In this document: positions 1 through 64,000 of the stretch, in pieces
Layout: the number at the start of each line of letters is the position of its first letter
Numbering within the stretch: the stretch's first letter is position 1
Assembly: GCA_903887775.1 (NCBI GenBank)
Contig: CAISRB010000024.1
Location: forward strand, 248,001-312,000
DNA from: an uncultured Bacteroidales bacterium
Lineage (GTDB): Bacteria; Bacteroidota; Bacteroidia; Bacteroidales; FEN-979
Direction of reading: 5' to 3'
Length of the DNA: 64,000 bases
The notes under the pieces: model-generated
The model's input: only the letters and a program-made list of their open reading frames with translations
Told to the model about the DNA's origin: nothing
The model's database searches: none
Translations under genes and position numbers: made by a program

Positions 1-1127
1 TGGTGATCCTCAAAGTCGTGGTTTTGCTCCTGGTCATTGGAGTCGGTTCATTCTATATCAAACCCGGTAACTGGTCGCCTTTTGCACCCCACGGCCTCAC
101 CGGCGTGCTCAAAGGTGTATCAGGGGTTTTCTTTGCCTATATCGGTTTTGACGCCATTTCGACAACTGCCGAAGAATGTAAAAACACCAGGCGGGACCTG
201 CCGAGGGCGATAATTTATTCGCTTATAATTACTACCATTTTATACGTATCGATCAGCCTGGTGCTTACCGGCATGGTGAACTATTCGGAACTGGGAGTTG
301 GCGATCCCCTGGCCTATGTTTTCGAACGCATCCATATGGGTAAATTTGCCGGGTTTATCTCCCTCGCTGCAATCATTGCCATGGCCAGCGTGATCCTGGT
401 CTTCCAGGTAGGCCAGCCGCGTATCTGGATGAGCATGAGCCGCGACGGACTGCTGCCGAAAGCTTTCTCAAGGATACATCCGAAATTTCGCACCCCCGCT
501 TTTGCAACCGTAGTGGCAGGACTCCTTGCCTCCATCCCCTCCCTGTTCATGAATTTCACCGAGATCACTGATCTGACAAGCATCGGCACCCTGTTTGCTT
601 TTGTTCTCGTGAGCGGGGGAGTATTGATACTTAACCCCAGGGGAAGGAGAGACAGGGAAGCCAGCTTCGCTCGTGAAATTCGCCACTCTCGTGATGAAAA
701 GGACGCATCCCGAATCCCGCATCAGGGATCCGAAATAACCACAAAAGGCTTCCATGTCCCTTACATCAACTCCCGTTATGCTCTCCCGCTTGTCTGGGCC
801 GGGGTTGCGGTGGTCCTGTACTTCTGGAACCCTCCTGAACTTAAGGAAATGCAAAGGCTTTTTAACTTTACCTTCGACCGGGATGACCTGCCCCTCTTCT
901 TGTTCATTATCGCTGCAGTAATCCTTACACTTATGGGAATTGTACAAAAACTTTCCCTGATCCCCATTCTCGGGCTGCTTTCAAGCCTCTTCCTCATGGT
1001 CCACCTTGGCTTCACCAACTGGATGAGGTTTGTTGTCTGGCTGCTCCTTGGCATGATAATCTACATCCTGTATTCAAGGAAACACAGTCATCTCCGTCAC
1101 CCGGAGTCCGTGAGCCATGAGCCATGA
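1..1127 (+). CDS. APC-family cationic amino-acid permease, C-terminal part (5' truncated by window)
   Basis: The reading frame is open from the window edge, so the true start lies to the left; about 375 residues are visible. The segment FFAYIGFDAISTTAEE followed by KNTRRDLP is typical of the CAT branch of the APC superfamily (amino-acid uptake across the inner membrane), and GQPRIWMSMSRDGLLP is the matching later motif. Several hydrophobic helices are visible on both sides of these. Residues about 215-246 form a charged, Arg/Asp/His-rich stretch between helices that looks unlike the short linker expected here and is encoded by word-like repeated DNA (see findings). The last residues and the stop codon lie in a GAGCCAT heptamer repeat. 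Substrate cannot be told from sequence. TauE/SafE follows on the same strand after 55 nt. Confidence 0.85.
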   Translation, partial: VILKVVVLLLVIGVGSFYIKPGNWSPFAPHGLTGVLKGVSGVFFAYIGFDAISTTAEECKNTRRDLPRAIIYSLIITTILYVSISLVLTGMVNYSELGVGDPLAYVFERIHMGKFAGFISLAAIIAMASVILVFQVGQPRIWMSMSRDGLLPKAFSRIHPKFRTPAFATVVAGLLASIPSLFMNFTEITDLTSIGTLFAFVLVSGGVLILNPRGRRDREASFAREIRHSRDEKDASRIPHQGSEITTKGFHVPYINSRYALPLVWAGVAVVLYFWNPPELKEMQRLFNFTFDRDDLPLFLFIIAAVILTLMGIVQKLSLIPILGLLSSLFLMVHLGFTNWMRFVVWLLLGMIIYILYSRKHSHLRHPESVSHEP

Positions 1128-1178
1128 GGCATGAGCCACGAACCATGAACTATGAACCAAAAATCGTAAATCACTCAA
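1108..1178. repeat. GAGCCAT heptamer word repeat
   Basis: From the permease C-terminus to just before the TauE start the sequence reads as successive 7-nt variants: GAGCCAT, GAGCCAT, GAGGCAT, GAGCCAC, GAACCAT, GAACTAT, GAACCAA, then AAATCGT, AAATCAC. The same words recur, in inverted pairs, at 24903-24966. The stop codon of the permease (TGA) is part of the repeat. Confidence 0.8.
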
Positions 1179-1182
1179 TCCC

Positions 1183-1965
1183 ATGTCGGTTACCGAAATC
1201 ATCGTCATCATCATATCCGGAATCTTTGTCGGCTTCATCAATACATTATCGGGCGGAGGATCGGTGATCAGCCTTTCCCTCCTCGTTATACTCGGGCTGC
1301 CTGCCGGCATTGCCAACGGAACTAACCGCATCAGCATTTTCTTCCAAACGCTTTCCTCGGTGGGAAGCTTTACCAGACAAAAGATGTTTACCGACCTGAG
1401 ACCCGTCTGGCTTGGCATCCCGGCAACTATAGGATCGGTTTTTGGCGCCTTTTTGGCTGTTGACATGAACGGGAAAGTCATAGAGATAGCTATGATTGTT
1501 GCCATGATACTGATGGCTTTTTTCCTGTTCTACAAGCCCGACCGCTGGCTTAAGGAAAATCCTGCACTTCTGCAAAAGAAACTCCGGTGGTGGCAGTTTG
1601 CGATCTTCTTTGCGGTGGGGTTTTATGGAGGTTTCATCCAGGTTGGTGTCGGGTATTTTCTGCTGATGGCGCTTGTTGTCGGAACCGGCTACGACCTGGT
1701 GAAAGCAAATGCCGTGAAAAACCTTATAGTTTTCTTCTATGCCATTTTTGCCCTGGCTGTTTTTGTGATCAACGGCCAGGTGCATTACATGTACGGACTT
1801 TTACTGAGCGCAGGAAGTGTGATCGGAGCTCTTATTGCCTCTTATTTTGCCGTGAAAAAAGGAGCCGGATTCATCCGGGCGGTCATCATTTTGTCTATTG
1901 TCCTGACTGTTTTGCAGATCAGCGGCCTCATCAACTTTACACATCTTCTGAAAAGTATTTTATAA
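1183..1965 (+). CDS. TauE/SafE-family sulfite/organosulfonate exporter
   Basis: A 260-residue, strongly hydrophobic protein with about eight membrane segments. It opens with an N-terminal helix followed by FINTLSGGGSVISL, the glycine-rich signature of TauE/SafE (formerly DUF81) permeases, and carries a second half-repeat around GFYGGFIQVGVGYFLL, as expected for the internal duplication of this family. Members export sulfite, sulfoacetate or other small anions; the substrate here is unknown. Length is normal for the family. The isoaspartyl peptidase follows after 12 nt, so the two are probably co-transcribed. No promoter box is obvious in the repeat-filled gap upstream. Confidence 0.88.
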   Translation: MSVTEIIVIIISGIFVGFINTLSGGGSVISLSLLVILGLPAGIANGTNRISIFFQTLSSVGSFTRQKMFTDLRPVWLGIPATIGSVFGAFLAVDMNGKVIEIAMIVAMILMAFFLFYKPDRWLKENPALLQKKLRWWQFAIFFAVGFYGGFIQVGVGYFLLMALVVGTGYDLVKANAVKNLIVFFYAIFALAVFVINGQVHYMYGLLLSAGSVIGALIASYFAVKKGAGFIRAVIILSIVLTVLQISGLINFTHLLKSIL

Positions 1966-1977
1966 AACCAGGGACCT

Positions 1978-3009
1978 ATGAGAAAGACAGGAATCTTGTT
2001 TCTTTTTTCTTTTTTGCTGATGGGCGGATGGCTTGCTGCCCAGGTCAACCCGGTCACTGCTGTTTCAAAGGGCGGGGGTGATAAACGCTGGGTTGTTGTC
2101 GTCCATGGCGGCGCAGGCGGGCCGGCTAAAGGAACAATGAAACCGGAGAAGGAAAAACAATATTCTGATTCCCTGGGCAGAGCGCTTCAGATTGGAGCAG
2201 GGATACTGTCATCCGGAGGAAGCAGTCTGGATGCCGTTGAAGCAGTGATCAGGTTTATGGAGGATTGTCCCTTGTTCAATGCCGGCAGGGGCGCGGTTCT
2301 TACAAATGATGGCAAAGCTGAACTTGATGCCTCGATCATGGATGGAAAAACGGGAAAGGCAGGGGCAGTGGCCGGCGTGACCATCATTAAAAATCCCATC
2401 ACCGCAGCCAGGGCAGTGATGGATAAAACTCCCTATGTGATGCTCGCAGGAAACGGGGCCGATGCTTTTGCAAAGGCCCAGGGATTGCAGATCGTTGACC
2501 CCATGTATTTTATTACGCCCGAGAGGCTTGAGGCCTGGAAAACGGCTAAGGATAAGATCAGGCCAGAACAACCTGCTCCCACATCCGCCGAAAAAGAAAA
2601 AAAAGGGACCGTTGGCTGTGTTGCCCTTGATTCGTACGGCAACCTGGCAGCAGGAACTTCAACAGGCGGTATGATGATGAAACTAAGCGGCAGGGTGGGC
2701 GACAGCCCGATCATAGGAGCCGGAACATATGCCGACAATAATTCCTGCGCAGTTTCCTGTACCGGCCAGGGTGAATATTTCATCAGGAACTGTGCCGCAT
2801 ACTCGGTTGCGGTACAGTTGGTGTATGGCAACAAAACTTTGGAGGATGCTGCACATTTTGTGATTTTCGATATCCTGAAACAGAAAGGAGGCGAAGGCGG
2901 GCTTATTGCTGTTGATAAAGACGGTCATATAGCAATGCCTTTCAGCACTAATGCAATGTTCAGGGGAACAGTTTCGGCCGGCGCCCAGCCTGAGATTAAA
3001 ATTTACTGA
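1978..3009 (+). CDS. Isoaspartyl peptidase/L-asparaginase (Ntn-hydrolase, T2 family)
   Basis: A 343-residue protein with an N-terminal signal peptide (MRKTG then a hydrophobic core ending near AAQ), so probably periplasmic. VVHGGAGG near residue 40 and NAGRGAVLTNDG are family signatures. The autoproteolytic nucleophile is Thr211 in GTVGCVALD, where the precursor is cleaved into alpha and beta chains; STGGM downstream belongs to the substrate pocket. The family hydrolyses isoaspartyl dipeptides and asparagine. A tract of eight A residues (2597-2604) lies directly before the Thr211 region, and the frame is intact through it. A hairpin terminator follows at 3021. Confidence 0.93.
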   Translation: MRKTGILFLFSFLLMGGWLAAQVNPVTAVSKGGGDKRWVVVVHGGAGGPAKGTMKPEKEKQYSDSLGRALQIGAGILSSGGSSLDAVEAVIRFMEDCPLFNAGRGAVLTNDGKAELDASIMDGKTGKAGAVAGVTIIKNPITAARAVMDKTPYVMLAGNGADAFAKAQGLQIVDPMYFITPERLEAWKTAKDKIRPEQPAPTSAEKEKKGTVGCVALDSYGNLAAGTSTGGMMMKLSGRVGDSPIIGAGTYADNNSCAVSCTGQGEYFIRNCAAYSVAVQLVYGNKTLEDAAHFVIFDILKQKGGEGGLIAVDKDGHIAMPFSTNAMFRGTVSAGAQPEIKIY

Positions 3010-3020
3010 AAGGATAAGAA

Positions 3021-3049
3021 AAAGCCGGACCGCTTCACGGCCCGGCTTT
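3021..3049. terminator. Bidirectional Rho-independent terminator
   Basis: AAAGCCGG and CCGGCTTT form a perfect 8-bp stem around a 13-nt loop, with A- and T-rich flanks, between the convergent isoaspartyl peptidase gene (+) and the lipoprotein gene (-). Confidence 0.75.
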
Positions 3050-3070
3050 ATTGAATCAGGAATTATTGAG

Positions 3071-4012
3071 TTATGGCAGGACAAGATAAAGTGTTCCGCT
3101 GTTGTTTCCTTTAAACCAGTCAAGCTTGTACTTGTCGGGGCATGCATCCCCGGTGATGGGCTGGTCGTTGATGTCATATCCGAAGGTGAGCGTAGCACCC
3201 TTACTGGCGGAAGGGATCATCATTTTTTTCTGTCCGCTGCAGGGATCAAACTGGCAGACCTCACGGTGAACCACCGACTGCAGGATCTGGATGTAAAACT
3301 GTTCGCTGTTCCTGTTGATTCCCCAAAGGACCAGGTTGTCGTAACCGCCGGCAGAACCGAATCCGTCGATAGTCATAACCAACTTTGCGTTAACCTTCGT
3401 AAAGGTGACCTGGCGGCGGACATTCCAGAATTTTGTGGAATTGTCATCAAAGATCACATTCATGTATCCCGAATCTTTCGTTGTTACAAAAGATCTTACC
3501 TGAGGGATCATGAAGATAAGACCTCCGCTTACGTTCACCAGGGTCTTGCGGCCGTTAAGAGTAATGGATTTCCCTGATTTCACATGGGTAACGTGGAAAT
3601 TGAGGTATTTATAGGTTATGGTTGCTCCAACCTGCCCCCACTTTGTGCCAACATGTCTGCTGATCTCAACCTGTCCTGTACGGATCAGGTTCCCCCGGCA
3701 GTTCGCCCCATTGTATGTTATGTAATAGGTCATAGTGTCATTTGCGACGGACATGGAATCGACGGTTGCATGGCAGGGTATGCCTTCGGTTGACTTGAGC
3801 CCGTTTGTACCGGCAAGAACTGTGTTAATATCGTTAATAGCTTCATCAGACGCTGAGTTTGCCTGGTTTTCATCATTGGCAAGATTCTGGATCGATGTGG
3901 TGTTTGAATTGCCCGGGTCATTGATAGTCTTGTCTTTCTTACAGGATGTGATTCCGAAGATGACCAGTGCTACAAGGAAAAAGCTGAGTTTGAAGATTTT
4001 TGTTGTTCTCAT
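3071..4012 (-). CDS. Hypothetical lipoprotein, probable member of the ECF-sigma regulon
   Basis: A 313-residue protein that I do not recognise. The N-terminus (MRTTKIFKL, hydrophobic core, then FGITSC) is a lipoprotein signal with Cys near residue 24, followed by a polar Asn/Asp/Ser-rich linker. The rest is beta-rich and without a recognisable enzymatic motif, which suggests a surface or periplasmic binding role. It lies downstream of the DUF4249 gene on the same strand, separated by about 170 bp containing a repeat element. Its upstream region carries ATCAGGGTAG, 14 nt, GTATAAT (4044-4077), the same bipartite signal with the same spacing found before fecR, so I infer control by the neighbouring ECF sigma factor. 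Confidence 0.7.
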   Translation of the reverse strand: MRTTKIFKLSFFLVALVIFGITSCKKDKTINDPGNSNTTSIQNLANDENQANSASDEAINDINTVLAGTNGLKSTEGIPCHATVDSMSVANDTMTYYITYNGANCRGNLIRTGQVEISRHVGTKWGQVGATITYKYLNFHVTHVKSGKSITLNGRKTLVNVSGGLIFMIPQVRSFVTTKDSGYMNVIFDDNSTKFWNVRRQVTFTKVNAKLVMTIDGFGSAGGYDNLVLWGINRNSEQFYIQILQSVVHREVCQFDPCSGQKKMMIPSASKGATLTFGYDINDQPITGDACPDKYKLDWFKGNNSGTLYLVLP

Positions 4013-4044
4013 TCTTCTGTGGTTTTGGGTTTAGTTTTCTTTGT

Positions 4045-4077
4045 TTTCTAATTATACACTGATGATCGGTTCTACCC
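4045..4077 (-). promoter_or_regulatory. Putative ECF-sigma promoter (GGGTAG-N14-GTATAAT)
   Basis: On the minus strand ATCAGGGTAG is followed after 14 nt by GTATAAT, with about 33 nt left to the lipoprotein start codon at 4012. The same ten-base block, 14-nt spacer and GTATAAT occur immediately upstream of fecR at 8814-8846. Function is inferred from the shared motif and the FecI-type sigma gene next door. Confidence 0.55.
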
Positions 4078-4091
4078 TGATGCGGGATTAA

Positions 4092-4157
4092 AAAAATAGC
4101 GAAATAGCGAAATACCGAAATTGTGTTTAGCGAAGCACATCGCACAAGCCGCCTCAG
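4092..4157. repeat. Octamer word repeat plus partial dispersed element
   Basis: AAATAGCG, AAATAGCG, AAATACCG is followed by GTGTTTAGCGAAGC and then GCACAAGCCGCCTCAGG. The latter part aligns with the element inside mfd (around 62745-62777) and with the TIR element at 40169-40183. It occupies the gap between the DUF4249 gene and the downstream lipoprotein gene. Confidence 0.7.
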
Positions 4158-4180
4158 GATATATTCACTATAACGATCCC

Positions 4181-5002
4181 TCACTTCGCAACGATCATCG
4201 ACAGCTCATTCACACTGCACACCCCGAAAAATCCCACTGCACCTGCGCTCAGGTTCGTTGAAACATTGGCGGCTACGGTAGGAAACAATCCACCCTGCCA
4301 GCTGGTTTCAAGAAGCATCTCCCTGATAAATTCAGCATGCTGGGGAGCCAGTGAATACCTTCTCTCGGTAATCTTTGTTCCTTTTGGAAACGAAACCTGT
4401 TCCACCACAGGGGCGAAGATTTCACTTACATCGAGGGTTGGAAGGGAATAGAACAGCAGCCTTGCCTTGCATTTGCTGGTATCGGCTTGTAAATAAGCGG
4501 GAACTTTAGTCCAATCAAGAAGTACTTCCCACATAGCGGGCTCGCTTCTGCTGAAACCGCTGGCAATATATTCTATATGGTAGAGTGTATCGTTGTCGTT
4601 TTGCGCATAGGCAAGCTGGGGAAAAACCAGGCCCGGCACCATAGCCGCCTTGGCCGAATATACATTACTGCCGCTGTATATATTCAGAGTATACGTCTTG
4701 TTAAGAATCGCAATGAAGGTTGAAGGAGTCTTATACTTTCCACTTCCTGCCGGTTCTTCACTAAGGTTCCAGACCGAATCGGCCGTATGGATGATCACTG
4801 TTGCTCCCCTCACGGGTATGGCTGTGTCATTCAGGCCGTTTACGGGATGGTTGATCACAATGGTTTGTGACTTTCTTTCGTTCGTGAGCAAACCATCCAC
4901 CGCGATCATGTTCGAATCCCCTCCGGGCACATCCCAGCTCACCTGTTTCACGCAGGCGGCCATCGACAGGCTAAAAACCAGATATATAAATATCCTCTTC
5001 AT
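4181..5002 (-). CDS. DUF4249-family lipoprotein, partner of the TonB-dependent receptor
   Basis: A 273-residue protein with a lipoprotein signal (MKRIFIYLVFSLSMAAC, lipobox Cys17). The segments following, with VDGLLTNERKSQTIVI and NKTYTLNI, fit DUF4249, a Bacteroidota family almost always encoded next to a TonB-dependent receptor. It begins in a TGATG overlap (one shared base) with the receptor stop, indicating translational coupling and a stoichiometric partner role, comparable in position to SusD but unrelated in sequence. The ligand is unknown. The C-terminus (GFFGVCSVNEL) is typical of the family. Confidence 0.85.
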   Translation of the reverse strand: MKRIFIYLVFSLSMAACVKQVSWDVPGGDSNMIAVDGLLTNERKSQTIVINHPVNGLNDTAIPVRGATVIIHTADSVWNLSEEPAGSGKYKTPSTFIAILNKTYTLNIYSGSNVYSAKAAMVPGLVFPQLAYAQNDNDTLYHIEYIASGFSRSEPAMWEVLLDWTKVPAYLQADTSKCKARLLFYSLPTLDVSEIFAPVVEQVSFPKGTKITERRYSLAPQHAEFIREMLLETSWQGGLFPTVAANVSTNLSAGAVGFFGVCSVNELSMIVAK

Positions 5003-7713
5003 CAGAATTTAAATTGATAATTGATGGATGGGATGATCCCGGCTACCGAGATTGATGTCGGCACAAGCTGGTATCCTGCCTGGGTGTTTGCCGGAACAAC
5101 GAGATTGCCATTGCTGTCAATGGTACGGTTAAAGCTTACTGAAAACGGATTATATCGTCCGTATGCATTATACAAAGTAAGTATTATGCTTTGCTGAAAA
5201 CGCTTGTCAGGGTTGCTGATATGATAAGTCACTGAAAGGTCAAGGCGATGGTAATCGGGCAGCCTGCTGTTATTCCTGTCTCCGTATATTGGAACGGAAT
5301 AGCCGTTATTATAATAAAAACCCGTGGGTGTACTCACCGGGCTGCCGGTGCGATAATACCAGACTGCCGATAAGGCCCAATGATGGTGGTCGTCATAGGA
5401 AACATTAATGCAAAGATCATTCGGGCTGTCATAATTCGAGGGATAGGTCTCAGAGTTATTCACACCATCGGTCTGCACGAGCGACCTTGACCAGGTATAT
5501 GAGATCCATCCGGTAAGTTTGCCTTCCGGTTTCCTTAACATCAGTTCAAGACCGTAGGCCCATGCTTTCCCGAAACGAAGTTCGCCTTCGATCAGGGGAT
5601 TGTAAAGCAGGTTGGCGTGGTCTTTGTAATCGAGGTGGTCAAGACAGGCTTTATAAAAAACTTCTGCGCTTGCAAAAAGGCGGCTATGTGAAAATTTCCG
5701 ATAATAACCCAGGTCCCATTGATCGGCCTTCTGGGCGGGGATGTTCGGTCCGCAGGGGGCCCATACCTCCAATGACGTAAACGGGCCGGCGGAATTCGAA
5801 AGTTGTTGGAGGAACTGAGTGTTCCTGCTATATCCGAATTTAAGGGAAGCGTTATCGGTAATATTGTAAATAACGCTTAACCTGGGTTCCGGGCTTACAT
5901 AAGTGAAATAAGAAATATTCTTTTTAAACGATGCTGAATCGATCAGCTGGTAATTGGCATCAAAGAAGTAAACAGTGGAAGATCCGAAATCCTGCCAGAG
6001 AGGCAGGCGTAAACCATACTTGAAGATGATGTGATTCCCGAGTTTTTGTTCGTTCCCCAGGTAAAGGTCATATTCCATGCACTGGTACCTGGATACGACC
6101 GGAACCTGGTCTGTGGACGAGGCATCCGGGGCCGTATTGATATTCCCGGGGTTAGAATGGTAGTTGGTAATGTCAAGTCCTGCCTTTGCTGTATTATTAG
6201 AATTAATGAACCATGTAAAATCCGACTTGAGAGTTAAATTCGAAATGGATGAAGTCCAGAATCCTTTACGGCTTTCAGTCGTATAGAGATAATAATTATA
6301 ACTGCTGTAATTAAGCGTCGTGTTTGAAAACAGCTTTTCATTAAAAACATGGTTCCATCGTGCAGTCCCGAGGATATTGTTCCAGCTTATCCCATAAGTG
6401 CGGTAAGCCGAAGAGTTAAGCCGGGAAAAGTCGTCCCGGCCAGTATAAAAAGTCAGGTAAATCCTGTTATTGTCATCGGCAATCAGGTTCAGCTTAGCAT
6501 TGATGTCGTAAAACTGGATATTGAAGCTGGGTTGGTCTTTCAGAAGATAATTAAGCCAGTTAAGTGTCGACAGCCTGCCGGAAATGAAGAATGAAGCGTG
6601 ATTTTTCCAGATTGGGCCTTCAATGGATACATTTGAGGCATAAGGCCCCAGGTTGCCGCTGAAGCCGAAGCGTTTCATATTTCCTTCCCTCGCTTTCACA
6701 TCCACTACCGAACTCAGCCTTCCGCCATAAGCGGGAGGAAAATCCCCCTTGAATACCTGGATATCGTTCACCGCATCGGGAGACAGGGCTGAAAAAAATC
6801 CGAAGAGGTGAGATGCATTGTAAATAGGTGCCTCATCCAGAAGCAAAAGGTTCTGATCACTGTTTCCCCCGCGCACATAAAACAGTGAAGATCCGTCGCC
6901 ATAAGAGTGGATTCCCGGAACGGCCTGGAGGGCTTTCAGGATATCGGGGGCTCCTGCAAAACCCGGCAGACTGGCAAGTGTTTTGTTTGAAAAATTAAAA
7001 TCACTTAACTGGCTCCGCCGGATGTCGCATCCCGTTTCCTTTGGCTTTACAACCACTTCTTTCATGTCGAGTTTTGTTTCCTCCATCTCCATGCTGATGC
7101 GCTGGTCGGAATCCACACTCCTTACATCCTGTATTTCCCTGAAGCCAAGAAATGAATAATCCAATATATAGTTGCCCTCGGGCAGGGTAAGAGAGTAAAA
7201 CCCATAAGCGTTGGAAGTTGTTCCAAGGGTTGTTCCTGCTGCGTAGACATTAGCGCCGATGAGTACCTCCCCGCTGTTCTTTACTCTTATGAATCCGCTG
7301 ATGGTAAAATGCCGGACAGGCCTTGGCGCTGCATCCTGATGAGGTTTGAGACCCGCGGCCGGAATTTTAAGCACCACCTGGTTTTCGAGTTCAAAATAAG
7401 TAATGCCAAGAGGTTTGAGGATTAAATCAAGGATATCCCTCAATGGTTTCTTATGGCAATTTATACTAACGGTTTTATCAGATGGTATGCTTTGCGGATT
7501 ATAGGAGAAGTTGATCGTTCCTTCATCGGATATAGCTTTCAGCGCGGCGGGAAGGGGCTGGTTCTTAATATGTAAGCTGATAGGCTTATCCAGTATCTGG
7601 GCGTTTAACTGAATTAACGGAAATAAAATGAAGATCTGCATCCCCAACATAAAGAAGAATGTTGAGAAGGACGTTACTCGTGAATGAATAAGGCTCCCAG
7701 GGTTTATCTGCAT
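5002..7713 (-). CDS. TonB-dependent receptor with STN and carboxypeptidase-regulatory-like domains (FecA-like)
   Basis: A 903-residue outer-membrane receptor. A signal peptide (about residues 1-38) leads into an STN signalling domain (about 45-115), a carboxypeptidase regulatory-like beta-sandwich (about 135-215), a plug domain (about 235-345; GGRLSSVVDVKAREGN) and a 22-strand-type barrel ending in aromatic YQFKF. The STN domain is the hallmark of receptors that signal through FecR to an ECF sigma factor, matching the two genes upstream. The start overlaps the fecR stop by 10 nt. No SusD gene is present; the DUF4249 lipoprotein takes that position. Substrate (siderophore, glycan or peptide) cannot be assigned. 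Confidence 0.93.
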   Translation of the reverse strand: MQINPGSLIHSRVTSFSTFFFMLGMQIFILFPLIQLNAQILDKPISLHIKNQPLPAALKAISDEGTINFSYNPQSIPSDKTVSINCHKKPLRDILDLILKPLGITYFELENQVVLKIPAAGLKPHQDAAPRPVRHFTISGFIRVKNSGEVLIGANVYAAGTTLGTTSNAYGFYSLTLPEGNYILDYSFLGFREIQDVRSVDSDQRISMEMEETKLDMKEVVVKPKETGCDIRRSQLSDFNFSNKTLASLPGFAGAPDILKALQAVPGIHSYGDGSSLFYVRGGNSDQNLLLLDEAPIYNASHLFGFFSALSPDAVNDIQVFKGDFPPAYGGRLSSVVDVKAREGNMKRFGFSGNLGPYASNVSIEGPIWKNHASFFISGRLSTLNWLNYLLKDQPSFNIQFYDINAKLNLIADDNNRIYLTFYTGRDDFSRLNSSAYRTYGISWNNILGTARWNHVFNEKLFSNTTLNYSSYNYYLYTTESRKGFWTSSISNLTLKSDFTWFINSNNTAKAGLDITNYHSNPGNINTAPDASSTDQVPVVSRYQCMEYDLYLGNEQKLGNHIIFKYGLRLPLWQDFGSSTVYFFDANYQLIDSASFKKNISYFTYVSPEPRLSVIYNITDNASLKFGYSRNTQFLQQLSNSAGPFTSLEVWAPCGPNIPAQKADQWDLGYYRKFSHSRLFASAEVFYKACLDHLDYKDHANLLYNPLIEGELRFGKAWAYGLELMLRKPEGKLTGWISYTWSRSLVQTDGVNNSETYPSNYDSPNDLCINVSYDDHHHWALSAVWYYRTGSPVSTPTGFYYNNGYSVPIYGDRNNSRLPDYHRLDLSVTYHISNPDKRFQQSIILTLYNAYGRYNPFSVSFNRTIDSNGNLVVPANTQAGYQLVPTSISVAGIIPSINYQFKF

Positions 7714-8810
7714 CCTTTGCCGGATATTTCCACTGTAGATCCGGAATTTCTGATATCTATATCCAACGTTGCTTTGAGCACGTTTAGTACAGATTCAAGG
7801 GACTGATTGTCAAAGGTAGCTGTGAGACGGCATTGGGCAAGTGATGGATTGACAAGGCAGACATTAGCCTGGTAGACCTTGCTTAGAGTAGCTGCTACGG
7901 AATTCAGGGGATCATTGCTGAAAGTGATTTTATGGGTTTTCCACGCCATATAATTTGCATCCTGGTTAGTAGTGATGGTAATCTGTTTCCCATGGATTAT
8001 GGCTTTTTCACCGGGGTTCAGGATCCTCGCCGGGCCTGTCTGATTTTCAAAATACAACCCGACTTCACCGGTGGTCAGCACCAACTCAAAATCACCGCTC
8101 CGCGAACAGGTGTTGATGTAAAACGAAGTCCCTTTGACTTCAACCCTGATCCCGTCAGTAGCGATAATGAATGGCTTTGAGGCATTATGGGCCACATCAA
8201 AGTAAGCTTCGCCATCCAGGCTTACGGCCCTTTTATTCCCTTTGAATTTCCCGGGGTACTTGATCACTGCACCTATGTTCAAGGTAACTCTGGAACCATC
8301 AGGGAGAAGAGTTTCCACTCGGCTTGTATTGGCAGCAAGCTCTTTTAATACAGGCTGCTGGAAGTAACGGTAAAGAAGATATGCCGGACTGGCCAGGATC
8401 AAAAGGATGGCTGCGACCCTGAGCAGAAATCTGCGAAGGGGGATTGTCCCGGAACCAAATGGCGAAATAGTGTTCGGCGAAGCCGAAATGAGCACACAAA
8501 AGAAATTAATAATAGGTGCGAATAAATGGCGAAATGGTGAAACGTCATTTTTCACGGTCTCATCATGTTCTTCAGCAATTCCAACGCGTTTCACGAACGA
8601 TTTCCATTCCTTATCAAGATCCACTGCATCAACCACACGTGCTTCTTCAATAGCCATCCAGGCATATTGCGATTCCCTGAAAATAGTTTTATGATCAGGA
8701 TTCTCAGCAACCCAGGCCGAAAGCTCATTAATCTCAGCAGAATTTGCTTCTCCGCTGAAATACCTGGCAATAAGCTTTTCAAAATATGCAGGATCTTTTT
8801 CCATAATCAT
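7704..8810 (-). CDS. FecR-family anti-sigma factor
   Basis: A 368-residue single-pass membrane protein. Residues 1-90 are the cytoplasmic sigma-binding part (LIARYFSGEANSAEINELSAW). A membrane helix follows (LLRVAAILLILASPAYLLY, about 125-145), then the periplasmic FecR domain (about 155-260) and the C-terminal DUF4974/STN-like domain (about 285-365). It should hold the ECF sigma factor until the receptor reports its ligand. Residues about 93-119 (HLFAPIINFFCVLISAS and following) form an extra hydrophobic patch encoded by the GCGAAAT word repeat and are probably an insertion. The start at 8810 is one base after a GTATAATAA motif; Met3 (8804) is an alternative. Confidence 0.92.
   Translation of the reverse strand: MIMEKDPAYFEKLIARYFSGEANSAEINELSAWVAENPDHKTIFRESQYAWMAIEEARVVDAVDLDKEWKSFVKRVGIAEEHDETVKNDVSPFRHLFAPIINFFCVLISASPNTISPFGSGTIPLRRFLLRVAAILLILASPAYLLYRYFQQPVLKELAANTSRVETLLPDGSRVTLNIGAVIKYPGKFKGNKRAVSLDGEAYFDVAHNASKPFIIATDGIRVEVKGTSFYINTCSRSGDFELVLTTGEVGLYFENQTGPARILNPGEKAIIHGKQITITTNQDANYMAWKTHKITFSNDPLNSVAATLSKVYQANVCLVNPSLAQCRLTATFDNQSLESVLNVLKATLDIDIRNSGSTVEISGKGCR
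8455..8545. repeat. GCGAAAT word repeat inside the fecR reading frame
   Basis: The plus strand reads ATGGCGAAATAGTGTTCGGC, GAAGCCGAAAT, then later AAATGGCGAAATGGTGAAAC. These words match those at 4092-4135 and 62710-62750. They lie in frame within fecR, just before the membrane helix. Confidence 0.6.
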
Positions 8811-8813
8811 TTA

Positions 8814-8846
8814 TTATACACATAAACCGGGGCCTACCCTGATATC
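8814..8846 (-). promoter_or_regulatory. Putative ECF-sigma site upstream of fecR (GGGTAG-N14-GTATAAT)
   Basis: The minus strand reads ATCAGGGTAG, 14 nt, GTATAAT, then AA and the fecR ATG. The same arrangement is seen at 4045-4077. Its closeness to the start codon would give a leaderless fecR transcript, or translation from Met3. Confidence 0.5.
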
Positions 8847-8862
8847 TCTTATATATTATAAT

Positions 8863-9378
8863 TCAGGTTTGTTTTACTCTGCTCCTGAGATGCGCCAATG
8901 CCTTCGACATCTGTGTTTCTACCGTTTTAACCGAGATCCTCAGGTGATCGGCAATCTGCTGGTATTTCATTTGTTCAAAACGGTTAAGCCTGAATATCTC
9001 CCTGCATTTTTCGGGCAATTCATCAATGGCATATTGTATTTGATGGCTTAATTCTCTGAATTCGATCTGATTATGATCATCATTGCTGGGGATGGGAAGA
9101 AGCCCTCCCAGGCTGAGCAGTTTGCCGTCAAACCGTTTGTTGTCGCGGAGGTAATTTAGACAACGGTTCCTGACGGACGCCGAAAGGTAGGATTTTACTT
9201 CCCGCTCAGGGTTGATTGATTCCCTTTTTTCCCAGAGGTTAATAAATGCTTCCTGCACAATCTCCTTAGCTTCTTCTTCTTCTTTGACATAACGAATTGC
9301 AAAATACAACATGCCTTTATACTCACTGCGGAATAAAGATTCAAACTGGGATCTGGACAATCCGTGCTCTGGATGCAT
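8863..9378 (-). CDS. RNA polymerase ECF sigma-70 factor (FecI-like, Bacteroidota family)
   Basis: A 171-residue sigma factor. Region 2 is at about residues 12-75 (YVKEEEEAKEIVQEAFINLW) and region 4 at about 115-165 (LPEKCREIFRLNRFEQMKYQ and the recognition helix ISVKTVETQMSKAL). Normal length for the family. It is followed after 52 nt by the fecR anti-sigma gene and the TonB receptor operon, the classical cell-surface signalling arrangement. Likely targets are the two GGGTAG-N14-GTATAAT sites. The dCMP deaminase gene ends only 42 nt upstream on the same strand, so read-through is possible; no TAnnTTTG box is visible in that gap. Confidence 0.95.
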   Translation of the reverse strand: MHPEHGLSRSQFESLFRSEYKGMLYFAIRYVKEEEEAKEIVQEAFINLWEKRESINPEREVKSYLSASVRNRCLNYLRDNKRFDGKLLSLGGLLPIPSNDDHNQIEFRELSHQIQYAIDELPEKCREIFRLNRFEQMKYQQIADHLRISVKTVETQMSKALAHLRSRVKQT

Positions 9379-9420
9379 TTTACTAAGTTCTCATTTGACT
9401 TCCGGCAGAGCCATCACTCT

Positions 9421-9918
9421 TCAGCCCTGCTGGTTTTCGTATTCCTGTACTTCGTTATACACATATTCGAGGTTTACCCCTGATTGTGTGAACATAGTTT
9501 CGCTTTCCAGGCTGTCGTGGTACTTCCTTTCGCAAACCACCCGTTCAATTCCGCAGTTGATGATAAGCATTGCGCAGGTGCGGCAGGGTGTCATACGGCA
9601 GTAGATCGTTGCCCCCTGAAGTGAAATACCGAGACGGGCGGCCTGGCAAATAGCATTCTGTTCGGCATGGACGGTTCTCATGCAATGCTGGGTGATGCGG
9701 CCGTCATCATGGTGGACTTTTTTCATGAGGTGGCCAATCTCGTCACAATGCTTCAGCCCGCGGGGACTGCCAACATAACCTGTTACCAGGATCTGTTTGT
9801 CGCGGGCTATCACGCAACCACTTCTTCCCCGGTCACAGGTAGCTCGTGTGGCAACCGTGTTGGCGATTTCCATAAAATACTTATCCCACGAAGGGCGGAT
9901 ATATTGTTTTTCTTCCAT
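9421..9918 (-). CDS. dCMP deaminase family protein (ComEB-like)
   Basis: A 165-residue zinc deaminase. HAE at 84-86 and PCRTC at 111-115 (Cys112, Cys115) provide the zinc ligands and catalytic Glu. The upstream Cys/His-rich insert (about 50-80, with HCDEIGH and TQHC) is the extra feature of dCMP deaminases compared with cytidine deaminases. The expected reaction is dCMP to dUMP, feeding dTTP synthesis. The start lies 1 nt after the stop of the small kinase-like gene, so the two form a tight operon. Confidence 0.92.
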   Translation of the reverse strand: MEEKQYIRPSWDKYFMEIANTVATRATCDRGRSGCVIARDKQILVTGYVGSPRGLKHCDEIGHLMKKVHHDDGRITQHCMRTVHAEQNAICQAARLGISLQGATIYCRMTPCRTCAMLIINCGIERVVCERKYHDSLESETMFTQSGVNLEYVYNEVQEYENQQG

Positions 9919-9919
9919 T

Positions 9920-10471
9920 TCAAATCTTTTTTAAAATCTCTTCCACCCCTGTATACAATTCCTCCCTGCTGCCGTTATTGGTAAGCACGAAATCGGCCAT
10001 CCGGATGCACTCCCTGATGTTTTGCCGGTTCGGGTCGCTGGATGTCATTTCCCGTTCTTCATTTTCAATGAAAGTAATAAACGAAATGGTATCCGTCGCC
10101 GATTTTCTTTCGATGATGCGTTCGTAACGTATCTGCGGATCAGCATCCACGGCCAGGAGATAAAAATTTCCTTTCGATCTCAGGGAGATCGCTTCACCTG
10201 GGGTTCTTATACTTTCGATGATGCAGTCTTCACCGCTTTCTGCTGCCTGATCATGAAGACAGTCGACCACATAGGAGGGGCCGAAAGTTTTCCTCAGACG
10301 GTTGCCAAGTAAAAACATGCTGTCGCGGTTCTCGGGCATCCCTTCCTGACGGATAAGCTCAAGAAGGAAACTGCGAACAGAGAAATGCCTGAATCCCCTT
10401 GATTTCTCAAGATATTCCACCACGGTGCCTTTACCGGCTCCTATGGTTCCTGTAATTCCAATACACAACAT
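9920..10471 (-). CDS. Small P-loop NTPase, deoxynucleotide/dephospho-CoA kinase-like
   Basis: A 183-residue protein beginning MLCIGITGTIGAGKGTVVEY, a Walker A loop in the first 18 residues as in adenylate-kinase and dephospho-CoA-kinase folds. IIESIRTPGEA and LLAVDADPQIRYERI correspond to the core strands and lid-adjacent region of such kinases. No exact family assignment is possible by eye. It is directly coupled to dCMP deaminase, which suggests a (deoxy)nucleoside monophosphate kinase in pyrimidine metabolism, but this is inference from context. Confidence 0.75.
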   Translation of the reverse strand: MLCIGITGTIGAGKGTVVEYLEKSRGFRHFSVRSFLLELIRQEGMPENRDSMFLLGNRLRKTFGPSYVVDCLHDQAAESGEDCIIESIRTPGEAISLRSKGNFYLLAVDADPQIRYERIIERKSATDTISFITFIENEEREMTSSDPNRQNIRECIRMADFVLTNNGSREELYTGVEEILKKI

Positions 10472-10496
10472 AGCAGTAAAGATCTGTTGAAAATGT

Positions 10497-10504
10497 TAAT
10501 TTTG
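10497..10504 (+). promoter_or_regulatory. -7 box TAATTTTG for manA
   Basis: Matches the Bacteroidota -7 consensus TAnnTTTG and lies 64 nt before the manA start, in the divergent gap with the kinase-like gene. A clear -33 TTG at the usual spacing was not seen. Confidence 0.4.
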
Positions 10505-10568
10505 CTTCGGGACGGATTCAAATTTACGATTTTTTACGACGATTTTTCATCTTCCTGACAGAAAATTT

Positions 10569-11549
10569 ATGATAACATTATACCCATTAAAGTTCAGGCC
10601 TGTATTCCGGGAAAAGATATGGGGTGGTCAAAAAATGAAAACTTCATTAGGGATAAATTTTGCTCCTCACCTGAATGCGGGTGAAGCCTGGATGCTTTCG
10701 GGCGTACCTGGCTCCCAGACTGAAGTCAGCAACGGGTTCCTCGAAGGGAATGAGCTGAACGAGCTGCTGGAAGTTTATATGGATGACCTGGTAGGAGAAA
10801 AGACTTTCATGAACCATAAGGATCAGTTCCCTGTCCTGATCAAATTTATTGATGCCAATGACTGGCTCTCGGTCCAGGTACATCCGGATGATATACTTGC
10901 AGCCAAACGTAAACTGGGCGGGGGCAAATCAGAAATGTGGTATGTTGTTGATGCTGATCCGGGAGCAGAATTGATTTCTGGTTTTAACAGGAAGATCGGC
11001 AGGGAATTCTATCAGAAAAACCTGAAAGATAAAACCCTGGGGAATATCCTGAATTATGAACCGGTAAACAAAGGAGATGTTTTTTATATACCTGCAGGCC
11101 GTGTTCATGCACTTGGACCGGGTATCCTTCTGGCCGAGATACAGCAAACCTCCGACATTACTTACCGCATCTATGACTGGGACAGGGTGGACGAACAGGG
11201 ACAATCCCGGGAAATGCATGCAGGCCTTGCACTGGACGCCATTGATTTTGAAGTCCCGCCTTCATACCGTACCCTATATACCCCTCAGGAAAACCGTACG
11301 GTGAACCTGGTCAAATGTCCGTATTTCTCTACGGGCATTCTCGAATTCAGCCTGCCGGTCATAAAAGATTATACCGAGATAGACTCCTTCATTATCTACA
11401 TTTGTATTGATGGTGCTGCCGAAATAACCTATAATTCAGGAAAAGAGAACATAACGAAAGGGGAAGTGATGCTGATCCCGGCAGTCCTCGACAAGATTGC
11501 TCTTTTCCCGCATCCTGCCTGCAAAATTCTTGAAGTCTGCCTCATATGA
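10569..11549 (+). CDS. manA: Mannose-6-phosphate isomerase, class I
   Basis: A 326-residue cupin-type isomerase that interconverts fructose-6-phosphate and mannose-6-phosphate. Zinc ligands are visible: Gln103 and His105 in QVHPDD, Glu122 in KSEMWYVV, and His180 in GRVHALGPG. The C-terminal half (YDWDR near 215) follows the short bacterial class I form without the extra helical domain of longer enzymes. It supplies mannose for glycan and capsule precursors. Transcribed alone, or together with the tlpA-like gene 43 nt downstream, which also has its own possible -7 box. Confidence 0.95.
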   Translation: MITLYPLKFRPVFREKIWGGQKMKTSLGINFAPHLNAGEAWMLSGVPGSQTEVSNGFLEGNELNELLEVYMDDLVGEKTFMNHKDQFPVLIKFIDANDWLSVQVHPDDILAAKRKLGGGKSEMWYVVDADPGAELISGFNRKIGREFYQKNLKDKTLGNILNYEPVNKGDVFYIPAGRVHALGPGILLAEIQQTSDITYRIYDWDRVDEQGQSREMHAGLALDAIDFEVPPSYRTLYTPQENRTVNLVKCPYFSTGILEFSLPVIKDYTEIDSFIIYICIDGAAEITYNSGKENITKGEVMLIPAVLDKIALFPHPACKILEVCLI

Positions 11550-11558
11550 TTTAAATCG

Positions 11559-11566
11559 TATTTTTG
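11559..11566 (+). promoter_or_regulatory. -7 box TATTTTTG for the TlpA-like gene
   Basis: TAnnTTTG match placed 26 nt before the start codon at 11593 and just after the manA stop. Confidence 0.45.
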
Positions 11567-11592
11567 CAAAATGTTAAGTTAATAACAGCATT

Positions 11593-12120
11593 ATGAAAAA
11601 TACGACCTTAATCCTGATTTGCCTGTCTGCATTCTTCGTTACATTCGCTCAAACCGGGGAAGCATCTGCCCGGCGTAAGACAGTTCCGGTTGTGAACTTG
11701 AAGGATATATACGGGAACGTCGTGAGTACCTCAACCATTGATAATGGAGGTAAACCAATAATTATTGATTTCTGGGCTACCTGGTGCAAACCCTGTATCC
11801 GGGAGTTGAGCGCTATTGCTGATGTGTATGACGACTGGGTAAAGGAGACAGGGGTTAAACTGTATGCAATTTCCGTTGATGACCCAAGATCGTCTTCGCA
11901 GGTTAAACCCTTTGTTGACGGGAAAGGATGGTCCTATACAATTCTTCTGGACCAAAACTCCGACCTTAAACGTGCCATGGGTGTTGGCCCTATTCCTCAG
12001 ACCTTTGTCCTGAACGGTAAAGGAGAGATTATATGGACCCACACGACTTTCGCTGAAGGCAATGAAAATGATATCATCGAAGTTATCAGAAAAGTAGTAA
12101 AAGGCGAAGAAATCAAGTAA
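11593..12120 (+). CDS. TlpA-family thioredoxin-like protein, secreted
   Basis: A 175-residue protein with a signal peptide (cleavage near AQ at residue 20) and a thioredoxin fold holding WCKPC (Cys65, Cys68) after IIIDFWAT. The cis-Pro region is GPIPQTFVL. Such proteins are periplasmic thiol-disulfide reductants or oxidants. It is followed at 25 nt by the DUF6029 gene and then Omp28, which itself has a CxxC motif, suggesting the three act together on an envelope redox or folding task. This partnership is inferred from gene order. Confidence 0.9.
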   Translation: MKNTTLILICLSAFFVTFAQTGEASARRKTVPVVNLKDIYGNVVSTSTIDNGGKPIIIDFWATWCKPCIRELSAIADVYDDWVKETGVKLYAISVDDPRSSSQVKPFVDGKGWSYTILLDQNSDLKRAMGVGPIPQTFVLNGKGEIIWTHTTFAEGNENDIIEVIRKVVKGEEIK

Positions 12121-12145
12121 TCAGCTTCAATTAAACTTTTTAACA

Positions 12146-13852
12146 TTGAAAAAACTTGTACTGTTTTGTATTGGGATCGCTGCAATGGCATTGTTCCCCG
12201 GCCGGCTCAAAGCTCAGGATTTTCTGAAGAATGCCCAGGTCACTGGTTCTTTCCAGGCCGATGCAGCATTATACCAGAAGGATGCTGCCATGGGCATTAC
12301 CAGCGAGTCAATCAATGGACAACCGGTCCGCATGAACGGCTTCACTGAGGTGAATTATGAATATAAAAATTTTTATGCCGGCATGAGGTTTGAAGCCTAC
12401 CTGCCGCCATTGCTGGGTTACGACCCTTCATACCTGGGAGCAGGGGTTCCCTATTGGTACGTAAAATACAAAAACGACCTCCTTGAAGTCACAGCAGGTA
12501 ATTTTTATGAGCAATTCGGCCAGGGTATGACATTCAGGACATACCAGGAATGGACCCTGGGCTACGACAATTCGATGAGGGGATTACGTGTGAAGTTCAT
12601 GCCCTCAAAAGGGATCACCCTGACCGGAGTTTATGGTTTCCAGAGATTTTTCTGGACTCCTTTCCAGAACAATAACAGGGGTATTGTCAAAGGAATTGAC
12701 GGGGATTTTAATCTGAATGATATGTTCAGCGCATTATCTGATTCGAAGCTTAAAATCACAATTGGAGGCAGTTTTGTAAGTGATTACCAGAAAGACAAAA
12801 ATATGCCATATGTCATTGGAGACAAGGCGTATACTTTGAGCCTGCCTCAAAACGTTGCCTGCTATGGAGGAAGGTTGAACCTGAACTATGCCGGTCTGAA
12901 TTTTTACACCGAATATGCACATAAGATCAACGACCCATCAAAGATGAACGAATACATTTATAAACCGGGTAATGCCATTCTTGTTGACCTGACATATTCC
13001 AGGAAGAATTTAGGGATTGAGTTGAAATCGAAGTGGATTGACAATTTCAGCTATAAATCCGACCGAAGCTATTCCCTTAACGGCGTTGACATCAATTATT
13101 TACCGGCTATAAACAAGGAGCATACCTACGCCCTTTCAGCGATGTACCCCTATGCAACCCAGACTACGGGAGAAGCAGGGATTGCAGGCAGCGTGGTATA
13201 TACCATACCAAAGAATTCCAAATTGGGAGGTAAAAACGGACTTACCATTGAGGTTGATTTTTCGCAGGTCAATTCAATTAAGAAAACCCCTGTCAACGAT
13301 ACAACGCCCATTGGCCAAACAGGCACCCTGGGTTATGCTGCAAATTTTTATTCCATCGGTAATGAGGTATACTGGCAGGAAACCCAGGTTGATGTCACCA
13401 AAAAGATCGGGAAAAAGGTTAAGTGTATTTTCGAGTACCTCTACCAGACCTATAATAAAGCCGTCGTTCAGGGCCATCCTGAAGACCCCATCATTTATTC
13501 AAATATCGGAATTGCTGATGTTACCTTTAATGTCAATAAAAAATTATCCCTCCGTTGGGAACTTCAAGGTTTATTTACCAAACAGGATAACGGAAACTGG
13601 GCTGAAGGCATGATGGAAGTCACGATCTCACCGAAGTGGTTCTTTTCTCTCAGCGACCAGTATAATTACGGTAATTCGGATGCAAGCAAACAGCTCAATT
13701 ATTATAACGTGGCTGCCGGCTTCGTGTATAACACCACCCGGATACAACTTGCCTACGGCCGGCAGCGCGAAGGTATTATCTGCGTTGGAGGCGTTTGCCG
13801 CTATGTGCCGCAGTCAAGTGGATTTACCTTAACCGTAACCAGCAGTTTTTAA
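12146..13852 (+). CDS. DUF6029-family outer-membrane protein
   Basis: A 568-residue protein with a signal peptide (MKKLVLFCIGIAAMALFPG, cleavage after KAQ), followed by alternating hydrophobic and polar beta strands throughout and a C-terminal Phe (TLTVTSSF) typical of outer-membrane barrels. The pattern matches the Bacteroidota family DUF6029, whose function is unknown. The start codon is TTG at 12146, chosen because the signal peptide begins exactly there and no ATG gives a better N-terminus. It lies between the TlpA-like and Omp28 genes with gaps of 25 and 23 nt. Confidence 0.85.
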   Translation: MKKLVLFCIGIAAMALFPGRLKAQDFLKNAQVTGSFQADAALYQKDAAMGITSESINGQPVRMNGFTEVNYEYKNFYAGMRFEAYLPPLLGYDPSYLGAGVPYWYVKYKNDLLEVTAGNFYEQFGQGMTFRTYQEWTLGYDNSMRGLRVKFMPSKGITLTGVYGFQRFFWTPFQNNNRGIVKGIDGDFNLNDMFSALSDSKLKITIGGSFVSDYQKDKNMPYVIGDKAYTLSLPQNVACYGGRLNLNYAGLNFYTEYAHKINDPSKMNEYIYKPGNAILVDLTYSRKNLGIELKSKWIDNFSYKSDRSYSLNGVDINYLPAINKEHTYALSAMYPYATQTTGEAGIAGSVVYTIPKNSKLGGKNGLTIEVDFSQVNSIKKTPVNDTTPIGQTGTLGYAANFYSIGNEVYWQETQVDVTKKIGKKVKCIFEYLYQTYNKAVVQGHPEDPIIYSNIGIADVTFNVNKKLSLRWELQGLFTKQDNGNWAEGMMEVTISPKWFFSLSDQYNYGNSDASKQLNYYNVAAGFVYNTTRIQLAYGRQREGIICVGGVCRYVPQSSGFTLTVTSSF

Positions 13853-13875
13853 TTTGAACGATAATCAGCAGAGAT

Positions 13876-14730
13876 ATGAAACTATTCAGAATTTTAATTC
13901 CTGTCTTATTAGTCTCCGGATGGATAATGACCTCCTGTGATAAGCTGGATCCTCCTTATGCCACAGTACTTACCCAATATGATACTACGAACAAACCTTA
14001 TATTTTACTGGAAGAATATACCGGCCATACATGCAACAATTGTCCGCTTGCAACACAAAAAGCCCTCAGGCTGATCGACTATTATCGGACCAAGGTCATC
14101 CTGATGACGGTGCATGCTACATCCCTGGCGGATCCTAATCCGAAGTACCCCCTTGACCTGAGGACTCCTGAAGGAACCTTGTGGGCCGGTGATTATTCAA
14201 TCAGCGGTGTACCGGCAGGTACGATAAACCGCACTGCGATCGGTGGTTCAATTGCAGTACCTTCAGATAAATGGGGTGAAGCAATTGAAACCCAGATATC
14301 CAAACCTATTGCAGCTATGGTACAGCTGAGCGCTTCCTATAGTAGTTCAACCAGGGAAATTTCCGCTTCGGTTTCAGGCTGGTTCAAGAAGAAACTGACA
14401 GCAGGATCCAATATCTGTCTTTTTATTACCGAAGACAGTATCGAGGGTAAACAGTCGAACAAAGACACTGCTGCAGGCCCTACTCCTGAAATCGATCCCT
14501 ATTATTTTAATGAAACGTTCAGGGGATCGATGAACGGGAATTACGGATCCCTGTTCTCGGCAACGGTTGAAGTGGACAAACTTTATACCTATACAAAAAC
14601 GTTCCCTGTAACGAATACCGACTGGAACACCAACCGGCTTTATCTGATAGCAGCCATCCTTGACCCTTCCGCCTCACAATTCGGTGAAATCATCGCAGTT
14701 ACAAAAGCGAGGATTGTAAGCACGAAATAG
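13876..14730 (+). CDS. Omp28-related outer-membrane lipoprotein
   Basis: A 284-residue lipoprotein (lipobox ending at Cys21, WIMTSC). The segment EEYTGHTCNNCP with Cys53 and Cys56 is the thioredoxin-like CxxC of the Omp28 family, named from the Porphyromonas 28-kDa outer-membrane protein. The C-terminal half is beta-rich. It closes the TlpA-DUF6029-Omp28 cluster. The stop codon is 1 nt from the stop of the convergent C25 peptidase gene, so there is no room for a terminator between them. Confidence 0.9.
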   Translation: MKLFRILIPVLLVSGWIMTSCDKLDPPYATVLTQYDTTNKPYILLEEYTGHTCNNCPLATQKALRLIDYYRTKVILMTVHATSLADPNPKYPLDLRTPEGTLWAGDYSISGVPAGTINRTAIGGSIAVPSDKWGEAIETQISKPIAAMVQLSASYSSSTREISASVSGWFKKKLTAGSNICLFITEDSIEGKQSNKDTAAGPTPEIDPYYFNETFRGSMNGNYGSLFSATVEVDKLYTYTKTFPVTNTDWNTNRLYLIAAILDPSASQFGEIIAVTKARIVSTK

Positions 14731-14731
14731 C

Positions 14732-17089
14732 TTACCTGATCAGTACTATCTTTTTTGTCTGAATACCCCAATCAGTCTGTACCCTGCAGAAATACATACC
14801 AGGATTCAGATCGGTTGCTTCTATTGTAATCATCTGTTTCCCTGGTACCAGTGATGGCAGGTAGTTTTTTGAAAACATGCAGTTCCCATAAGCATCGAAT
14901 ATCTCCACACTGACATCAGCCTGTTTTTCCGAATTAAAAGAAATACAGAACCTATCGCTGAATGGGTTTGGATAAATATCGATGAACCGGGCGGGCAGAT
15001 GTAACGGAATGCCCGCCATTATACTGTCGGGGACGAACTGAACGCTGTCGGTAAGGGGTTTGCGGTTCTGTCTGGTAATGATCAGGTGTGCATAACAGGG
15101 ATCCTTGATGGCAGGAAAAGTAAGGACTGCAACGCCTGAAGAATCAACTGTACGGGCATCCAGAAGGGTGCTGTCGTTAAGTGATAATGCCACATATGAC
15201 AAGGGCTCTGTTATAATACTCAGGCTGGTGTCAGATAACGGTCTGATATGCCCGAAGGAAGCCTCAAGTACAGGAGGTATTGAGTAATATATGCTCAATG
15301 AAGGATCCCCCATAAGGCAGTATGTCTCCCAGTAGTATGCTGCAAAATCCGAACCGGATTCTTCAACGGCATAGTTCCCGCCCTGGACCATTTGCCCCAT
15401 AGTTACAAAATACTCCGATAAAGGTTCACCATGATCATGGAATGTCTTATCAAAGGCTCCTAAATGAGTTGAATCGTAAGGAAGATTCGTTGAGACCGGC
15501 GATTTATAACCACAGGCCCACCAGAAATCCTCATCCCAGTATGAATAATCGGAACAACCTATGTACCCCAATGCGCCTTTGTCGGATACCCTCGTAATTT
15601 CCTTCGCAAAACAGTTCACGCTGAAGTTGGCAGTTTTACAGCAGTTTCCTACCAACAGAGGGTATTTGTGTGCATTTTGCAGAGCAGGGATATTGCCGAT
15701 GGAGAAGGAAGGATCGGCCCAGCCTGACTCGTTTCCATGGGCTGTATAGTTCGCAAAAGCCACACCATTGGAAACATTGTCAAGGATATTCCGGCTATAG
15801 TTGGCCCCGGCAGGTTCCGGCTGAAGATAGGTATGCGGTAAAATATTATGTGCCGGATTAAAATAGCAGATGTTGACATAGTTTACCTGTCCGTTGCCAT
15901 AAAGAGGGCCGAAATCAGTATCTGCGCCGGATACCATGACAACCTCTCCGAGGAAAGCATCGGATGGCATCGTATACTGCTCATATTCAAGAGTTTTGTC
16001 AATATAAGCGTTCAGCTGGGTATTGTTCTGGGCTGCAAAGCGGCCATAACTGACGTCAGGCAGATGATCGTTCGTATATTCGCAGTAATACAGGTCGGAG
16101 GGATGCCCTCCGGTGAACCATGTCGGGACCTGGGCCACATCGCCCACGAATAACACAAAACCGGGGGGATTATATCCTGCAGGAGGGTTGATATAAAGAC
16201 CCTGAAGGTATGCCTTAATCGATGAAGCGGTATTTCCCACTGCCGGGTTGTCGGTATACCCGGCAATGACATTGAAGCCCTTGCGGGTTTTCCATTCTAT
16301 AAAACGTTTTAATGAACTCCTGAAGGAAGAATGGGCAACGATCACATAGGTAGCCGGAGACGAGGTATGGAGCATGCCGGCCATATTCTTATAATTCGGG
16401 AGCCTGCTGTATAATGCCTGGTACCAGGGCGACGAGTATTTAACAAAAAGATCTCTTGTAGCTTGCATGTCAGGATGGATGAATACAACTTTGGCCTCGA
16501 TATGATCATACACACGAAGCATTCCCGTTAGAGGGTTATATTGAACCGGCGAGATATCGAGCCTTGCCAGCACCACCGCCCGCATGGTTCCCACATGGGT
16601 GACCTTCAGCAGGGGGGCATCCGTAAAATTGTTTTGCCGGTATGCCTGCCGGTTCATCAAAAAGGGAACCTGATCCGGCATGGTGATGTTTTTTGACAGG
16701 GAAGGCTGAAAAGGAATGATTGCTGAACCAATGTGGAGGTCTTTAAGAAGGAAATCCTGAAAATGCGAACAACTGACCTGGATTTCATAAGCTGCATTTA
16801 CCGGGACATCGATCAGCTTGTGGTACACAGGCAGTTTTGGTTCTCCCACGCTATGGTTAAAACCGAAACCCTCGGCAAAAATCTCTGTAAATGGTCCCTG
16901 CCTGGTCTCGATATCACGGAAGTCCAGCGTACTTATGTCCACCGTAATGTTCAGTGATTGAGAAGCGGCCGAAGTGTAAATTACAGTATTATTGCCCGGT
17001 TTGACTAAAATGCTCCCGGCCAGCAGCTCAGCAGACAGATGAACCAGGCCCAGCGCGAGAATAAACCTGCAACGACAGATACGCAACAT
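14732..17089 (-). CDS. C25 gingipain-like cysteine peptidase with T9SS type A sorting domain
   Basis: A 785-residue secreted protease. A signal peptide is followed by an N-terminal propeptide region (about 40-220), a C25 catalytic domain (about 235-590), an immunoglobulin-like region (about 600-690) and a T9SS sorting domain (about 700-785, IDIYPNPFSDRFCISF to the end). The catalytic dyad is His451 in YTAHGNES and Cys484 (or Cys483) in VGNCCKT; the 33-residue spacing equals that of RgpB. Secreted and attached by type IX secretion. The T9SS type A domain resembles those of the two giant proteins at 41061 and 45861, so all three are likely cargo of the same machinery. PorU itself belongs to this peptidase family, but the sorting domain and length argue for a cargo protease instead. 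Confidence 0.93.
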   Translation of the reverse strand: MLRICRCRFILALGLVHLSAELLAGSILVKPGNNTVIYTSAASQSLNITVDISTLDFRDIETRQGPFTEIFAEGFGFNHSVGEPKLPVYHKLIDVPVNAAYEIQVSCSHFQDFLLKDLHIGSAIIPFQPSLSKNITMPDQVPFLMNRQAYRQNNFTDAPLLKVTHVGTMRAVVLARLDISPVQYNPLTGMLRVYDHIEAKVVFIHPDMQATRDLFVKYSSPWYQALYSRLPNYKNMAGMLHTSSPATYVIVAHSSFRSSLKRFIEWKTRKGFNVIAGYTDNPAVGNTASSIKAYLQGLYINPPAGYNPPGFVLFVGDVAQVPTWFTGGHPSDLYYCEYTNDHLPDVSYGRFAAQNNTQLNAYIDKTLEYEQYTMPSDAFLGEVVMVSGADTDFGPLYGNGQVNYVNICYFNPAHNILPHTYLQPEPAGANYSRNILDNVSNGVAFANYTAHGNESGWADPSFSIGNIPALQNAHKYPLLVGNCCKTANFSVNCFAKEITRVSDKGALGYIGCSDYSYWDEDFWWACGYKSPVSTNLPYDSTHLGAFDKTFHDHGEPLSEYFVTMGQMVQGGNYAVEESGSDFAAYYWETYCLMGDPSLSIYYSIPPVLEASFGHIRPLSDTSLSIITEPLSYVALSLNDSTLLDARTVDSSGVAVLTFPAIKDPCYAHLIITRQNRKPLTDSVQFVPDSIMAGIPLHLPARFIDIYPNPFSDRFCISFNSEKQADVSVEIFDAYGNCMFSKNYLPSLVPGKQMITIEATDLNPGMYFCRVQTDWGIQTKKIVLIR

Positions 17090-17123
17090 AGATTATGTGA
17101 TTAAGGCAATCCTGCCGGAAAAA

Positions 17124-18359
17124 TTATTCCGCACGCATCATGGTCGCATCTATTTTCCGGATATTATAAATCTGGTACCAACCTACCAAAAAACCTATGG
17201 CCATAACAATGACAAATATAATGAGAAAATCCAGGGGGATCATATGTACAGGGTATGAGCTGACCACGAAAGTGCTGTCGACACCCCCCAGTCTTACCAG
17301 GTTGAAATGTATCTGGACCCAGCATATGACAGCACCCAGGAACAAACCCGCTACAGCCCCGCAGAATGATATCAGCATACCTTCTATCATAAAAATACGC
17401 TGCACAAGAGTTTTACTGGCGCCCAGGCTTTGCAGCACTGCAATATCCTTTCTCTTTTCAAGGATCAGCATTGAAATCGAAGCGATCACGTTGAACGTGG
17501 CAATGAGCAGAATAAAGGCCAATATCATCACAATGGCCCATTTTTCGGTGCGGAATATCTTGTAGATTATTTCCTGCTGTTCATAGCGGTTCTTCACCCT
17601 GAATTTTTCTCCGGCAATTTCCTGCAGGTTTTTCTGGACTTTCTCAGGGTCGGCTCTTTTATCCATCCCGATCTCAAGGGAGGTAAGTTCATCCTTGTAT
17701 TGAAGGATCTGCTTCAAAAAACGGAGGGGCAGAAGAACATATTTCACATCAAAATCGGCCTGTATCGAAAAAGTTCCCGACGGGAATATGGAAGCTGTAT
17801 TGAAGGCATTGTCAAACACATTCGAAAAGTTGGCGTCACGGCGGGCGACATAGACAGTAATGGGATTTTTAAAATCGTTCAGGTTAGCCCCCAGGTAGTC
17901 GGCGATACCATATCCAAGCACGGCGTAATTCATATCTCCCTCTTCAAGGATAAAGCGCCCTGCCGCCATCATTGTATCAATCCCGCACATCTTCCCGAAA
18001 TCGCTGCTGACGCCTTTGAGAGTTACAATGGATTGCTTGTCGAGGTATTTCATGAGGGCATTCTCCTCAACCACCTCGGTAACATATTTCACTCCATTTA
18101 TTTTTTTTATACGTTGGATGTCCAGTTGCCCGGTTCCGAACGTTTTCCCTCTCTTCAGGGTAATGGTCATATCGGGATTGAAGGAATTAAACAATGATTC
18201 CGACAAACGTGCAAACCCATTGAATACCGAAAGCACGATAACGAGTGCAGCAGTCACAATCATAACACCTGCTGCCGAGATAAGTGAAATGATGTTGATG
18301 ATGTTATGGGACTTCCTGGAGAAGAGATAGCGGCGCGCTATGAAAACTGGAAAATTCAT
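17124..18359 (-). CDS. LolC/LolE-type ABC transporter permease (FtsX/MacB fold)
   Basis: A 411-residue permease with one N-terminal helix (NIINIISLISAAGVMIVTAA), a large periplasmic domain (about 50-265), and three C-terminal helices with the FtsX-family segment (MLILEKRKDIAVLQSLGAS). This topology is that of LolC/E, which extract lipoproteins from the inner membrane together with a LolD ATPase; no ATPase gene is in this window. It follows the methyltransferase and rbfA on the same strand after a 155-nt gap filled by an inverted-repeat element. Confidence 0.88.
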   Translation of the reverse strand: MNFPVFIARRYLFSRKSHNIINIISLISAAGVMIVTAALVIVLSVFNGFARLSESLFNSFNPDMTITLKRGKTFGTGQLDIQRIKKINGVKYVTEVVEENALMKYLDKQSIVTLKGVSSDFGKMCGIDTMMAAGRFILEEGDMNYAVLGYGIADYLGANLNDFKNPITVYVARRDANFSNVFDNAFNTASIFPSGTFSIQADFDVKYVLLPLRFLKQILQYKDELTSLEIGMDKRADPEKVQKNLQEIAGEKFRVKNRYEQQEIIYKIFRTEKWAIVMILAFILLIATFNVIASISMLILEKRKDIAVLQSLGASKTLVQRIFMIEGMLISFCGAVAGLFLGAVICWVQIHFNLVRLGGVDSTFVVSSYPVHMIPLDFLIIFVIVMAIGFLVGWYQIYNIRKIDATMMRAE

Positions 18360-18426
18360 TACTTACTTCATTTGTTTATAGCTCGTATTCACGCAACGCT
18401 GCAGCGCCTTATCTGCGTTCAATCAA

Positions 18427-18530
18427 AGGTATTCCAAAGCTCAGTTTTTTCCAAAATTTCACTTCGATTAGCTAAGGCAGCTTTTGCGGAATACCTCGCT
18501 ATTTCACTACTTCTCTATTTCCATGCCTTT
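18427..18530. repeat. Inverted-repeat element plus TAGTGAAATAGCGAGG words
   Basis: AGGTATTCCAAAGCT (18427-18441) pairs with AGCTTTTGCGGAATACCT (18479-18496), a 15-bp stem with a 3-nt bulge around a 37-nt centre. On the minus strand it is preceded by octamer words (GAGAAGTAGTGAAATAGCGA) that include the methyltransferase stop codon. It fills most of the 155-nt gap before the LolC/E-type gene and may act as a terminator or a mobile remnant. Confidence 0.65.
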
Positions 18531-19330
18531 ACCAACAATCCCGTTCCGCTCTTATGCTTACTGTAAATATCCATTAAATTAAACAGCAGGGCAAATGGGA
18601 AAGTCAGGAGATAGTAAAAGGGTAATATGATGAACAGCAGTTTGCTTGCATTCAGCATCAGGATTGGATACTTCATCGACAGTTTCCAACCCAGCTGCCC
18701 GGGTTTTCCATAGGTGAAACGTGCTTCGGTGCGGCTGAAGCCTGCTTTCCTCAGCTTCTCCCGGATGCCGCTGATGTTATACCCGTCACGAACATGTTCA
18801 TCAATAAAGGATTCCCCGTGATCATGGTCGTGAACGTCGGATCCCCCCTGGTCGGAAGGTGTGGAGACCAGAAGCATCCCGTCTGGCTTGAGGGATTTGT
18901 AAAAATTTGAAAATACTTTCTGATCTTCGGTAATATGTTCCATGACATCCACCGAAAGAATCAGGTCAAAATAATCGTTCTGTGAATAAACTGTCAGATC
19001 TGCTTTTTCAAAGTGTACGTTGTTCCTTTTGATTTTGTTAAAGAAGGCATTACAGTCGGCAATCTGTTCATCTTTCACATCAACAGCAAGAACGCTGCTG
19101 TTATCCCTGAGGCCTGAAAGAAAGTAAGTATACTGCCCAAACCCGGATCCAGCGTCAAGGATATTCACTTTCATGTGACCGGGTTTAGACATTGCCCATT
19201 TTCTCAACTCTTTTCTCACAAACCAGGAGCGCAGTAACAGGATATTCAGCATACGGTAAAAAATCCTGCGGAGAAAAGGGGTTTTATTGAAGACTTTTCC
19301 CAGGGATTGTTTTATCGGATCGTATTGCAT
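18515..19330 (-). CDS. Class I SAM-dependent methyltransferase
   Basis: A 271-residue protein. The SAM-binding motif I is ILDAGSGFGQYTYFL (about 55-70), the acidic strand-2 residue is in VLAVDVKD, and motif IV is DLILSVDVMEHI. The C-terminal part carries two hydrophobic stretches (LLFIILPFYYLLTFPFALLF) that may anchor it to the membrane. The substrate is not identifiable; membrane-linked lipid or glycan methylation would fit. The start is 7 nt after the rbfA stop. The stop codon TAG lies inside an octamer word repeat, so the last residues may have been altered by the repeat. Confidence 0.85.
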   Translation of the reverse strand: MQYDPIKQSLGKVFNKTPFLRRIFYRMLNILLLRSWFVRKELRKWAMSKPGHMKVNILDAGSGFGQYTYFLSGLRDNSSVLAVDVKDEQIADCNAFFNKIKRNNVHFEKADLTVYSQNDYFDLILSVDVMEHITEDQKVFSNFYKSLKPDGMLLVSTPSDQGGSDVHDHDHGESFIDEHVRDGYNISGIREKLRKAGFSRTEARFTYGKPGQLGWKLSMKYPILMLNASKLLFIILPFYYLLTFPFALLFNLMDIYSKHKSGTGLLVKAWK

Positions 19331-19337
19331 GGAGTTG

Positions 19338-19676
19338 TCATGTTTTCAGGAGGTTATCGATTTTGTCGATATAATCAAGGGAATCGTCTTCAAAAAACTG
19401 AAGTTCCGGAATGACCCGAAGCTGGTTACGTAGTCCCTGTCCCATGTGGTATCGGAGGTCTTTCGTGTGATGTCTGACCAGGGCCAGCAGCGCATGTTTA
19501 TCCTTAGTACCGAAAAGACTCAGGTAGATCTTTGCAAGTGAAAGATCTTTGGTCACAGTGACCTTGGTTACCGTTATAAAAGCTCCCCCGAAAAGGTCCT
19601 TGCCTTCACGCAGAATAGTAGTGCCAAGTTCCTTCTGGATCATCCGGGAGATTTTCTGTTGTCGCATGCTTTCCAT
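19338..19676 (-). CDS. rbfA: Ribosome-binding factor A
   Basis: A protein of about 112 residues with the KH-like fold of RbfA, needed for late 16S rRNA maturation and cold adaptation. MRQQKISRMIQKELGTTIL at the start and VTVTKVTVTKDLSLAKIYLS are characteristic. The start is taken at 19676 (MESMRQQ) or 19667 (MRQQ); a TATCTTTG box ends 4 nt upstream of 19676, so the transcript would be leaderless. The longer upstream frame is not supported. The methyltransferase follows at once. Confidence 0.9.
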   Translation of the reverse strand: MESMRQQKISRMIQKELGTTILREGKDLFGGAFITVTKVTVTKDLSLAKIYLSLFGTKDKHALLALVRHHTKDLRYHMGQGLRNQLRVIPELQFFEDDSLDYIDKIDNLLKT

Positions 19677-19680
19677 AACG

Positions 19681-19688
19681 CAAAGATA
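19681..19688 (-). promoter_or_regulatory. -7 box TATCTTTG for rbfA
   Basis: An exact TAnnTTTG match on the minus strand, 4 nt from the ATG at 19676. Confidence 0.55.
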
Positions 19689-19694
19689 AGGAAA

Positions 19695-19740
19695 ATTGGC
19701 GTGCAGCATTAATGCGTTAATGCGTTATGGAGTTTTGCGT
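19695..19740. repeat. Short GCGTTA word repeat
   Basis: ATGCGTTA, ATGCGTTA, then TTTGCGTT in the gap between rbfA and the divergent exporter. The same words form longer arrays at 55373-55446 and 60211-60241. Confidence 0.55.
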
Positions 19741-19832
19741 TCGACAGAAGAAGTTTGGTTGTTTGGAATGAACCTTAAAATCCATCCTGAGGGAATATTG
19801 CGCAAAGGTAATATTCCATGGGATTAAATTTT

Positions 19833-19840
19833 TATCTTTG
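19833..19840 (+). promoter_or_regulatory. -7 box TATCTTTG for the MsbA-like exporter
   Basis: An exact TAnnTTTG match, only 5 nt (CCCTG) before the ATG at 19846. Confidence 0.55.
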
Positions 19841-19845
19841 CCCTG

Positions 19846-21705
19846 ATGAAAAAACTGTTCAGGATATTGCGGTATGCAAAACCATACTGGCTCTATGCCG
19901 TATTGAATATCCTGTTCAACATTCTGTCAACGCTGTTCTCTCTTGTGTCCTTTACCTTGTTTATCCCGGTTCTGAATATGCTGTTTCAGAAGGTGAAGGT
20001 ACATCCGGTGGCCCCTTCGATGGACCTTTCACAAGCCCATTCTTTTAGTGAGCTTACGAAGATGCTCTCCTTTGACTCTATCCAGGCCAATTTCAATTAT
20101 TTTTTCGGGACCATGATCTTTGAGCACGGTGAGAAGCAGATGCTGCTCTATATCAGTATCACTATTGTCATCCTGTTCTTCCTGAGGAACGTATTCCGTT
20201 ACCTTGCAATGTTTTTTCTGGCGACTGTAAGGAACGGAGCGGTAAGGGACATCCGCAGGCAGCTGTATTATAAAGCCCTTATCCTGCCCCTGGGATATTA
20301 CAACGAGCAGAGGAAGGGTGATATCATCTCACGCATGACCACCGATGTGCAGGAGGTGGAATGGTCGATCATGAGCTCACTGGAAATGTTCTTCCGCGAC
20401 CCGATCTCAATATTGTCATTTTTGGCGGTATTGTTTACAATCAGCCCGAAGCTCACAATTTTCATACTGATACTCCTGCCTGTTTCAGGCCTCATCATCG
20501 GCCAGATCGGGAAAAGCCTGAAAAGGACTTCCGACAAGGGACAGAAACAGATGGGGATCCTTCTTTCGATCATTGAAGAAACACTTTCAGGTTTAAGGAT
20601 CATAAAAGCATTCACGGCCATTGATTTTGCCGATAAACGGTTTGAGAAGACCAACAATCACTTTTTCAGGCTGATGGTAAGGCTGTACCGCAAGCGTGAC
20701 CTGGCTTCGCCCCTCAGTGAGTTCCTCGGGGCCGTGGTTATCAGCATAGTGCTCTGGTTCGGCGGCCAGCTGGTATTTACCCCGGGAAACCTGCTCGATG
20801 CAGCTACTTTCCTCACTTATATGTTGATCTTCTCACAGATCCTCAACCCGGCAAAAACTATAACCCAGGCCTGGTACAACCTCCAGAAAGGAGCAGCTTC
20901 CCTCGACAGGATACAACAGGTACTCAATGAACCTGAAGTTATAGTAGAAATGCCTGATGCCATCTCGAAGAAGACCTTCGAAAAGGAAATTGAATTCAGG
21001 AATGTGAGCTTTGCTTACGTGCAGGAAGAAGTATTAAAAAGCATCCGCCTGACCATTGCGAAAGGCCGTACTATTGCACTGGTCGGTACTTCGGGAGGAG
21101 GGAAATCGACGATGGTCGACCTCCTGCCAAGATTTTATGATTGTAAAAAAGGCGAGATCCTCATCGACGGCATTCCTATTCAGAAAATGGTGATCAATGA
21201 CCTGAGGGCCCTGATGGGGATCGTGTCGCAGGAAACGATACTGTTCAATGATACCGTGTTCAATAATATTGCCTTCGGTATTGAAACAGTGAGCGAGGAA
21301 CAGGTTGTTGCAGCTGCGAAGGTCGCCAATGCCCACGAATTCATCGAAAACATGCCCCTTGGTTACCAAACGAATATAGGTGACAGGGGCGTGAAACTTT
21401 CAGGCGGACAGAAGCAGAGGCTCAGTATTGCCAGGGCTGTGCTCAAGAACCCGCCTATTATGATCCTCGACGAAGCCACTTCAGCATTGGATACCGAAAG
21501 CGAAAGACTGGTACAGCAGGCTCTTGAAAATCTTATGAGGAACCGTACATCCATTGTTATTGCTCACCGGCTGTCAACAATTCAGTTTGCCGACGAGATC
21601 ATTGTCCTGCAGTCGGGTGAGATCGTAGAAAGAGGAACCCATTCCGAATTGCTGGAACGTAACGGTGTTTACAGGAAATTATCCGATCTTCAGTCTTTCG
21701 TTTAA
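19846..21705 (+). CDS. MsbA-like ABC exporter (fused membrane and ATPase domains)
   Basis: A 619-residue half-transporter with six membrane helices (about residues 15-330) and a C-terminal ATPase domain (about 370-610). Walker A is GTSGGGKST, the ABC signature LSGGQKQR, and Walker B IMILDEATSALD; the H-loop follows in VIAHRLST. Two copies form an exporter of lipid or drug-like substrates, with MsbA (lipid A precursor) the closest well-known type. Transcribed alone from a box adjacent to the start codon. A 30-nt hairpin lies downstream before the convergent PBP4-like gene. Confidence 0.93.
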   Translation: MKKLFRILRYAKPYWLYAVLNILFNILSTLFSLVSFTLFIPVLNMLFQKVKVHPVAPSMDLSQAHSFSELTKMLSFDSIQANFNYFFGTMIFEHGEKQMLLYISITIVILFFLRNVFRYLAMFFLATVRNGAVRDIRRQLYYKALILPLGYYNEQRKGDIISRMTTDVQEVEWSIMSSLEMFFRDPISILSFLAVLFTISPKLTIFILILLPVSGLIIGQIGKSLKRTSDKGQKQMGILLSIIEETLSGLRIIKAFTAIDFADKRFEKTNNHFFRLMVRLYRKRDLASPLSEFLGAVVISIVLWFGGQLVFTPGNLLDAATFLTYMLIFSQILNPAKTITQAWYNLQKGAASLDRIQQVLNEPEVIVEMPDAISKKTFEKEIEFRNVSFAYVQEEVLKSIRLTIAKGRTIALVGTSGGGKSTMVDLLPRFYDCKKGEILIDGIPIQKMVINDLRALMGIVSQETILFNDTVFNNIAFGIETVSEEQVVAAAKVANAHEFIENMPLGYQTNIGDRGVKLSGGQKQRLSIARAVLKNPPIMILDEATSALDTESERLVQQALENLMRNRTSIVIAHRLSTIQFADEIIVLQSGEIVERGTHSELLERNGVYRKLSDLQSFV

Positions 21706-21740
21706 TTTCTCGAGGTTAATTCCCCGCCCCTTTGGAGAGG

Positions 21741-21770
21741 AACCCGTGTCCAGGGCTTTGCCCTGGGGTT
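21741..21770. repeat. CCAGGGC-TTT-GCCCTGG hairpin
   Basis: A perfect 7-bp stem CCAGGGC/GCCCTGG with a 3-nt loop, extended by AACC/GGTT pairing, in the gap between two convergent genes. It lacks a T-run, so it is either an atypical terminator or a dispersed palindromic repeat. Confidence 0.5.
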
Positions 21771-21807
21771 AATACCGATTTAATCAAACCCGTTCAGATC
21801 CTGGTTC

Positions 21808-22659
21808 TTACACCTCCGCCATTCTGAGAAGAATGGCTTCAAGTTTTTTCTTGATCAGCTTCGTGCGGCAGCTGTAATCATTGACTATGATTGAAAAAAT
21901 AAGCTCACGTCCGGAAACGCTTTTCACATACCCTGCAAAGCTTTTAACCCCTGCAATCGTGCCGGTTTTGGCTCTCACCCTTCCCTCGGCTGCTGTTCCC
22001 CTTAATGCTTTATGAAGGGTCCCGGTAAGTCCGGCAATAGGAAGAGATTCGTAGAATGGAAGGAAATATTTCGAGTTTGTCATGATATACAGGGCGTCGA
22101 CAAGCTGCTTGGGGGATATGGCATTATTCCGTGATAAGCCGTTTCCATCTTCAAAATACATTCCGCGTGTATCCAGGCCCTTCGCCCTCCAGAACTGCAG
22201 GATGGCCTGGACCCCGGCATCCTTCGTACTATGGTGGTATATTTTATCACCAATACGGCGAAGAATCTTTGAAGACCTCCAGTTGATACTGTGCTCATTG
22301 GTTACAGTGACTTCAGGGATGATTGCCGGCCCGAAGATTTCCAGTGCCGGAGCGGTAACAAATATCTTAAGCGTGGAAGCCGGCATCATAGGCTTCGATT
22401 GCTCACATTCTGCAATGATGGTCTTTTTGCTTTCCCTGGTAATGTCTATGATGAAATAACCTAGCGTGGCGTTTTTAAGGCAACCATCAGCTTTTAACTC
22501 CTCCAGGTCTGAAAGAAGCAGGCTGAATCGTTTTGTTTCAACATTGGTCAAAACGGGGACATCCTGAACTTTTTTCTCGGTTTTTTTACCCTCCTGTCCA
22601 CAGGAAACAGTAAATAGCAAAAAAATTCCCAGGAGAAGGGGATAAAACTTTCGCAACAT
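21808..22659 (-). CDS. Short PBP4-type (S13) D-Ala-D-Ala carboxypeptidase/endopeptidase lipoprotein
   Basis: A 283-residue protein with a lipoprotein signal (LLFTVSC, Cys20). All three penicillin-binding motifs are present: Ser95-x-x-Lys98 in PASTLKIF, Ser176-Arg-Asn178 in GLSRNNAIS, and Lys231-Thr-Gly in RAKTGTIAG. PBP4/DacB proteins are usually about 450-480 residues, with large domains inserted between the first two motifs (about 240 residues apart in E. coli PBP4; 78 here). This is therefore a stripped-down form with only the catalytic core. The frame is intact and the motifs are kept, so I regard it as a functional minimal enzyme rather than a pseudogene. Confidence 0.87.
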   Translation of the reverse strand: MLRKFYPLLLGIFLLFTVSCGQEGKKTEKKVQDVPVLTNVETKRFSLLLSDLEELKADGCLKNATLGYFIIDITRESKKTIIAECEQSKPMMPASTLKIFVTAPALEIFGPAIIPEVTVTNEHSINWRSSKILRRIGDKIYHHSTKDAGVQAILQFWRAKGLDTRGMYFEDGNGLSRNNAISPKQLVDALYIMTNSKYFLPFYESLPIAGLTGTLHKALRGTAAEGRVRAKTGTIAGVKSFAGYVKSVSGRELIFSIIVNDYSCRTKLIKKKLEAILLRMAEV

Positions 22660-22783
22660 TCTTATGAATTGGTAACAGGCCGCAAAGATCGTAAAAATTG
22701 CTTAGCTCTAAGGGAAGGTAAAAAAATATTTTTTACCTGTTAACTCGTTCACAATGAAAATTATAGATTACATTGATATAGTT

Positions 22784-22815
22784 TTGCAGGTGAATGGTTT
22801 TTAGTCGTAATTTTG
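22784..22815 (+). promoter_or_regulatory. Promoter of the acyl-CoA carboxylase operon (TTG-N21-TAATTTTG)
   Basis: TTG at 22784-22786 and TAATTTTG at 22808-22815, with 21 nt between them, fit the Bacteroidota -33/-7 promoter. It gives a leader of about 25 nt before the ATG at 22846. Confidence 0.6.
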
Positions 22816-22845
22816 CGGTTTGGACAAGGATTAATCAAGCTGTAA

Positions 22846-24354
22846 ATGATAAAAAAAGTACTTGTTGCCAACCGGGGTGAAATAGCTGTCAGGGTTATGC
22901 GTTCATGCCGGGAAATGGGCATAAGGTCAGTCGCTGTTTTTTCCGATGCTGACCGCAATTCGATGCATGTACGATATGCCGATGAAGCCTATAACATCGG
23001 ACCTGCACCTTCACGCGAGAGTTATCTTAATATCGAAGCAATAATCCAGGCTGCAAAAATATCCGGCGCTGATGCAATTCATCCGGGATACGGTTTCCTT
23101 TCCGAGAATGCAGCATTTGCCACACGATGCCAGGATGAAGGGATTATCTTTGTTGGCCCTGACCCCTATGCCATCACCACGATGGGCGATAAGATCATTG
23201 CACGCCAAACCATGATCGCTGCAGGAGTCCCCGTAGTTCCCGGTACGACAGAAAAGATCAACGATGAAGAAAAAGCCCTTGAGATCGTTAAGGAAATTGG
23301 GCTTCCCATCATGATCAAAGCTTCAGCCGGAGGGGGCGGGAAAGGCATGAGGCTTGTAAAGCATATTGATGAACTTGGATCTTCATTCCGTCGTGCCAAA
23401 TCGGAAGCCATGAATGCTTTTGGCAACGATGCTGTTTATATTGAGAAATACATTCAGTCGCCACATCACATTGAATTCCAAATCCTGGCCGACAGCCATG
23501 GGAATGTGGTACACCTGTTTGAAAGGGAATGCTCCATCCAGAGGCGGCACCAGAAAGTTATAGAGGAGACCCCTTCGCCTTTAATGAACCCTGAACTCCG
23601 GCGCGAAATGGGGGAAACAGCTGTACAGGCTGCCAGGGCAGTGAATTACAAGGGAGCCGGCACTATAGAGTTTATCGTCAGCGATGACCTCGAGTATTAC
23701 TTCCTAGAGATGAACACAAGGCTGCAGGTGGAGCACCCGGTTACCGAAAGGGTAGTAGGGGTCGACCTTGTAAAGGAACAGATCAATATAGCCAACGGGA
23801 ATCTCCTTCCGTTCAGGCAGGAAGACCTGCGTCAATCAGGTCATTCGATCCAGTGCAGGATCTATGCTGAAGATCCCGACAATAATTTCATGCCCAATCC
23901 GGGCCTTATCAGTCATATTACGGAACCCCACGGGCTTGGCCTGCGTTGCGACGGGTATGTTTACGAAGGATATGAGATCCCCATCTATTATGATCCAATG
24001 ATTACGAAGTTGATCTCCTGGGGGGAGACGAGGACCGAAGCTATCGCACGCATGAAGCGGGCTTTGTATGAGTATAAGATCACCGGGGTGAAGACGAACA
24101 TCAAGTTCCTTGAGAAGATCATGGACACGAAGGATTTCAAGGACGGGAAATACAATACCCATTTCATCGAGAAGAACGAGGAAGCTCTTCATGCATCCCG
24201 TCTTTGCGGCACAGAATGTGAGGATATGGCAATAATGGCGGCTTTCATCGATTTTCTGACTAAAATGGAAAGGATACAGCCTCCAAAGTATACCGATGAA
24301 CTTGGCTCCAACTGGAAAGATTTCGGAAGGAAACGCAATGTGTTACGTTTGTAA
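22846..24354 (+). CDS. accC: Biotin carboxylase subunit of acyl-CoA carboxylase
   Basis: A 502-residue ATP-grasp enzyme that carboxylates biotin with bicarbonate and ATP. The N-terminal domain begins IKKVLVANRGEIAVRV. The ATP-binding glycine loop is KASAGGGGKGMR, and the catalytic region contains EMNTRLQVEHPVTE. Normal length for the type. It is the first gene of a three-gene operon with the biotin carrier (34 nt downstream) and carboxyltransferase, so it belongs to an acetyl/propionyl-CoA carboxylase. The short intergenic gap holds AAATCGT/AATTCGT/AAATC words. Confidence 0.95.
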   Translation: MIKKVLVANRGEIAVRVMRSCREMGIRSVAVFSDADRNSMHVRYADEAYNIGPAPSRESYLNIEAIIQAAKISGADAIHPGYGFLSENAAFATRCQDEGIIFVGPDPYAITTMGDKIIARQTMIAAGVPVVPGTTEKINDEEKALEIVKEIGLPIMIKASAGGGGKGMRLVKHIDELGSSFRRAKSEAMNAFGNDAVYIEKYIQSPHHIEFQILADSHGNVVHLFERECSIQRRHQKVIEETPSPLMNPELRREMGETAVQAARAVNYKGAGTIEFIVSDDLEYYFLEMNTRLQVEHPVTERVVGVDLVKEQINIANGNLLPFRQEDLRQSGHSIQCRIYAEDPDNNFMPNPGLISHITEPHGLGLRCDGYVYEGYEIPIYYDPMITKLISWGETRTEAIARMKRALYEYKITGVKTNIKFLEKIMDTKDFKDGKYNTHFIEKNEEALHASRLCGTECEDMAIMAAFIDFLTKMERIQPPKYTDELGSNWKDFGRKRNVLRL

Positions 24355-24387
24355 CCCTAAATAAATCGTAATTCGTAAATCTTTTAT

Positions 24388-24897
24388 ATGGCCTACGAAG
24401 TGAATCTTGAACACCGCAGCGCAAAAGTTGAGCTGCTGAACCGGGCCGGAAATAAAGTCCTGCTCGATATCGACGGACATAAATATGATGTTGATATTGC
24501 CATGGTGGAGAAGGGTGTTTATTCCATCATTTACAATGGTCATTCTTACAATGTCGAACTGATTGAAGGCGACAGCAGTAAAAAATACATTGTGAACACC
24601 TTTGCCAAAACCTTCAATGTTGAGATCGTTGACGCCGAATCTAAATATATCAGCAGCAGGAGCCAGGGTATGGAAGCTGAAGAGGAGAATTCGGTTGTCT
24701 CTCCGATGCCCGGCAAAGTGGTCAGGATCCCGGTCAGTGTGGGGGATGCGGTAACTGCAGGTCAAACCCTGATTGTTGTCGAAGCCATGAAAATGCAAAG
24801 CGAATTCAAAGCAAGCCACGATAAAAAAGTGCTCGAAATACTCGTTAAAGAAGGAGATACCGTAAACGCTCATCAGCTCATGATGAAATTGGAATAA
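24388..24897 (+). CDS. Biotin carboxyl carrier subunit of acyl-CoA carboxylase
   Basis: A 169-residue protein with a C-terminal biotinyl domain (about 95-169); the biotinylated residue is Lys135 in EAMKMQSE. Pro/Gly-rich SPMPGKVVRIPV opens the domain as usual. The N-terminal part (about 1-80) resembles the linker domain found before the carrier in propionyl/methylcrotonyl-CoA carboxylases. It moves carboxybiotin between the products of the flanking genes. Confidence 0.92.
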   Translation: MAYEVNLEHRSAKVELLNRAGNKVLLDIDGHKYDVDIAMVEKGVYSIIYNGHSYNVELIEGDSSKKYIVNTFAKTFNVEIVDAESKYISSRSQGMEAEEENSVVSPMPGKVVRIPVSVGDAVTAGQTLIVVEAMKMQSEFKASHDKKVLEILVKEGDTVNAHQLMMKLE

Positions 24898-24902
24898 AAA
24901 AG

Positions 24903-24966
24903 CCATGAGGCATAAGGTATGAGCCACGAGTAAAACATAAATATTACTCATGGCTCATGCCTCATC
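24903..24966. repeat. Inverted pair of GAGGCAT/GAGCCAC heptamer words
   Basis: CATGAGGCAT, AAGGTATGAGCCACGAGTA on the left can pair with TACTCATGGCTCATGCCTCAT on the right, giving a hairpin of about 19 bp with a bulge and an AT-rich loop. It lies between the carrier and carboxyltransferase genes inside the operon and uses the same words as 1108-1178. Confidence 0.7.
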
Positions 24967-24982
24967 ACTAATCATTAAAACC

Positions 24983-26521
24983 ATGATTTCATTAGAGGAA
25001 AAGTTAAACGAATTCGAGAACCGCAATAAAGCCGCGGAAATTGGCGGTGGAACTGAAAAAATTGAAAAACTCCATAAAGCGGGCCGCATGACGGCACGTG
25101 AAAGGATCAACCTGCTTCTCGACCCGAATACGTTTGTAGAGATGGACAAGCTTGTTACCCATCGCTGTCACGATTTCGGCATGTCGAAAACGAAGATCCC
25201 CGGTGACGGCATGGTTACTGGTTACGGCAAAGTTGACGGCCGTCTTACTTTCGTCTTCGCCCAGGATTTCACTGTTTTTGGAGGAACCATGAGCCGCGCC
25301 AATGCCGAAAAGGTAGTAAAAATCATGGATATGGCGATGAGCATGGGAGCTCCGCTCATCGGACTGAACGATTCAGGCGGGGCCCGTATCCAGGAAGGTG
25401 TTGAAAGCCTTGCTGGCTATGCCGATATTTTTTACCGTAACGTCCAGGCTTCGGGTGTGATCCCTCAGATATCAGCAATTTTAGGCCCTTGTGCAGGCGG
25501 TGCAGTGTATTCACCTGCAATGACCGATTTTATTTTTATGGTCAAGGAAAGCAGCTATATGTTCGTTACGGGTCCTGAAGTTATCAAGACGGTGACCCAC
25601 GAAGAAGTGACGATGGATGAACTTGGCGGCGCCATGACGCATAACACCAGGAGCGGTGTGGCTCATTTTGCTGCCGAAAACGATGAACAGCTTATCATGA
25701 TGATCAGGGAGCTGCTCAGTTTCCTGCCATCAAATAACATGGCCGATCCCCCCACCCGGCCCTGCACTGATGACGTCATGAGACAGGATGAGAACCTTCA
25801 GGACATCGTCCCGGCTGATCCGAATAAACCATACGATATTAAAGACATCATCACGACCGTTGTTGATAACCACAACTTCTTCGAAGTAATGCCGTATTAC
25901 GCAGGTAATATTATAATAGGATTTGCCCGGCTCGGGGGAAAACCGGTTGGAATTGTAGCAAACCAGCCTGCATTCCTGGCAGGAGTGCTGGATATCAATT
26001 CATCTCTTAAGGGTGCGAGATTTGTGAGATTCTGTGATGCATTCAATATTCCGCTTATCACTTTCGAAGATGTACCGGGTTTCCTCCCGGGAACCAACCA
26101 GGAATTCGGCGGCATCATCAAACACGGGGCAAAGCTTCTATACGCTTTCTGCGAGGCAACGGTTCCAAAAATAACCGTCATTACACGTAAGGCATACGGA
26201 GGGGCTTACTGCGTGATGTCAAGCAAGCATATTGGCGGCGATGTCAATTATGCTTATCCCACCGCTGAGATTGCGGTCATGGGCCCCGAAGGCGCCGTTA
26301 ACATCATTCACAAAGGCAAACTTAACGAGGCTGACCGGGCCGAAGCTGTTGACAACTACCGAAAGACTTTTGCCAATCCATACAAGGCTGCCGAACTGGG
26401 GTACATTGATGAGATCATACACCCCCGGCAGACCCGTATGAAACTCATTCAGGCTCTTGAACTCACTCAGAACAAGAGCAAGCAGAACCCGCCGAAGAAG
26501 CATGGAAATATACCGCTTTAA
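24983..26521 (+). CDS. Carboxyltransferase (beta) subunit of acyl-CoA carboxylase
   Basis: About 512 residues from ATG 24983 ([11 protein letters not shown]); the upstream in-frame residues derive from the heptamer repeat and are excluded. Two crotonase-like halves carry the acyl-CoA and carboxybiotin sites: [13 protein letters not shown] and [12 protein letters not shown] in the first, and [14 protein letters not shown] and [12 protein letters not shown] in the second. This matches PccB/MmdA-type transferases rather than split AccA/AccD. With the biotin carboxylase and carrier it would make methylmalonyl-CoA or malonyl-CoA; propionyl-CoA is the more likely substrate in Bacteroidota, but this is inference. 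Confidence 0.94.
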
Positions 26522-26522
26522 A

Positions 26523-26612
26523 TAAGTAGTAAAATAGCGAGGTAGCGATGTAGCGAAAAATCAAGTAGCGATGTAGCGAAAATTTCGCCATTTCGCTACT
26601 TTGCTACTTTTC
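26523..26612. repeat. Inverted GTAGCGAT/TTTCGCTA octamer word array
   Basis: Forward words GTAGCGAG, GTAGCGAT, GTAGCGAA, TCAAGTAGCGAT, GTAGCGAA are followed by reverse-complement words TTTCGCC, ATTTCGCTAC, TTTGCTAC. Together they form a long imperfect palindrome between the carboxyltransferase and M20 genes. Confidence 0.8.
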
Positions 26613-26615
26613 CGT

Positions 26616-26623
26616 TACCTTTG
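26616..26623 (+). promoter_or_regulatory. -7 box TACCTTTG for the M20 gene
   Basis: A TAnnTTTG match directly at the edge of the octamer array, 12 nt before the ATG at 26636. Confidence 0.5.
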
Positions 26624-26635
26624 TTTATAAATTCT

Positions 26636-27949
26636 ATGACCATGTCTGATCTCGCAAGTGCCATCCGCCGTCAGGCTGAAGAATATTATTCAGAAATCGT
26701 AGACATCCGCCGTCATATTCACCGGCATCCTGAACTGTCGAAACAGGAAAAAAACACGATGGATTTCATTGGATCCAGGCTCCGGGAATATGGTATTTCC
26801 TTTAAGGATAATGTGGGCGGATTCGGGATCGTCGGGATCATTGAGGGCCGCGAGCCGCAATCGGCATGCCTGGCTCTCAGGGCCGATATGGATGCGCTGC
26901 CGATTAATGAAACAAATGAAGTCGGCTATAAATCGATAAATCCGGGTATCATGCATGCATGTGGTCATGATGTGCATATGGCCTGCCTGCTGGGCGCCGC
27001 AAAGATCCTTAGCGGGCTGAAAGAACAATTCCGCGGAACGGTTAAACTTTTTTTCCAGCCTTCCGAGGAGTCTTATCCCGGGGGCGCAATCCAAATGATC
27101 CAGGCCGGGGTCATGGAGAACCCGAAACCCGATTTTGTGATAGGCCAGCATGTTTTCCCCTTCCTTATTGCCGGTGAGGCTGGATTCAGACCGGGCATGT
27201 TCATGGCTTCTACGGATGAATTCTTTATTACCGTGAAAGGGAAAGGAGGACATGGCGCAATGCCGCAGACAACCGTTGACCCCATCCTTATCGCATCGCA
27301 TATCGTAGTGGCCCTGCAACAGATCGTCAGCAGGAATGCCAATCCCCTTGTTTCCACTGTTGTGACAGTTGGCAAGTTCATAGGGGAGGGGCGGACCAAT
27401 GTCATCCCGGATACTGTGAGACTTGAAGGTACGGTAAGGACTTTCGACGAAGAATGGAGAATGCAGGTGCATGATATCATCCGGCGTATCGCCAATGGAA
27501 TCTCTGAGGCCATGGGTGGCAGCTGCGAATTTACTGTAAGCCGGGGATATCCCTTTGTCTTCAATAACGAAGATCTGACGCGCAAACTCATCTCCCATGC
27601 AGGAGAATATCTTGGCGAAAACAGCGTTAAACCGATGGAACCCAAAATGGGGGCAGAAGACTTCGCCTATTTTGCCAGGGAAGTTCCCGGATGTCTTTTT
27701 GGCCTTGGCACTGCTGATCCCGTTGCAGGAACAGGCCCTAACCTTCATACCGCCGGGTTCAATATCGATGAATCCGCAATAAAAACAGGTATGGGGCTTA
27801 TGGCATGGCTGGCGGTACAAGTGTTAAATAGCGAGGTAGCGAAAAATCAAGTAGCGAAAAGCGAAAAGCGAAAAGCGAAAAGCGAAAAGCGAAATAGAAA
27901 GTTAGCGAAAAATCAAGTAGCGAAAAGCGAAAAGCGAAAAGCGAAATAG
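26636..27949 (+). CDS. M20D-family amidohydrolase (N-acyl-amino-acid/hippurate hydrolase type) with repeat-encoded basic tail
   Basis: About 437 residues from ATG 26636 (MTMSDLASAI). Di-zinc aminoacylase motifs are visible: DIRRHIHRHPELS near the N-terminus, HACGHDVHMA, FFQPSEES, GQHVFPF, and MGAEDFAYF near the C-terminus. The inserted dimerisation domain lies between about 185 and 300. The normal enzyme ends around AWLAVQVL. Beyond it, about 40 residues consist of a heptapeptide-like repeat (AKSEKRK, AKSEKRN, AKNQV) made by reading 7-nt AAAAGCG words through three frames. This tail has about 16 Lys/Arg and is probably not part of the ancestral protein. Confidence 0.9.
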   Translation: MTMSDLASAIRRQAEEYYSEIVDIRRHIHRHPELSKQEKNTMDFIGSRLREYGISFKDNVGGFGIVGIIEGREPQSACLALRADMDALPINETNEVGYKSINPGIMHACGHDVHMACLLGAAKILSGLKEQFRGTVKLFFQPSEESYPGGAIQMIQAGVMENPKPDFVIGQHVFPFLIAGEAGFRPGMFMASTDEFFITVKGKGGHGAMPQTTVDPILIASHIVVALQQIVSRNANPLVSTVVTVGKFIGEGRTNVIPDTVRLEGTVRTFDEEWRMQVHDIIRRIANGISEAMGGSCEFTVSRGYPFVFNNEDLTRKLISHAGEYLGENSVKPMEPKMGAEDFAYFAREVPGCLFGLGTADPVAGTGPNLHTAGFNIDESAIKTGMGLMAWLAVQVLNSEVAKNQVAKSEKRKAKSEKRNRKLAKNQVAKSEKRKAK

Positions 27950-28074
27950 AAAGTTAGCGAAAAATCAAGTAGCGAAAAGCGAAAAGCGAAATGCGAAAAG
28001 CGAAATAGAAAGTTAGCGAAAACTCAAGTAGCGAGAAGCGAGAAGCGAAAAAATCAAGTAGCGAAACAGCAATT
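27826..28074 (+). repeat. AAAAGCG/TAGCGAAAAATCAAG tandem array (forward arm)
   Basis: Four to five higher-order units start at about 27839, 27904, 27956, 28015 and 28047. Each reads GCGAAAAATCAAGTAGCG followed by three to six AAAAGCG words and, in the first three, AAATAGAAAGTTA. The 5' half is coding (tail of the M20 enzyme); the rest is intergenic. It faces a reverse-orientation array at 28146-28262. Confidence 0.9.
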
Positions 28075-28113
28075 ATCCCAAAATATTAAGTAATAGTTGC
28101 AAATAAATTAAGG

Positions 28114-30105
28114 ATGAAGAATTTCTTTCAACCAACATTATTGTCGCCATTTCGCTTTCTCTCTACCTCACTACCTCCCTATTTCGCTTTTCGCATTTCG
28201 CTTTTCGCATTTCACTACATCGCTACCTCGCTACCTCGCTTTCTCCCTATTTCGCTACTTCTTTTCTTCTTAGTTCCCCTGACAACAGCCGCCCAGGACC
28301 ACCCTGCAGGGAGCAACATCCTTCCTTTTCAGCAAAATGCAGTAACCGCCGATAATGAGGACCAGATGGCCATGCAGTTTTTTCAGACCAGGAACTTTGA
28401 GAAAGCGGCCGAACTGTTTTCCCGCATTTATGCAAAAAAGCCGACTTATTACAATTACACTTACTATTTCTATTGCCTGATAGAAATACGCGATTTCGAT
28501 GAGGCAAGGAAGCTTATCAAAACCCAGCAGAAAGCCGATCAGAATACGCTGAAATACCAGGTGGACCTGGGCTATGTATATTTCAGGGAAGGAAACACCG
28601 GGAAGTCCAAAAAGATGTATGATGAAGCCCTTAAACACTTAACCGCTGACCCGGCCCAGGTTTTTGATCTGGCTAACTCCTTTTATTCGAAAGGAGAATT
28701 CGACTACGTGATCCGCACATATAAAAAAGGACGGGAAATGATGCCTTCGAACAACACTTACGGTTTTGAACTTGCCGGGGTTTACGAACGCACCGGGAAC
28801 TTTGAGGGAGCCATTGAAGAATACCTGTACATGATCACTCAGAATAAGGATTTTGAATCTACCGTTCGGGACCGTCTCCAGGAACTTCTGGCCCGGGATG
28901 ATGATAATTCAAAAAATGAATCTTTCAGAAAGATCCTTTTGGAACATATTCAGAAGGAACCCGATAAAGTATGGTATTCTGAGCTTTTATGGTGGTACTC
29001 CATACAGCAGAAGGATTTCGAACTGGCATTAATCCAGGCTAAGGCGCTGGACCGCCGCCTGAGGGAAAACGGCAGCCGCATCATAGACCTTGCTGAACTA
29101 GCGGTCTCCAATGGGAACTACAAGGTGGGTGAAGAAGCATACAACTATATTATCGCGAAAGGACCTTCAAATGATTACTTTGAAACCGCCCGAAGGGAAA
29201 AGCTGCACACGAAATATCTTTTGCTCACAGGGAACCCAGGGGCCCTGACCCGGGATTTCGTGGAATTGCAGAAATCAATGATCGCTGAACTCAGAAGTTG
29301 GGAAAATGATCCCATATCAGTCAGCCTTGCCCTGGATCTTGCCCATCTTGATGCCTTTTACCTCGACCATTCCGATGAAGCTCTTGACCTGCTCAACCGG
29401 GTTATCAAATGGAAAGGCCTCAGTGAAAAAGAACGTGCAGAGGTTAAAACAGAACTGGCCGATATCCATCTTTACCATGGGGATATGTGGACTGCCACAG
29501 TACTATACCAGCAGGTTTACAGGGATTTTAAAAACGATGCAATCGGGCAGGAAGCCAAGTTCAGGAATGCACGCCTTTTGTATTATATGGGGGAATTTGA
29601 GTGGGCCAGGGCCCAGCTTGATATCCTTAAAGCGGCAACCACGAAATTCATTGCCAATGATGCCCTGGAACTTTCAATGCTGATCAGCAACAATTACGAC
29701 CCCGACAGCAATACCGTGGCATTGGGAATATATTCCCGTGCCGGGCTTGCAGATTTCAGGAACAGGGAAAATCTGGCTCTGCAGACCCTCGATTCGATCC
29801 CTTTGCTCTTCAAAATACATCCCATTCTCGATAATGTAATTTACCGAAAGGGCGAGATCTATAATAAACTGGGAAAATACATTCTCGCCGACTCGATGTT
29901 TGCCATTGTCATCAGGAACCACCCGGAAGATATCATCACCGATGAAGCCATGATGAACAGGGCCCTGATCCATGAAACCAGGCTGGGAGATAAACAGGGG
30001 GCAATGACGCTTTACCAGGAGCTGCTGAATACATACCCCGGAAGTCTTTTTGTACCGGAAGCAAGGAAACGATACCGCACCCTGAGGGGTGATATGCTGC
30101 AATAA
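28114..30105 (+). CDS. Tetratricopeptide-repeat protein, exported, with repeat-derived N-terminus
   Basis: A 663-residue protein. After residue 70 it is helical with successive TPR-like units (for example FEKAAELFSRIYAKKPTYYN and LGYVYFREGNTGKSKKMYDEA), which bind other proteins. Two further TPR units near the C-terminus contain KLGKYILADSMFAIVIRNHP. The first 60 residues are unusual. They are hydrophobic, aromatic and proline-rich (RISLFAFHYIATSLP, then FLPISLLLFFLVPL), and residues about 11-50 are encoded by reverse-complement TTTCGC/CTACCTCG words. The hydrophobic core ending in TTAAQ still looks like a signal peptide. AAGG precedes ATG 28114; no other ATG occurs before residue about 84. 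It overlaps no gene, and rsmA follows after 1 nt. Confidence 0.82.
   Translation: MKNFFQPTLLSPFRFLSTSLPPYFAFRISLFAFHYIATSLPRFLPISLLLFFLVPLTTAAQDHPAGSNILPFQQNAVTADNEDQMAMQFFQTRNFEKAAELFSRIYAKKPTYYNYTYYFYCLIEIRDFDEARKLIKTQQKADQNTLKYQVDLGYVYFREGNTGKSKKMYDEALKHLTADPAQVFDLANSFYSKGEFDYVIRTYKKGREMMPSNNTYGFELAGVYERTGNFEGAIEEYLYMITQNKDFESTVRDRLQELLARDDDNSKNESFRKILLEHIQKEPDKVWYSELLWWYSIQQKDFELALIQAKALDRRLRENGSRIIDLAELAVSNGNYKVGEEAYNYIIAKGPSNDYFETARREKLHTKYLLLTGNPGALTRDFVELQKSMIAELRSWENDPISVSLALDLAHLDAFYLDHSDEALDLLNRVIKWKGLSEKERAEVKTELADIHLYHGDMWTATVLYQQVYRDFKNDAIGQEAKFRNARLLYYMGEFEWARAQLDILKAATTKFIANDALELSMLISNNYDPDSNTVALGIYSRAGLADFRNRENLALQTLDSIPLLFKIHPILDNVIYRKGEIYNKLGKYILADSMFAIVIRNHPEDIITDEAMMNRALIHETRLGDKQGAMTLYQELLNTYPGSLFVPEARKRYRTLRGDMLQ
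28146..28262 (-). repeat. TTTCGCT/CTACCTCG word array (reverse arm, coding)
   Basis: Reverse-complement words of the 27826-28074 array (CCATTTCGCTTTC, CTACCTCA, CTACCTCC, CTATTTCG, CTTTTCGCATTTCG, CTACCTCGCTACCTCG) run through codons about 11-50 of the TPR gene. The two arms could form a very large stem. Confidence 0.9.
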
Positions 30106-30106
30106 T

Positions 30107-30895
30107 ATGGTGAGACCAAAAAAACATCTGGGACAGCATTTCCTGCATGATGAGAATATTGCACGAAAGATCATTGCATCTGTTCCGGAGAAGCCAGGGC
30201 TTGTTCTCGAAATAGGCCCGGGAACCGGAGTGTTGTCGAAGTATCTGCTTGAGGATAGTGCCCATGATTCCTTTTTTCTTGAGGTTGACCGTGAATCGGC
30301 CGAATACCTGACACAAAGATTTCCTTTAATTGTGCCACGACTCATCCTGGCCGACTTCCTTGATTACCAAATGGATCTTTTTCCTGAAACAGCACGTTCT
30401 CTTGAACCAATGACCCTTCTTGGGAATTTTCCTTACAACATATCATCACAGATCCTGTTCAAAGCCCTGGAACATCGTCACAGGGTCAGAACGATAATAG
30501 GCATGTTCCAAAAGGAAGTGGCTGAAAGGATCATTCACAAACCCGGGAATAAATTATATGGTATTTTAAGCGTCATTATGCAGGCTTTCTATAATACGGA
30601 ATACCTTTTCACTGTGAGTGAATCGGTTTTCATTCCCCCTCCGAAAGTGAAATCTGCCGTGGTCAGGTTTACCAGGAATGAGCGGGAAAACCTTCAGTGT
30701 GACGAGAAATTATTTTACAGGGTCGTTAAAACTGCATTTAACCAGAGGCGTAAAACCCTTCATAACGCCTTAAAACCATTAACTGCGGAAATCAGGGATG
30801 AGGCGGGCCTGCCTTTTCTCCGAAGCCGGGCCGAGCAGCTGAGTGTTGATGATTTTATATTGCTGACCCTTGCAATTGAGCAACGCCAATCCTGA
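30107..30895 (+). CDS. rsmA: 16S rRNA (adenine1518-N6/adenine1519-N6)-dimethyltransferase
   Basis: About 262 residues from ATG 30107 (MVRPKKHLGQHFLHD), 1 nt after the TPR stop. It dimethylates two adjacent adenines of helix 45 in 16S rRNA (KsgA). Motif I is VLEIGPGTGVLS, the catalytic motif IV is NFPYNIS, and the C-terminal helical domain includes FNQRRKTLHNALKPL. Normal length. The convergent flippase gene ends 2 nt away. Confidence 0.95.
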   Translation: MVRPKKHLGQHFLHDENIARKIIASVPEKPGLVLEIGPGTGVLSKYLLEDSAHDSFFLEVDRESAEYLTQRFPLIVPRLILADFLDYQMDLFPETARSLEPMTLLGNFPYNISSQILFKALEHRHRVRTIIGMFQKEVAERIIHKPGNKLYGILSVIMQAFYNTEYLFTVSESVFIPPPKVKSAVVRFTRNERENLQCDEKLFYRVVKTAFNQRRKTLHNALKPLTAEIRDEAGLPFLRSRAEQLSVDDFILLTLAIEQRQS

Positions 30896-30897
30896 TA

Positions 30898-32202
30898 TTA
30901 TTTTGACCTGGGGAAGAAAGTTCCCCTGTTAAAAGAGAAATCACTTTTTTTGAATAAAAGGATCTCCTTTACCGGTGTTTTGATCTTCCTTGAATACATG
31001 ATCAGAAAGGCAATGGAGCCAAGAGTGTAACTGATGTTGGTTGACCATACAGCTCCCATACCACCAAATTTCGGGATCAAGAACAGATTGGCAATGAAAT
31101 TGATCACAAGGGCAGGCACAAAGGTGTAAATGGCAACCTCGGGTTTCCCTTTCCCGGTGAGACGGCTGTTCAGAATCCTGAACCCCACGAGGATGAGTAC
31201 CCCTGGCAAAACAGCCTGTACCATTGGTACGCTTTCGGTGAAATCTTTGCCAAAGATCAGTGGGATCAGATAGGGTGCAATAAAAAAGATAATTACCGAC
31301 ACAACGACCCCTACCAGCATCGAAATCCGGAAGATTGATGAAACAACGCGGGTTACCCCGGCGTCATCGTCGGTGTTGGCGCTGCGGCTGAGAATAATGG
31401 TTTCAATAGCATAGGGAATATGCCATACCTGCTCGGCAATCTGGATGGCAACGGCATAAAACCCGACCTGTTCAAGGGTGGAAAGCTTTTTTAACATGAG
31501 CACATCCAGGCGGTAATTAAGCTGCATCACGAATATTGCAACGGCATTGACAAGGCCGAGTTTAACCATGCTTTTCATCAGCGGCTCATGATACTTCCAG
31601 GTGAGTTTATACCTGTATTCCCCGATAATAGTATGGTATACAAAGAAGAACATGATGAAGTTTGCAAGGGCAATCGCCATAAAGGCTCCAAGTACCGAAA
31701 GCTTCATAAGCCATACAAAAAGCACGGTAAGCAGCAAGGTAAGCAGGGTTGGACCTGCATTGATGATATTAGCCCTCAGGATCTCCTCTTTACCCAGAAA
31801 TATCCCTCCGGCAAACAGGTTCATCAGCAGCAAAGGGATAGTGAGTAAAACCAGGACAACCATCAGGGGGTCATAGGGCTGGCTGGAGGAGAAAAAGAAT
31901 ACCAGTCCGCAGATTACAATACTCAGAAAGGATGTGTAAAACCATAATAAGATGAGGGCGGAAGCAAGGTTATTCTCATCGATGTCTTTTTTACCAATAT
32001 GGTAGATCGTCGAACGCCGTATACCCAGCTGGGTAAAACCGATGACTATCACAGGTACTACGATCAGGGATGAATACAGCCCGAACCCGGCTGCACCCAG
32101 CACCCTGGAAAGAATAATGCCAATAACCAGGCTGCTGATGGTAACTGATAAATTGCTGCCAAAAACGGAAAGGATGTCTCTGAAATATGATTTACGGGCC
32201 AA
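30898..32202 (-). CDS. Polysaccharide/oligosaccharide flippase (Wzx-like, MATE/MOP superfamily)
   Basis: A 434-residue polytopic protein with about 12 membrane helices. The N-terminus (FGSNLSVTISSLVIGIIL, then RVLGAAGFGLYSSL) is typical of lipid-linked oligosaccharide flippases, with a positively charged C-terminal tail. It would flip undecaprenyl-linked sugars across the inner membrane. No glycosyltransferase is adjacent, so the substrate is open. Its stop codon is 2 nt from that of rsmA. Confidence 0.88.
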   Translation of the reverse strand: MARKSYFRDILSVFGSNLSVTISSLVIGIILSRVLGAAGFGLYSSLIVVPVIVIGFTQLGIRRSTIYHIGKKDIDENNLASALILLWFYTSFLSIVICGLVFFFSSSQPYDPLMVVLVLLTIPLLLMNLFAGGIFLGKEEILRANIINAGPTLLTLLLTVLFVWLMKLSVLGAFMAIALANFIMFFFVYHTIIGEYRYKLTWKYHEPLMKSMVKLGLVNAVAIFVMQLNYRLDVLMLKKLSTLEQVGFYAVAIQIAEQVWHIPYAIETIILSRSANTDDDAGVTRVVSSIFRISMLVGVVVSVIIFFIAPYLIPLIFGKDFTESVPMVQAVLPGVLILVGFRILNSRLTGKGKPEVAIYTFVPALVINFIANLFLIPKFGGMGAVWSTNISYTLGSIAFLIMYSRKIKTPVKEILLFKKSDFSFNRGTFFPRSK

Positions 32203-32318
32203 GAATTTTGAAAAATAAATAGTTATATTAGCGGTAAAATTAGCAAGAATGTTAAATTAATTCGCTCTTTTTTTAATACATTGCATGCGTTATTTATGTA
32301 TAACAAAAACCTGAAACT

Positions 32319-33107
32319 ATGAAAAAAGCAATTTTACTCAGCGTTTGCCTTGTCTACATGGCAGCAGCCTACTCACAGAATTCCTTTTATCTTTCTCTCG
32401 GTGTGGGCGCAGGCATCAACACAGCCCGTACGTATGATCTGTACCAGGATGGCATTAAAGTTCACCCGGTTGGCCTTGGAAAGGGTTTTGCCCCTGTTCT
32501 CAGAGCAGGTATCTTTCTCAATGACTTCATGGCGATTGAACTTGGAGTTGCCTATCGCATGGGCATCAATACAAAAGTTGACATCTCCAATCCTGCAATA
32601 GGGTCACCCACGGGATCTGATAAATTTTCAGGCGGGATGCTTCAATTGGTCCCCGCTGTAGTGATACAACCTGATTTTGACCTGGGCAGTGTCTCACCTT
32701 ATGCCCGGGTAGGGGTCATTATCGGCATTATCCCCAACATTAAATGTAAGTTCGATGCCACCACCGGCAATCACAATGAAGTGGGAACTATTAAATATAC
32801 AGGAGGCGTCTCCATCGGAGGATCTGCAGCTCTTGGTTGTGATTTCGACCTTTCGGATATGCTTGCCTTATATGTGGAGATCTATTATGACGCCATGGCT
32901 TATGCGCCCACAAAAGGAAAAATGACCAAATACTCTGTTGACGGGCAAGACCAGCTCTCAACTCTCAATACAAGTCAGAAGGAAACCAAATTTGTAAAGG
33001 ATCTGACAGGGTTTGTGCACGATCATGATTCACCCGATCAGCAATTGAAGAACTCTTATCCTTTCAATAACGTTGGTTTGAATGTAGGAGTAAAGATTAA
33101 ACTCTAA
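32319..33107 (+). CDS. Outer-membrane beta-barrel protein
   Basis: A 262-residue protein with a signal peptide (MKKAILLSVCLVYMAAAYS, cleavage near SQN) and alternating amphipathic strands with Gly- and aromatic-rich turns, ending VGLNVGVKIKL. It resembles the general eight-strand porin-like family of Bacteroidota and has no recognisable enzymatic motif. The function is unknown. It is a single-gene unit ending at a strong terminator. Confidence 0.8.
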   Translation: MKKAILLSVCLVYMAAAYSQNSFYLSLGVGAGINTARTYDLYQDGIKVHPVGLGKGFAPVLRAGIFLNDFMAIELGVAYRMGINTKVDISNPAIGSPTGSDKFSGGMLQLVPAVVIQPDFDLGSVSPYARVGVIIGIIPNIKCKFDATTGNHNEVGTIKYTGGVSIGGSAALGCDFDLSDMLALYVEIYYDAMAYAPTKGKMTKYSVDGQDQLSTLNTSQKETKFVKDLTGFVHDHDSPDQQLKNSYPFNNVGLNVGVKIKL

Positions 33108-33110
33108 AGA

Positions 33111-33153
33111 AAAAAAGAGGCTGTCTCGTACTTTTAAGACAGCCTCTTTTTTT
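33111..33153. terminator. Bidirectional terminator
   Basis: GAGGCTGTCT (33117-33126) pairs perfectly with AGACAGCCTC (33137-33146), with A6 before and a T-run after. It serves the barrel gene (+) and the VPS10/BNR gene (-). Confidence 0.9.
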
Positions 33154-36100
33154 TTATTTCTTCCATTCCGGCAACCTTCCCGGCGTAACCGGCACCCCGA
33201 TGGCCTCCAAGGCTTTCTCAAGCTGGGGAACATCAACTTCGCCCAGTTGTTTCACCTGGTTGTAAACCGGCGGAAACTCTTCAAGCAGTATGTTATATGC
33301 GTCCATTTGTGTGGATGTAGGATCTCCGGTACTTCCGAAGCTGATCCAGCTCAACTTACCAAGTCTCTGGTTCAGGGTCACGGGCGCAGGCGGATTCTCT
33401 TCCTCGCTGGGCCTTATGCTTTGGCGGTTGAACTTCTGGTTCAGGATCACATCAAGCTTCGATTGTATGTCGCCGGCTTTTTTGATCAGATCGGCCGGGA
33501 TTCCTGGTGTGCTGTTCATGGCCTGTAGCATGCTGACGACCCTTTTGTTCAGGTTCTCGGTATAATCTTCGGTCCCTTGCATCACCCTCGTCAGATCGGA
33601 TACCTTTTTATGGAATTCCACCACTGCCTGCCTGTTGGTAGCAGGAATACTTACATTATCAAGCGGCCTGGTAATGAAATCCACAGGCGCAGCAAGCAGT
33701 TTGGTCTCCCCGCCTGCGGTCAGGCTGATGTTCACCTTGTATTTGCCGGGCATTGCAAGTATCCCGCTGCCATTATCCGACATAGGATCAAACTTATCGG
33801 CGTTCACAGCTCTTGACGACTGATACCTGAGGTCCCAGTTCACGCGGCTGATCCCTTTCGATGGGCTTTTGTGTATGATCCTCACGGGATTGCCTTTTTC
33901 ATCGGTGATGGTGAAAGTCAGATAAGGATCTAACTCCTGTTTCTCAGCCCTCATATCCGCATCGCTGGGCTGGGGGATAGGCTCGCCTTTTTTAAAGAGT
34001 TCTTTCTCTTTTTCCTGGCGGATATCCTTTTTCGTCTTCGGTACATCCTTTATAAAATAGGTAATGGTTGCGCCGAAATCGGGGTTCTTCGCAGCATAAA
34101 CAGTAGATCCCTGCCCGTATTTGGAATCGCTCTGCAGGTACATCAGGGCATCCTTTACCGGGAAAATATAACAGTCCTTGTCGAGGTTCTCTTTCTTCAG
34201 AAGCCTCAGCGGGCTGTAATCGTCAATGATGTAAAAACCACGTCCGAAGGTGGCAACCACAAGGTCGTTTTCCCTTTTCTGAATGGCCATGTCGCGGATC
34301 TGTACATCGGGTATCCCTGATTTCAGCCGGATCCAGTTCTTGCCGTCATCAATGGTGAAGTAAATACCGAATTCAGTCCCCGCGAACAACAGTTCGGGGT
34401 TGACGAAATCCTGCTGTATGCTGTGCACTGTCCCGTTCCCGGGAAGGTTCCCTGCAATGGAAACCCATGTCTTGCCTTTATCGGTGCTTTTAAGGATGTA
34501 TGGTTTGAAATCATCCCTCAGGATATTGTCAAACGCGACAAAAACCACATTTTCATCAAACCATGAAGCCATGATATCGCTTACATAAGTGTTATCGGGA
34601 ACGCCGGGGAATTTATCAATCCTGGTCCAGTTCTTTCCCACATCTTCGCTGACCTGGATCAGCCCGTCGTCGGTGCCTATGTATAAAAGATTCTCCTTTA
34701 CGGGAGACTCATCCATTGAAATAATGGTACCATAGAGGGAGGTTGAGATATCTTTCTGAACGGCATCAATACTCCAGTATTTTCCCATGACAGGCCATTT
34801 GTTTCGGTCAATCTGTGCAGTGAGATCATCACTGATCACCTGCCAGGTCTGGCCCCGGTCATCCGAGCGGAATACCTTGTTGGCGGCTGTATACAGCCTG
34901 GTATGGGAATGCGGGCTGATGATCAGAGGCGTGTTCCAGTTCCATTTGTATGAATCTTCTCCCTTACGTGGTTCCGGCCTGATGTCAACACCTTCTTCGC
35001 TTTTTTTGTCGAAGCGAACCATACCCCCGTACTGTGATTCTGAATAAACAATATTCGGGTCAACAGGGTCAATAGCACACCAGAACCCGTCGCCGCCCTG
35101 GGTTACAACCCAGTCGTCGGTGAGGACACCAGCGGCGCGTATGCTCCTCGAAGGGCCTCCGTAGCTGTTATTGTCCTGGGTGCCTCCGAACACATAATAA
35201 AAAGGCAGTGAGTTATCAACCTGAACCCGGTAAAACTGGGTCACCGGGAGGTTTGACTTGAAAATATATTCTTTTCCGCCATCAAATGTTTCATACACTC
35301 CGCCATCACCCCCGATGAAAAAGTGTTTTGTGTCGTCAGGGTCAATCCACATGGCATGGTCATCCACATGTCGTTTGTTGTTACCGACGGATCGCCAGGT
35401 CTTTCCACCGTCCTCGCTGACCTGCGATACGGTTTCTACCGAATAAATTTTATCGAGGATTTTGGGATCCGGGAAAATGATGTTGTAATACTGCCCCTGG
35501 GCCGAATGGTTGCTCATCTTTTGCCAGGAAGCACCCCTGTCGGCGCTGCGGTATAATCCCGACGCATCGGGAGTTGATTCGATGATGGCATAAATGATGT
35601 CGGGATTCACGGGCGAAATGGCAAGGCCGATGCCTCCCATGTCGGCTGAAGGCAGGCCATTGGTCATCTTGTCCCAGTTCTCGCCCCCATTTGTCGATTT
35701 GTACAAAGCCGTTTCAGGCCCTCCTCCGATCTTCGTGAATACATGCCTGCGCCTTTGTTCCGAAGAAGCATACATCACATCAGGATTTCTTGGATCCATA
35801 AGGATGTTGTTCACCCCTGTGTTTTCTGAGATTTCGAGGACTTTCTTCCAGGTTTTTCCGCCGTCTGTGGTTTTATACAATCCACGATCGCCTCCGGAGC
35901 CCCATACGGAACCTTCCGCTGCAACAAACACAACATCTGAGTTCCTTGGATCGACAACGATTTTGCCGATCTGGCGGGAATCCTTAAGCCCCATATTTTT
36001 CCAGCTCTTCCCTCCGTCGCAGCTTTTATAAACGCCGTTACCATAACCCAGGGAACGCTGGTGGTTGTGCTCACCGGTACCTAACCACAGGACATTGGTG

Positions 36101-36528
36101 TTACTCGGATCATAGCTGATGCAACCCATCGAATAGGCCCCGTTATTGTCAAAAACAGATTCAAAGGTAGTTCCGTTGTTCACTGTTTTCCACAAATGGC
36201 CTGAAGCAACAGCAACAAACCATTCGCTGTGGTTTTTCGGATTTACGGCAAAATCAGCGATACGGCCGGAAGTAAATGCAGGTCCGATACTTCTCCATTT
36301 CAGCCCGGAGACCAGGGCAGAATTGTATACCGAATCCTCCTTCTTTTTGTCCTTGTCCTTGTCATTTGTCTTGTCTTTCACCTTGTCAGCAGGCTTCTCC
36401 TTACTTTTCTCTTTAGCCGTTTCAGGGGCCTGTTCGGGCTTCTTTGCCTCCTGGGCAATACCTGTGTTGAACATTCCGGGCAGGGTCATCCCCACGATCA
36501 GAATGCTTACTAAAAGTTTTCGGTTCAT
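33154..36528 (-). CDS. Secreted VPS10/BNR beta-propeller protein (sortilin-like)
   Basis: About 1124 residues from ATG 36528 (MNRKLLVSILIVGMTLPG), chosen because a signal peptide begins there. A Lys/Glu/Asp-rich stretch (about 25-60) follows. Two beta-propeller regions are made of BNR/Asp-box repeats (SCDGGKSWKNM, KTTDGGKTWKKV, KSTDKGKTWVSI and others) through about residue 760. The C-terminal part (about 860-1124) has a beta-sandwich then a helical end. Bacteroidota homologues are often called glycosyl hydrolases, but no catalytic residues can be named, so a binding function is at least as likely. A TAATTTTG box lies 34 nt upstream inside an ACAATGT repeat. Confidence 0.88.
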   Translation of the reverse strand: MNRKLLVSILIVGMTLPGMFNTGIAQEAKKPEQAPETAKEKSKEKPADKVKDKTNDKDKDKKKEDSVYNSALVSGLKWRSIGPAFTSGRIADFAVNPKNHSEWFVAVASGHLWKTVNNGTTFESVFDNNGAYSMGCISYDPSNTNVLWLGTGEHNHQRSLGYGNGVYKSCDGGKSWKNMGLKDSRQIGKIVVDPRNSDVVFVAAEGSVWGSGGDRGLYKTTDGGKTWKKVLEISENTGVNNILMDPRNPDVMYASSEQRRRHVFTKIGGGPETALYKSTNGGENWDKMTNGLPSADMGGIGLAISPVNPDIIYAIIESTPDASGLYRSADRGASWQKMSNHSAQGQYYNIIFPDPKILDKIYSVETVSQVSEDGGKTWRSVGNNKRHVDDHAMWIDPDDTKHFFIGGDGGVYETFDGGKEYIFKSNLPVTQFYRVQVDNSLPFYYVFGGTQDNNSYGGPSRSIRAAGVLTDDWVVTQGGDGFWCAIDPVDPNIVYSESQYGGMVRFDKKSEEGVDIRPEPRKGEDSYKWNWNTPLIISPHSHTRLYTAANKVFRSDDRGQTWQVISDDLTAQIDRNKWPVMGKYWSIDAVQKDISTSLYGTIISMDESPVKENLLYIGTDDGLIQVSEDVGKNWTRIDKFPGVPDNTYVSDIMASWFDENVVFVAFDNILRDDFKPYILKSTDKGKTWVSIAGNLPGNGTVHSIQQDFVNPELLFAGTEFGIYFTIDDGKNWIRLKSGIPDVQIRDMAIQKRENDLVVATFGRGFYIIDDYSPLRLLKKENLDKDCYIFPVKDALMYLQSDSKYGQGSTVYAAKNPDFGATITYFIKDVPKTKKDIRQEKEKELFKKGEPIPQPSDADMRAEKQELDPYLTFTITDEKGNPVRIIHKSPSKGISRVNWDLRYQSSRAVNADKFDPMSDNGSGILAMPGKYKVNISLTAGGETKLLAAPVDFITRPLDNVSIPATNRQAVVEFHKKVSDLTRVMQGTEDYTENLNKRVVSMLQAMNSTPGIPADLIKKAGDIQSKLDVILNQKFNRQSIRPSEEENPPAPVTLNQRLGKLSWISFGSTGDPTSTQMDAYNILLEEFPPVYNQVKQLGEVDVPQLEKALEAIGVPVTPGRLPEWKK

Positions 36529-36562
36529 CGTTTTTATATTTAAGTTTTGTTTCCCAACCACA

Positions 36563-36594
36563 CAAAATTACAATGTACAATGTACAAATTACAA
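36563..36594 (-). promoter_or_regulatory. -7 box TAATTTTG within an ACAATGT heptamer repeat
   Basis: On the minus strand the heptamers (TTGTACA variants) run into TAATTTTG (36563-36570), 34 nt before the VPS10/BNR start. TTG triplets recur every 7 nt upstream, so the repeat itself can supply the -33 element. Confidence 0.5.
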
Positions 36595-36678
36595 TTTCAC
36601 CATTTCGCTACCTCGCTACCTCGCTACCTCGCTACTTCGCTACTTCACTACCTCGCTACCTTACTACCTCGCTACCTT
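36595..36678 (-). repeat. CTACCTCG octamer word array
   Basis: CTACCTCG, CTACCTCG, CTACCTCG, CTACTTCG, CTACTTCA, CTACCTCG, CTACCTTA, CTACCTCG, CTACC: nine near-identical 8-nt units. The mtnA C-terminus (VAR and its TAG stop) is read from the array on the minus strand. Confidence 0.92.
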
Positions 36679-37707
36679 AATTATGTCCTCCCTCGTCGCC
36701 CTCACGATTCCCCTTTCAGTAATTATCCCGCTGATCAGTTCAGCCGGGGTTATATCAAAAGCCGGATTGAAAGCTGACGAGCCGGGGGATGCCAGGCGTA
36801 TTTTCCTCATCGTGCCGCTCTCATCAGGTCCTTCAGCGTAAAGGACCTCCTCCTGGCTGCGTTCCTCAATCGGTATGTCCTTCCCGGTCGGGCATTTCAG
36901 GTCGAAGGTTGATAAAGGCGCTGCGATATAAAAAGGGATCCCGATGGCTTTTGCAGCCAGGGCTTTTTCAAATGTTCCGATCTTATTAGCCGTATCACCG
37001 TTTGAGGCGATCCGGTCGGCGCCGGTGATCATCATGTCGACTTTCCCCTGTGACATCAGCCATGCCCCTGCGCTGTCGGGAATGATGGTATGGGGGATGC
37101 CTTCCTGATGGAGTTCCCAGGCGGTTAACCGCGCACCCTGGCTTCGTGGTCGGGTTTCATCCACATAAACAAAAATCCTTTTGCCCTTGCCATAGGCCGT
37201 GTACAGGGGTGAAAGGGCAGTGCCGTAATCAACGAAAGCAAGCCATCCGGCATTGCAGTGAGTCTCTATTCTGAAACCATCGCTGATCAGGCTGTCCCCA
37301 TATTCCCCTATCTTCCTGCAATCTTCGGTATCTTTATCTGCGATAGCCATAGCTTCAGCCATGGCATCCCCTGCAGATCTTTGACCTGCTGAATACACCT
37401 TTTCAACGGCAAAGAAGAGGTTTCCCGCTGTAGGCCTTGTACTCTCAATCTCTGCCCTGGCTCTTAGAATCAGAGCGGGGTTGCCGGTTGTTTCCGCTTC
37501 AACAAAAGCCTGCGCCATCGCAAAACCTGCCAGGGCTCCGATGGCTCCGGCTCCTCTGACCTGCATAGTCCTGATCGCATGACAGGAGCGGGCAAAATTT
37601 TCTGACTGCTCAATACGGAATTCAAAAGGCAGGAGGTTTTGTTCAATGAAAAATACGGAAGAGCCTTCCATCCATACCGTCCGGTAATGCTTTCCGCCGA
37701 CTTTCAC
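36664..37707 (-). CDS. mtnA: S-methyl-5-thioribose-1-phosphate isomerase
   Basis: About 347 residues from GTG 37707 (KVGGKHYRTVW). This start fits the family length, and upstream residues overlap the preceding gene. It converts methylthioribose-1-phosphate to methylthioribulose-1-phosphate in methionine salvage. Cys151 in ETHCNAG and Asp231 in ITGADRIA are the catalytic pair; RGAGAIGALAGF is the substrate loop. The TGA of the upstream lipoprotein gene overlaps the TTG/GTG start region, suggesting coupling. No other methionine-salvage gene is in the window. The last three residues and the stop come from the octamer array. Confidence 0.92.
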   Translation of the reverse strand: MKVGGKHYRTVWMEGSSVFFIEQNLLPFEFRIEQSENFARSCHAIRTMQVRGAGAIGALAGFAMAQAFVEAETTGNPALILRARAEIESTRPTAGNLFFAVEKVYSAGQRSAGDAMAEAMAIADKDTEDCRKIGEYGDSLISDGFRIETHCNAGWLAFVDYGTALSPLYTAYGKGKRIFVYVDETRPRSQGARLTAWELHQEGIPHTIIPDSAGAWLMSQGKVDMMITGADRIASNGDTANKIGTFEKALAAKAIGIPFYIAAPLSTFDLKCPTGKDIPIEERSQEEVLYAEGPDESGTMRKIRLASPGSSAFNPAFDITPAELISGIITERGIVRATREDIIKVAR

Positions 37708-37709
37708 AA

Positions 37710-38138
37710 TCAATGGACGGTTAGTACGGTGTCTTTGGTCATCCCTGATAAAAGGTTTGCCGTTCCTGTTCCGAAGTAAATCACAGTACTGCTGGTGGCG
37801 GTACAACTGTAATAGAATTTCCTGGGATACAGCTTGCGAAATACTGCAATGCCTGCAGTGTTGGTGAGGGTACTGCGCACGAGAATATTTTTGCTGAGGC
37901 TGTCGCGGCTCAAAGCCAGGATTACGGTTTTACCCGTAAGGAAGGTTCCCTGGGGTATCTTTATGGTTATATTCAGCCTTGCAGAATCGGCATTGTTGTC
38001 TTCCCAGGCCGGTATTGTCACCGGCTCGACTTGCTTCGTGCATGACAGAAGAATTAAGCAAATTACTGCTATCCCTGATGTAATGAACCTTGCGACAGGC
38101 GATTTTCTTTTATAAACCTGATGTTCCATAAACTGCAT
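37710..38138 (-). CDS. Small hypothetical lipoprotein
   Basis: About 142 residues. The N-terminus ends in a lipobox (ICLILLSC), followed by a short linker and a beta-rich domain resembling a carboxypeptidase-regulatory or Ig-like sandwich (LTGKTVILALS, TNTAGIAVFRKLYPRKFYY). I do not recognise a family. Start candidates are GTG 38147, ATG 38138 and ATG 38129; 38138 is chosen as the first ATG. It starts within a few bases of the PorT-like stop and overlaps the mtnA start region, so it sits in an operon. Confidence 0.65.
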   Translation of the reverse strand: MQFMEHQVYKRKSPVARFITSGIAVICLILLSCTKQVEPVTIPAWEDNNADSARLNITIKIPQGTFLTGKTVILALSRDSLSKNILVRSTLTNTAGIAVFRKLYPRKFYYSCTATSSTVIYFGTGTANLLSGMTKDTVLTVH

Positions 38139-38143
38139 TTTAA

Positions 38144-38764
38144 TCACAGAATCTTAAATCCCAGGCAAACCTGGAATACGTTGTTCCTGCTGCTGAAATC
38201 CCAGTTTGTCCCCCCGCTCTGAACACTGCTTATCACTTCGTTCAGGCCTCCCTGGTATCGTACATCAATAGCTAAAAACCACAGGTCAAGGCCCAGGCCG
38301 GCCTGAATATACCAGTTTACCGGGTTGATGCTGCTGCCTGTAAGCGGTCCGGGTACCAGGTCGTTCAGGTCCTTCACCTGACGGTTCGTGACGAATGATA
38401 CAACCGGTCCTAAGTTTACCCTGAAACTGATCGTTTTTCCATTGACGATATTAAAGCCCAGGAGTAATGGGATATCGATGGATCCAATCGTGACTTTCTG
38501 GTTCCAGGCATTTTTACTGAAAGGATCATTGAGAACGTATTGGGCACCCTGCAGGGTGTAATATAACTCGGGCTGGACAAAAAATCGCTTCCCTATCCTT
38601 ACAAAAACTCCAAGCTGCATCCCTGATTTGAACTGCGAACTGATAGAATCAATGTTCGTTGAAAGTTTATTGGCATTATATCCGGCTTTAATACCAAAAG
38701 TAAGACCTGCAAAAGAAAGCGCGGAAATAAGCAGGAAAAGAGTTACAAGTGTAAACCTTCTCAT
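38144..38764 (-). CDS. PorT-like outer-membrane beta-barrel protein
   Basis: A 206-residue protein with a signal peptide (MRRFTLVTLFLLISALSFAG) directly followed by LTFGIKAGYNANKLS, the opening strand pattern of the PorT-type barrel family. It ends NVFQVCLGFKIL with strand periodicity. PorT proper is part of type IX secretion, but this family also contains many unrelated small barrels, so a T9SS role is only possible. Confidence 0.78.
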   Translation of the reverse strand: MRRFTLVTLFLLISALSFAGLTFGIKAGYNANKLSTNIDSISSQFKSGMQLGVFVRIGKRFFVQPELYYTLQGAQYVLNDPFSKNAWNQKVTIGSIDIPLLLGFNIVNGKTISFRVNLGPVVSFVTNRQVKDLNDLVPGPLTGSSINPVNWYIQAGLGLDLWFLAIDVRYQGGLNEVISSVQSGGTNWDFSSRNNVFQVCLGFKIL

Positions 38765-38829
38765 CCTTTTCGGAGGATTAAAAACAGCTATAAATGTACG
38801 ATAATATTTTTCCTGAAGTAATGCAGCTG

Positions 38830-40101
38830 TTAATTAATTGTTGTAAATCCGCAGTATGGCCTGAGAACTTCAGGGACCCTGATCCCTTCAGGAACCTGGT
38901 TCAATTCAAGCAAGGCAGCAACAATACGCGGGAGAGCCAGGGCGCTGCCATTAAGAGTATGTGCCAGGCGGATCTTCCCGGCCTCATCCTTATACCGCAG
39001 CTTCAGCCGGTTAGACTGAAAAGATTCAAAATTGGAAACCGAACTTACTTCGAGCCACCGTTTTTGCCCGGCGCTCCACACTTCCATGTCATAGGTTAGA
39101 GCTGAAGTAAAACTCATATCTCCTCCGCATAGTTTCACAATGCGAAAAGGCAGTTTAAGTTTCCTGAGCAGCCCGGCAACATATTCACGCATCTCCTCGA
39201 GGGTCTGGTAGGATTTTTCAGGATGGGTCACCTGCACAATCTCGACTTTATCAAATTGGTGCAGGCGGTTCAGGCCCCTAACATCTTTACCGTAAGAACC
39301 GGCTTCGCGGCGGAAGCAGGCTGAGTAAGCCACGTTTTTAAAAGGAAGGTCCTGGACTTTGAGTATGCTGTCCCTGTACATGTTTGTAACTGGCACCTCG
39401 GCGGTCGGGATAAGGTACAGATCATCAACCTGGGCGTAATACATCTGGCCGTCCTTATCGGGTAGCTGCCCTGTGCCAAAAGCTGAAGCAGCATTGACCA
39501 TATAAGGGGGCTGGACCTCGGTATACCCGGCAGCCAGGGCTTCGTCTATGAAAAAGTTGATCAAAGCTCTCTGTAAGCGGGCGCCTTTTCCTTTGTATAG
39601 AGGAAATCCTGAACCTGTGATCTTTGTTCCGGTCGCAAAATCGATGATGTCATATTTCGAAGCCAGTTCCCAGTGAGGGAGGTACTCCCCTGATGCCGGG
39701 ATAAGATCGTCTTCCAGGTGAACGATCTCATTATCTTCAGCTGATTTGCCCGATGGAATGCCCGGATGCGGAAGATTAGGTACCCGGACAAGCAGGTCAT
39801 CCAGCTCTTTTTTTACTGATTCAAGCTTCTCGTCGTAGTCTTTTGCCTTAAGCTTTAATGCGGCAGTTCTTTCCTTCAGTTCATCAGCTTCCTGGATCCT
39901 GCCCTGTTTAAAAAAAACGCCGATTTCTTTTGCCAGGGAATTGCTTTGAGACTGAACATCATCGAGGGCCTTCTGGGTTTCCCTCCTGGAATCATCAAGC
40001 CTCACAATATCGTTTATGATCTGAGCTCCGTCAAAATTCTTCAGCTTCAGCCGGTCAATGACTTCAGCGGTCTGTTCCCTGATTAATGATAGTTGTAGCA
40101 T
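38830..40101 (-). CDS. serS: Seryl-tRNA synthetase
   Basis: 423 residues from ATG 40101 (MLQLSLIREQTAEVI); an upstream in-frame extension is translated repeat element and is rejected. An N-terminal coiled coil (about 30-105) binds tRNA-Ser. Class II motif 2 is FRREAGSYGKDVRGLNRLHQ, and motif 3 lies in LNGSALALPRIVAALLE. Normal length. A TATCTTTG box (40120-40127) lies 18 nt upstream of the ATG, immediately beside a TIR-bounded element at 40135-40242. Confidence 0.95.
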   Translation of the reverse strand: MLQLSLIREQTAEVIDRLKLKNFDGAQIINDIVRLDDSRRETQKALDDVQSQSNSLAKEIGVFFKQGRIQEADELKERTAALKLKAKDYDEKLESVKKELDDLLVRVPNLPHPGIPSGKSAEDNEIVHLEDDLIPASGEYLPHWELASKYDIIDFATGTKITGSGFPLYKGKGARLQRALINFFIDEALAAGYTEVQPPYMVNAASAFGTGQLPDKDGQMYYAQVDDLYLIPTAEVPVTNMYRDSILKVQDLPFKNVAYSACFRREAGSYGKDVRGLNRLHQFDKVEIVQVTHPEKSYQTLEEMREYVAGLLRKLKLPFRIVKLCGGDMSFTSALTYDMEVWSAGQKRWLEVSSVSNFESFQSNRLKLRYKDEAGKIRLAHTLNGSALALPRIVAALLELNQVPEGIRVPEVLRPYCGFTTIN

Positions 40102-40119
40102 TTGTTTGTATTTATGTTG

Positions 40120-40127
40120 CAAAGATA
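40120..40127 (-). promoter_or_regulatory. -7 box TATCTTTG for serS
   Basis: An exact TAnnTTTG match 18 nt before the serS ATG. The -33 position falls inside the neighbouring TIR element, and no TTG is seen there. Confidence 0.5.
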
Positions 40128-40134
40128 TTAAATC

Positions 40135-40242
40135 GTGAGGACGAGATGTTACCGGAGCGAGACATTTTGCATAAGCGGCATCAGGTCTAGCGCAGCGAAC
40201 CCTAGCCGCGTTGCAAAGATGCGAGCGACGTCTCGTCCTCAC
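40135..40242. repeat. 108-bp palindromic element with terminal inverted repeats
   Basis: GTGAGGACGAGATG (40135-40148) is the inverse of CGTCTCGTCCTCAC (40229-40242) at 13 of 14 positions. Inner arms (TTTGCATAAGCGGC and GCCGCGTTGCAAA) also pair imperfectly, so the whole unit can fold into one long hairpin. Bases 40169-40228 align with 62760-62819 inside mfd at 51 of 60 positions. It contains no gene and no clear target-site duplication. It resembles a MITE or REP-like element. Confidence 0.8.
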
Positions 40243-40245
40243 AAT

Positions 40246-40278
40246 AAAAAAGGCCGTCCCAAACACAAGGAACAGCCT
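40246..40278 (-). terminator. Terminator of the rplU-rpmA operon
   Basis: On the minus strand AGGCTGTTCC and GGGACGGCCT pair (with G-U pairs) around an 8-nt loop, followed by a run of T, 20 nt after the rpmA stop. Confidence 0.8.
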
Positions 40279-40298
40279 CATCATTATACAAATATCGT

Positions 40299-40568
40299 TT
40301 AGTTCGATTCTTCCTTCGACGGAATTACGGAAACATAAGACCGGTCCTGGCGTTTCCTGGTAAATTCAACCAGACCATCGGTAAGCGCGAACAGTGTATG
40401 ATCTTTACCTATGCCTACATTAATTCCCGGGCTGTGAACAGTCCCGCGCTGGCGCACAATAATTGAACCTGATGAGGCGAACTGGCCGCCATAAATCTTT
40501 ATACCTAACCGTTTGCTGTGGGATTCACGCCCGTTGCTTGAACTTCCCGCACCTTTTTTATGTGCCAT
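40299..40568 (-). CDS. rpmA: 50S ribosomal protein L27
   Basis: 89 residues beginning [20 protein letters not shown], the conserved N-terminus that reaches towards the peptidyl-transferase centre; [20 protein letters not shown] is the core. There is no cleavable N-terminal extension. It follows rplU after 31 nt, the usual L21-L27 pair. Confidence 0.97.
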
Positions 40569-40599
40569 AGTATATTGTTCTAATAATCTGTTAAGAATT

Positions 40600-40959
40600 T
40601 TATTCTTCGGGTTCGCTTTCTTTGGCTTTCTTTGCCTTGGCTGCGCCTTTCACACTGATATTTTCAATCAATACCTTCGTGAAATCCTGACGGTGGCCGG
40701 TCTCTTTCTGAAACCCTTTTCTTCTTCTTTTCTTAAAGACGATCACTTTATCGCCTCTCACATGATCAATGATCTTTCCGGTAATCTTGCTGCCTTCAAC
40801 GTGAGGTTTCCCAACGCTGACACTTCCTTTATCATCAAGCAGTAAAACTTCATCGAATTCAACTTTTGAACCTGCTTCACCTTCAAGCCGGTGCACGAAG
40901 ATTTCATCCTTCTTTTCTACCAGGAATTGCTGTCCGGCTATTTCCACGATTGCGTACAT
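40600..40959 (-). CDS. rplU: 50S ribosomal protein L21
   Basis: 119 residues from ATG 40959 ([19 protein letters not shown]). Binds 23S rRNA; the core motif [20 protein letters not shown] is near the C-terminus. A charged tail ([16 protein letters not shown]) extends beyond the usual length of about 103 residues, as in many Bacteroidota. Upstream residues in the same frame lack a plausible start and are excluded. Its promoter is at 40991-41019. Confidence 0.96.
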
Positions 40960-40990
40960 AAACTGTGTTTGATAATCAAATTTGGGAGTG

Positions 40991-41019
40991 CAAAGATATG
41001 GTTTTTTTCTTTGCACCAA
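40991..41019 (-). promoter_or_regulatory. Promoter of rplU-rpmA (TTG-N18-TATCTTTG)
   Basis: On the minus strand, TTG (41017-41019) and TATCTTTG (40991-40998) are separated by 18 nt, leaving a leader of about 25 nt to the rplU start. Confidence 0.6.
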
Positions 41020-41042
41020 GAACTTCTTCGAATATTTTTTGC

Positions 41043-41050
41043 TAACTTTG
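41043..41050 (+). promoter_or_regulatory. -7 box TAACTTTG for the first giant T9SS protein
   Basis: A TAnnTTTG match 10 nt before ATG 41061, in the divergent gap with rplU. Confidence 0.45.
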
Positions 41051-41060
41051 CCTAAATCCT

Positions 41061-44000
41061 ATGACCTGGCTGAAAACACAACGCATTCTTTATCTATTCT
41101 TGTTTGCAGAATTCCTCCTGACAAGTCAAACGCTGATTTCAGGAACAGCTGATCCTTCAAGCGCCTTGCTCAAAGGCACAGTAACCAATGCTGTAAACGG
41201 CAGCCTGATTATCGGCGCAAAAATTACTGTCAACGGCAGTTCCACTTATTCTGTAAGCGGTGGACTGTATCACCTGGAAATAAGTCCTGCAGGTATTTAT
41301 ATCATATCCTGCACAAAACCGGGATTTAACCCGTTTACATCCGCTCCGATCAGCTTTGAGGATGGAAGTATGACAAACCTCATGATAAGGCTTCTCGAAA
41401 CGCCGAATCCATCGCCCCTGATATCAGCTGCACTCGATACAATTCAGGAAGGGATTGTTCTGAATTGGGAAAGACCGGTCGGAAATTATGAATTGCTGTA
41501 TGATGATGGGATACAGGATGACTTCAGGGTATGGGCCCAATCAGGCAATATGAGCGCCCTAAAGTTGACTCCCCTTGACTATCCTGCAAATATCCTGGGT
41601 GGCTCAGTCAATATCGGTCAGGCCTCCGACTATCCTCCCGGCAGCAATCCTTTTCAACCTTTCCAGATAATTATTATGGATGCAAGCGGATCGGGAGGTT
41701 CACCCGGGTCAATACTCGCCGGGCCACTGGATGTTACACCCTCAGGCTTCGGTTGGGTGGTATTTACCCTGCCTTCGGCTGTAACCATTACTGCAGGAGA
41801 TTTCTTCATCGTGATGGTCCAGGGTGGCAATGCTCCGGATGCAGCAGGCCTTGCCGTTGATATGACCAATCCCGGTTTCAGAAGCTATTCCAGGTTTATG
41901 AGCGGCAGCGGTGACTGGCTGCCGGCAAGTGGCAATTTCATGATAAGAGCCCTTGTTAGCGGACCAGGTGGTCCGCCCGCATTCAAAAAATCACCTGAAA
42001 ATGTAATTGCTTACGAGGTCTGGAGGTTACACCAGGGGGAAGAATTAAATCCGCTGGCCTGGACCTATATCGATTCGGTCTCTTCAACACATACCGTTGA
42101 CCTTTCGTGGAGCAGCCTGCCTTGCGGGCCTTTCCGATGGGCGGTTATGGCCAGGTATTATGGTAACCGCCTGTCAACTCCAGCGATCTCCAATGTGGTT
42201 GGTAAATGCTGGACCGCCCCTGTTACTGTGGATCTTGTTTTGAGCTGCTCAGGTTCGAGCCCTTCAGGAACGGACCTTCAGCTTAAAAACATGGTTTACC
42301 CCGACACATTATATACCGCCTCTTTCGATAGTACAGGGAACCTTATTTTTCCTCATGTGTGGAAGGGATCCTATGCTGTTACGGCAAAAAAATTCGGGTA
42401 CCAGGATTATCATGCCACTGTTTATATAATGGGAGAAACAACAGTAAATATAATCCTTCTCCAGAGAAAATCTCCGCCTACAAACCTTGTGGTCGACAGC
42501 CTGAGTTTATATTCCAGATGGGATGTTCCGTTTTATAATCAGACCCTCTTACAGGAAGACTGGTCAGGAGGGAGTTTCGCCGGGGCAGGCTGGACGGTTG
42601 CGGGAGGCAGTAACTGGATGATTTCCACCTCCAATGGTCACCCTGCTCCATCTGCTTTCTTTAACTGGTCTCCCAGGGTATATAATTATGAACAGTCAAT
42701 TATAAGCCCTCCGTTAACAGGTCAGAACAGCCCGATCTTAACCCTGAAATATGATCTTTCACTCGAGAACTTTTCTTCTTCTGCTTCAGAAAAGCTGTTT
42801 GTGGAAATTTCTGACGGAGCCTCATGGCAAACACTGAGAACCTGGAGTAATGCGGGAGGAAATATTTTATGGACCAGGGATGAACTGGATATTTCATCAT
42901 TCGCCGATAAAACATTTCGCATCCGGTTCAGATCTTCAGGATCCGATTCTTACCAGATTAACGGCTGGTATATTGACAATATTCTCGTGTACGCTTCCGA
43001 ATCGGCACACCTGTTGGCTCCCTGTATTTACGGATACAGTTTTTACCTCGACAATACACTTCTTGCTACTGTAACAGCTAATAATTTCAGTATCCCCGGA
43101 ACAGCTGTCAAGTACGATTCTACGTATAATGCATGTGTTGAGGCAATTTACACCAGCGGTCATTCCAGCAGGGAATGCAGGCAAATAACTTCCCGATTTT
43201 TATGGCCACCCGGGAACCTCAGCGGATCAGCATCGGGAAGCACCGCTTTGATTCGTTGGGAAAAACCGGTTTATCGTATCGATACCGCTTATACAACCCC
43301 TCCCGGAATATCAGGATATAATGTATACAGGGATGACGTTCTTCGTAAATTTATTCCAGGGGCGGACATACTGGCTTATTCCGATACAAGCCTGGATCCC
43401 GGTAGTTATAATTACCGGGTTTGCACGGTTTATGACCTTACTCCCTATGGTCATCCTTCACAGCAGGGTAACTCGGTTTCTGCCGGACCGGTCAATGTGC
43501 AGATCCACTACGGCCAGGCGTTACCATTTTCGGAACCCTGGAATCAGGGCAATTTTACAACTAACAGCTGGACTTTTCCGGGGGGTCAGGGCAATTTTTC
43601 AATCAGTCAGAACACGGGAAATCCGGCGCCTTCCGCTATGTTCACAGGGCTTCCTCCGCAATCAGGCTATAGCCAGATCCTTGAAAGTCCGGCACTGGAT
43701 GCAACCTTGTTTTCATGTGCCTCAATCTGGTTCGATTTTGACCTTAAACTCACTGATAACAATGCCACGGGGACAGAAAAACTGATTTTCGAAGTGAACT
43801 ACAACCAGGCCTGGCATCAGAAAGCTGAATTCGTCAATTCGGGGAGTACAAACTGGGTGCATCACCATATCGACATCAGCGCTGTAAAAGAAAAGGGATT
43901 CAAATTCCGGTTTCTTGCCACAGGCTCAAATTCGGCGAATATCCTGAATTGGTTTATCGACAATATTTCCGTTTATCCGGTTTGCCTCCCGGCAATAAAT

Positions 44001-45023
44001 CTTGCAGGAGAAGCATTCGGGATGGATACTCATTTGCAGTGGAGCCCTCCCCGCTGCAATGGAGGCGGGAATCAACTAAATGAAGGATTTGAAGCACAGG
44101 ATTTTCCACCATCGGGATGGGACAGAATAATTACCAATACTTCATCTACCTGGACTCATGCAGGTATTTCATCCCCGGTCGGGGTCCATTCGGGAAATTA
44201 TTCAGCCGGATTGTACTGGGATTATTACAGGCAGGATGAATGGATCATTGCCCGGAATGTCTATGTGAACGGGAATCTGAAATTCTGGAGCCTGGCCTAC
44301 CAGGGTTCCTCACATGGGGACCATTATTATGTACAGGTTTCCACTGATCAGGGGCAGTCCTGGGTAAGCCTGCTCGATATGTCGGCCCTTCCTCCCTATG
44401 CAGGAGTGGGAGGGTACAATCACTGGCAGGAACCTTATGTCGTTGACATGTCGTCATTTCTAGGTGATGTCGTTGATATTGCCTGGCATGCCATCGATGG
44501 AAACGGGCAGGGATTATGGTATTACTGGGCTATTGATGATTGTACGGTCGGCGGTAAAAAACTTTCCCTGACTGAGCCATATTATGATGTTTACCGGAAT
44601 GATGGTATCGGAAATTCATTCTCGAAAGTCAACAGCCAGCCGGTTACAGATACAACATATACCGATGCTGACCTCCCTGAAGGTTTGTACAAATATTATG
44701 TACAGATCGAAAACCCGGTTTGTACACAATCCATGCCTTCCGATACAGTTTTAATTGACGTGGTTACTTCGGTTTCACAAATTAACCGGGATGCCTTAAT
44801 AAAAGTATATCCGAATCCATCCCATGACCTGATCTGGATAAAATCGGAACTGCCCATAAAATACATTCAGCTTTTCAGCAACCTAGGGGAGTTGGTATGC
44901 GGTGTTTCAGGTCAGGATTTAAAAGAAAACAGGCTTTCACTTAACGGGATAGCACCGGGTTTATACATCCTCAGAATCCTCACAAATAACACCTGCAGGA
45001 ATGTTTCTTTGATTATCCGTTAA
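41061..45023 (+). CDS. Giant T9SS type A cargo protein with choice-of-anchor J/cleaved-adhesin modules
   Basis: A 1320-residue secreted protein. A signal peptide is followed by a carboxypeptidase-regulatory-like domain (about 35-115), then a module opening with VGNYELLYDDGIQD (about 140-300). Next come jelly-roll choice-of-anchor J domains ending in WYIDNI (about 495-645) and WFIDNI (about 810-970), and a cleaved-adhesin-type domain (about 1010-1165, EGFEAQDFPPSGW to YWAIDD). Short fibronectin III-like pieces (ISGYNVYRD) lie between them. The C-terminal T9SS sorting domain starts around 1245 (ALIKVYPNPSHDLIWI). Likely a cell-surface adhesin or binding protein. It is paralogous over long stretches to the protein at 45861. 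Confidence 0.88.
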   Translation: MTWLKTQRILYLFLFAEFLLTSQTLISGTADPSSALLKGTVTNAVNGSLIIGAKITVNGSSTYSVSGGLYHLEISPAGIYIISCTKPGFNPFTSAPISFEDGSMTNLMIRLLETPNPSPLISAALDTIQEGIVLNWERPVGNYELLYDDGIQDDFRVWAQSGNMSALKLTPLDYPANILGGSVNIGQASDYPPGSNPFQPFQIIIMDASGSGGSPGSILAGPLDVTPSGFGWVVFTLPSAVTITAGDFFIVMVQGGNAPDAAGLAVDMTNPGFRSYSRFMSGSGDWLPASGNFMIRALVSGPGGPPAFKKSPENVIAYEVWRLHQGEELNPLAWTYIDSVSSTHTVDLSWSSLPCGPFRWAVMARYYGNRLSTPAISNVVGKCWTAPVTVDLVLSCSGSSPSGTDLQLKNMVYPDTLYTASFDSTGNLIFPHVWKGSYAVTAKKFGYQDYHATVYIMGETTVNIILLQRKSPPTNLVVDSLSLYSRWDVPFYNQTLLQEDWSGGSFAGAGWTVAGGSNWMISTSNGHPAPSAFFNWSPRVYNYEQSIISPPLTGQNSPILTLKYDLSLENFSSSASEKLFVEISDGASWQTLRTWSNAGGNILWTRDELDISSFADKTFRIRFRSSGSDSYQINGWYIDNILVYASESAHLLAPCIYGYSFYLDNTLLATVTANNFSIPGTAVKYDSTYNACVEAIYTSGHSSRECRQITSRFLWPPGNLSGSASGSTALIRWEKPVYRIDTAYTTPPGISGYNVYRDDVLRKFIPGADILAYSDTSLDPGSYNYRVCTVYDLTPYGHPSQQGNSVSAGPVNVQIHYGQALPFSEPWNQGNFTTNSWTFPGGQGNFSISQNTGNPAPSAMFTGLPPQSGYSQILESPALDATLFSCASIWFDFDLKLTDNNATGTEKLIFEVNYNQAWHQKAEFVNSGSTNWVHHHIDISAVKEKGFKFRFLATGSNSANILNWFIDNISVYPVCLPAINLAGEAFGMDTHLQWSPPRCNGGGNQLNEGFEAQDFPPSGWDRIITNTSSTWTHAGISSPVGVHSGNYSAGLYWDYYRQDEWIIARNVYVNGNLKFWSLAYQGSSHGDHYYVQVSTDQGQSWVSLLDMSALPPYAGVGGYNHWQEPYVVDMSSFLGDVVDIAWHAIDGNGQGLWYYWAIDDCTVGGKKLSLTEPYYDVYRNDGIGNSFSKVNSQPVTDTTYTDADLPEGLYKYYVQIENPVCTQSMPSDTVLIDVVTSVSQINRDALIKVYPNPSHDLIWIKSELPIKYIQLFSNLGELVCGVSGQDLKENRLSLNGIAPGLYILRILTNNTCRNVSLIIR

Positions 45024-45059
45024 AAAAAACGGCAGGGATATTGATAAGGTGAATTTTTG

Positions 45060-45551
45060 TTATTGTTTTTTATACAGCAGCAGTATCGGTTCAGAAGGAG
45101 AGCCTTTCGTTATTTTCAGGGTGTTGGCATTGATTTTTTGAAAACTGAAGCTTACAGCCCCGCCGCCTGAACCATCAGTAACTGTAATTGCATTTGTTTT
45201 GCTGTCCTGCGTCCACTTACCACTCAGGGTTTTATTAAGATAGGTAACTGTTGCGGTCTTATCGGTATTGATAACAAAGGCGCTCATGATATCAGGGAAG
45301 GCAGATTGCACTTCGCGGAGCTGCTTTTCGACGGATTTTTCGGCTTCCGTTGAATTACCCTCTGGTGAATTGTTTTCAACTATTTCGGATGGTTGTGAAT
45401 TAGCGGTTTTTTCCTGGGTGTTTGCCAGAGCAGATGATTGTTTCACAGCTGTGCATTTCCAGGAACCAATCACCAGGCTCCCGCTGGTCTTGCAGGAAGA
45501 GAAAATGACCACACTGAATAAGATAATTAATGTTAATTTAATAGCCTTCAT
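45060..45551 (-). CDS. Small lipocalin-like lipoprotein
   Basis: A 163-residue lipoprotein (VVIFSSC, lipobox Cys near residue 20). After it, LVIGSWKCTAVK resembles the entry strand of lipocalin-like domains common in Bacteroidota, followed by a Glu/Ser-rich linker (about 45-75) and beta strands (TATVTYLNKTLSGKWTQD, TLKITKG). It lies between the two giant T9SS genes on the opposite strand. A TAATTTTG box (45575-45582) lies 24 nt upstream. The role is unknown. Confidence 0.7.
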   Translation of the reverse strand: MKAIKLTLIILFSVVIFSSCKTSGSLVIGSWKCTAVKQSSALANTQEKTANSQPSEIVENNSPEGNSTEAEKSVEKQLREVQSAFPDIMSAFVINTDKTATVTYLNKTLSGKWTQDSKTNAITVTDGSGGGAVSFSFQKINANTLKITKGSPSEPILLLYKKQ

Positions 45552-45574
45552 ACATATTTATATTATATTCGCCG

Positions 45575-45582
45575 CAAAATTA
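45575..45582 (-). promoter_or_regulatory. -7 box TAATTTTG for the small lipoprotein
   Basis: A TAnnTTTG match on the minus strand, 24 nt before ATG 45551. Confidence 0.5.
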
Positions 45583-45638
45583 GTAAAATTCACGACCTTT
45601 TTCAGCTGCATAAAAAAATAAAATAATCTTAAAAAAAA

Positions 45639-45671
45639 TTGCTTTTTGTTAAATTAATTGTTTTATATTTG
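45639..45671 (+). promoter_or_regulatory. Promoter of the second giant T9SS protein (TTG-N22-TATATTTG)
   Basis: TTG at 45639-45641 and TATATTTG at 45664-45671 with a 22-nt spacer. The start codon is at 45861, so the leader would be about 180 nt, far longer than elsewhere in the window. Confidence 0.55.
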
Positions 45672-45735
45672 CTGTCTGAGTCAAAAAAAGCAGGGATGCT
45701 TTTTCGAAAATATTTAGTAACTAACGCATAATCAA

Positions 45736-45812
45736 TCAATTAAGAATGTGGTTCTTAATTGAGATTTATTTTTATGAAGCAAATCCCTATATATATCAAT
45801 TGTATAATTGAT
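45736..45812 (+). promoter_or_regulatory. Two hairpins in the long 5' leader
   Basis: TCAATTAAGAA (45736-45746) pairs perfectly with TTCTTAATTGA (45752-45762) over 11 bp with loop TGTGG. A second hairpin pairs ATCAATT (45795-45801) with AATTGAT (45806-45812). The rest of the 45552-45860 gap is AT-rich and holds no gene. Confidence 0.55.
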
Positions 45813-45860
45813 CCCCATATTATGTTAATAGTTCAGTAATAACTTAAAACCCAAAACATT

Positions 45861-48800
45861 ATGAAAAATGTTTCCAAATTTTTAACACGGCTGACACTGC
45901 TTCTTGCATTGACGACCGTGTTATTTCTTCAGGAAGGTTTGGCCTATGTTGCGCACACTGTCGGTGTGCAAACGACCACTTCATCCTGGCCATTTCATAC
46001 GTACTACCATGGCGCCAGGGTACAGTATCTTTATTTCGCCAGCGAGTTGACCGCAAATGGTGTTGTAGCTGGTCCCATCACCGGGCTTGGTTACAATTGT
46101 ATCACATTGGCCGATACTCCGAACCTGATTGACATGGTGATATCAATGAAAAACACCACGAATACAGGCTTAAACATGACTTTTGATAATGATTTAACAC
46201 CTGTATGGACCGGTCCTTCAAGTCCCGGATACTATTTTACAGTGGGATGGAATACGTTTACACTCTCAACACCATTCATCTGGGACGGAACCTCCAATAT
46301 TCAAATCCAGGTTTGCTATGGCAGCAGCGGATGGGGATTATCCACCGGGAACATGGTGGCCGTATATCCGACCGGCACTGCAAACCCTCCTTACGGAACA
46401 TTGATAAATTACACTGATGTTATAGGAGCAGGCTGTTCATTAGCTTCTGCTGTAAGCTATTCCGGAAACAAACCTGTTATTCGTTTAACTCAGCCTGAAC
46501 AGGGTACTTTAACAGGCACTGTCCTGGATAATTATTTTGGTACCGGGATTGTAGGCGCAAATGTCGCCAGTACCGCCTTTAGTACTAACACAGCTGCCGG
46601 AGGAGTATATACTTCAGCCGCAGCATGGGAAGGCACCTGGAATTTTACGGCATCAAAAACTACTTATTTTCCTCAAACCAAATCAACCACAGTCGTTAAA
46701 GGAGCAACCACCACACTTAACTTTAGTCTCGCTCCAAACCCTGCCACTCTCCAGGGTGTTGTAACCTGTGCTGCTGATGGTCTGCCTATTAAAGGTGCAA
46801 AAATCGTCATTGCAGGAAATGTGACATATTCCCTCGACGGCGGTTTGTATACGATGAATATTTTCCCGATCCCTTCACCGACCGGCGTAAAGTTCACAAA
46901 AGCAGGATGGAATGATACAACTACGGCAGCTGTTACTTTAGCATCCGGTGTTACCACCGTCCTGAATATGGCAATGAATGAAACCTGTAATCCTGCATCA
47001 CAACCTTTTACCGCAGCGCTTAACACAGGAGCCACTGCCGTCAATCTTAACTGGTCACTCCCTGTTGGTAATTATGAACTCATCTATGATGATGGGATTC
47101 AGGACTTTTCAACAGTATGGGGAGCCGGAGCTAATATGAATGCCGTTAAATTTACAGCTCTCAATTACCCGGTAAAGGTTGTTGGCGGAAATGTGAATAT
47201 CGGCCTTGCCGCTGATTATCCCGCAGGCACTACTCCTGGTTCACTTGCACCCTTTACGATGCAGGTGTATGATGCCAGTGGCCCCGGAGGCGCACCCGGC
47301 GTTGCTGTCGGAAGCGCTGTTACAGTGACTCCGACTTCATTCGGCTGGAATGCTTTTACAATCCCCAACATCAATATTACCAGCGGTAATTTCTACCTGG
47401 TAATGATTCAGGTTGGATCTCCTCCCGCAGCAGCCCGTCTTGGCGTTGACACTACGAATAACCAGCTGAGGTCATTTTCGAAATACGTTTCCGGCGCCGG
47501 CTCATGGTTACCTGCCCCAGGCAACTTCATGATCCGTGCGGTTGTTAACGGCCTCGGAGGCCCGGTTGATAATATCGCTGCTGTTACAGGATATCAGGTT
47601 TTCCGCCTGCAACAAGGACAGGAAGGTGATCCCACTCTTTGGACATCTCTTGCAGCTGTAACCGGAACTTCTACCACTGATCCAAGCTGGCCTTCGTTTG
47701 CCGATGGTGCATGGCGTTGGGCAGTGAAAGCTCATTATACCAATAACCGCTGGTCCACGCCAATCTTCTCCAATGTATTGGGCAAGAACTGGACCGCTGC
47801 AGTTACTGTTAATGTTACGCTTTCCTGTGATACACTGGATATAGCCGGTACTAAGGTTACACTTCATAACATTCTTTTCGACTCAACGTATACGGCTACT
47901 CTCTCAACCAGTCATACAGTTGTCTTCCCCACAGTATGGAAAGGCAGTTATTCACTCAAGGTTGAGCGTTTCAACTTCATGGCTTACAATCTCAGCCCGA
48001 CTTCAATTTTAGCTGATAAAACTTATGATGTAACCCTGATTCAGCAAAAAACTCCTCCTTCGGGAATGATTGTTGATCCTTTAACGGTTATTGCATCGTG
48101 GAACAAACCGATAAATAACTGGTTTGGTATCGATGAAACCTGGGATAGCGGAGATTTTGCAACCAATGGCTGGACCGTCCAACAGGATCCAACAGGACTT
48201 TGGGATGAATGGACCGTTAATACTTATGCTGGTAATCCGGCGCCCACTGCAGAATTTTACTGGGACGTAATTACCAACTACAACCTCAGTATGACCAGTA
48301 AATCTGTACACCCGGCTCCGGGAACCAGAAATCTGCATCTGATGTATGATATCCTGTTTAGCAATTTCGGTGCAGGTTACCTTTCGGGCTTGAAAGTTGA
48401 AATCCTCGACGGATCCACCTGGAAATTGTTAAAAACTTATGTGGCCGATTCATCCAGTGCTGGTTTCAGTTGGACACCTGAAGATATCAACATCGATGGA
48501 TATATCAATAAAACATTCAAAGTCCGTTTCCGTGCATATGGTGACGACGCCTTCTTAATCAACTGGTGGGATATTGATAATATCAGAATTGTTGGAGCAA
48601 ATGAGGATATCACATCCTGCATCCTGGCCTATAATGTTTATTTGACCAACATGACAACCTCCAACACAATCCTAAGTGGTTCAACCACGGAGACACATTA
48701 TCAGTTCCCTGCTTCCCAGGTACTGTATGGAACTACATACAATGCCTGCGTTAAAGCTCTTTATGCCGGCGGTGAATCTGTTGAGTCTTGTGATCAGTTC

Positions 48801-51440
48801 ACTTCAGCTTTCCTTTGTGCTCCGACGGTACTTACCGGTATCCCAATCGAAAGCACTGCATATCTGACATGGAAAGCTCCGAATTGTACACCAGGGCATC
48901 TTGTGAATTTCATTCTTGATTCTCAGGGTAATCCTAACCTTGGTATGTCTGTCAGTGGAGCTCCTGCTATTGAAGGTTTGGGTAATTATTTCCCCATTGC
49001 AGCAGGTACTGCTGGTTTAATGAAATCATTTACCATTAAAACTTTCAAAACATCAACACAAACCGGAGCCATTACTTACCAGATGGATATGTATGACCTT
49101 GCAGGTCATCTGATGGGTTCTTCTGCTACGTTTATACCCAAAGCAGTCTCCGGAACCGGTGGATGGGATACCGTTTCTATGCCTAATGTTCCTTTTAACG
49201 GGCCATTCTATGGACTTTTGAGATATACCATTCCTAACCCCGCTTGGGCAGGTTGTGCAGTATATATTGATACCTTAGTTTCTGTTCACCATAATAATGT
49301 GGACTACTATTGGGAAGGTGATGGAACTGTACTGACATATCTTTTTAAGGAAACAACAACGAAGGGAGCATTTTTAATTCGTGCTACAGCTTTTGTGTAT
49401 GATAAGAAAAAAGATATGTTGTTAACTGGTGGCGTAGCGCCTCAGGGAAATGCAAACGCTCCATCAGGCAAACCGACGCTTGAAGTAAGCTCATATGATA
49501 ATGTTGATCATATTGTTTCAGCTCCGGCAGATGTTCCTCCTTTACAGCAAGGTTATAAAATCTATCGCGACGGAAGCCTGCTTACTTCTATTCCGGGTAA
49601 TAGCACACTGGAATATTACGATTATAATCTGCCTTCAGGACTTTATTCATATGAAGTTAAAGCTTACTATGATGTTAGCCCTGTTGCACCGGGACATGAT
49701 TATTCATTGCCTGCAGGCCCTGTTTTAGTGCCCATTAATTATGGTCGTGCATTACCTTTCTACGAACCATGGGATAACGGAACCTTTGCTTTCAATGAGT
49801 GGAGTGTCGGTAGCACCAACTGGACAGTCAATACCGGGATTGGAAATCCTTTACCTTGTGCCGATTTCGCATGGCAACCAGTTCAGGCTGCACCATATTC
49901 TAGTTCTTTGACTACTCCTACACTGACAGCTGCACCTTACAATTGCGGAGCTATCTGGCTTGATTTTGATTTCAAACTCGTAAGCCAGACCAATACAAGC
50001 AAGGAAAACCTTTCAGTTGAATACAAACTCAATGGTACCTGGATTACCGCCCTTACTTTAACGAACGATAAAAGCTACGGTTGGACTAAACATCACATTA
50101 AGCTTATCGGTGTTATGAGCAAGGCTTTCCAGGTGCGTTTCCGTGCTAATGGCGTCGACTCACGCGATATTCTGCATTGGTATGTAGATAATGTGGATGT
50201 TTATGCTATTTGTACTCCTCCGAACTCTTTGACCTATACACAATCTCATAACATCGTGAACCTGTCCTGGGCAGCTCCGAATTGTACAGCTTGCACACCA
50301 GCACAGTATATATTTGATGGTGACGTTGTGACCAATGGTACATCTATTAATGCGGGTTATAACATCATGATGGGTAATTATTTCCCGATTGATGCCGGAA
50401 CAATAGGTGTTATAAAGTCATTTGATATGTATTTTAGCTCAACATCTTCATCATCGTCTCAATCTTGTATTATATACATTTACGATGCTGCATATAACCT
50501 GATTGGTCAATCTGCTCCTTTTATAAATGGACCTGCAGCCGCTTATCCTTCAGGTACATGGATTAATGTTCCTATCGCTGATATTCCATACATGGGAGCA
50601 TTTTATGCTTTGGTTGATTACGCCGTTACCGCACTTCCTGTTAAAAACTACTTCGTTTGGGATGGTGTTACAACACAGGTGCTTCCATCTGGCCTTGGCT
50701 GGACTAATTATGCCGGATCATTTGGTTCTGCAGTAGACTTGTTTGGATATACTGCTCCTTTAACATTCTTGCAACGTGCAAATGTTTGTGTAAATGATAA
50801 GGGACCGAATGCAGGGATAACTACTATCGATCCTACGCAACTTCCGGTTAGCAAAAAAGGAACCACACTTACACAAGCCGTCAACAATTCAGGCGCTAAT
50901 GTAAATGTTAAAGCTGCACAACCAGCCGTACTTCCTGATGCACCAGCTGCAAACGGATCACTGCATGGTTATAATGTTTATCGTACAGACTTAACCGGTG
51001 TACCTCCTTTCGTAAAACTGAACGGCGCTTTAGTTACTAACACAAACTTAACTAACGTCATTCGTTTATCAGACCAGGGTACATACAAGTATTTTGTAAC
51101 TGCTGTGTTCTACGATACGATAACCAACGCTTTCCTCTGCGAATCATTGGGCAGCGATACTGTCACCGTTAAATTCCCGGCTGTAGGTATCGTGGAAATC
51201 GGTAGCGGACAGATCGTGGTATATCCGAATCCTGCAACTGAAAATGTAAACGTGAAGAGCGATTACGTGATCAATTCTATCGAAGTAATGAATTATGTTG
51301 GCCAGACCGTTTACAGGAATTCTACTGTTGACGGAAAGCTCACCCAGTTCAGCGTTTCGAACATGCAGGCCGGCATCTACTTTGTGAAGGTTGCCACCGA
51401 ACAGGGTACCCGTACAGTGAAAGTAACAGTCACGCATTAA
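45861..51440 (+). CDS. Giant T9SS type A cargo protein, paralogue of the 41061 gene
   Basis: An 1859-residue secreted protein. A signal peptide (ending near GLAYVAH) is followed by a beta-rich domain (about 30-215), two carboxypeptidase-regulatory-like domains (about 215-290, 295-375), and the VGNYELIYDDGIQD module (about 400-560) shared with its neighbour. Choice-of-anchor J domains end in WWDIDNIRI and WYVDNVDVY. Two copies of an unassigned module of about 110 residues contain GNYFPI.AGT.G..KSF (about 1010-1130 and 1475-1595). The sorting domain begins IVVYPNPATENVNV (about 1780). Third positions look T-rich compared with neighbours, consistent with high expression, though this was not measured. 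Probably an abundant surface or biofilm protein. Confidence 0.88.
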   Translation: MKNVSKFLTRLTLLLALTTVLFLQEGLAYVAHTVGVQTTTSSWPFHTYYHGARVQYLYFASELTANGVVAGPITGLGYNCITLADTPNLIDMVISMKNTTNTGLNMTFDNDLTPVWTGPSSPGYYFTVGWNTFTLSTPFIWDGTSNIQIQVCYGSSGWGLSTGNMVAVYPTGTANPPYGTLINYTDVIGAGCSLASAVSYSGNKPVIRLTQPEQGTLTGTVLDNYFGTGIVGANVASTAFSTNTAAGGVYTSAAAWEGTWNFTASKTTYFPQTKSTTVVKGATTTLNFSLAPNPATLQGVVTCAADGLPIKGAKIVIAGNVTYSLDGGLYTMNIFPIPSPTGVKFTKAGWNDTTTAAVTLASGVTTVLNMAMNETCNPASQPFTAALNTGATAVNLNWSLPVGNYELIYDDGIQDFSTVWGAGANMNAVKFTALNYPVKVVGGNVNIGLAADYPAGTTPGSLAPFTMQVYDASGPGGAPGVAVGSAVTVTPTSFGWNAFTIPNINITSGNFYLVMIQVGSPPAAARLGVDTTNNQLRSFSKYVSGAGSWLPAPGNFMIRAVVNGLGGPVDNIAAVTGYQVFRLQQGQEGDPTLWTSLAAVTGTSTTDPSWPSFADGAWRWAVKAHYTNNRWSTPIFSNVLGKNWTAAVTVNVTLSCDTLDIAGTKVTLHNILFDSTYTATLSTSHTVVFPTVWKGSYSLKVERFNFMAYNLSPTSILADKTYDVTLIQQKTPPSGMIVDPLTVIASWNKPINNWFGIDETWDSGDFATNGWTVQQDPTGLWDEWTVNTYAGNPAPTAEFYWDVITNYNLSMTSKSVHPAPGTRNLHLMYDILFSNFGAGYLSGLKVEILDGSTWKLLKTYVADSSSAGFSWTPEDINIDGYINKTFKVRFRAYGDDAFLINWWDIDNIRIVGANEDITSCILAYNVYLTNMTTSNTILSGSTTETHYQFPASQVLYGTTYNACVKALYAGGESVESCDQFTSAFLCAPTVLTGIPIESTAYLTWKAPNCTPGHLVNFILDSQGNPNLGMSVSGAPAIEGLGNYFPIAAGTAGLMKSFTIKTFKTSTQTGAITYQMDMYDLAGHLMGSSATFIPKAVSGTGGWDTVSMPNVPFNGPFYGLLRYTIPNPAWAGCAVYIDTLVSVHHNNVDYYWEGDGTVLTYLFKETTTKGAFLIRATAFVYDKKKDMLLTGGVAPQGNANAPSGKPTLEVSSYDNVDHIVSAPADVPPLQQGYKIYRDGSLLTSIPGNSTLEYYDYNLPSGLYSYEVKAYYDVSPVAPGHDYSLPAGPVLVPINYGRALPFYEPWDNGTFAFNEWSVGSTNWTVNTGIGNPLPCADFAWQPVQAAPYSSSLTTPTLTAAPYNCGAIWLDFDFKLVSQTNTSKENLSVEYKLNGTWITALTLTNDKSYGWTKHHIKLIGVMSKAFQVRFRANGVDSRDILHWYVDNVDVYAICTPPNSLTYTQSHNIVNLSWAAPNCTACTPAQYIFDGDVVTNGTSINAGYNIMMGNYFPIDAGTIGVIKSFDMYFSSTSSSSSQSCIIYIYDAAYNLIGQSAPFINGPAAAYPSGTWINVPIADIPYMGAFYALVDYAVTALPVKNYFVWDGVTTQVLPSGLGWTNYAGSFGSAVDLFGYTAPLTFLQRANVCVNDKGPNAGITTIDPTQLPVSKKGTTLTQAVNNSGANVNVKAAQPAVLPDAPAANGSLHGYNVYRTDLTGVPPFVKLNGALVTNTNLTNVIRLSDQGTYKYFVTAVFYDTITNAFLCESLGSDTVTVKFPAVGIVEIGSGQIVVYPNPATENVNVKSDYVINSIEVMNYVGQTVYRNSTVDGKLTQFSVSNMQAGIYFVKVATEQGTRTVKVTVTH

Positions 51441-51462
51441 TCTTTAATTAGATATTCTCAAA

Positions 51463-51492
51463 GAGGCCGGCTTTTCGCCGGCCTCTTTTTTT
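51463..51492 (+). terminator. Strong Rho-independent terminator
   Basis: GAGGCCGGC, loop TTTTC, GCCGGCCTC: a perfect 9-bp GC-rich stem followed by seven T. It ends the giant T9SS gene and abuts the ABC-F promoter region. Confidence 0.95.
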
Positions 51493-51497
51493 ATGCC

Positions 51498-51505
51498 TAT
51501 ATTTG
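51498..51505 (+). promoter_or_regulatory. -7 box TATATTTG for the ABC-F gene
   Basis: A TAnnTTTG match 8 nt before ATG 51514. It overlaps codons of an in-frame upstream ATG (51493), arguing that 51514 is the true start. Confidence 0.5.
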
Positions 51506-51513
51506 TCAAACCG

Positions 51514-53451
51514 ATGGTATCGTTATCCAATATATCAGTACAGTTCGGGGGAGTGCCCCTCTTCGACCGTGTTTCTTTTATCATTAACGATAAAGACCGT
51601 ATCGGCCTCGTAGGGAAGAACGGGGCAGGGAAATCAACCCTGCTTAAAATCATCAACGGGACTCAGAAGTCAGGAGAGGGTGAAGTCGTCGTTCCTGAAG
51701 GTCAGACTATCGGATACCTTCCGCAGGAAATGGAGATACAAAGCCGTAAAACGGTCATTGCCGAAGCAACGATGGCCTTCACTGAGATCGTCGAAATGGA
51801 GGACCGGCTGAAAAGCCTGGAATCGGAGATCCACTCAAGGCAGGACTATGAGTCGGACGAATACCATGGTCTTCTGAAACAGCAATCCGACATTTATGAG
51901 CATTATCATATATTGGGTGGCAGTTCCGTTCACGCTGACGTGGAAAAAGTATTAACAGGGCTTGGCTTTTCCCGTGAGGATTTTAATCGATCTATGTCGG
52001 AATTCAGCAGCGGATGGCAGATGAGGGTTGAAATCGCGAAGATACTTTTGCGACGTCCCAACCTGATACTTCTTGATGAGCCTACAAATCACCTTGATAT
52101 TGAAGCTATTCAATGGCTTGAGAGCTTCCTCGTCCAGTACCGGGGCGCGGTCATCCTTGTTTCCCACGACCGGGCTTTCCTCGACACCGTTACCACAAGG
52201 ACCATCGAGATTACGATGGGGAAGATCTATGATTATAAAGCCAACTATTCCGGCTATGTGGAAATGCGGGAGGAAAGGATGGAGAACCAGCTTGCAACCT
52301 ATGAGAACCAGCAAAGGCAGATCCGCCAGGTTGAGAGGTTTATCGAGAGATTCAGGTCTAAAAACACGAAGGCAAAACAGGTACAATCGAGGATCAAAAT
52401 GCTCGGGAAAATGGAGATTGTTGAAGTGGATGCTACGGATGAATCTTCTATTCATTTTCGTTTCCCACCTGCCCCTCATTCAGGAAAAATTGTACTTGAA
52501 GGCAAAAAGATTATCAAGGATTATCCCCAGAAAAGAGTCCTGCACTCTTTGGATTTTTCAGTCATCAAAGGTGAACGCATTGCTTTCGTAGGGCGCAACG
52601 GAGAAGGGAAAACGACACTCTCGAAGATCATTGCGGGAGTTCTTGAATATTCGGGAGAATTAAAAAAAGGTCATAATGTCGTAACCGGGTATTATGCCCA
52701 GGACCAGAGTGAACATCTCAATCCTGAGCTCACCGTGTTTAAGACCATTGATGAAATTGCGGTCGGGGACATCAGGCCCAGGATCAAAGCGATACTTGGG
52801 GGTTTCCTTTTCAGTGGCGATGATATAGAAAAGAAGGTGAAGGTACTCAGCGGGGGGGAAAGGTCCAGGCTTTCCATTGCAAAACTTTTACTATCTCCAG
52901 TCAACCTTCTTATCCTCGATGAACCCACGAACCATCTGGATATGCGGTCTAAAGATATACTGAAAAGCGCACTTCTCAGGTATGACGGTACGCTGATTAT
53001 TGTCTCCCATGATCGTGATTTTTTGCAGGGACTCACTAACAGGGTGTTCGAATTCAGGGATGGAAGAATAAAGGAATACCTCGGCGATATATACGATTAC
53101 CTTGAGCAGAGAAAGATCAGGGCGCTTTCGGAACTGGAGAAAGATTCAGCCGGAATAAAAGACAGTTCTCCGGATACTGTTTCTGAAAATAAAATAAGTT
53201 ACGAGAAAAAGAAGGAATCGGAACGTGACCTTCGAAAACTCAGGAACCAGATAAGCCGCTCGGAGGATGAAATTGAGCGGCTTGAAAACGAGATCAGAAT
53301 CCAGGAAGGTATGCTGGGTGAACCGCAAAAGTACCAGGAGAGAATAAGGGATGGTTCCCTTAGCAAAGCGTATGAAGATATGAAATCAAGGCTTTCGGCG
53401 GAAATGGAAAGATGGGAAGCCTTGCATAATGAGCTTGAACAGCTTTCCTGA
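51514..53451 (+). CDS. ABC-F family ATPase
   Basis: About 645 residues from ATG 51514 (MVSLSNISVQFGG); the alternative ATG 51493 lies directly on the terminator T-run. Two ATP-binding domains have Walker A GKNGAGKST and GRNGEGKTT, signatures FSSGWQMR and LSGGERSR, and Walker B LLDEPTNHLD and LILDEPTNHLD. A linker helix pair (about 235-300, rich in Arg/Gln) and a C-terminal coiled coil (about 560-640) are typical. There are no membrane helices. ABC-F proteins act on the ribosome; a resistance role cannot be inferred. The stop codon directly abuts the convergent polyprenyl synthetase stop. Confidence 0.94.
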   Translation: MVSLSNISVQFGGVPLFDRVSFIINDKDRIGLVGKNGAGKSTLLKIINGTQKSGEGEVVVPEGQTIGYLPQEMEIQSRKTVIAEATMAFTEIVEMEDRLKSLESEIHSRQDYESDEYHGLLKQQSDIYEHYHILGGSSVHADVEKVLTGLGFSREDFNRSMSEFSSGWQMRVEIAKILLRRPNLILLDEPTNHLDIEAIQWLESFLVQYRGAVILVSHDRAFLDTVTTRTIEITMGKIYDYKANYSGYVEMREERMENQLATYENQQRQIRQVERFIERFRSKNTKAKQVQSRIKMLGKMEIVEVDATDESSIHFRFPPAPHSGKIVLEGKKIIKDYPQKRVLHSLDFSVIKGERIAFVGRNGEGKTTLSKIIAGVLEYSGELKKGHNVVTGYYAQDQSEHLNPELTVFKTIDEIAVGDIRPRIKAILGGFLFSGDDIEKKVKVLSGGERSRLSIAKLLLSPVNLLILDEPTNHLDMRSKDILKSALLRYDGTLIIVSHDRDFLQGLTNRVFEFRDGRIKEYLGDIYDYLEQRKIRALSELEKDSAGIKDSSPDTVSENKISYEKKKESERDLRKLRNQISRSEDEIERLENEIRIQEGMLGEPQKYQERIRDGSLSKAYEDMKSRLSAEMERWEALHNELEQLS

Positions 53452-54426
53452 TCAGGTTTCCCGGTTCACCATCTGGCCCGCAATTTCAAGCAAAATCTGC
53501 TTTCTGTCTTCGGGAATATTAATCCTCGACATTATTTCGATAGCTTTTGTAAAATATTCATCGATCATCGAGCGTGTAAGAATGTCAATTTGCAGCTCCT
53601 TATATATTTCTGTAATGATGTTAACTTTTTTCCGGGCAGAGAGCGATCTCTTATTAAAATTATTTTTAAGTAACTCCAGTGAATTCCCGCCTGCCAGCTC
53701 AAAAGCCTTCAGGTATAAAAAAGTCTTTTTATTTGTAACTATATCGTTCCCTATTTCCTTTCCAAACTTATCCACTTCTCCGAAAACATCGAGGTAATCA
53801 TCCTGTAGCTGAAAAGCAAGCCCCAGGTTTTCACCAAATGCATAAATAAGATTGGCTTCTTCCTCGGGTGCCTTAGCTATAATAGCCCCAAGTTTTAGAC
53901 TGCAGGATATCAGCACAGCGGTTTTCAGCCTTATCATCAGGATGTAATCATCAATCGAGATACCTGCCATAAATTCGTAGTCCATATCGTATTGCTGGCC
54001 TTCGCAGACCTTTCTGGCGGTATCGTTGAACAGTTCAAGTACCTGGGGTAAAAGAGAGGGAGTTGTCTTCGTTACCAGCTCATAAGCCATTACAAAAAGA
54101 GTATCACCCGACAGAATGGCAGAATTTGTATTCCACTTTTTAAAAACTGTTTCCTTGCCTCTCCTGAGAGGAGCATGGTCCATAATATCATCGTGGAGCA
54201 GGGTGAAATTATGGAAGAGTTCGAGTCCCATTGCGGGAGCAAGGGCATCTTCAATTTTTCCTCCGAAAAGATCACAGGATATAAGTGTAAGGAGAGGCCT
54301 CAGGCGTTTTCCTCCCAGTTCCATCATGTATTTAATCGGATCATAAAGGGAAAGGGGCTGAAAATGAAAATTTGCCGTTTGAAAGGCTGCTGATATTACG
54401 TCCTGTAGCTCTTTTTTCGTGTACAT
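53452..54426 (-). CDS. Polyprenyl diphosphate synthase
   Basis: A 324-residue trans-prenyltransferase. The two aspartate-rich motifs are DDIMD (after LLH) and DDYLD (in QLQDDYLDVFGE); GGKRLRPLLTL precedes the first. It condenses isopentenyl units onto an allylic diphosphate, giving quinone side chains or shorter prenyl diphosphates. Chain length cannot be read with confidence. Co-directional with rfbA but separated by 58 nt. Confidence 0.93.
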   Translation of the reverse strand: MYTKKELQDVISAAFQTANFHFQPLSLYDPIKYMMELGGKRLRPLLTLISCDLFGGKIEDALAPAMGLELFHNFTLLHDDIMDHAPLRRGKETVFKKWNTNSAILSGDTLFVMAYELVTKTTPSLLPQVLELFNDTARKVCEGQQYDMDYEFMAGISIDDYILMIRLKTAVLISCSLKLGAIIAKAPEEEANLIYAFGENLGLAFQLQDDYLDVFGEVDKFGKEIGNDIVTNKKTFLYLKAFELAGGNSLELLKNNFNKRSLSARKKVNIITEIYKELQIDILTRSMIDEYFTKAIEIMSRINIPEDRKQILLEIAGQMVNRET

Positions 54427-54484
54427 GGGTGGATGTCAGTATCCCATAGCGCCAGCATTCTGCCGCATCGGGAGATTTTTGGAT

Positions 54485-55363
54485 CTATTTCGAGAAACCC
54501 GGAAGATCATCGAGATTCAATAAATATTGGCCATAACCGCTTTTCAGCAGGGGCTGTGCAACACGGGTCAGCTGTTCCCTGTCTATAAACCTCATCCTGT
54601 AAGCGATCTCTTCAATACAGCCTATTTTAAGTCCCTGCCTGTTCTGGACGACTTCTACGAATTGTGCAGCCTGAAGCAGGGATTCAAAAGTGCCGGTATC
54701 AAGCCAGGCAATGCCGCGGCTCAGCACCCCAACCTTTAATTTGCCCTGCTCAAGATAATGGCGGTTTACATCTGTAATCTCGTACTCGCCTCTTGCACTT
54801 GGTTTTGTGTTCTGAGCTACTTCAATAACCGAATTGTCGTAAAAATAAAGGCCTGGTACGGCAAAACTTGACTTCGGTTGTTTTGGTTTTTCTTCAATCG
54901 AAAGCGCCTTGTGGTGTTCGTCAAACTCAACAACCCCGTATCGCTCAGGGTCCTGCACATGGTAAGCAAAAACAATTCCCCCTTCAGGTCTGCTGCTCTC
55001 CTGAACCAGTTGTGATAATCCATTTCCGTAAAAAATATTGTCGCCCAGGATCAGGGAAACACTATCCTTCCCTATGAACTCCCTGCCGATTATAAATGCC
55101 TGGGCAAGTCCGTTGGGAACAGCCTGTTCTGCATAAGAAAACGACATCCCGATCTCCTGGCCATCGCCTAAAAGCTTCCGGAAGTTCGGAAGGTCAAAAG
55201 GGGTAGAAATAATGAGGATCTCACGAATCCCGGCCATCATCAGAACCGATAAGGGATAATAGATCATTGGTTTGTCATAAATCGGCATCATCTGTTTGCT
55301 CACGGCAAGGGTAAGAGGATGAAGTCGTGTTCCGGACCCGCCGGCAAGGACGATTCCTTTCAT
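54485..55363 (-). CDS. rfbA: Glucose-1-phosphate thymidylyltransferase
   Basis: A 292-residue nucleotidyltransferase forming dTDP-glucose from dTTP and glucose-1-phosphate, the first step to dTDP-rhamnose. The signature [19 protein letters not shown] is at residues 8-26, the active-site region includes [10 protein letters not shown], and [11 protein letters not shown] follows. Normal length. rfbB-D are not in the window. The gap upstream, to the RND gene stop, is almost entirely GCGTTAT words. Confidence 0.95.
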
Positions 55364-55372
55364 GTGTTAAGG

Positions 55373-55446
55373 AGTTATTGCGTTATTGCGTTCAGCGTTA
55401 TAGCGTTATGGCGTTCAGCGTTATGGCGTTTAGCGTTAGTGCGTTC
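55373..55446. repeat. GCGTTAT word array
   Basis: Ten units of 7 or 8 nt (TTGCGTTA, TTGCGTT, CAGCGTTA, TAGCGTTA, TGGCGTT, CAGCGTTA, TGGCGTT, TAGCGTTA, GTGCGTT) fill the rfbA-RND gap. The same words occur at 19695-19740 and 60211-60241. Confidence 0.9.
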
Positions 55447-55451
55447 TATAT

Positions 55452-57818
55452 TCATTCCTTCCTCCCTTCATCCCTTTCGTCCTCATAAATATCCAGGATA
55501 GGTTCCTCAAACGCCTTCGTGGTGCTCCAACGGTCAAGGGTCAGCAACATCGATGGCAAAACGAACATGTTCAGGAGTCCGGCAACGAGAAGTGTTATGG
55601 AGACAAGAAAGCCCAAAGCCTGTGTCCCTCCGAATGTCGAAAGGACGAAAACCCCAAATCCGAAGAAAAGAACAGTCGAGGAATAGATCATGCTGTAACC
55701 GGTTTCTTTCAGGGCCGAGATTACAGAGTATGGGATATCGTGGTTCGAGTGTTTAAGCTGCAAGCGGTAACGCGACAGGAACTGTATGGAATTGTCAACC
55801 GAAATGCCAAGTGCAATGCTGAAGATGAGAATAGTAGATGGCTTTATCGGAATTCCGGTAAAGCCCATAAGTGCTGCGGTCATCAGCTGGGGAATGATAT
55901 TAGGCACCAGCGAGATCAGTATCATACGCCAGGAAGTGAACAGGAATGCAAGGATACCGGCAATGATCACAATGGCCAAAGCGATGCTTTCCCAAAGATT
56001 CCTGATGAGGAAATTCGTTCCTTTCATGAAAACCACGGAGGTCCCGGTTACATTTATTGTGTACTTTGAAGGATTGAAAATACTGTCGATCTTGGGTTTA
56101 AGGTTCTTCTGAATGCTGTCAATTTTAAAAATTCCTACGTTGGCCATTTGAACGCTCACCCGGGTGACCTGGTAATTGCTGTCGATAAAATTTTTCAACA
56201 GGTTCTTTTTCTTTGGCTTCATATCGGGGATGTAATCGGCCATAAAAGCGATCTCGTTGGAGTTGGGCAAAGTGTAGAATTGGGGGTCTCCGCCATAAAA
56301 GGCCTGCTTGGCTGTTTTAATAACTTCCACTACCGACAGCGCTTTTGAAAGTTCCGGGTATTTTGAAAGTGTATCCTGCAGCCTGTCGATCTTTTTTAAA
56401 GTGGAAAGCTGAAGGACACCTTTTTTCTTCCTCGTATCAATGGAAATTTCAAGAGGCATGATGCCTTTAAAATGCTTCTCAAAGAAAAGCAGGTCTTTAT
56501 AAATAGGATCCTTTTTCGAAATATCGTCAACAATAGTTCCGGAAGTATGAAGAAGGCTGGCCCCCACAATCCCAAAAACTATACATACTCCCATTGAAAT
56601 ATAGATCTGGCCGCGGTAATGAGTTACCCAGAAAACAGCTTTATTGATCAGTTTTGTGGCGATGCTTGCTTCGATATGTTTCACATGCCGGCTTTCGGGA
56701 GGTGGCAGGAAGCTGAAAATGATAGGGACCAGGGTCAGCGAGAGTACATAAACCACCATGATGTTGATGGCAGCTATCATTCCGAATTCAACGAGCAGCT
56801 TATTACGGGTGATTGTGAAAGCAGCAAATCCGGCAGCTGTGGCTGCGTTGGTAAGCAGGTTGGCCATGCCTATTCTTTGGATCACCCTCGAAAGCGCTTT
56901 GGCCTGGTTTTTATGATGGGCGAATTCGTAGTGGTATTTATTAAGGATGAAGATACAATTCTCTACACCTATTACAATAAGCAAAGGAGGGATAATGGCG
57001 GTAAGCATCGTGATCTTGTAAGCAAAAAGTCCCATAAATCCAACCGCCCAGGTAACCGAGATCATGATCACGAGCATTGGAAAGACGACTGCCTTGTAAG
57101 ATCGGAAGAAAACAAACAGGAAAAAGGCCGCGATGAGCAGGGTAAGCATGACGAAAAACTTCATTTCATGTTCCAGCTTTTTGGCGATCAGGGTCTGAAT
57201 ATACGGAAGGCCTGAAAAATGTACTTCAATATTATTGCGACTGCTGAACCTTTCTACCATATTTTTGATCCCGTCTATGAGTTTCAGCCTTGCCTTCGAA
57301 TGGATAAGGGATTTGTCGAGAGTAAGGGCAAACAGGTAAGCCGAGGTGGTCCTGTTATAAAGAAGGTGCTCGTAAAAAGGAAGAGAAAGTATAAGCCTGT
57401 GAATGGAATCCAGTTCCGGCTGAGAAGCCGGCTTTTTCGGGCTGATCGGTACGAAAACGAACTTGCGGAGAGAATCGTTTTTTACAAGATTGAATATCCT
57501 GGTCACTGATACAATACCTTCGACGCCCTGAATATGGCTGAGTGAATCAGACAGGTCGAAAACCGCATTAAAATTCTTAAGTTTAAAGAGTTGCGGCTCT
57601 ATGATACCGATGAACATCACGGAACCATCTTCGCCGAATTGGTTAATGAATTTCTGGTAGACCCTGATAGTGGTGTCTGTTGCAGGAAGTATGCTTTCAC
57701 TTTTGTATTGCAGCTGTACATTTGTGGCTTTAAAAGCCATAAATGCGGTGAGCACTGCTATTGTAAGAAGAATAAGGATCCGGTTCCTGAGAATGAACCG
57801 TACAAGAAAATTCCACAT
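55452..57818 (-). CDS. RND/MMPL-family transporter
   Basis: A 788-residue protein with about 12 membrane helices in two halves: helix 1 near residue 15, a large loop (about 35-220), a five-helix bundle (about 225-410), a second large loop, then a final bundle (about 620-770). GVENCIFILNKYHYE and GISVDNSIQFLSRYR are the corresponding charged motifs of the two halves, as in MMPL/hopanoid- or lipid-type RND exporters. No membrane-fusion or outer-membrane partner is adjacent. The substrate is unknown; lipid export is the common theme. Confidence 0.88.
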   Translation of the reverse strand: MWNFLVRFILRNRILILLTIAVLTAFMAFKATNVQLQYKSESILPATDTTIRVYQKFINQFGEDGSVMFIGIIEPQLFKLKNFNAVFDLSDSLSHIQGVEGIVSVTRIFNLVKNDSLRKFVFVPISPKKPASQPELDSIHRLILSLPFYEHLLYNRTTSAYLFALTLDKSLIHSKARLKLIDGIKNMVERFSSRNNIEVHFSGLPYIQTLIAKKLEHEMKFFVMLTLLIAAFFLFVFFRSYKAVVFPMLVIMISVTWAVGFMGLFAYKITMLTAIIPPLLIVIGVENCIFILNKYHYEFAHHKNQAKALSRVIQRIGMANLLTNAATAAGFAAFTITRNKLLVEFGMIAAINIMVVYVLSLTLVPIIFSFLPPPESRHVKHIEASIATKLINKAVFWVTHYRGQIYISMGVCIVFGIVGASLLHTSGTIVDDISKKDPIYKDLLFFEKHFKGIMPLEISIDTRKKKGVLQLSTLKKIDRLQDTLSKYPELSKALSVVEVIKTAKQAFYGGDPQFYTLPNSNEIAFMADYIPDMKPKKKNLLKNFIDSNYQVTRVSVQMANVGIFKIDSIQKNLKPKIDSIFNPSKYTINVTGTSVVFMKGTNFLIRNLWESIALAIVIIAGILAFLFTSWRMILISLVPNIIPQLMTAALMGFTGIPIKPSTILIFSIALGISVDNSIQFLSRYRLQLKHSNHDIPYSVISALKETGYSMIYSSTVLFFGFGVFVLSTFGGTQALGFLVSITLLVAGLLNMFVLPSMLLTLDRWSTTKAFEEPILDIYEDERDEGRKE

Positions 57819-57882
57819 GGCAATTTGAAACTGCGAAAGTACGAAAATATGCCGATTTATTCAATTCCAGCCAAATGATTGG

Positions 57883-57890
57883 TACTTTTG
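57883..57890 (+). promoter_or_regulatory. -7 box TACTTTTG for the 2-hydroxyacid dehydrogenase
   Basis: A TAnnTTTG match 65 nt before ATG 57956, in the divergent gap with the RND gene. Confidence 0.4.
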
Positions 57891-57955
57891 TGGGGAAATT
57901 AAAAGCAGGATAAGTCGCTTTTCGCCGATGGTGGATGTCATGCTTTAAGCTATTT

Positions 57956-58900
57956 ATGAATAAGGTTCTTATCATCGACACTGTGCATCCTCTCATCAGG
58001 GAGGAGCTTACGGCAATGGGATTTCATTGCGAGGAATTTCCTGATTTCGGAACAAAAGATTATGAGACCATTGCAGCTGATTATACGGGCATAGTCATCC
58101 GCAGTAAAATAACAATAGACAAGGGTTTTCTTGATAAAGCGAAACAGCTCAGGTTCATCGCAAGGGTGGGCTCGGGTCTTGAAAATATTGATGTAAAGTA
58201 CTCGGAAAGCCTTGGGATCCACTGTCTGAATTCTCCCGAAGGCAACAGGGATGCGGTTGGAGAGCATACCCTGGGCCTGCTGCTTGCCCTTTTAAATCAT
58301 ATTTGCCGCGCTAATGCCGAGATACGGCATGGGATGTGGATCAGGGAAGGAAACCGGGGCATCGAAATCAAAGGAAAAACCATAGGGATCATAGGTTACG
58401 GAAATATGGGCGGGGCTTTTGCTCAAAGGCTCAAAGGGTTTGAAGCCAATGTCATTGCTTATGATAAATATAAAAGCGGATATTCGGATGGGAACGTAAC
58501 TGAAAGTACAATGGATGAGTTATGGGGGATGGCCGATATTGTAAGCCTCCATATTCCTCTCAATGAAGAAACACACTACCTGGCCAATGAGGTTTTCTTT
58601 GAGAAATTCAGGAAGGATATTTTCTTCTTGAACACATCAAGAGGCGGAATAGTTAACACTGCTGCTCTTGTTGCTTCTCTGAAAGCAGGAAAGGTCAGAG
58701 CAGCAGCCCTGGATGTACTCGAGTTTGAGGACAGCTCTTTTGAAGCGCTTTCAAAAGACATACCGCCTGATTTCAGGTATTTGCTTGATTCTGATAATGT
58801 GATTCTTACGCCTCATATTGCCGGCTGGACCCTGGAGTCGAATGTGAAGCTTGCAAAGGTTTTGGTTGATAAAATCCGACATCTGATATCCGACATCTGA
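57956..58900 (+). CDS. D-2-hydroxyacid dehydrogenase (phosphoglycerate dehydrogenase-like)
   Basis: About 314 residues from ATG 57956 (MNKVLIIDTVHP). The NAD-binding loop is GIIGYGNMGGAFAQ, the family signature is ARVGSGLENID, and the catalytic Arg/Glu/His set includes NTSRGGIVN and LTPHIAGWT. It lacks the C-terminal ACT domain of long SerA enzymes. Serine synthesis is plausible but other 2-hydroxyacids are possible. The last residues (RHLISDI) and the stop codon are read from ATCCGAC/ATCTGAT heptamers. Confidence 0.9.
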   Translation: MNKVLIIDTVHPLIREELTAMGFHCEEFPDFGTKDYETIAADYTGIVIRSKITIDKGFLDKAKQLRFIARVGSGLENIDVKYSESLGIHCLNSPEGNRDAVGEHTLGLLLALLNHICRANAEIRHGMWIREGNRGIEIKGKTIGIIGYGNMGGAFAQRLKGFEANVIAYDKYKSGYSDGNVTESTMDELWGMADIVSLHIPLNEETHYLANEVFFEKFRKDIFFLNTSRGGIVNTAALVASLKAGKVRAAALDVLEFEDSSFEALSKDIPPDFRYLLDSDNVILTPHIAGWTLESNVKLAKVLVDKIRHLISDI

Positions 58901-58927
58901 CATCCTGCTTCCTTCATCCTGCATCTT
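58868..58927. repeat. ATCCGAC/ATCTGAC heptamer word array
   Basis: ATCCGAC, ATCTGAT, ATCCGAC, ATCTGAC, ATCCTGC, TTCCTTC, ATCCTGC, ATCTTCA: eight consecutive 7-nt units spanning the dehydrogenase stop codon and the gap to the phosphofructokinase promoter. Confidence 0.85.
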
Positions 58928-58938
58928 CAAATTTTTGA

Positions 58939-58946
58939 TAGCTTTG
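58939..58946 (+). promoter_or_regulatory. -7 box TAGCTTTG for the phosphofructokinase gene
   Basis: A TAnnTTTG match 23 nt before ATG 58970. Confidence 0.45.
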
Positions 58947-58969
58947 CAAAAAAATAAAATACCTTTCTC

Positions 58970-60202
58970 ATGAGACTTGAACACAAACTTTTTAAAGGAA
59001 AAACCCTGGCGATCCTTTCAGGCGGAGGCGACACTCCGGCTATAAACTCAAGCATTGAAGCAATCCGCAACAGGGCTTCACTCCTGGGTTTTAGAGTTTA
59101 TGGCGTGCTGAGAGGCTGGAAGGGCCTGCTTGGCGATGGCGATATTGTTGATCTTACAAACCAGCCTTATGACGGGTATTATGGCGGAACGGCTTTACGT
59201 TCGAGCCGCACTAATCCATTCCCTTCAAAAAAGAATCCTGAGAGCAGGGTTCCCCAGGTTTTGAAAAATCTTGAACGCTATAAAATCGATGTGCTTGTTA
59301 CAATTGGGGGTGATGATACGAACGGAGCTGCAAAACGCCTTTTCGAAACGGAAGGCATTCCGGTCATAGGATTTCCGAAGACCATCGACAATGACTTGCG
59401 CACCCGTACATTTCATCATTACAACGGAAAGGATATCGAGGCCGTGCTTTGCCCGGGATTTCCATCGGCAGCCACGGCTATCATGGAGTTTGCCTCCAAA
59501 ATCAAAACTACCGCTGAATCCCATTCACGCATACTGATCCTTGAAGTCATGGGACGCGATGCGGGCTGGCTTACAGGAACTGCCTCCTTCGGGGGGGCAA
59601 ATCTCGGCCTTATCCCGGAATTTGACATCACGAAAGAACGCAAGGAAGTCTTCTTTGAGAAAGTGAAAGAGGCCTATATGAGTTCCAGGAAAAGATGCCT
59701 TGTGATCCCTGTGTCGGAAGGCATACGCTGGTATGATGAAAAGACAGGGAAGGTAGATGTGGTTTATGCTTCATCGGAGGTTGACGAATATGGCCACCCA
59801 AGGTTTGGAGGTGTGAGCGGCATTGTGGCCTCAGAGATCTCAACGCGACTGGGAATTGAAGCAAGAGCGCAAATATCAGGGTATTACCCCAGATCGGGCC
59901 ATTGCCGTCATTATGACCGCCGGCTTACTGCAACCCTTGCCGATAAAGTTGTTGACCTGCTGCTTCGGGAAGATTTCGGAATGATGCCGGTAATGAAAAG
60001 TATTGTTCCTTTTGTGGAACTGGAAGAATTCAACACCACAGCCATCGATATGGGAGCGGTAGGCAACAAACCCCTTTCTGATGAATATTACGACGTCAAC
60101 AGTTTTTCATTTACCGATGCGTATGCAGATTTCCTGACGAATATTCTTGACAAACCTGATTATCCCGAATTTAAATATCATTTCCCGGTAGTAATTCCGT
60201 AG
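58970..60202 (+). CDS. Pyrophosphate-type 6-phosphofructokinase
   Basis: A 410-residue phosphofructokinase. GGGDTPAIN (18-26) binds the phosphoryl donor. Residues Asp116 (in TIGGDDTNGA) and Lys137 (in GFPKTIDND) are those of PPi-dependent enzymes; ATP enzymes have Gly at both places. It therefore likely phosphorylates fructose-6-phosphate reversibly with pyrophosphate. MGRDAGWL contributes the substrate site, and length fits the shorter PFK-A clade. It follows the dehydrogenase on the same strand. Confidence 0.9.
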   Translation: MRLEHKLFKGKTLAILSGGGDTPAINSSIEAIRNRASLLGFRVYGVLRGWKGLLGDGDIVDLTNQPYDGYYGGTALRSSRTNPFPSKKNPESRVPQVLKNLERYKIDVLVTIGGDDTNGAAKRLFETEGIPVIGFPKTIDNDLRTRTFHHYNGKDIEAVLCPGFPSAATAIMEFASKIKTTAESHSRILILEVMGRDAGWLTGTASFGGANLGLIPEFDITKERKEVFFEKVKEAYMSSRKRCLVIPVSEGIRWYDEKTGKVDVVYASSEVDEYGHPRFGGVSGIVASEISTRLGIEARAQISGYYPRSGHCRHYDRRLTATLADKVVDLLLREDFGMMPVMKSIVPFVELEEFNTTAIDMGAVGNKPLSDEYYDVNSFSFTDAYADFLTNILDKPDYPEFKYHFPVVIP

Positions 60203-60210
60203 AAAAGAGT

Positions 60211-60241
60211 TCAGCGTTATTGCTTTCTGCGTTAGGGCGTT
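60211..60241. repeat. Short GCGTTA word repeat
   Basis: TTCAGCGTTATTGC, TTTCTGCGTTAG, GGCGTT between the convergent phosphofructokinase and aspartate kinase genes; same words as 55373-55446. Confidence 0.6.
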
Positions 60242-60250
60242 TTAATTCCG

Positions 60251-61546
60251 TCACTTTACCACCAGATGCACTGTATGCCTGGTCCTCTGCTCCAGAAGCA
60301 CTGTGCGGCTTTTCGTTAAACGGCGGATTGCTGAAGGAGTATAATGCCTCACGGTGAAAAGATCAACATTATAGTTGTAACGGATCTCGTAAGTTGACGA
60401 CAATTCCTCGATCAGCTCCGGAAGCATTTGTTCATTCCTGTCAAGACAAACTGAGAAACTTATTGCCGAATTCTGCATCACATTGGTCTTTGCCCTGTGC
60501 TTTGCCAGAATTGTGAATATATGGCTGAGATTTTCTTCAACGATAAACGAAAAATCCCTGGGCGAAATCGAAATAAGTACCTGGTTCTGCTTCCTTATAT
60601 AGATCGGGAACCGGATATTCCATTGATCGATATTTGTTATGAGAGTCCCCGGAGATGAAGGTTTTTGAAAACTTTTAACGAAAAGTTTTATGCCTGCATT
60701 CTCAAGGGGCCTGATCGTTTTCGGATGGATGACCGAAGCTCCGTAATATGCAAGTTCAATAGCTTCGCGGTAGGAGATTATACCAAGTTTTTTCGGATTG
60801 CTGAACCATTTCGGATCGGCATTCAAAATGCCCGGAACATCTTTCCAGATCGTTACTTCGGAGGTCCTGAGAACGTAAGCCAGTATAGCTGCCGTATAGT
60901 CTGAACCTTCCCTTCCCAGTGTCGTTGAATCGCCCCGGGGGTCAGATCCTATAAACCCCTGAGTTAGGGCAACTGACAGGCTTCCTGGGTTTTGAAAAAA
61001 TGGGAGGATTGCAGCATTGATCTTTTCAGCTGTTTTTTCCCAGTTCACCCTGGCATCACGGAAGGTGTCATCAGTTATAACAAGTTCCCTGGCGTCAAAC
61101 AATTTGCATGGAATGCCTTGTAAATTCAGATAATTACAAAGAATGCATGAACAGAAAAGCTCCCCATAACTTACAATCTGGTCATATTCAAAATCATAGG
61201 CCCGTTTCGTTTTATCGTACAGATGTCCTTTTCTGAAATAACCCCTGAGCTGATCGAACAGTGATTCAGCCTCGTCATAAACGGGGTGGCTTTCATCCGG
61301 GAATAATTCCCTGATCACGTTAAAATGGGCCTCATGGATAGCGTTGAAGGATTCGATAAGCAGTATAGGGTCATTGGCCATGTAATGTTTCAGAACAATT
61401 TCCAGTGCATTGGTTGTTTTACCCATAGCAGAAACCACAGCCATGATCCCCGTTTTATGGTTTTTCTTCAGGATCCGGCAGACGTTTCGAAAACCGGCCG
61501 CGGAGTTAACAGATGCTCCTCCGAATTTAAATATCTTGATGTCCAT
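60251..61546 (-). CDS. lysC: Aspartate kinase (monofunctional)
   Basis: 431 residues from ATG 61546 (MDIKIFKFGGASVNSA); an upstream in-frame extension is only the antisense of mfd. The kinase domain (about 1-285) carries KFGGASV and the catalytic TLGREGSDYTAA. C-terminal ACT domains (about 300-431, VLISISPRDFSF onwards) would bind regulatory amino acids. It commits aspartate to lysine, threonine and methionine. No homoserine dehydrogenase is fused, unlike ThrA. A TACCTTTG box lies 5 nt before the ATG. Confidence 0.93.
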   Translation of the reverse strand: MDIKIFKFGGASVNSAAGFRNVCRILKKNHKTGIMAVVSAMGKTTNALEIVLKHYMANDPILLIESFNAIHEAHFNVIRELFPDESHPVYDEAESLFDQLRGYFRKGHLYDKTKRAYDFEYDQIVSYGELFCSCILCNYLNLQGIPCKLFDARELVITDDTFRDARVNWEKTAEKINAAILPFFQNPGSLSVALTQGFIGSDPRGDSTTLGREGSDYTAAILAYVLRTSEVTIWKDVPGILNADPKWFSNPKKLGIISYREAIELAYYGASVIHPKTIRPLENAGIKLFVKSFQKPSSPGTLITNIDQWNIRFPIYIRKQNQVLISISPRDFSFIVEENLSHIFTILAKHRAKTNVMQNSAISFSVCLDRNEQMLPELIEELSSTYEIRYNYNVDLFTVRHYTPSAIRRLTKSRTVLLEQRTRHTVHLVVK

Positions 61547-61551
61547 CAAAG

Positions 61552-61559
61552 CAAAGGTA
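61552..61559 (-). promoter_or_regulatory. -7 box TACCTTTG for lysC
   Basis: A TAnnTTTG match on the minus strand, 5 nt before the ATG; the transcript would be essentially leaderless. Confidence 0.5.
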
Positions 61560-61596
61560 AGGTATTTGTCCGGAACCGGAATCCGCCTCAAATAGC

Positions 61597-61604
61597 TATC
61601 TTTG
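61597..61604 (+). promoter_or_regulatory. -7 box TATCTTTG for mfd
   Basis: A TAnnTTTG match 6 nt before the GTG start at 61611. It forms a compact divergent promoter with lysC. Confidence 0.5.
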
Positions 61605-61610
61605 CAATTT

Positions 61611-64000
61611 GTGAATCCCGATGACCTGATCGAACAATATTTCCAGGATTCCAGGACCATTGCGGTTTCGGAAGCCCTGAACGGCATGCCCCGTGCACGT
61701 TTCAGTCTTAAAGGACTCATCGGGTCATCCAGGTCATTTGTTTGCGCTTCGATCGTAAAAAAAAGCCCCCAGGTACACCTGGCCATCCTCCCCGACAGGG
61801 AGTCGGCGGCATATTTCCTCAATGACATTGAGCAGATCCTTCGGGAAAGTTCTGCAGGCAGGGAGAATAAAAGTGTTCTTTTTTTCCCTTCCTCGTTCAA
61901 AAAAGGCGTTCTGACGGGGCATAAAGATAACCAGGGCTTACTCCTGAGGACCGAGATTCTGAACCGCCTGAATACCCATTCGGGAAGTTTATTTATTGTA
62001 ACATATCCCGAAGCTCTGGCTGAGAAAGTAGTCAGCCGGAAATTCCTTGAAAAGAACACTCTTAAGCTTACGGTCGGGGAACAGGTGAGCATGGATTTTA
62101 TTCTTGATTTGCTGGTCGAATATGATTTTGAGCGGGCTGATTTCGTTCTGGAACCGGGGCAGTTTGCTCTCAGGGGTGGATTAATTGATGTCTATTCCTT
62201 CAGCAATGACCATCCATACAGGATAGAATTTAGCGGGAACAGCATTGCTTCAATACGGACATTCGACCCTTCGGCCCAGTTGTCTCTTGAGAAAAAGGAA
62301 AGCATAACGATAGTGCCGGATATTCGGGTGAACCCGGAAAAACAAACCGCGTATGAGCCCCTTTTAAGTTTTCTTCCCGAAAAATCGGTTATCTGGCTCG
62401 ATGATACGGAATTCTGCACAGGACAAATGGATAAACTCGCAGGATCTGAGCTTTTAATGAAAGGAAAAGAGTTCCTGCCCCTGTTGCTGGAATTTTCTTC
62501 TGTTGAATTCGGGAAGCAGTTTTACTTTAAAAATTCCCGGCTGATAGAATTCAGCACTGCGCCCCAGCCTTCCTTTAACAAGAGTTTTGATTTGCTGATG
62601 GCTGATCTCCGCGAACACGCCGCAAACGGTTACAGGAATATGATCCTGGCCGACGGCCCCAAACAAGCCGACAGGCTGAAGGAGATATTGGATGACCTGG
62701 ATGCAGATAGTGAAATGGTGAAATGGCGAAATGGGGAAAATATATCAGCGAAGCAGCTTGCACAAGCGGCATCAGGTGGAGCGCAGCGAACCTTAGCCGC
62801 GGTGCAGGATTGCGAGCGATTTAGGGTGATTCTGTTGCCAATTCACGAAGGCTTCGTTGACCATGACCTGAAACTTCTTTGCTATACCGACCACCAGATC
62901 TTCGAACGTTATCATCAGTTTCATCTTAGGGAGGGTTACACCAGCAAGGAAGCGCTGACACTGAAAGAAATTTATGATCTGAAGCCAGGCGATTATGTAA
63001 CGCATATTGACCATGGCGTAGGACGTTTCGACGGGCTCGAGAAGATCGTGAACAATGACAGGGAACAGGAAGCCATCCGCCTTATTTATAAAAATGAAGA
63101 CGTTCTTTATGTAAGTATTCATTCGCTTCACCGTATTTCAAAATATATTGGTAAAGAGGGAACTGCACCCACCCTGAACCGGCTGGGTTCGGACTCATGG
63201 AATAAGCTGAAAGCCAAAACGAAGAGCCGTGTTAAGGATATTGCACGTGATCTTATTAAGCTTTACGCTGAAAGAAAAGCCACTAACGGATTTGCCTTTG
63301 CGCCGGATACTTACCTTCAAACTGAGCTTGAAGCATCTTTCATTTACGAGGATACGCCAGACCAGATCAAATCGACCCTGGATGTTAAGAAAGACCTTGA
63401 GGCTGATTTTCCGATGGATCGCCTGGTATGCGGCGATGTTGGCTTTGGCAAGACCGAGATTGCAATCAGGGCTGCATTTAAAGTAGTTGCAGATTCGAAA
63501 CAGGTGGCGATCCTGGTTCCTACGACCATCCTTGCTCTTCAGCATTACAAGACGTTTTCGGAAAGGCTGAGGAATTTTCCATGCCGGGTTGAATACATAA
63601 ACCGTTTCAGGAGCGCCAGGAAGCAAACCCAGATCATTCATGAACTGAAGGAAGGGAAAGTTGATATTCTGATAGGAACACACAGGATACTTGGAAAGGA
63701 TTTACATTTCAGGGACCTGGGCTTGCTCATCGTAGACGAAGAACAAAAATTCGGGGTAGCTGCAAAGGAGAAAATGAAAAGGCTCAGGGTGAATGTTGAT
63801 ACACTTACCCTCACTGCCACGCCTATTCCGAGAACACTTCAGTTTTCCCTGATGGGAGCGAGGGACCTTTCAATCATCAACACGCCTCCGCCTAACCGGT
63901 TTCCAGTTCAGACCGAGATCCACACCTTTCATGAAGATGTGTTCAGGGAAGCCATCAGCAATGAATTATCAAGGGGAGGTCAGGTTTTCGTTGTTAATAC
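61611..64000 (+). CDS. mfd: Transcription-repair coupling factor Mfd (3' truncated by window)
   Basis: About 797 codons from GTG 61611 ([11 protein letters not shown]) to the window edge; no ATG gives a plausible start. The UvrB-like module occupies about 1-340 ([16 protein letters not shown]). The RNA-polymerase-interacting domain begins near 455 ([17 protein letters not shown]), and the translocase begins near 590 (Walker [10 protein letters not shown], motif [10 protein letters not shown], motif [12 protein letters not shown]). It removes stalled polymerase and recruits UvrA. Residues about 368-404 ([14 protein letters not shown] and on) sit in a region that normally runs straight into LPIHEGF. 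They are encoded by the dispersed repeat element, so they look like an in-frame insertion. Confidence 0.95.
62712..62819. repeat. Repeat element inside the mfd reading frame
   Basis: GTGAAATGGTGAAATGGCG words are followed by CAGCGAAGCAGCTTGCACAA and a 60-bp block (62760-62819). That block matches 40169-40228 at 51 of 60 positions, counted by hand. It keeps the frame and has no stop codon. Confidence 0.85.

What the first reader, a model, noticed from the sequence alone, without database searches (positions are those of the whole stretch)
62712..62819. Dispersed element inserted in frame inside the DNA-repair gene mfd
Bases 62760-62819 match the serS element (40169-40228) at 51 of 60 positions, and the flanking GCGAAAT words match other repeat sites. 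The stretch adds about 36 codons without a stop or frameshift, between residues that in other Mfd proteins are continuous just before the LPIHEGF segment, in the domain preceding the polymerase-interacting domain. An essential-type machine tolerating a mobile repeat in frame recalls the protein-coding palindromic elements of Rickettsia (RPE).
Basis: partly seen in the sequence, partly recalled or inferred. Interest (0 to 1): 0.75.

Follow-up and report, generated by a model that had tools for sequence, protein, structure and literature searches.

The report
Hairpin repeats colonising permissive protein loops
A short folded DNA repeat scattered between genes of this uncultured Bacteroidota bacterium also sits, in the correct reading frame, inside its DNA-repair protein Mfd, and relatives carry other repeats in the same spot and in loops of other core enzymes, so repeat DNA seems to be turned into protein there again and again.

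Summary
Window 62747-62821 is a 75-nt imperfect hairpin ("R1"), preceded by an 8-nt tandem array (62707-62739); together they add about 36 open codons to Mfd. R1 is a dispersed, covarying family: 43 good matches in this genome, present in 8 of 8 genomes of the genus, single matches in 2 of 29 other family members, none in 24 genomes of other families. The Mfd copy is shared by three species.

The Rickettsia palindromic element (RPE) analogy holds, but the story is larger. In the genus R1 is also in frame at three sites of MurF-Alr, in Lnt and in an amino-acid permease. The same Mfd loop and two MurF loops carry in-frame 7/8-nt arrays of differing units in 13-16 of 30 genomes, against 0 of 30 in a control segment. 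PolA, a DNA polymerase III delta'-type protein and others carry such arrays too. In 22 of 32 loci, inverted arms, mostly of 7/8-nt arrays, bracket genes of the 23S rRNA intervening-sequence protein (IVP, PF05635). At one spacer relatives alternate between IVP element, solo array and almost nothing.

Best reading: RPE-like in-frame colonisation of permissive loops. How R1 moves, whether it descends from IVP elements, and whether the insert is translated are not shown.

The parts
61611..63998 (+). mfd (transcription-repair coupling factor), 5' part; the gene runs on beyond the window (1135 aa in all from the GTG at 61611; exact start codon uncertain)
   Evidence: Pfam UvrB_inter, RID, DEAD, Helicase_C, TRCF
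62707..62739 (+). 8-nt tandem array (AGTGAAATG/GCGAAATG type) just upstream of the hairpin, translated in the mfd frame
   Evidence: period 8, score 17.5, 0 of 200 shuffles
62747..62821 (+). R1 hairpin element, in-frame copy inside mfd
   Evidence: (81.5 bits)
62753..62779 (+). left arm (L) of the R1 hairpin
   Evidence: C24:310753-310779
62791..62818 (+). right arm (R) of the R1 hairpin
   Evidence: C24:310791-310818
40156..40230 (+).
18377..18500 (-). R1 copy with a long extra stretch in its loop (36.7 bits)
4094..4158 (+). 8-nt array plus a left arm only (no right arm found by the model)
   Evidence: not reported by the model

Best explanation
The stretch is a translated copy of R1, a genus-specific dispersed hairpin repeat, next to a short 8-nt array. 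It was present in the mfd of the common ancestor of three species of the genus. It persists because its length is a multiple of three, it has no stop in that frame, and the loop tolerates extra residues. It is one case of a process that recurs in this family: hairpin repeats and 7/8-nt arrays land in spacers all over the genome, most insertions into genes are purged, and survivors sit in frame in loops or linkers of core proteins, where different species show different repeats. The 7/8-nt arrays are related to IVP elements (a PF05635 four-helix-bundle gene bracketed by inverted arrays); at least some solo arrays are their gene-less form. Shown: the copy, the family and its covariation, the other in-frame sites, the recurrence, the inverted arms around IVP genes, and the IVP / solo array / nearly-empty alternation at one spacer. 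Inferred: insertion as the route, purifying selection as the frame filter, translation of the insert. Not shown: what moves R1, and whether R1 derives from IVP elements.
For: 43 good R1 matches in the own genome; genus-restricted; covariation 36 both-side cells against 12.9 in shuffles, score 0.241 against 0.115; orthologous Mfd copies in G003 and G005, 71.4 and 70.7 bits. In-frame R1 at six sites of four genes, 12 copies. Periodic in-frame arrays at the Mfd loop in 15 of 30 genomes, MurF site 2 in 16 of 30, MurF site 1 in 13 of 30, control segment 0 of 30. Further hosts PolA, Lnt, leucyl aminopeptidase, DNA polymerase III delta'-type and FAD proteins. In G000 12 of 60 arrays lie inside ORFs of 200 aa or more although 92-94% of the surveyed DNA is in called ORFs. 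Inverted flanks in 22 of 32 IVP loci against 3 of 173 control genes; alternation at nuoJ-nuoK.
Against: No insertion junction, target duplication or recent empty site was seen. One of five covariation measures (further pair types, 17 against 18.2) is not above shuffles. The mfd insert alone does not fold better than shuffles (z -0.71). Low model confidence is not specific to the inserts: other, conserved segments of both models are also below 50, and the Mfd model is poor overall (mean pLDDT 69, pTM 0.42). Only 5 of 48 arrays in G010 have an inverted partner within 250 nt (32 of 60 in G000), so 'gene-less IVP element' does not fit every array. R1 itself is only weakly associated with arrays (7 of 41 upstream and 1 of 41 downstream, against 3 and 4 of 63 controls). 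An inverted array pair also brackets a gene that is not IVP.
Confidence: 0.7

Rival explanations
1. The loop is simply a low-constraint, slippage-prone segment: short repeats arise in place and expand there, without any mobile element.
For: Arrays at the same loop differ in unit between species; the loops lie in low-confidence segments of the models; heptamer repeats are over-represented in many bacteria and slippage has been proposed (PMC4692102 and PMC4679880, passages).
Against: R1 is a 75-nt sequence-conserved family with 43 good matches in the genome, not a slippage product. The array units in genes recur in many spacers of the same genome: AAAAGCG is the unit of 27 of 60 surveyed arrays in G000.
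Confidence: 0.15
2. The stretch is not translated as such: the hairpin is bypassed by the ribosome or cut out of the mRNA, as intervening sequences are cut from 23S rRNA.
For: Hairpin with paired differences between Mfd orthologues (sequences); IVS elements of 23S rRNA are cleaved out by RNase III (PMC4990558, passages).
Against: The in-gene R1 copies found keep the frame open, which bypass would not require (the search for them asked for open frames, so this is weak). Cleavage without religation would cut the mRNA (inference).
Confidence: 0.05
3. The insert has been selected for a function, for example a new binding segment in Mfd, rather than tolerated.
For: Insert identity between G000 and G005 is 0.836, against 0.805 over the next 1200 coding bases and 0.492 at third codon positions, so it is not drifting freely.
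Against: G001, G006 and G007 of the same genus lack R1 there, and other species have unrelated sequences. Exchange with other R1 copies could also keep it similar.
Confidence: 0.08

Closest known systems
Rickettsia palindromic elements (RPE)
   Same: Dispersed palindromic repeats, mostly between genes, some in frame inside conserved proteins; one RPE-bearing enzyme (Gmk) is translated and active (PMC2229807, passages).
   Different: RPE are 105-146 bp and from Rickettsia; R1 is about 75 nt, from one Bacteroidota genus, often nested. Here the same loops also receive unrelated 7/8-nt arrays in other species.
23S rRNA intervening sequences (IVS) with the S23/IVP protein
   Same: PF05635-type gene in the loop of a long stem made by terminal inverted repeats, as in the Coxiella IVS (PMC4990558, passages).
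   Different: The elements read here lie in spacers between protein genes, as far as their flanks were read; their arms are mostly 7/8-nt arrays; the R1 copy in mfd has no gene.
Heptamer repeats of other bacteria (Xanthomonas, Nostoc, Beggiatoaceae)
   Same: Dispersed 7-nt tandem arrays, mainly intergenic (PMC4692102, PMC4679880, passages).
   Different: Here many units per family, inverted arms around IVP genes, and repeated in-frame occurrence in core proteins.
Borg tandem repeats
   Same: Repeats in genes give largely disordered protein segments (PMC9879509, passages).
   Different: Borg genic units are divisible by three; here units are 7 or 8 nt.
BrickBuilt MITE of Porphyromonas gingivalis
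   Same: Bacteroidota element combining tandem repeats and inverted ends (PMC4596501, abstract and outline).
   Different: 23-nt unit, always intergenic according to its abstract.

Membership tests
Rickettsia palindromic element (RPE) | dispersed palindromic repeat with a stem-loop | tested here: met
Rickettsia palindromic element (RPE) | copies in frame inside conserved proteins | tested here: met
   Mfd, MurF-Alr, Lnt, amino-acid permease
Rickettsia palindromic element (RPE) | length 105-146 bp | tested here: not met
   R1 is about 75 nt as a single unit; nested copies are longer
Rickettsia palindromic element (RPE) | sequence relationship to RPE families | not tested
   no RPE sequence was compared
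REP with RAYT (Y1 transposase) | repeat flanks a Y1 transposase gene | tested here: not met
   one PF01797 gene in the own genome; no R1 match in its locus L095
MITE | target-site duplication | not testable with these tools
   congeners too diverged: third codon positions 49-72% identical among the three R1-bearing mfd genes
23S rRNA IVS | PF05635 gene inside the loop of a stem of terminal inverted repeats | tested here: met
   met for 22 of 32 IVP loci by flank score and for L212 by folding; not met by the R1 copy in mfd, which has no gene
23S rRNA IVS | located in 23S rRNA | tested here: not met
   the mfd insert is in a protein gene; the IVP elements read at L212, L213 and nuoJ-nuoK lie beside protein genes
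23S rRNA IVS | excision by RNase III | not testable with these tools
   needs RNA
Known Rfam RNA family | match to a covariance model | tested here: not met
   no match up to E 0.5 in L001, L005, L006, L017

The most novel reading that the evidence does not exclude
Bacteroidota IVP elements are mobile RNA-hairpin elements whose two arms are rebuilt as inverted 7/8-nt arrays with a new unit in each lineage or copy, driven or protected by the Avd-like four-helix-bundle protein. Solo arrays, and hairpins such as R1, are their gene-less offspring. Together they are a source of new disordered protein segments that keeps refilling the same loops of essential enzymes.
Probability: 0.25. Interest if true: 0.9.

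Novelty: new variant of a known kind. Interest (0 to 1): 0.7.

Why it matters
In-frame palindromic repeats have been described in Rickettsia and enterobacteria (PMC2229807, passages). Here the same loops of the same core proteins can be compared across dozens of species with R1, other repeats or nothing: a natural experiment on how proteins tolerate new segments. It also suggests a source for part of the excess of heptamer repeats in bacteria: the arms of IVP elements. The ten full-text searches I made listed no paper whose title or shown abstract makes this link; the library holds open-licence papers only.

Tried and rejected
Rejected or left without support: an Rfam RNA; a RAYT-driven REP; spread by a resident reverse transcriptase (PF00078 in 0 of 9 genomes, among them the own genome and five congeners). 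In G000 3 of 4 IVP genes lie within 1.5 kb of an R1 copy, but their flanks as read are other repeats or none, so I make no claim. The fold of the mfd insert alone is uninformative. The backwards-pattern control is no control, because this tandem repeat read backwards matches itself in another phase. The named-genome scan did not name the species: best Mfd identity 60%.

Limits of counts. Mfd and MurF loop counts use 30 of 61 genomes each (the tool's locus limit, best-scoring first; own genome included). Of the 43 good R1 matches 41 (plus the weak one) were checked against ORFs; C12:106834 and C24:266377 were not. Several others there are spanned by open frames that I judged by eye to be antisense or upstream of the real start (L061, L062, L064, L077, L080, L084, L088, L089, L092). 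In G005, 17 of 37 R1 places were checked. IVP flanks use 32 of 33 loci (L234 too short), four from G000 and otherwise the best of each genome; the IVP flank is taken from the HMM match plus 20 nt, the control flank from the ORF ends. The array survey covers 464 kb of G000 and 341 kb of G010 with a simple longest-ORF caller; one of the 12 genic G000 arrays (window 28181-28258) is near an ORF's N-terminus and may precede the real start. Host names MutS, MeaB, SelD fusion and Eco57I-like are by eye. Searches gave nothing because of script errors; one search printed its tables, then stopped with an error, and its last part was redone. In one search one locus (L329) was missed by my search word and was read. 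An earlier count said 11 in-gene R1 copies; the recount gives 12.

Full report
1. Observation. The two 60-base stretches agree at 51 of 60 positions and the alignment extends to 73 bases at 82%. Upstream lies an 8-nt tandem array, 62707-62739. The frame is open across the gene. Against 80 named Bacteroidota Mfd loci (RL..HEGF 22-50 residues, median 25) the window has 57; its congener G001 has 19.

2. The repeat. The own-genome search gave 26 BLAST places and 44 covariance-model matches, 43 with E of 4.2e-6 or better and one weak (150 of 763 first-look candidates were scored). Copies are imperfect hairpins of a left arm (L) and a right arm (R); many are nested, with extra arms on one or both sides. 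By eye, in some nested copies the outer and inner arm pairs differ from each other but each pairs within itself. On an alignment of 18 copies without the Mfd copy, 90.6% of cells pair (83.7% in shuffles), 36 cells have changes on both sides (12.9 in shuffles) and the covariation score is 0.241 (0.115); the number of further pair types (17) is not above shuffles (18.2). Among 61 genomes R1 occurs in 8 of 8 of the genus (2-41 matches), in 2 of 29 other family members with one match each, and in 0 of 24 from other families. Four R1-bearing loci gave no Rfam match.

3. Where copies lie. Of 42 G000 matches checked (41 of the 43 good ones and the weak one), two lie in frame inside proteins whose identity is clear: Mfd and the MurF-Alr fusion. 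In congeners R1 is also in frame at MurF site 1 (G001, G003, G005), MurF site 2 (G001, G002), in Alr (G003, where it splits the alanine racemase domain match), in Lnt (G005) and in an amino-acid permease (G005). With the Mfd copies of G000, G003 and G005 this makes 12 copies at six sites of four genes, all 12 in sense orientation. In G005, 3 of 17 R1 places checked (of 37) are spanned by such genes. The Mfd copy is at the same site in G000, G003 and G005. Its identity between G000 and G005 is 0.836, against 0.805 for the next 1200 coding bases and 0.492 at third codon positions, so it is not drifting freely; whether protein, hairpin or exchange with other copies constrains it is open.

4. The loop. 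In AlphaFold2 models residues 368-401 of Mfd and 88-96 and 343-362 of MurF, all inside insert regions, are below pLDDT 50. This is not specific: other and conserved segments are also below 50, and the Mfd model is poor overall (mean 69, pTM 0.42). In Mfd the insert lies between a predicted helix (350-373) and a strand (405-408), ahead of the RID domain (457-513). The label 'domain 3' is recalled from E. coli Mfd.

5. Recurrence. Significant 7/8-nt periodicity was found at the Mfd loop in 15 of 30 genomes, at MurF site 2 in 16 of 30, at MurF site 1 in 13 of 30, and in a conserved 46-codon Mfd control segment in 0 of 30. R1-bearing rows without a significant array (L028, L029 in Mfd; L097, L099 in MurF site 2; L097, L098, L108 in MurF site 1) come on top. 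Units differ between species. L104 and L105 carry a CCCCTAAATCCCC palindrome in MurF site 2. A survey of 464 kb of G000 found 60 merged 7/8-nt arrays, 12 inside ORFs of 200 aa or more, although 92-94% of the DNA is in called ORFs; in 341 kb of G010 it found 3 of 48, with 90% in called ORFs. Pfam-scanned hosts are PolA, Lnt, leucyl aminopeptidase, MurF-Alr, a flavin amine-oxidase-like protein, a DNA polymerase III delta'-type protein and an FAD-linked oxidase. In PolA the array (from residue 295) lies between the 5'-nuclease (to 269) and 3'-exonuclease (from 381) domains.

6. Link to IVP elements. PF05635 genes number 4 in G000 and up to 22 in relatives (35 of 41 genomes have one). Aligning 300 nt on the left with the reverse complement of 300 nt on the right scores 20 or more in 22 of 32 IVP loci, against 3 of 173 control genes (one of them itself an IVP gene, one a YraN-like gene by eye); the arms are mostly 7/8-nt arrays whose unit differs between elements. 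L212 folds into one long stem with the gene in the loop (z -11.2). Its (GCGAAAA)n arm is the commonest array unit of the G000 survey (27 of 60) and the unit inside PolA, Lnt, MurF and the MutS-like protein. In G016 the IVP arm unit matches the MurF array unit. At the nuoJ-nuoK spacer of 11 genomes, G000, G002, G005, G007 and G008 have a PF05635-type gene within inverted arrays of GAATATT type (G007 at 31.7 bits, under the 33.8 cut-off; G000); G004 has only an array of the same type; G003, G006 and G010 have arrays of other units; G001 has a stub; G009 has a longer spacer with arm-like ends. The names nuoJ and nuoK are by eye. This is my best evidence that solo arrays and IVP elements are alternative states of one thing. 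Against generality, only 5 of 48 G010 arrays have an inverted partner within 250 nt (32 of 60 in G000). It does not tie R1 itself to IVP: R1 copies have a neighbouring array upstream in 7 of 41 and downstream in 1 of 41, against 3 and 4 of 63 control points.

7. Mechanism. Most likely: insertion of hairpin or array DNA at a high rate, loss of most genic insertions, survival of in-frame ones in loops. A resident reverse transcriptase is unlikely (0 of 9 genomes), and the single Y1 transposase found is not R1-flanked. PF05635 resembles the Avd accessory protein of diversity-generating retroelements (PMC10053308, passages), a hint of nucleic-acid handling and no more.

8. Known background. Small elements in frame in proteins, RPE among them (PMC2229807, passages); IVS in 23S rRNA (PMC4990558, passages); heptamer repeats (PMC4692102, PMC4679880, passages); Borg repeats (PMC9879509, passages); a Porphyromonas MITE with a 23-nt minisatellite (PMC4596501, abstract and outline). 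The Mfd insert works like an RPE insertion. R1 is not filed as an RPE, because its length differs and homology was not tested.

Noticed in passing
in-gene R1 copies, e.g. window 62747-62821, L090, L190-L193, L204, L207: All 12 in-gene R1 copies found are in sense orientation, although over 41 genomic copies antisense frames are open more often (22, 28, 8) than sense frames (6, 8, 12).
   Followed up: partly
G000 C7:233188-233547 (in L154): A YraN-like gene (by eye) is also bracketed by inverted 8-nt arrays, so inverted arrays are not confined to IVP genes.
   Followed up: partly
G000 C7:343630, C19:43189, C12:323588 (L210, L211, L213): Three of the four IVP genes of this genome lie within 1.5 kb of an R1 copy.
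   Followed up: partly
L104, L105 (murF site 2): Two species carry an in-frame CCCCTAAATCCCC-type palindrome there, a further repeat family.
   Followed up: no
L268 (Mfd of a named MAG): The only long Mfd loop among 80 named loci (50 residues) contains SPLPFEEGWGEA, which looks like another translated repeat (impression only).
   Followed up: no
window 28181-28258: 7/8-nt arrays at the N-terminus of a TPR-like ORF, with an inverted partner nearby; possibly upstream of the real start.
   Followed up: no
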